Positions 1 through 20,959 of a DNA stretch of 20,959 nucleotides are shown here, piece after piece; positions within the stretch are counted from its first letter, which is position 1, and every line of letters begins with the position of its first letter. The DNA is from a virus, in the IMG/VR virus record IMGVR_UViG_3300030419_006715, positions 1 to 20,959 of that record. One strand, written 5' to 3'. The notes under the pieces were generated by a model. That model ran no database searches. It saw only the letters and a list, made by a program, of their open reading frames with translations, and had not been told where the DNA came from. A program made the position numbers and the translations under genes.

Positions 1-231
1 CGCAAACTTGCCCGAGAGTTCCTAAACGAACTGGCAAATCAAATCGCTCAAAACGCAGATAATAACCGAGCCCTCTCCCCAGTAGCAGCCAAACACATTG
101 AAACGATGCAGAGATCAAACGAACAACTAGTGAAAGTCTTAAGTTTAAAGCAGAAAGAGCGCTCAAAAGAAGTGGGGCTTTCGGAAGAAGACAAGGCTAG
201 TCTCTTTGATATGATACAGGGTGAAACGTAA
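1..231 (+). CDS. 3' end of an unidentified helical protein (partial)
   Basis: The frame is open from the first base of the window and ends in TAA at 229-231, giving the last 76 residues of a protein whose start lies upstream. The visible part is charged and predicted helical, rich in Lys, Glu and Gln (for example RSNEQLVKVLSLKQKERSKE), with no Cys or Trp and no motif I can tie to a family. Its stop overlaps the ATG of the next gene by one base (TAATG), so it belongs to the same operon and is probably translationally coupled. Codon choice here leans to C-ending codons (CTC, ATC, AAC) more than in the next gene. A small terminase subunit, chaperone or tail-completion protein would all fit the position and the helical character, but nothing in the sequence decides between them. 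Confidence 0.6.
   Translation, partial: RKLAREFLNELANQIAQNADNNRALSPVAAKHIETMQRSNEQLVKVLSLKQKERSKEVGLSEEDKASLFDMIQGET
218..223 (+). promoter_or_regulatory. Ribosome binding site for the spike/peptidase gene
   Basis: AGGGTG lies seven bases before the ATG at 231, inside the last codons of the upstream gene. It supports the 231 start together with the TAATG overlap. Confidence 0.5.
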
Positions 232-1334
232 TGCCTTCGTCTAAAGGTTTTTTTTCTTTTCTAGATTTTAACTATGTTGATGGAGCCATAGATCTATTTG
301 AGCAATCTTTAAGGAACTCAATAGATTTTAATGCGATGGAGGATGATGTTTTTGAAGCTAGGGTGCTTACTGTTCCCACAAAAATAGTTGATAACATAGC
401 TAACGCAGGACCAATTGATGTAACAGATGATGATTTAAATGTAAAATATTCTTTTAGGGCTCGTATTCTTGGTCCCTTATCTCCTCATAGATTTTTAGAA
501 GATCCTTGCGAATTGAGTGTTTTTGTAGATGAAGGGGCAAAAGAAAGAGCGTTCTCTGTTATTCAAGATCATACAAAAGTCGTCCTCTACGGACCTCAAG
601 ATAATCCTGCGATTGGTGATGTGGTTAGAATAAAACTAGAAAGAACTGGCAAAACATATAATACGAAAGATGCAAAGCAATATCTTGGCATTGCAAGAAG
701 TACCACAGAGCCTGTAAAAAGATTATCTGGAGATAATTGCGCCTCTTTGGCTGAAATATTTGATGGACTAGATTTTAATAGTTTGGCAGGTAGTGTTAAT
801 TCTGCTCTAATACAAAATTTTGAAACAGATTTGGAGAAAGAAATTAGAGATGCTGGGCTTCCTTTTTATGTTACTTCAAGAACACGTAGTCTCGATAAGC
901 AAATAGAGTTGATTAAAGGCAAAAGTCCTGCTGAACAAAGAGCGCTTTACGGAGCTAAGATAGCTGACGCTGTGGAGGCAGGAGATGATTCAACTTTAAG
1001 AAAATTGGCTGCAAATAGCAGCAAGCATCTGAAGGGCGCCGCCATAGATATTAGGACCACACACTATGATGTTGGTAATTCAAAGTCACAAATGAAAAAG
1101 GTAATACAAATAATAAAATCTTTAGGCGGAAAGCCTCTTGTAGAGCCTCTCGCAAGATCTAACGATTGTTGGAGTCAAAAAGGAAGAGATGCTGTCAACC
1201 CCGTGAGAAAATATTCCCCTGGAGAAGGAAAATGTAAAGGCGAACATATTCATATAGATATCCCAACAAATTATTCAACTCCAGAATTCCTTAGTGAAGA
1301 AGACACAACCCCCGATGAACAGGAGCTTTCATAA
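231..1334 (+). CDS. Baseplate spike/hub protein with C-terminal M15-type peptidase domain
   Basis: This 367-residue protein has two parts. Residues about 70-155 form a beta-rich segment (VKYSFRARILGP, then IGDVVRIKLE) that looks like the OB-like domain of gp5/gpV spike proteins; this assignment is by pattern only. Residues about 205-345 carry the signature of M15 zinc D,D- or L,D-peptidases: SKHLKGAAID (264-273) fits SxHxxGxAxD with H266 and D273 as zinc ligands, and EHIH (338-341) supplies the ExxH catalytic Glu and third His. By family knowledge such domains cut peptidoglycan cross-bridges or stem peptides. In T4 the hub protein gp5 carries a lysozyme; here a peptidase seems to play that part during infection. 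There is no signal peptide, as expected for a virion protein. It overlaps its neighbours by one base on each side. The peptidase call is firm and the spike role is inferred from architecture and position. A free endolysin is the main alternative, but the long N-terminal domain and baseplate context argue against it. Confidence 0.8.
   Translation: MPSSKGFFSFLDFNYVDGAIDLFEQSLRNSIDFNAMEDDVFEARVLTVPTKIVDNIANAGPIDVTDDDLNVKYSFRARILGPLSPHRFLEDPCELSVFVDEGAKERAFSVIQDHTKVVLYGPQDNPAIGDVVRIKLERTGKTYNTKDAKQYLGIARSTTEPVKRLSGDNCASLAEIFDGLDFNSLAGSVNSALIQNFETDLEKEIRDAGLPFYVTSRTRSLDKQIELIKGKSPAEQRALYGAKIADAVEAGDDSTLRKLAANSSKHLKGAAIDIRTTHYDVGNSKSQMKKVIQIIKSLGGKPLVEPLARSNDCWSQKGRDAVNPVRKYSPGEGKCKGEHIHIDIPTNYSTPEFLSEEDTTPDEQELS
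843..1265 (+). other. M15 peptidase domain (within the spike gene)
   Basis: This is the catalytic part of the gene above, about residues 205-345. It opens with GLPFYVTSRTRS, the usual strand-plus-arginine region of M15 enzymes. It then has the SxHxxGxAxD motif at 264-273 and ends with HIHID at 339-343. All three expected zinc ligands and the catalytic Glu are present, so the domain is probably active. Confidence 0.78.
1321..1325 (+). promoter_or_regulatory. Ribosome binding site for the gene at 1334
   Basis: AGGAG lies eight bases before the ATG at 1334, inside the last codons of the preceding gene. With the TAATG overlap it supports this start over later ATG codons. Confidence 0.6.
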
Positions 1335-2338
1335 TGCCTAGATCAGATAAGAAAAAGATGAAGGATGATGCGAAACTCTCTGCTTTGAAAAAAGACATCG
1401 CTAAAGAAGTTTCAGAACACTTTGAGTCTTTATTAAAAAACTCACAAACCATAAACCAAACAAATCCCCCGAGAACCGGTCTATACAATACAGACGGCGT
1501 AGATATTAACTTAAAGTATAATGAGAGTCCTAACGAAAAAGTAATAAAAAGAGGCGATGCTTACATAACTTTTGGTGCGGATAAACCAACAGGAACAGCT
1601 AGTGGCTATGGTGGCAAAGGAGCAACCGGCGCTGCCAAAATAGACTTGGTTGTTGGAAGAATGAGTTCCAGTAAACCAAAAGATGGCGAAAGTGTTGATA
1701 ACAGCTTTCAAGCTGATGCTGCCCGCATCTATATTTCTCAACTTACAGATATTGATAAAAACTTTGGTGTAGATCCTGGTAAATCAGGATTTATGGAAGG
1801 CCGCTCTGGTGTTGGAATAAAAGCAGATGGCGTTAGAATAATAGGTCGAGAAGGAGTAAAAATTGTTACTGGTCGCCAATTGGGCACAAATGAAAAAAAC
1901 TCTATCGGCGGAAAGATGCTGCCAGCACCTCTTATCGAACTGATAGCAGGAAACAACACAGAGCCTAGAAGAATTCTTGGTTCTTTTTTCTCTGGTGAGG
2001 ACGAGAGATATGATCCACTTCAGGGTGTCGCTTTAGGACATAACCTTACAAAAGCTATTCAAGAAATTATGAGTATGCAGCAGGATCTTATTGGAGTCAT
2101 GAGAAGAACAAAGGTGGCGCAAAGAAATTTTAACATAGCTATGACTGTGGCAGCCGCCCTCCCGCCCCAATTAGCTGTTGTGGTTATGTCAGCCGCTTAT
2201 ACTGCTTTTATTGCAAGAGACATAGAGTTGACAATGAAATTGTGGGAGACTTCTGTGGAATCTGCGCTTCATGATATAAACTATCTACAGCCATTTGGCT
2301 ACAGATACATCGAAAGCAGAAATGTTAAAGCAACCTAA
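1334..2338 (+). CDS. Probable spike-associated baseplate structural protein
   Basis: This 334-residue protein begins with a charged, probably coiled-coil helix (residues 1-40, rich in Lys and Glu). Beta-rich stretches follow: GDAYITFG at 74-81, KIDLVVGRM at 102-110 and ARIYISQL at 130-137. The most telling segment is 157-180, where short alternating hydrophobic strands end in Gly (GVGIKADGVRIIGREGVKIV), a pattern seen in phage spike beta-helices. Residues 236-320 are helical, with a strongly hydrophobic stretch at about 266-294 (AMTVAAALPP, then LAVVVMSAAY). The gene starts on the stop of the M15 spike gene with a good ribosome binding site, so the two are probably made together and may form one complex. 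I do not recognise a named family. Spike tip or hub partner is an inference from repeat pattern and location. Confidence 0.55.
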   Translation: MPRSDKKKMKDDAKLSALKKDIAKEVSEHFESLLKNSQTINQTNPPRTGLYNTDGVDINLKYNESPNEKVIKRGDAYITFGADKPTGTASGYGGKGATGAAKIDLVVGRMSSSKPKDGESVDNSFQADAARIYISQLTDIDKNFGVDPGKSGFMEGRSGVGIKADGVRIIGREGVKIVTGRQLGTNEKNSIGGKMLPAPLIELIAGNNTEPRRILGSFFSGEDERYDPLQGVALGHNLTKAIQEIMSMQQDLIGVMRRTKVAQRNFNIAMTVAAALPPQLAVVVMSAAYTAFIARDIELTMKLWETSVESALHDINYLQPFGYRYIESRNVKAT

Positions 2339-2358
2339 TTATCATTTGAGAGTTTTTA

Positions 2359-5300
2359 ATGGCTAATCCATCACCCTTTTTACCATATCAAGATAAAAAT
2401 GGCGACTTTTTGTTGGACGATTGTGAGGTTCCACTCCCAGGTCCAATAGAGAAAGTCTGCCTTGATTGCGTACCAAATCCAAAGGCTATCGTAACTGACT
2501 GGAGAAAGAGTCTAAACACCCCATTCTTAAATGAAAAACTATGTCTCTATCAGGTGGGCATCCAGACACACTATTCAAACACAGGCGGAAGCGAACTTAA
2601 AGAACGCTTTGAGGCTTTTAAGGAAGATGCGATTGAATTATTCTTAGACGAATATGAAAAAGAAAACTCATCTAAGAATATGGATATTCTTCGTGAAGGC
2701 ATTTTTTATGATGAGACAAAAGATTTTGAGCTTGAAACGAGAGCCAATTCAAGATTAAGCCTGCTTTATTCGGTGCCTTTCGACGTTCTTGAGTCTCTAG
2801 ATCCCGATGAAGAGGAGGAAGAGGATGATGATAGGGAACCAATAGAGGTGACCTATCTTGCTTCTGAGTTATTGATTCTTTTGACAAGAGTGAGAAAGGG
2901 TCTGAATTTATATTCTAGGTATGTCAAGTACGATAGCGTCATGAACGGCTCTCAGTTGATGTTTGTTAAGACTAGAAGCCCCTTGGATCTAAAAAATTAT
3001 GGAGATAGTGGCTTTGGAAGAAGAAGCGAGCTTGATAGTGCTATTAGAGAGCTTGATAGATTTTTAAACAATCGAGGCTTTAATATTGCTGGCATTGGTA
3101 TTGGATTTTTAAAAGATAGGGTTATCAAGCTTACTCTCGGTTTTGATAGAAAATTCAAACTTAAAAAATTGAAAGTTTTTTCTATGGGATGTCGAGAGAA
3201 ACCAAAAATATTTAAAGGTAGAAAACTATCAGCACTCAATAGAACAGAGCCATTTAAAGATAAAACTGCGATGGGTTACTTTGCCCAGCTAGCAGAGATG
3301 GAAAGAGATCTTAACGCTCGTACTCCCAAAAACTTTGTAGAGTTTGTTAAGGATTATACATATCCAAAAGTCGAATTCTTCAATTCACAAGAAATTGTCA
3401 CTGATCCATCTTTGGCCACATGTGTTGCTGATGCTGCTCGTGATAAGTTGGGTGCTATTGGTCAAGATCTGATTAATGATGTGCTGAGCATTGGTGATAT
3501 TATTGCTTACCAATTCCACAAAAACATTTGTAGAAATAGCCAAGATGAGGCAAAACTAAGACAAGAGTTGGGGCAGCTTTATAGACCCGTAGAAGAGATA
3601 ACTTTATTTGGAAATAAAAAGAACAAAGCAGAGAAAAAGGGCTTTTTTGGAGAAGGTAGTGGCAGACTTATGGGCGCCATGGCAAAACAGCAGGCTCTCG
3701 AAGAGCTTGAAAGGAATCCAAATGTGTTTGTTCGTTTGTGCGCCGATGTTCTTTTAAATGGTGCCGGTCTTGGCGGCAGCCTAGACGCCAGAGGACTATG
3801 GGATCGTAGTCTCAATCCATTGAAGCTTTGTGGTCTTTTAGACTTTTTGCTTGATGGAATACAATGTTTGTGGGCAGGTCTAGAGCTTGAGGAAGCTTTG
3901 GCTATAGCGCTAACCAGCGCCTTGCGTGCTATGGGTTTTGAAAACTTTAATACTCTTTTTGTAGGATTGCCACCAGAAGAGCAAGCAGAATTGGATGCCT
4001 TGGTTAAGAGAAAAATAGCTAATATTAAGGAGTCAGCCAGCCGCCCCCGCACCGCTGAAGATCCAACGGGTGCATCTACACTAGATTCAGATAAGTTCAT
4101 TGGAGAGATAGACTTTGTAAGACCTTTCCAAGATCCAGAACTACTTGAGCAAGAAAAAGCCTCTAGAGCCAATGGTTCCTATGGAGAAACGACGGTCTCA
4201 AAAAGTATGTATAAGGCGCAAAGCGGCAACTTTGGAACTAGGCCAAGAGTTGGGACCTCTTATTCAAACGAAGAGCAGATTTCTGGTCGGCAAACACCAG
4301 CAGAGGATGCGATCAAAAGTGTAGAAAAGAGAGCACAAGACATAGACCCAGATGAAATATTTGAAGCATACGTCCTGTCTTTGATTGAATATTATTCAGG
4401 AAGACTTCTGGATTTAGTTGACTTACTAAACCAATTTCCAGGCGCAGAGATTATCAGCAAAATATTGGCAACATTAGACTGCCCAAGACCCCCTCTGTTT
4501 ACGCCAAGCATCATGGACTTCATTAAGGATATTGAGTTACCCATTTGTAGAAACATCGGGGATATTGCACTACCTAAACTGTTTATTCCAAAGTTTAGCC
4601 TTGCAGATTTACTTAAGAGGCTTGTAAAGGCAATTAGAGAAGCTATAATCAGATTGATCATAAGAATATTGGAAAAACTAATGATCAAGCTGTGCGAAGT
4701 TATTGGAGATGCTATTTGTAGTGCCCTTGAGACAGCGGGCAACATCATAGGCGATCTACCGAGTTTGGTAACAGGAAACTCTACATTTAGACAGATCGTT
4801 AGGGATGCAATTTGTGGACCAGATGCCTCAGACGAACAAGTGGATGATTCTGTGGCATCCATGTTTGAACTTCTTGGGGGCGCAGGCGCCAACTTAGCCA
4901 ATAGAGAAGAGATACTATCTTTTAATGATGCTATAGCATCTTCATCAACAAGACAAGAAATCATCGATGCTTCCTTGGGAACACCTTCAGATCAATTCCT
5001 AAGTATTGTTGATACAATTATCGAATATGAGTTCCCAAACCTGAGAGAGGCTTTCCCAAACAAGGGCTCTATTGGCTCTTTCTATGAAAATTTTGGTAAC
5101 TTATTGCCAGAGGAGATAAAGGGGCAACTTGCGGACATCAACCGTCAAACCTTTGATGATCTTGAGCTTCCAGCCAACCCTTCTCTTTGTGCTACTCCCG
5201 AACAACTCGAAGAGTTCTGTTCTGTTAGAGCGCAGATCCTAGAAGGCAGAGCAACTCCCGAACAGATAGCCCAACTATGCGAAAACCAGCCAACAGCAGA

Positions 5301-8300
5301 GAACTTCGAGGCACTAAACGACATACTACAAGACGGAATACCCGCAACAATAATGAACAATATGCCTCCACTCTTATCAGATCCAGGCTGTGATAATGGA
5401 CTTTTCCCTCGTGAACCAGAAGAACTACAACGCGATGCCGCCCTTAGTCTTGAGGGTGGACTGGATAGTCTCAAGATTGCCTATTCTTATGATATGCTTG
5501 GAAATGGCTTGGGGCAGAAAAACTGGGGCTATATGAACCTAGTCCTCAGCGATACGATGGGAAGACCTTTTACAAATCACGTAAGAACTGTAAGCAGAGG
5601 TAGCCTGTTTTTTGCTAAAAGGTATGTTGATTTCTATGTTGACGCGGACCAAGATGACGAAGACGATGCAATAAACTATGCTAAAACCAAAAGGCAACGA
5701 GGTGCCTTTCCGCTGTATGTAGCCGAATGGATGCCAGAATACTGGAATACCGCCCTGGAGGTCATCACGGTTTCAGAGCCAAACAATAAGATAACAAAAA
5801 AGAAAACCTTTAGAATAGAAAGTGATGACGACATCACCAAAGTTCCTGATTATGGATACAACTACAAACTTGAGCCTACAGATGTGGGCTACAAAGTGGT
5901 ACGAAAGCCAAGAAAAGAAGACGCTGAAATAGTTCTAGATTTTAGAGATAACAACGGTGGCGCCGGAGAGAGTGGGGATGCCAGAAACTCTAGTGATGCC
6001 TCTATGGGCATTGGCTATAGGCTTAGGTTTTATTTTGGAGAGTTCGCAGGACAAAAGAATTTGAAAGATGGAAACGTTAGAGTAAAAATAACACAAAGGC
6101 TGAATAGCCGAAATGTTGGACTAGCAGCACAAAAAACCCTACAAGCTCAGGGCGTAGAGCCTGAAGAGGGTGACGAATCAGAATTTGAAGGAAACGACAA
6201 TGCTGTTGCCACAAATAAAGAGTATGAGTTTATAGGAATAGATGGCGGACTTGAAGAGCTATTAATAGAGGCTAGCTCGCAAGCTGGGCAGATAGTGTCT
6301 CTATACCCACAATTTGAAGCTTCCTTTGAGCAAAAAAATAACAACAACTCGCCACTAATCATTTTGCTTTCCGAAATGCTTTCTGTAGATGGAGCGACAG
6401 CAAAACAATACTGGAAAGAAACTACTACAAAAATGATTGAAGACTTTGGTTCCAAGATTTTCGATTTAAATAATAATGCCTCTTATCTATACGGTGCTAC
6501 TCCAGACTTACTTAAATCAGAGGACGCAGATTATGGAGTAGTGCGGGGTGGCAATTTTAGAGAATATGGGGAGGCAAAAAATAGCGATGGCGATCCATTG
6601 TCCAATAGTGACTCTGAGCTTGGAATAAGCCGAGATCAGTTTAGAAATGGAGAAAACGCCAGAGTATTCTATCTTGATCCGGCCACATTCGGCGGGTCCT
6701 ATGTGAAGCCCAAGGTGTATATAAAGCCTCTTGATAATGAAGGCGTGCTTGGCTTGGTCAATACTATTTTCCCCGAGTTAAGTCCCTGCAAACCACAAAG
6801 AACAGATTTGGTTGATTTTACAGACATCGCTGCTAAGATTTCAAATAGTTATAACAACTATCCAGACGATCCAAGGCTTGCTGGAGATCCTGATTGTGTA
6901 GTCGAGAGACCTTTTGATAGAATTCTCAATAGAACAGCAAAGTCTGGGATAGAAGGTACTATTTCCGCTGCTTGTAGGATCTATGCATCTGTACACTTTC
7001 TCAAAACAATTAACACATTTTCCAAATTTAAGCCTGATTTTAAGAACAACTTAAGCTCTATGTACGCCTCATTTATTCTTGAGGACATGGAAACAGGCAT
7101 GAAAGACTCACAGAGCGGTTTCGCAGAGCTTTTCAACCCCTTCAAGGATGACGAGTTCTGGTATGCTTTCTTAGAACAAGCGGTTCAAGTGTATTTCCAA
7201 AGAATACAATCTGGCGACATTATTGATGTTCCATCTGAGGTCGAGAGGGCACTTGAAAAAATAGCTGAAGCTCAAAATAAATATAACTATCCGTCCCGCC
7301 AAGACTTACGAGATGCCAAGAGAGTGGACGAGGTTCCCTTTATCAGAGGTCTCGATAGATATAGGGAAGATCAGAACCTAGCAGCAGTTAAGTCTGTGGA
7401 AGAACATTGTAAGATTATTCTCAAGGAGTTTATGGTAGAAGAAGTCAACTACATTTCTGATGTATTCTACGAGAACATGGTTAAAGAAAAATTCATAGAT
7501 AAGGATGACTATGTTCATAACCTCTACTATCACATCTTGACCGAACTGACAGATGGCTCCGCACTAACTCTAGACCAAGAATTAAAAGAGACTGTTGGCG
7601 AGATACCGACAGGCACAAACCAATATACAGATGGTAACACCTTGGCTATGGAAGATGGCACCCCTTATGTGGGCTACTATCATACCATGACTGATGATGC
7701 TGGAGATCTGGTCTTTATGGCTGGTGAAGAGCACGATGATGAGAATGAGGTGTTCTTGCGTCCGTTCGCTAACAAGGTTAGTGTGAATGTAGGGGATGTT
7801 AATGGCAACGATAATGATTTATCCAAACCTTTCTTTATTGAAAAGTACATTAAACTTGACGGGACCGATAGAGCATATAGCCAAACTTTGATAGATAAGC
7901 TAAGAGAAGAGGGTGATGTTCTTGTATCTGAGAAATATCCTGGTACGCTAGAGCCCGTATTCGCTGACACCCCAACACCAACAGAAGATCTAGCTGGTCG
8001 CCCAATAGTTGGATTAACAGGGGAGCTTGGGCTGAGATATGGACTAAAATTCTATGCAAGAATAGGTGGACAAAAGAAGTTAGTTGCATCCTCTGAGATA
8101 GATGTGCTTGACTTGCCACTTGCTCTCCTAGAACCACTACAGGCAGATAGCAAAGAACTGCTTTGCTTGATTAACAAGCTGGTAGATGATCCTAACTTTA
8201 AGCTATTTATGGACTATGCAATACCAGCGAGAAAGATTCTTGGCGCACTTGCAATCTACAACGATGTGTGTTATTTGGATTCTATTGGTCAAATAGTGGC

Positions 8301-8667
8301 AAAAAAGGGAGCAAAAAGCTCAGATGACGCCAAACCAGGCGCCACCCTTGAGGGTGGAGGAAACCCAGGTTGGTTCCATCCCGAAGATAGACCTGCATTC
8401 ACTCCATTTGTTGAAACTTGGGATGATTGGGATAGGATAACTTTGAGAAAATCAGATGCCGTGCTGAAAAGAATGTTTAAGTCCTATTATTATTCTCGTG
8501 ATTTTGGGCAACAAGATGAGCCGCAACCAACATGGCAAGTTGTGCTTGACAACTTAAAAGAAAAGTTTAAGTTTGCTCCTGGCGACCGTGTGGTTCCTCG
8601 ATGGTTTAGGAGAGCCTCCAATCCATTCAATGCAAAGGGTGAATTGTGTGAAGGAAAAGATGACTAG
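2359..8667 (+). CDS. Giant (2102-residue) putative baseplate structural protein, unknown function
   Basis: The frame is unbroken from ATG 2359 to TAG 8665-8667. The ribosome binding site is weak (TTGAGAG) and the gene sits 20 bases after its neighbour. I cannot assign a family. The N-terminus has C22, a CLDC pair (C34, C37) and C62 near DCVPNPKA; Cys is scattered through the rest, which is many for a virion protein. Residues 148-160 are almost all Asp and Glu. Around 670-800 is a hydrophobic helical region: CPRPPLF at 708, then a basic amphipathic helix at about 755-791 (AIREAIIRLIIRILEKL). Residues 945-974 hold two TPEQ helical units (ATPEQLEEFC and ATPEQIAQLC). About 1080-1290 is beta-rich and acidic. 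The C-terminal third is mixed. The gene lies between the spike pair and the gp25 gene on the same strand, so a baseplate or hub role is likely. A tape measure is less likely, because long uniform coiled coil is absent. Several segments resemble unannotated proteins I remember from marine phage contigs. Confidence 0.7.
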   Translation: MANPSPFLPYQDKNGDFLLDDCEVPLPGPIEKVCLDCVPNPKAIVTDWRKSLNTPFLNEKLCLYQVGIQTHYSNTGGSELKERFEAFKEDAIELFLDEYEKENSSKNMDILREGIFYDETKDFELETRANSRLSLLYSVPFDVLESLDPDEEEEEDDDREPIEVTYLASELLILLTRVRKGLNLYSRYVKYDSVMNGSQLMFVKTRSPLDLKNYGDSGFGRRSELDSAIRELDRFLNNRGFNIAGIGIGFLKDRVIKLTLGFDRKFKLKKLKVFSMGCREKPKIFKGRKLSALNRTEPFKDKTAMGYFAQLAEMERDLNARTPKNFVEFVKDYTYPKVEFFNSQEIVTDPSLATCVADAARDKLGAIGQDLINDVLSIGDIIAYQFHKNICRNSQDEAKLRQELGQLYRPVEEITLFGNKKNKAEKKGFFGEGSGRLMGAMAKQQALEELERNPNVFVRLCADVLLNGAGLGGSLDARGLWDRSLNPLKLCGLLDFLLDGIQCLWAGLELEEALAIALTSALRAMGFENFNTLFVGLPPEEQAELDALVKRKIANIKESASRPRTAEDPTGASTLDSDKFIGEIDFVRPFQDPELLEQEKASRANGSYGETTVSKSMYKAQSGNFGTRPRVGTSYSNEEQISGRQTPAEDAIKSVEKRAQDIDPDEIFEAYVLSLIEYYSGRLLDLVDLLNQFPGAEIISKILATLDCPRPPLFTPSIMDFIKDIELPICRNIGDIALPKLFIPKFSLADLLKRLVKAIREAIIRLIIRILEKLMIKLCEVIGDAICSALETAGNIIGDLPSLVTGNSTFRQIVRDAICGPDASDEQVDDSVASMFELLGGAGANLANREEILSFNDAIASSSTRQEIIDASLGTPSDQFLSIVDTIIEYEFPNLREAFPNKGSIGSFYENFGNLLPEEIKGQLADINRQTFDDLELPANPSLCATPEQLEEFCSVRAQILEGRATPEQIAQLCENQPTAENFEALNDILQDGIPATIMNNMPPLLSDPGCDNGLFPREPEELQRDAALSLEGGLDSLKIAYSYDMLGNGLGQKNWGYMNLVLSDTMGRPFTNHVRTVSRGSLFFAKRYVDFYVDADQDDEDDAINYAKTKRQRGAFPLYVAEWMPEYWNTALEVITVSEPNNKITKKKTFRIESDDDITKVPDYGYNYKLEPTDVGYKVVRKPRKEDAEIVLDFRDNNGGAGESGDARNSSDASMGIGYRLRFYFGEFAGQKNLKDGNVRVKITQRLNSRNVGLAAQKTLQAQGVEPEEGDESEFEGNDNAVATNKEYEFIGIDGGLEELLIEASSQAGQIVSLYPQFEASFEQKNNNNSPLIILLSEMLSVDGATAKQYWKETTTKMIEDFGSKIFDLNNNASYLYGATPDLLKSEDADYGVVRGGNFREYGEAKNSDGDPLSNSDSELGISRDQFRNGENARVFYLDPATFGGSYVKPKVYIKPLDNEGVLGLVNTIFPELSPCKPQRTDLVDFTDIAAKISNSYNNYPDDPRLAGDPDCVVERPFDRILNRTAKSGIEGTISAACRIYASVHFLKTINTFSKFKPDFKNNLSSMYASFILEDMETGMKDSQSGFAELFNPFKDDEFWYAFLEQAVQVYFQRIQSGDIIDVPSEVERALEKIAEAQNKYNYPSRQDLRDAKRVDEVPFIRGLDRYREDQNLAAVKSVEEHCKIILKEFMVEEVNYISDVFYENMVKEKFIDKDDYVHNLYYHILTELTDGSALTLDQELKETVGEIPTGTNQYTDGNTLAMEDGTPYVGYYHTMTDDAGDLVFMAGEEHDDENEVFLRPFANKVSVNVGDVNGNDNDLSKPFFIEKYIKLDGTDRAYSQTLIDKLREEGDVLVSEKYPGTLEPVFADTPTPTEDLAGRPIVGLTGELGLRYGLKFYARIGGQKKLVASSEIDVLDLPLALLEPLQADSKELLCLINKLVDDPNFKLFMDYAIPARKILGALAIYNDVCYLDSIGQIVAKKGAKSSDDAKPGATLEGGGNPGWFHPEDRPAFTPFVETWDDWDRITLRKSDAVLKRMFKSYYYSRDFGQQDEPQPTWQVVLDNLKEKFKFAPGDRVVPRWFRRASNPFNAKGELCEGKDD

Positions 8668-8684
8668 TAATACTTATAGATAAC

Positions 8685-8690
8685 AGGAGG
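8685..8690 (+). promoter_or_regulatory. Strong ribosome binding site for the gp25-like gene
   Basis: AGGAGG lies seven bases before ATG 8698, in the largest gap of the window (8668-8697). It is the best Shine-Dalgarno match seen here, suggesting high translation of the small wedge protein. Confidence 0.8.
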
Positions 8691-8697
8691 AGTTTAT

Positions 8698-9066
8698 ATG
8701 ACTTCTTTGGCCCCAAAGCTCCCAATAACGATTGATTCTGGCGATGGCTATACGATGATAAAGACCCTCAAGAATCTAATAAAGCAAAACTTTAAAATGC
8801 TAGTCTTAACAAACCCAGGCGAAAGGGTCATGGATCCTGAGTTTGGAGTTGGAATAAGACAATTTTTGTTTGAAAACTTCTCTAGTGATGTTTATACAAG
8901 AATAGACTTTAAGATTAGAGAACAGGTTTCTACCTATATTCCTGTGATCTCAATCAAAACAATTGAGTTTGGAACTTCAAATATCGATGACAACACTCTT
9001 GGTGTTAGGATTGAATATCTTATACCAGACATCGCTGTATCGGATTTGCTTGAGTTTACTATTTAG
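8698..9066 (+). CDS. gp25: Baseplate wedge protein, gp25/GpW family
   Basis: At 122 residues the protein has the size of T4 gp25 (about 130). The family core is clear: a helix (LKNLIKQNFKMLVLT) leads into TNPGERVMDPEFG at 38-50 and then IRQFLFENF, followed by helix and strand segments (FKIREQVSTYIPVISIKTIEF) and a C-terminal beta pair ending in LLEFTI. In T4, P2 and type VI secretion relatives this protein belongs to the inner baseplate wedge and helps start sheath assembly. It follows the giant gene after 30 bases and precedes the gp6/J gene by 17 bases, the canonical W-J order. The strong AGGAGG fixes the start. Nothing appears broken or missing. Confidence 0.93.
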   Translation: MTSLAPKLPITIDSGDGYTMIKTLKNLIKQNFKMLVLTNPGERVMDPEFGVGIRQFLFENFSSDVYTRIDFKIREQVSTYIPVISIKTIEFGTSNIDDNTLGVRIEYLIPDIAVSDLLEFTI

Positions 9067-9071
9067 ATAAT

Positions 9072-9075
9072 GAGG
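9072..9075 (+). promoter_or_regulatory. Ribosome binding site for the gp6/J-like gene
   Basis: GAGG lies eight bases before ATG 9084 in the 17-base spacer after the gp25-like gene. It supports the annotated start. Confidence 0.6.
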
Positions 9076-9083
9076 TAGCGTAG

Positions 9084-10880
9084 ATGCCAAAAGACAAGAC
9101 AAAAACACCTGCTATAAACTATACCAATAGAGATTATGAGACAATTCGGCAAGATCTCACTGAAATAGCAGAGCGTTTTTATCCCGATACATTCCAAGAT
9201 TTTAGTGAAGCTTCTTTTGGCTCGATGATGCTGGATGCTGTAGCTTATGTTGGAGACCAGTTGTCATTTTATTTAGATTATAACGTTAACGAAACCTTCT
9301 TAGACACCTCTTATCAATTTAATAATATTGTCCGTCATGGAAGAATATTAGGTTACAAAAATAGCGGACGCCCCTCCACATATGGGACTGTAGCGCTTTA
9401 TGTTCTGGTGCCTGCATCTGAGACCGGCATTGGTCCAGACGAAAACTATATTCCTATTGTTAAGCGCGGGACGAGGTTTGCAAGCACCAACGGACTTAAT
9501 TTTGTTTTAGTTGAGGATGTTGATATGTCAGAGTCATCTAACCCCGTGGTTGTTGCCACAACAGATAGTACCACGGGCGCTCCAACATTTTATGCCATTA
9601 AATCTTATGGTAGCGTTGTATCAGGATTCTTTAATACTGAAACGATAGAAATAGGAGCATTTCAAAGATTTAAAAGAGTTCCTTTGGATAGCCCCAATGT
9701 TTCCGAGATTATTAGTGTGTTTGATTCAGAGGGGAATGAATACTTTGAGGTTGAATATCTTTCACAAGACACTGTGTTCAAAACTTTGTCAAACAAAAAC
9801 TATAAAAATGATAATGTCCCATCAGTCATGAAGCCTCTACTGGTTAATAGAAAGTTTGTCACCGTATTCGATAACAATGGGGTTTCTTTACAGTTTGGAA
9901 GTGGTGACGAATTAGCTTCCGATATAGTCGCTGAGCCACAAAAAATAGCTATTGATGTATTTGGCAAATCTTATGTTACAGACACAACATTTGATCCAAG
10001 CAGACTTGTTTCAAATAAATATTATGGAATAGTTCCGCAAAACACAACACTTACAATCCTTTATCGACAAACTAATCCAACAAACTCTAATGCTGGTGCT
10101 GGCTCTATAAATGCGATAAGTAGCAGAATTTTAGAGTTTGAAAATGCTGGTGACCTAGCGTCTTCAAAGATGGCAGATGTTAGGGGTTCCCTAGAAGTAA
10201 CAAATGAGTCTCCTATAGTTGGTGATGTTACCAACCCCACACCTATTGAGGTAAAGCAGAGAATCTATGACACCTTTCCGACCCAAAACAGGGCAGTTAC
10301 TCAAAGGGATTATGAAAACCTCATTTATAGAATGCCCTCGAAGTTTGGTTCAGTAAGAAGATGCTCAGTCCAAAAAGATCCAGATTCACAAAAAAGAAAT
10401 CTAAACGTTTATGTGGTATCAGAAGATCCACAAGGAAAATTAACCGAATCTAATAACACAATCAAGAACAACATTAAAACTTGGCTAAATCATTATAGAA
10501 TGATTAATGATACGGTAGACATCCTTGACGCCTTTATCATAAATATAGGTATAAATTTTGTTGTTAGAGCAGAGACAAATGTGGATAAATTTAAGGTTCT
10601 TAATGATTGTGTAGATGCCTTGGCCACTGAGTTTGCAACTCCAATGTTCATAGGTGAGAGTCTCTTATATTCAAAAATATATAATATTTTAAATAACGTT
10701 TCTGGCGTAAACGATACAGTTAAAGTGCAAATAGTAAACAAGAATTCTGCTAACTATTCTAATGTGTTTTTCTCGATTCAAGACAATGTTTCTCCCGACG
10801 GCGACTCTCTTGTTACGCCGAAAAACGCAATCCTAGAACTAAAGTTTCCAGAAGTAGACATAAAAGGTAAGCTAAGATAA
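9084..10880 (+). CDS. gp6: Baseplate wedge protein, gp6/GpJ (Baseplate_J) family
   Basis: This 598-residue protein matches the T4-type gp6 pattern along its length. The N-terminus has INYTNRDYETIRQDL, then FSEASFGSMMLDAVAYVGD and LSFYLDYNVNETFLDT, the typical start of gp6-like wedge proteins. A beta-rich middle includes a GTRF segment and VSLQFGSGDE. The C-terminal part carries QNRAVTQRDYENLIYRMP (about 400-420) followed by KFGSVRR, another hallmark of the family. In T4, gp6 dimers form the continuous inner ring of the baseplate; GpJ does the equivalent in P2. T4 gp6 is about 660 residues, so the length is normal. The gene follows gp25 directly and overlaps the next gene by one base (TAATG). 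I see no lesions. Confidence 0.93.
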   Translation: MPKDKTKTPAINYTNRDYETIRQDLTEIAERFYPDTFQDFSEASFGSMMLDAVAYVGDQLSFYLDYNVNETFLDTSYQFNNIVRHGRILGYKNSGRPSTYGTVALYVLVPASETGIGPDENYIPIVKRGTRFASTNGLNFVLVEDVDMSESSNPVVVATTDSTTGAPTFYAIKSYGSVVSGFFNTETIEIGAFQRFKRVPLDSPNVSEIISVFDSEGNEYFEVEYLSQDTVFKTLSNKNYKNDNVPSVMKPLLVNRKFVTVFDNNGVSLQFGSGDELASDIVAEPQKIAIDVFGKSYVTDTTFDPSRLVSNKYYGIVPQNTTLTILYRQTNPTNSNAGAGSINAISSRILEFENAGDLASSKMADVRGSLEVTNESPIVGDVTNPTPIEVKQRIYDTFPTQNRAVTQRDYENLIYRMPSKFGSVRRCSVQKDPDSQKRNLNVYVVSEDPQGKLTESNNTIKNNIKTWLNHYRMINDTVDILDAFIINIGINFVVRAETNVDKFKVLNDCVDALATEFATPMFIGESLLYSKIYNILNNVSGVNDTVKVQIVNKNSANYSNVFFSIQDNVSPDGDSLVTPKNAILELKFPEVDIKGKLR

Positions 10881-11569
10881 TGGCTATTAGAAGATACAAG
10901 GCAACAGCCGATAACACCATTGCGAATGGTTATCAAGAAAATCTTGGCACTCGTGCGACTGGCTCAAACACAGGACAAGCAGATGTAAGCGAAGTTTACT
11001 CTATCTATGGTCGCGCGACAACAAGTTCGGCAGAGGTTTCGCGAATATTGACACAATTTGACGTTACTTCCATCTCCAGCGACAGAACAGCAGGAGTTGT
11101 ACCCGCCAGTGGTTCCGTAAGTTTTTATCTCAGACTTTATAATGCCGAGACTTCTAAAACAGTTGCAAGGAATTTTGATTTAGTTGTCAGTGCTGTTTCT
11201 CGCTCTTGGACCGAAGGTGATGGACTAGATCTTGAAAACTATAAAGATATTGGAAAATCAAACTGGATTTCTGCATCCTCAACAGTTGCATGGACTACCG
11301 AGGGTGGTGATTACCACGCCTTACCTGTTTTTGAACAAAATTTTGAAACAGGGTTGGAGGATTTGGAGATAGATGTTACCTCACTTGTGGAACAATGGAT
11401 AGCTGGAACAAAAACAAACTATGGATTTGGTATTCAATTGACTTCTTCGCAAGAAGCAAGTAGCTCTACAAATCTCGTTGGTGCAACAAGCTCTTATTAT
11501 ACTAAGCGCTTCTTTGCGAGAGGTACACAATATTTCTTTAAGAAGCCGGTTATAGAGGCACGCTGGAAC
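10880..11569 (+). other. DNRLRE-like domain (within the gene at 10880)
   Basis: This is the N-terminal domain of the gene above, about residues 1-230. The order SRILTQFD, strand, WTEG, W, IDVTSLVEQW, NYGF is the recognisable signature. It was assigned by eye; a profile search would settle it. Confidence 0.65.
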
Positions 11570-12349
11570 TCATCTACTCAAGATGATAGAGGAGATTTCT
11601 ATTATAGTAGTTCTTTGTCGCCTGCTGGTGATAATCTTAATACACTATATCTCTACAACTTTGTTCGTGGTCAACTTACAAACATACCTGATATTGGAAC
11701 AGGTGCGATATATGTAGATCTTTATTCTGGCTCTGCCGATGATACTGCTCCATCTGGCTCCACTTTAGTCCAAAGTATCAGCACTCCCGCAACAGGTGGC
11801 TATGTTTCTACGGGTATTTATTCTTGCTCTGTTTGTATTACTGCTGCCGCCACCCCCATATCAACTTTATATGATGTATGGTATTCAGGAGGCACTCAGT
11901 ATTTCACTGGAACTGTTAAGCCAACAGTTTTAAGAGCCTTGGGCGCATCAACCGGCAACAACCGTCGCATCGCAAAGATCAAGAACCTTCGGGCAAAATA
12001 CTTCTCCGAAGAAGAAGCACGCTTCAATGTCTTCGTCCGAAATAAAAACTGGTCCCCAACTATTTACACAGTAGCGTCATCAGTAGTAGAAAACACTATT
12101 ATTCCTAGCGCATCGTTCAGAGTTTATAGAGTTTTGGATGGACTAAATGTTATACCACACGGCACCGGATCAGACTTACAAACTATACTCTCCTACGATG
12201 TTTCAGGAAACTACTTCAATCTCGATATGTCGCTTCTTGAGCCGGGATACGAATATGGCATCAAACTCGCATTCTATGATTCACAGAGGCAATCTTGGAT
12301 CGAGCAAGATCAAAAGTTCCTATTCCGAGTAGAAGATTATGAGTATTAA
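10880..12349 (+). CDS. DNRLRE-like beta-domain structural protein of the baseplate
   Basis: Residues 1-230 of this 489-residue protein have the layout of DNRLRE-type domains: RYKATADNTI near the start, then SRILTQFDVTSI (54-65), VSFYLRLYNAE, a WTEGDG motif at 110-115, IDVTSLVEQWIAGTKTNYGF (164-183) and closing strands ending in PVIEARW. These domains are known as beta-sandwich modules on bacterial surface proteins. The second half is Ser, Thr and Gly-rich beta structure and ends with a segment (about 365-489) containing LRAKYFSEEEARFNVFVRNK and LEPGYEYGIKLAFYD, which I remember from marine phage structural proteins. The start overlaps the gp6-like stop by one base, with AAGGT about 11 bases upstream. 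The 3' end overlaps the next gene by 11 bases. Location between J and the tail-protein-I-like gene suggests a wedge-periphery or fibre-attachment role with possible glycan binding; this is inference. Confidence 0.7.
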   Translation: MAIRRYKATADNTIANGYQENLGTRATGSNTGQADVSEVYSIYGRATTSSAEVSRILTQFDVTSISSDRTAGVVPASGSVSFYLRLYNAETSKTVARNFDLVVSAVSRSWTEGDGLDLENYKDIGKSNWISASSTVAWTTEGGDYHALPVFEQNFETGLEDLEIDVTSLVEQWIAGTKTNYGFGIQLTSSQEASSSTNLVGATSSYYTKRFFARGTQYFFKKPVIEARWNSSTQDDRGDFYYSSSLSPAGDNLNTLYLYNFVRGQLTNIPDIGTGAIYVDLYSGSADDTAPSGSTLVQSISTPATGGYVSTGIYSCSVCITAAATPISTLYDVWYSGGTQYFTGTVKPTVLRALGASTGNNRRIAKIKNLRAKYFSEEEARFNVFVRNKNWSPTIYTVASSVVENTIIPSASFRVYRVLDGLNVIPHGTGSDLQTILSYDVSGNYFNLDMSLLEPGYEYGIKLAFYDSQRQSWIEQDQKFLFRVEDYEY

Positions 12350-15300
12350 AGATTTATTTGAACGTTCAACAAACTATGTAAGCAACACTAATCAGAAAGA
12401 CGCTTTCTCTGATGCCGAATCATCGAGAAATATAGAGCAGGTTTCTGAAAAACATAGGACATTTGAGCCACAGATAGATTACGGTGATCCACTATCATTT
12501 GCAAGGTTTGGATCCGCAGAGCTTTATTACGAATCCGCGCTCGACCGCATAATAGATTATTATCCTTATGATGGTTCTGATGCAGAATATAACGAGTTCT
12601 ATAATAAGTCTCTAGACATTGAAAAATATATTTTCAATAACCTATACCCAAGAACAAATGGATATGTAAACTTTAGTAGTTCTTCGATTTCGTTCAAGGG
12701 CGGCCCACATACTATCACTTCAGATACCACCTCTGGGCTTTTTAAAGATCCTCAGTCTTCAAAGAGAGAGACTGCAAATGTTTATGATACTGATCTTTAT
12801 ACAACTGCTGGTCTCCCAAACGACTACGGCAGTGGCACTAGAGAATCAAACTTAAAATGTGATTTTACAAAGGGTGTGACTGTTGAGTTCTGGATTAAAT
12901 CTGATACTCTAGATGAGAACACAAAACAAACCCTATTTCACCTAACCAACTCTTCAGGTGCTGATGAGTTCACTATTTATCTTTCTGGCACAACCGGCTC
13001 CCCATTTCATGTTACTTTAACAGATTCAGGAACATCTAGATTCTCTGAAAGCCAGCTTGGTTCGACGCCTACTACAAGTTCCATTACTTCGTGGGGACAT
13101 TATGCCCTAACCTTCAAGAGTGCCAGTGCTGGCATAACATCTAAACTCTATGTCAATGGCGTCCTCGATCAGACAACAACTTTAGGTAGCGTTGGCTCCA
13201 ATACGCTAACACAGAAAGAGACTTTAGGCTATATTGCTACTGGTTCTGCTGGAATTTACTTCGCAGGCTCCATGGACGAATTCCGTTTCTGGAAGGTCGA
13301 GAGAAGTGCCCAAGATGTTGGAAGACATTGGTTTACACAAGTCAGAGGCGGCTCAAATACAGATATTTCCAATACGACCTTGGGTGTGTATTATAAATTT
13401 AATGAGGGTATAACGGGCGTCACAGCAACAGATAGCGTGGTTCTCGATTATTCTGGACGAATTTCTAATGGAACATTTAACGGATATTCTGCTTCTTCTA
13501 GAAATACTGGTTCTGCGATAGTTTCGGCAAGTGCCGCCCCAACAGAGTATCTAGATCCTATCATTCGAGCCAGCCACCCAGACGTCTCTTCACTAAAAAC
13601 TGATTTATCGGCAAAAGGCATAGATCATGATTATAGAAACAATTCGGCTTTTAGTGCATTCTTGCCAAGTTGGATTCTAGAAGATCACGAGGAGAGGGGT
13701 AATAAGAATTTTAAATACTTAAGCCACATAATCGGTGCTTATTTTGACAAATTATACCTTCAGATTGAGGCTATCTCCTCGTTCAAGTCTCCGATTTATA
13801 CAAGCTCCTCTTACAAACCAATTCCTTTCGCAAAGCATTTGCCAGCCTCTTTAGGCTTAGAAACACCAGAAATATTTGTAGATTCAACCGTTCTTGAAAA
13901 ATTTATAAACAGAAACGAAAACGAAAGATTCCAAAACAATCTAGAAGAAACCAAAAACCTTATTTATCTAAATTTATACAACAACTTATCATATCTTTTT
14001 AAATCAAAGGGTACCGAAAAGGCTGTTAGAAACGTCCTTAGAGCATTTAATGTCGATGACAAGCTTGTGAGGCTTAATGCTTATGCCAATAATTATGTTT
14101 ATGAGCTTGAGAACAATCTAAAACAAACTGTAATTAAAAAATCTTATGTCAACCTTAACAACTCAAATCACTTAGATGCTGTTGTTTACTCCTCGGCGTC
14201 CACAAGTGACACCCAGCTTGGCTATATTTCTGGCTCTGGAGAAACAAAGTATGAACATAGATATGGACTAACTCACGAAGTTGATGTTGTTTTTCCAAAG
14301 TTTATACGCCTTATAGATACGTTTGATAGAGACTTTACGAGAGTATCGCTATTTGGCATACACTCTGCAAGCATTAGCACAAATGAAACTTTAGTTTTTG
14401 ACCCAAGCATATACGTTTACGCCCAAAGAGATGAGCAGTATTCTAAAAATGTAAAATTTGTTTTAAGTTCTTCAATACTTTCGACGCAAATCTCAAGTAG
14501 CAATTTCCTGGGTGTTTATGATGATGAAGAGTGGAATCTTTCAGTACGAATTAAGCCATTAAATATTGGTTTAACTGGCTCAGTTGCCAATACTCCTACC
14601 GGCGGCTATCAGCTTGAATTTGCTGGCTATAACCAAAGGCTTGGTGAGATAAGGAATAGTTTCAAGGTTTCGGCTTCTGCAACCGAGGCAAGTGCCCAGA
14701 GTCTCCTTAACTCTCCTAAGAGAATATTTGCAGGAGCACATAGAACAAATATAACAGGCACACTACAGCACAGATCAGATGTAATGATCACGGCTACTCG
14801 TTATTGGACACAATATCTTGATGATCAGAGCCTAAAACAACATGCTTATGACTTTGAGAATTATGGTATCACCGACGGATTAGAGCATATCTCTCCTTTA
14901 GATACAGATAACGCAAGAACATTAAATAGAAATACTCTTGCTTTGAATTATGAATTTGCCAACGTAACTGGCTCTGATGGTTCTGGGGGCTTTACAGTAA
15001 CTGATATTAGCTCCGGCTCAGTCGACAATAGATATAAATTTGGCAAACTAGGTGAGATCTCAAGCTATCTTTATCCCGGTGTTGGTTTTGGATTCGCGGC
15101 TAGTGCAACTAATGTTGTTTTAGATAAAGAAATAAACACCCATCAATTCATAAGCCCCGAATTGGCGATTAGTGACAACTTGGTTCAGATTAAAACTGAT
15201 GACGACAAGCTGTTTGACACAGTTGACACAATTCCAAACTATCACTATCTTCTAGAGAAGAGTATGTATAATGCAATCTCGGAAGAGATGCTGAACTTCT

Positions 15301-18300
15301 TTGCAGGGGTTAATGATTTCCATAACTTAATCGGCGAACCTGTTCATCAATATAGGATGAACTACAAGGGTCTTGAGAAATTACGTGAAGTCTTTTTTAG
15401 AAAAGTAAAGAATGTTACAGAAGTTGAAAAGTTTGTAGATTATTATAAATGGTTTGATGATGCTATCTCGCAGATCATAGGTCAGCTAATACCAGCTTCT
15501 GCTGATTATACTCCAGATATTCTGAACACTATTGAATCTCATGTCTTAGAGCGCAACAAATACCAGTATAGAATCCCAATGTTGGCTTTCACTTCTTCTA
15601 CTGAAGGTGTCGTTTTTGGTGCAGAAGAGTTGCGATACAATTGGGATAGGAATCATGCCCCTGTTAGTGGTTTAGAGACAGAAAATTCAAACTGGTGGAA
15701 GGAGCGTGCTGAAAGAGAGGGCACCATTGCATCTGGTGATACAACCGTTGATACAATACGAAACCAGATCCGAAGAGTTGAAACAAACAAGACTAACGGA
15801 GGTGTTGGTAGAAGTTTCACAGCTACAAAGCAAAAATATTCACGTTCAAACTTCAAATATCGTACTCTCTCCAGGGGTCAGATTTTTGAGGCTAAAAGAA
15901 TAAAAGAAATCAGGGGCGGCGTCAATTTTGAGCACAACAAGGACATTCATTATACCTATACTGCTTTGCACCCAGCCGGACCAGTGACCACTGAGGGTGG
16001 CATCTTTGTTCCCAGAAACGTTTTAATGGCCACAGTTGACGACTTGGTTAATCTACAAGACACAGCGGATCCAGCGCTAAACCCAGCAGCCAAAATCAAG
16101 CGAACAATGCTTGTTCAGCATGGTCGTGATTGGGAAGATGGTCTTGGGTATAAGAATACAAAATCTTCCTTTTCATTCCCCTTTAACATAATTTCTTCTT
16201 CCGTAACGACGGGCTATAACAAGAGAGTGGTGGAGCTTGTTACGGCAAGTGTGGAAATAACAAACCTTCATAATGATGTGTATGGTCCAGATATGGAGCG
16301 CCCTATGCAGGGACCATTTACTGACTATGCCGTCGGCGGACATCAATCGCGCCATGTCAAGATAAACACTGGCACCGATAATTACTTAAACCGCCCTGAA
16401 GCTTGGAAGATTCTTCTTGGCACAGATTGTAGCGTACTAACCGGCTCTATTGGTATGGTTGGGGCTGACTATCCTTTCCCAGAAGCAAATGAGGTCGGTG
16501 AGACACCATACCCCCTCACGGGCGCCCAAAAAGCAACTTTCTATCGTGATCAAATAGCCAAACGACCCGTTAATATTAGAAATATACAACACACGACAGG
16601 CTCCACGGTCCTTGGAAACTACAACAAGAACTATGATGTGGTTCACACTGTTGGTGGCTATTCCAACCCCCGTGCCTTTATAGATGAACAGCCTACGCTG
16701 CCTTCACTTGCTGAGGGCGCCGATATAGTTAAAACCATTCTTGATTTAGATAGGGAAGATCGCTCTCACTTTAAGTTTATAGATGATTATAGTGTTGGAT
16801 ATCTCACAGGTTCCACAGCTTATAAAAACAAGACGGTCATTGTTAGTCGCTTCTCATCACCTGGTTCTCGTGAATCTATGACCCCGGCGTTTAAGGATTT
16901 CCGTGCTGGTGATTTCTCTGTTTACAATGGATTAAATAACAGAAACTTAACTGTTCTTAGACCCTTCCAGGGTGTTTCTAGTTCTATAACTTCCGAAACC
17001 GAGGGCATAAGACCATACGATATTCATGGACAAGCATTTGGTTTTACAAATCTGTCTACGCGTCATTCTGGAAGATTCTTTAGAGATTCGATTATAGCCA
17101 CATCTCCTGGCGCCGCCGACGACGCTTTTACAGAAAGCCCTTCATTCCACAGAGTTCATAGAAACAACAAGATTGTGGCAGTAGAGAATGACACAATAAC
17201 CAATGAACAGAAATTTGACAACTTAAATATACAGCACCAGATTCCTCGTTCGGATCGCCAATACTCTTGGATTACCTCTTCTATTACAAATACAGACCCA
17301 ACTGATCCAAGATATGCCGGATTCATGCAAACAAATTCAAATCTTTCCCCTTATTATGAAATCACAGGAAACTATTATGCCTTCTTTGATTATGTTTCTT
17401 CATCAATAACATCTGCTGGCAATGTTTCCCAAAATACAACTAGATTGAACTTACTGGTTTTAGATCCTACGGGCTCAGAGCAGAACGTTCTTGGAACTAC
17501 TACCGTTAGTCCTGGTTTACAAAATTTAGCTTCGCCATCCAAAGAACTAAACGCACTTCTGATTCGCCGTGGCGACAACTATGGCTGGAACTGGAGAGCC
17601 TTCCGCCAACAAGATCATCCTATCTTGAGAATAGAACACGAAAATAATAAGCTTACGGCAATTAAGGGGACAACGATAAAAGAATTTAGGCTTCCCCCTG
17701 TCTCTATGCATGGACGTCCACTTACTATCAATATGGACATTGACGGTGAAAATGTGTCGCTAAAGACAACCCACAACAATGAGAAGATCTACTTTAACCA
17801 GCGCGAACTTAACGACTTGGTTTTTGAGAAAGAAGATCCAACACTAACATCTTTCGATGAGTTGTTGGAAGCTTCTCAGCAACAAGGGAGCAAGTTAAAC
17901 TGGATTCACTATTCAGAAACCCTGTTCCCATCAATAACAAACGAATTCACAACAAAATCTCGTGAAAGAACTGGTTATGATAACAAGTTCTGGAGAGATG
18001 ATCAAGCAGCCAGAATAACTCTGGGTGACACCTTCAACAACTCTTTCGATGTTAATGTGGCTCAAAGTTCTTGGCCCCTTGATGCCCAAGAGGACTTTCT
18101 CACTAGGGCAACCGCCACATTTGCCGGCTCTTCGGGAAAAACAGATCTTACAAACAATGGCAAGAGCGGAGAACTTCAGAACAATTATAGTTCCTATTGG
18201 AAGGCGTACACCGACGCCGGAGGCTATGGGGCAAATCAGCCTGCCGCCTTATTTTCAAGAAAACATTTTTTGACTTCACCAAACTCCGTTGTCTCAAGAA

Positions 18301-20959
18301 CTGGTTTTGCTCCAACTGCAAGCCTAACAAACACATTTACAGATGTAATAACAAATTATGGCGGCGAAGCACTTTGGGAAGCCGGTACACAAGCAACAAT
18401 AATCACTAAATCTGGTAGCTCTTTTATAACATCTTCGCGTGTCTCTCAGCCCTGGTTTGATAAATATGATGACTTCAAGAAGGAATTACAACTAGTCGCC
18501 AAAGACTACGCGATAGTTCCAGAGTTTCGTATTTCTGAACACATCGAAGAATATGCTAAAGGTGGAATCTTCAATAAATCCAATTTTGATACGTTTGAGA
18601 TACCAGGAACAACTATTAGTAGTTCGCAAACTTCATTCTATAAAGATTATTCTAATTCCGACTTCTTAAAAGAATTTGCTAGCATCAAAGACAATTCTGG
18701 ACTAAAAGCCAAAGAAATAATGCTGACTTGCAAAGCAGCAGTTCGCTTCAATCCTTACAAGGGCTTTTATCCTGCCCAGAGGACATTGGACATAGTTTCG
18801 CAGTTTTCTAGTTCTTTTGCAGCAGGCATTACTATGACCTCTGGTAGTGCGACTTTTAACTTCTCTGATGGAAACAATACATATGGTGGACTAGCTCGCC
18901 CCCTTATACAGCCATTATTTGCTCCGGGCGTCCTTTACAACTCTATCAAGTCCGGTATTGCTGTTGACTATCCAATAGTGAACGATTCATCTAAACTTAA
19001 ATCTTTCAATTTCGGATCCGCCGCTGGAGTTGAAAACCATCTCTTTTGGACACATTATAACGCTACATCGTCTTTGACGATTGCTAGAGATGGCTATAAT
19101 CCACTTTCACCTGTTTGGGATTTACGCACTCCTTTTGAGGCTATTCTTGAGCCGTCGAAGCACCTTGATAAAGTTCAATTTTTAGACTTTGAGCCACATC
19201 CATCGGCCTCCATAAATGCTACTGCTTCCTTGGATGCATCCGTTTCTGATGGAATTTATGAACTGATGGTTAAAAACTTCCTCGGGCAAACCGGTGAGTT
19301 TTTCTTGAAAGATTCTAGATTCACCAAAATTGAATCTGATTTAATACAAGATGATCTAAAGTTTAATGGCGATGAGGTCTTTGGTGCAAGACTAAAAATA
19401 AGAAAATCCCACAATGGAAAAAGATATTATAATGGCGAATTCGGCTCTGACGGGACGGCTGGTGCTTTTACAGTAAATGGGGCTCAAGCGTTTAGCGGTT
19501 CTATAGGGCAAGTATTGTCTATTACAAGTGGCTCATTCCCCCTTCCACAGGATCCGGCACACAATACTTCATTCCAAGAAACTTTTACAATGTATTCTCG
19601 ACCAACGGCTTTTGGTCCATCTATTAGTGGTAGGGCAGCCGCCGGATCAACCACAGCATTTTCGAGTGGAACCTTGGATTCGCTAGAGGGCTTTAACTGG
19701 GCTTATACGCCACCTTATTACCACGGTGAGTCTTGGGTTGATTTCATCTTCAGACCATCAGCGAATAAAGACTATACTTTAGAAGATGTGCTAACTGAAA
19801 CTAGCACTGTTTATTGGAGAGTAGATCCGGGTCAGATGACTGGTTCCAATACTGGTGTCAATTCATATAGAAATGAAAGAAAAATAATACAAGTTGCCAG
19901 AGTTACTATACCAAATGCCGAGCGTATCCCAATCTACGGAGGCTCTGTAATTAACAAGAACTCCATGCAACTTTCAGCTTCTCTCAATCTATTCGGTGTC
20001 GAGAGGGTGCCACAAAAACGTAAAGACAAGTTTGGAAACACTATCCTTGATGAAAACCTATTAGCAGGAAAGAGGTGGGTCATCCAGCCAAAATGGGAAA
20101 CCCCAATGCTCAACTTCGCAAATGTATCTGCCGATAACGGAAACATAACATACCCAGCAGCACTCTCAGAATCTGTTCCAAGAGGAATCTGGCACCAGTT
20201 TGGCGAAATACCAAGCGATCCGTCAACTGGTGTCTTCTTGGAAATGGGCGACATCCCAACAGACTGGCTAAAATATCACTATGATGTTATTAATGAGGAT
20301 TCTGTTTATAATGGTAGCGATGCCACCAACTCTGGCTCTAGCGCTTATGAGTATTATCAGTCTCTAACAGACTTATTTGGCTTCGACAGGTCACAGAAAA
20401 AAGACTCCGCAAAAGTACGCCTTGGAGAAATTGCGGACAAGAGAGAGGTATACGAGGCGGTTGTAGCCATACCATACATTCTTGAAGCAAATGAAGATTA
20501 CGACAACGCAAAAACAAACGACGATCAGAACCGTAAACAGTTCATAAGTATTCCACGAGCCCGCTTTGATGCTGCTCTTAAGGAGCGCGAAGGCTCCGTT
20601 GATGGTGACTCTCTCGAAACAGCAGGCGAGTCCATTCGCAAGATGGTACAGAAGATGAAGCGTTATGTTCTACCTCCACAGTTTGACTCAATCAACTTTG
20701 ATGAGATCGATCCTATTGTTATGTACTTCTTCGAGTTCAAGTACGAACTTGACAAGGACGACCTCTCATACATCTGGCAGAACCTTGCTCCGAGAGACTA
20801 CAAAAAGATTACATTCCAAGAAGCTTCTGTAGCTCACGACTTGATGAACAATGAACTGCTCGATGAGCAAAACATCATTGACAACCCCAACCTCCGTTGG
20901 ATGGTCTTCAAAGTCAAGCAGAAAGCAGAAAAAGATTATTACGATCTCGTACTCCCACA
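12339..20959 (+). CDS. Giant multidomain tail/baseplate protein with LamG and tail-protein-I-like regions (3' end outside window)
   Basis: I translated this frame from ATG 12339 to the window edge and found no stop: at least 2873 residues, unfinished. An in-frame TAG at 12330-12332 makes 12339 the first possible ATG; it overlaps the previous gene by 11 bases and has only a weak GAG upstream. Domains in order: an N-terminal region with GDPLSFARFGS; a LamG-like domain (168-400); a tail-protein-I-like helical segment (441-587) with KSKGTEKAVRNVLRAF at 555-570; a second probable LamG-like domain (603-843); HVLERNKY at 1068-1075; NLHNDVYGPDM at 1309; SSWPLDA around 1912; PEFRISEH at 2061; GFYPAQRT at 2142; YTPPYYHGE at 2456; RWVIQPKWETPMLNF at 2579; and LRWMVFKVKQKAE near the edge. 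The later motifs are ones I recall from unannotated marine phage structural proteins. Position after W and J suggests a gpI/gp7-type wedge component grown into a giant adhesin-like protein; this is inference. Confidence 0.85.
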   Translation, partial: MSIKDLFERSTNYVSNTNQKDAFSDAESSRNIEQVSEKHRTFEPQIDYGDPLSFARFGSAELYYESALDRIIDYYPYDGSDAEYNEFYNKSLDIEKYIFNNLYPRTNGYVNFSSSSISFKGGPHTITSDTTSGLFKDPQSSKRETANVYDTDLYTTAGLPNDYGSGTRESNLKCDFTKGVTVEFWIKSDTLDENTKQTLFHLTNSSGADEFTIYLSGTTGSPFHVTLTDSGTSRFSESQLGSTPTTSSITSWGHYALTFKSASAGITSKLYVNGVLDQTTTLGSVGSNTLTQKETLGYIATGSAGIYFAGSMDEFRFWKVERSAQDVGRHWFTQVRGGSNTDISNTTLGVYYKFNEGITGVTATDSVVLDYSGRISNGTFNGYSASSRNTGSAIVSASAAPTEYLDPIIRASHPDVSSLKTDLSAKGIDHDYRNNSAFSAFLPSWILEDHEERGNKNFKYLSHIIGAYFDKLYLQIEAISSFKSPIYTSSSYKPIPFAKHLPASLGLETPEIFVDSTVLEKFINRNENERFQNNLEETKNLIYLNLYNNLSYLFKSKGTEKAVRNVLRAFNVDDKLVRLNAYANNYVYELENNLKQTVIKKSYVNLNNSNHLDAVVYSSASTSDTQLGYISGSGETKYEHRYGLTHEVDVVFPKFIRLIDTFDRDFTRVSLFGIHSASISTNETLVFDPSIYVYAQRDEQYSKNVKFVLSSSILSTQISSSNFLGVYDDEEWNLSVRIKPLNIGLTGSVANTPTGGYQLEFAGYNQRLGEIRNSFKVSASATEASAQSLLNSPKRIFAGAHRTNITGTLQHRSDVMITATRYWTQYLDDQSLKQHAYDFENYGITDGLEHISPLDTDNARTLNRNTLALNYEFANVTGSDGSGGFTVTDISSGSVDNRYKFGKLGEISSYLYPGVGFGFAASATNVVLDKEINTHQFISPELAISDNLVQIKTDDDKLFDTVDTIPNYHYLLEKSMYNAISEEMLNFFAGVNDFHNLIGEPVHQYRMNYKGLEKLREVFFRKVKNVTEVEKFVDYYKWFDDAISQIIGQLIPASADYTPDILNTIESHVLERNKYQYRIPMLAFTSSTEGVVFGAEELRYNWDRNHAPVSGLETENSNWWKERAEREGTIASGDTTVDTIRNQIRRVETNKTNGGVGRSFTATKQKYSRSNFKYRTLSRGQIFEAKRIKEIRGGVNFEHNKDIHYTYTALHPAGPVTTEGGIFVPRNVLMATVDDLVNLQDTADPALNPAAKIKRTMLVQHGRDWEDGLGYKNTKSSFSFPFNIISSSVTTGYNKRVVELVTASVEITNLHNDVYGPDMERPMQGPFTDYAVGGHQSRHVKINTGTDNYLNRPEAWKILLGTDCSVLTGSIGMVGADYPFPEANEVGETPYPLTGAQKATFYRDQIAKRPVNIRNIQHTTGSTVLGNYNKNYDVVHTVGGYSNPRAFIDEQPTLPSLAEGADIVKTILDLDREDRSHFKFIDDYSVGYLTGSTAYKNKTVIVSRFSSPGSRESMTPAFKDFRAGDFSVYNGLNNRNLTVLRPFQGVSSSITSETEGIRPYDIHGQAFGFTNLSTRHSGRFFRDSIIATSPGAADDAFTESPSFHRVHRNNKIVAVENDTITNEQKFDNLNIQHQIPRSDRQYSWITSSITNTDPTDPRYAGFMQTNSNLSPYYEITGNYYAFFDYVSSSITSAGNVSQNTTRLNLLVLDPTGSEQNVLGTTTVSPGLQNLASPSKELNALLIRRGDNYGWNWRAFRQQDHPILRIEHENNKLTAIKGTTIKEFRLPPVSMHGRPLTINMDIDGENVSLKTTHNNEKIYFNQRELNDLVFEKEDPTLTSFDELLEASQQQGSKLNWIHYSETLFPSITNEFTTKSRERTGYDNKFWRDDQAARITLGDTFNNSFDVNVAQSSWPLDAQEDFLTRATATFAGSSGKTDLTNNGKSGELQNNYSSYWKAYTDAGGYGANQPAALFSRKHFLTSPNSVVSRTGFAPTASLTNTFTDVITNYGGEALWEAGTQATIITKSGSSFITSSRVSQPWFDKYDDFKKELQLVAKDYAIVPEFRISEHIEEYAKGGIFNKSNFDTFEIPGTTISSSQTSFYKDYSNSDFLKEFASIKDNSGLKAKEIMLTCKAAVRFNPYKGFYPAQRTLDIVSQFSSSFAAGITMTSGSATFNFSDGNNTYGGLARPLIQPLFAPGVLYNSIKSGIAVDYPIVNDSSKLKSFNFGSAAGVENHLFWTHYNATSSLTIARDGYNPLSPVWDLRTPFEAILEPSKHLDKVQFLDFEPHPSASINATASLDASVSDGIYELMVKNFLGQTGEFFLKDSRFTKIESDLIQDDLKFNGDEVFGARLKIRKSHNGKRYYNGEFGSDGTAGAFTVNGAQAFSGSIGQVLSITSGSFPLPQDPAHNTSFQETFTMYSRPTAFGPSISGRAAAGSTTAFSSGTLDSLEGFNWAYTPPYYHGESWVDFIFRPSANKDYTLEDVLTETSTVYWRVDPGQMTGSNTGVNSYRNERKIIQVARVTIPNAERIPIYGGSVINKNSMQLSASLNLFGVERVPQKRKDKFGNTILDENLLAGKRWVIQPKWETPMLNFANVSADNGNITYPAALSESVPRGIWHQFGEIPSDPSTGVFLEMGDIPTDWLKYHYDVINEDSVYNGSDATNSGSSAYEYYQSLTDLFGFDRSQKKDSAKVRLGEIADKREVYEAVVAIPYILEANEDYDNAKTNDDQNRKQFISIPRARFDAALKEREGSVDGDSLETAGESIRKMVQKMKRYVLPPQFDSINFDEIDPIVMYFFEFKYELDKDDLSYIWQNLAPRDYKKITFQEASVAHDLMNNELLDEQNIIDNPNLRWMVFKVKQKAEKDYYDLVLP
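12840..13538 (+). other. LamG/concanavalin-like domain 1 (within the giant gene)
   Basis: Residues 168-400 show the LamG_3-like order: VTVEFWIKSD, FHLTNSSG, FTIYLSG, WGHYALTF, SKLYVNGVLDQ, and the closing GSMDEFRFWKVERSAQDV at 310-327, which matches the usual G-x-(I/M)-D-E-x-R-x-W ending. By family such beta-sandwiches often bind carbohydrates or act as structural modules in phage tail proteins. Confidence 0.8.
13659..14099 (+). other. Tail-protein-I-like segment (within the giant gene)
   Basis: Residues 441-587 are helical. They include LPSWILEDHEERG, a long amphipathic helix around AYFDKLYLQIEAI, KHLPASLGLE, and then NLSYLFKSKGTEKAVRNVLR ending in AF. The KGT-x(3)-hydrophobic-R pattern followed by a helix is the most recognisable part of P2 GpI-family proteins. 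GpI follows GpJ in P2, as here. Assignment rests on pattern and gene order. Confidence 0.5.
14145..14867 (+). other. Probable second LamG-like domain (within the giant gene)
   Basis: Residues 603-843 contain WNLSVRIKPLN, YQLEFAGYN, a GAHRTNITGTL segment and RYWTQYLDDQSLKQHAYDF. This resembles the strand order and closing region of a concanavalin-like sandwich. It is less clear than domain 1 and diverges from it, so it is not a recent duplication. Confidence 0.5.

Follow-up and report, generated by a model that had tools for sequence, protein, structure and literature searches.

The question raised by this locus is what protein is encoded by an open reading frame that begins with an ATG at position 12339 and runs on for 2873 codons, to position 20957, without meeting a stop codon. 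The window, that is, the whole stretch of DNA analyzed here, is an entire IMG/VR virus record of 20,959 bases, so the 3' end of the giant gene, which is still open, cannot be read from the record itself. The gene, its parts and the gp25, gp6 and 489-aa genes described below are all on the plus strand. In the reading that we favour, with a probability of roughly 70%, the virus is an uncultured marine myovirus of the Far-T4-like kind and the product is its gp7-type baseplate wedge protein, to which lectin-like insertions and a C-terminal unit of ~1,200 residues have been added.

A sequence-only reading of the window had already called an uninterrupted frame of at least 2873 codons running off its end, and both the ORF reading and the relatives confirm this. 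Judged by base composition alone, a stop-free run of this length has a probability of ~10^-79; GC by codon position stays in register throughout the frame, and signs of frameshifts are absent. A first scan of IMG/VR gave 73 related loci, and another scan, for which the C-terminal half was the query, gave at least 79 further loci and hundreds more matching stretches. For 111 scored loci both halves are in a single closed ORF, with two ORFs in 2 (L059 and L067). There are 76 distinct closed single ORFs, as judged by their last 400 residues, with lengths of 2807-4145 aa (median 3311.5). The start and end of the giant ORF, and the boundary between its two units, are conserved among the relatives. 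The five closest (L002, L003, L016, L019 and L021) continue for 54-55 residues beyond the point where the window ends and then stop, and the full length of the protein is therefore predicted to be ~2,927-2,928 aa. The giant size is real, and at least 76 distinct sequences from related viruses have it too.

Two of the genes that precede the giant ORF are recognisably those of a T4-like baseplate. The first encodes a gp25-type baseplate wedge protein or sheath initiator (8698-9066; PHROG 261, 7.5e-22; Pfam GPW_gp25, 3.5e-13) and the second a gp6-type baseplate wedge protein (9084-10880; PHROG 6, 5.3e-20), which matches its Mel-JY01 counterpart with 98% coverage at 7e-81 and has matches of equal extent (98% of its length) in phage immuto and in an uncultured phage of 484 kb. 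These are followed by a gene for a 489-aa protein (10880-12349), which overlaps the start of the giant gene by 11 bases and resembles the gene that the 484-kb phage has in this slot. Weak matches of this 489-aa ORF to TGFb_propeptide, CBM96 and Disaggr_repeat suggest a beta-rich protein. The order gp25 - gp6 - 489-aa gene - giant gene is that of the gp7 slot of T4-like baseplates; in T4 itself the gene after gp6 is gp7. The arrangement recurs in Mel-JY01, immuto and the 484-kb phage, where one or two genes separate the gp25-gp6 pair from an ORF of 1265-1400 aa that bears the core described below. The giant gene thus adjoins the gp25/gp6 neighbourhood, as is expected of a gp7-type wedge protein in the broad sense. 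Just upstream of gp25 there is a second giant ORF (2359-8667; 2102 aa), rich in Leu, Asp and Glu, for which no significant Pfam or PHROG family was found; many relatives have ORFs of similar size in this slot. Further upstream, a 367-aa ORF (231-1334) has faint matches to M15/VanY peptidases (E 0.11-0.17).

The first half of the giant protein contains a core in two parts, the first mostly helical (residues 395-640; 13521-14258) with helices in the AF2 model, and the second (residues 900-1110; 15036-15668) with helices at ~977-1050. Both parts match the slot proteins of the Mel-JY01 type in profile-profile comparison (hhalign P 1.8e-17 and 2.6e-10, respectively), and no such match was found for residues 1100-1690 or 1690-2873. 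In piecewise searches, the profile of residues 301-600 found the 1265-1400-aa proteins at E ~1e-15, and that of residues 901-1200 found the 1400-aa protein (3.5e-11). RM378 gave no match to the core. The N-terminal segment (residues 1-150; 12339-12788) is conserved in A1, and its residues 35-75 faintly resemble Mel-JY01 residues 280-313, at a level that is suggestive only (hhalign P 0.007 to 0.0045). The AF2 model of the core has a low mean confidence (56), and a PDB sequence search with the core found nothing meaningful and no relative with a solved structure.

The link from this core to gp7 runs through a signature segment, YNNLSYLFKSKGTEKAVRNVLRAF (residues ~547-571; 13977-14051), which has a match in cyanophage gp7 and whose equivalent in T4 gp7 is YDFYSTKGIEASYKFLFKVL (the KGT/KGI segment). 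Compared with the N-terminal domains of proteins annotated as gp7 in cyanophages and T4-like phages, the core scored P 2.3e-5 over the KGT segment, against P 0.016 or worse for the controls gp6, gp8, gp9, gp10 and gp11; this is a modest match over one short helical segment of ~80 columns. The cyanophage gp7 profile in turn finds T4 gp7 in the PDB at residues 730-758 with 3.1e-4, where T4 has the corresponding segment. Compared directly with T4 gp7, the core gave no signal (hhalign P 0.26 or worse), and the Pfam domains Gp7_helical, Gp7_5th and Gp7_6th, present in T4 gp7, were not found in the giant protein, which on its sequence appears to lie outside the T4 gp7 subfamily. The sequence-only reading had also called a segment resembling tail protein I. 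In the giant protein Tail_P2_I (PF09684) stays below threshold (11.6 bits against a cut-off of 20.6, E 0.25), but the resemblance gains independent support from the core profiles: no Pfam family is matched by more core members than Tail_P2_I (5 of 26), although each match stays below the cut-off, with a best E of 0.058. T4 gp7 itself also misses this cut-off. Since the core profiles lead to cyanophage gp7, through these to T4 gp7, and to Tail_P2_I, we use gp7-type in a broad sense.

The C-terminal unit (residues 1690-2873; 17406-20957) is predicted as one confident block (AF2 pLDDT 77.9, pTM 0.82). No sequence match was found in the PDB, and a search of PDB folds gave nothing better than E 1.1. 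A VIA re-check of the fold reached Z 4.3 at best and covered little beyond model residues 99-171, which is no proof of a new fold. The window sequence of the unit has no Pfam or PHROG family. In BFVD there are seven strong matches, one labelled as an uncultured marine virus and the others without a name; such proteins have thus been deposited but are undescribed. A profile search that found both positive controls did not find the unit in Mel-JY01, immuto, two uncultured giant phages, Melnitz-1, phiN3, T4 or RM378, nor in the genomes of Syn1, P-HM1 and ACG-2014f. The unit was also absent from all 80 of a further set of Mel-JY01-type loci, in which the closed core ORFs measure 1191-2217 aa.

Lectin-like domains account for other parts of the protein. 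The LamG-like domain proposed in the sequence-only reading is correct: Laminin_G_3 (PF13385) matches residues 175-327 at 9.1e-17, with 62 bits against a cut-off of 27.6, within a LamG/concanavalin-A-like domain at residues ~161-335 (12819-13343) that has a counterpart in all 39 aligned relatives. A second concanavalin-A/LamG-like jelly roll is predicted by the structural model at residues 600-938 (14136-15152), where no Pfam match was found; its structural matches include PAPP-A and N-acetyl-beta-phenylalanine acylase (VIA-align Z ~16, rmsd ~4 over 213-219 residues). The middle region (residues ~1100-1680; 15636-17378) is modelled with low confidence and carries lectin-cassette inserts in relatives. 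Extra cassettes occur in the relatives at sites equivalent to residues ~276, 1108, 1386, 1589 and 1612-1635, and all six inserts tested are Laminin_G_3 domains above the cut-off; LamG cassettes thus occupy different permitted sites in different relatives.

The constant presence of LamG and the extra cassettes at several sites, together with a composition rich in Ser, Thr and Asn, would also suit a very large adhesin of the tail, or a receptor-binding protein of the fibre type, whose LamG domains bind glycans of the host while the remainder serves as their scaffold and has no wedge role. We consider this unlikely, given that the core is homologous to the gp7-slot proteins of other phages and to cyanophage gp7, that the gene follows gp25, gp6 and the 489-aa gene, and that conservation extends over all of the C-terminal unit, unlike in the variable tips of fibres. 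A wedge protein remains our preferred reading, and the earlier assignment to the baseplate region is borne out by gene order and core homology.

The boundary between the two units lies at residues ~1681-1690 (17379-17408), the place at which the second gene of a split clade starts. In five loci (L059, L067, L162, L163 and L165) the C-terminal unit is a separate gene directly downstream, with its start always in the same place; in L059 the two genes overlap by ATGA, and in L067 the second is preceded by the motif AGAAGAGG. The five split loci form one clade (98*), and homologues are therefore not consistently split into separate genes. In a tree rooted on the Mel-JY01-type set, the fused loci L050 and L051 fall outside the split clade with support of 88, which makes one fission slightly more economical than two fusions. 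A fusion followed by a single fission would thus be slightly favoured, although long branches make this call unsafe. The earlier suggestion of a fusion of ancestral tail genes accordingly stands as far as the two pieces are concerned, the C-terminal ~1,200 residues being a gene of their own in one clade. A different kind of break is seen in L166 (3-7037 and 7180-8049; 2345 + 290 aa), where the giant frame is interrupted near its C-terminus; the frame is unbroken in its close sister L168, and the interruption is either a recent break or a sequencing error.

The independence of the two halves, which in one clade are encoded by two genes divided at residue ~1681, could also mean that the giant is a precursor polyprotein: a single chain would be made and then cut near this residue, giving the gp7-type wedge protein and one more component of the virion. 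In T4, cleavage during head assembly is known for some virion proteins. Here it seems quite improbable: nothing was found in favour of the processing raised in the sequence-only reading, no cleavage site was identified, and most relatives (76 distinct) keep one frame, for which simple covalent linkage is an equally good explanation. As for an assembly artefact or fused contigs, the end of the window does fall inside the ORF, but many assemblies contain closed ORFs built in the same way (76 distinct ones), with conserved start, boundary and end, and these exclude an erroneous joining of two genes almost to certainty. A tape-measure function was rejected on gene position and domains.

Comparison with known phages shows which features of the giant protein are shared. 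The slot proteins of the Microcystis phage Mel-JY01 (1336 aa), the Flavobacterium phage immuto (1265 aa) and the uncultured 484-kb phage LR756508 (1400 aa) are homologous to it in the core, at 395-640 and 900-1110, and are encoded in the same gene order; they lack both the middle region and the C-terminal unit. The gp7 or 'baseplate wedge initiator' proteins of the marine T4-like cyanophages P-HM1 (4446 aa), ACG-2014f (4225 aa) and Syn1 (3274 aa) are giant too and are encoded directly after gp25-gp6. They share the KGT helical segment, but have it near their N-terminus, and no match to the C-terminal unit or other homology beyond the core was found in them. Such a size, which the sequence-only reading had set far above those of P2 GpI and T4 gp7, is therefore not without parallel, being found in the gp7 slot of cultured cyanophages, and giant gp7-locus proteins as such are already known (P-HM1, ACG-2014f). 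T4 gp7 (1032 aa) is like the giant protein in its position after gp6 and in the segment reached through the cyanophage profile. P2 gpI and other Tail_P2_I proteins, whose family is matched by the same core region, are far smaller. Sullivan et al. reported gp7, gp10 and gp12 to be divergent enough to fall into up to nine clusters (PMC3037559). Within the literature searched, no description of this protein was found; what is new is its lineage, its design in two units, the recurrence of sites at which lectin domains are inserted and a C-terminal unit without a known family.

The lineage of the virus is best seen in its large relatives. T4-type gp23 is present in 11 of 13 (~1e-60), and a contractile sheath also in 11 of 13. 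In relatives such as L169 and L170 the sheath-bearing frames, of 833-1122 aa, exceed T4 gp18, which has ~659 aa. The window itself has no gp23. By tblastn, the gp23 proteins of the relatives are nearest to those of the 484-kb phage, Mel-JY01 and RM378, which fits the Far-T4 phages (PMC4360716, PMC7198788, PMC13037479), and we infer from these relatives that the window probably derives from a Far-T4-like phage. Marine phages of this kind have been linked to Bacteroidetes / Flavobacteriales hosts (PMC7198788, PMC13037479), and their host-interaction genes are largely unrecognised (PMC4360716). A tblastn search of 50,697 phage records with the whole giant protein gave no match at 1e-5, and looser limits added only LamG-region or marginal matches. 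No match was found among plasmids, and PHROGs contained no family for the whole protein. A bacterial genome collection gave four matches, all in metagenome-assembled genomes. One of these, L179, is a 'chromosome' of 2.85 Mb from a WOR-3 genome assembled in this way, in which no gp23 was found; its 1562-aa ORF (8696-13381) has the core and lacks the later parts, and the record may be chimaeric or reflect a stray piece of phage DNA.

Because of the position of its gene, the giant protein is presumed to be part of the virion. By analogy with T4, in which (gp6)2-gp7 is the wedge module, and with XM1 (PMC10457771), the helical core (~395-640 and 900-1090) would pair with a gp6 dimer to form one of six wedges, giving six copies per baseplate. 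Such wedges would link the rim of the baseplate with gp25 and the sheath, to which the core would pass the trigger from the rim. The LamG domains may project outward from the wedge, binding surface glycans or holding receptor-binding proteins. The C-terminal unit may form an outer platform for the fibres and spikes whose genes lie downstream, since none of the genes downstream in relative L019 was found to belong to a PHROG or Pfam family naming gp8 or gp10. A further proposal, which we regard as speculative, is that the unit is a virion module of an unseen fold that does the work of the peripheral baseplate proteins gp8, gp9, gp10 and gp11 and is covalently joined to the core in most Far-T4-like phages, lectin cassettes being swapped at fixed sites and altering host range.

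Far-T4-like phages are widespread in water, and these results put a name, that of a likely baseplate wedge protein, to one of their giant genes. They also draw attention to a large conserved unit that has no known family, and the clean boundary between the domains offers a starting point for expression and structure work. Finally, lectin cassettes occur at recurrent sites of a single scaffold, and their possible role in host binding can be tested.
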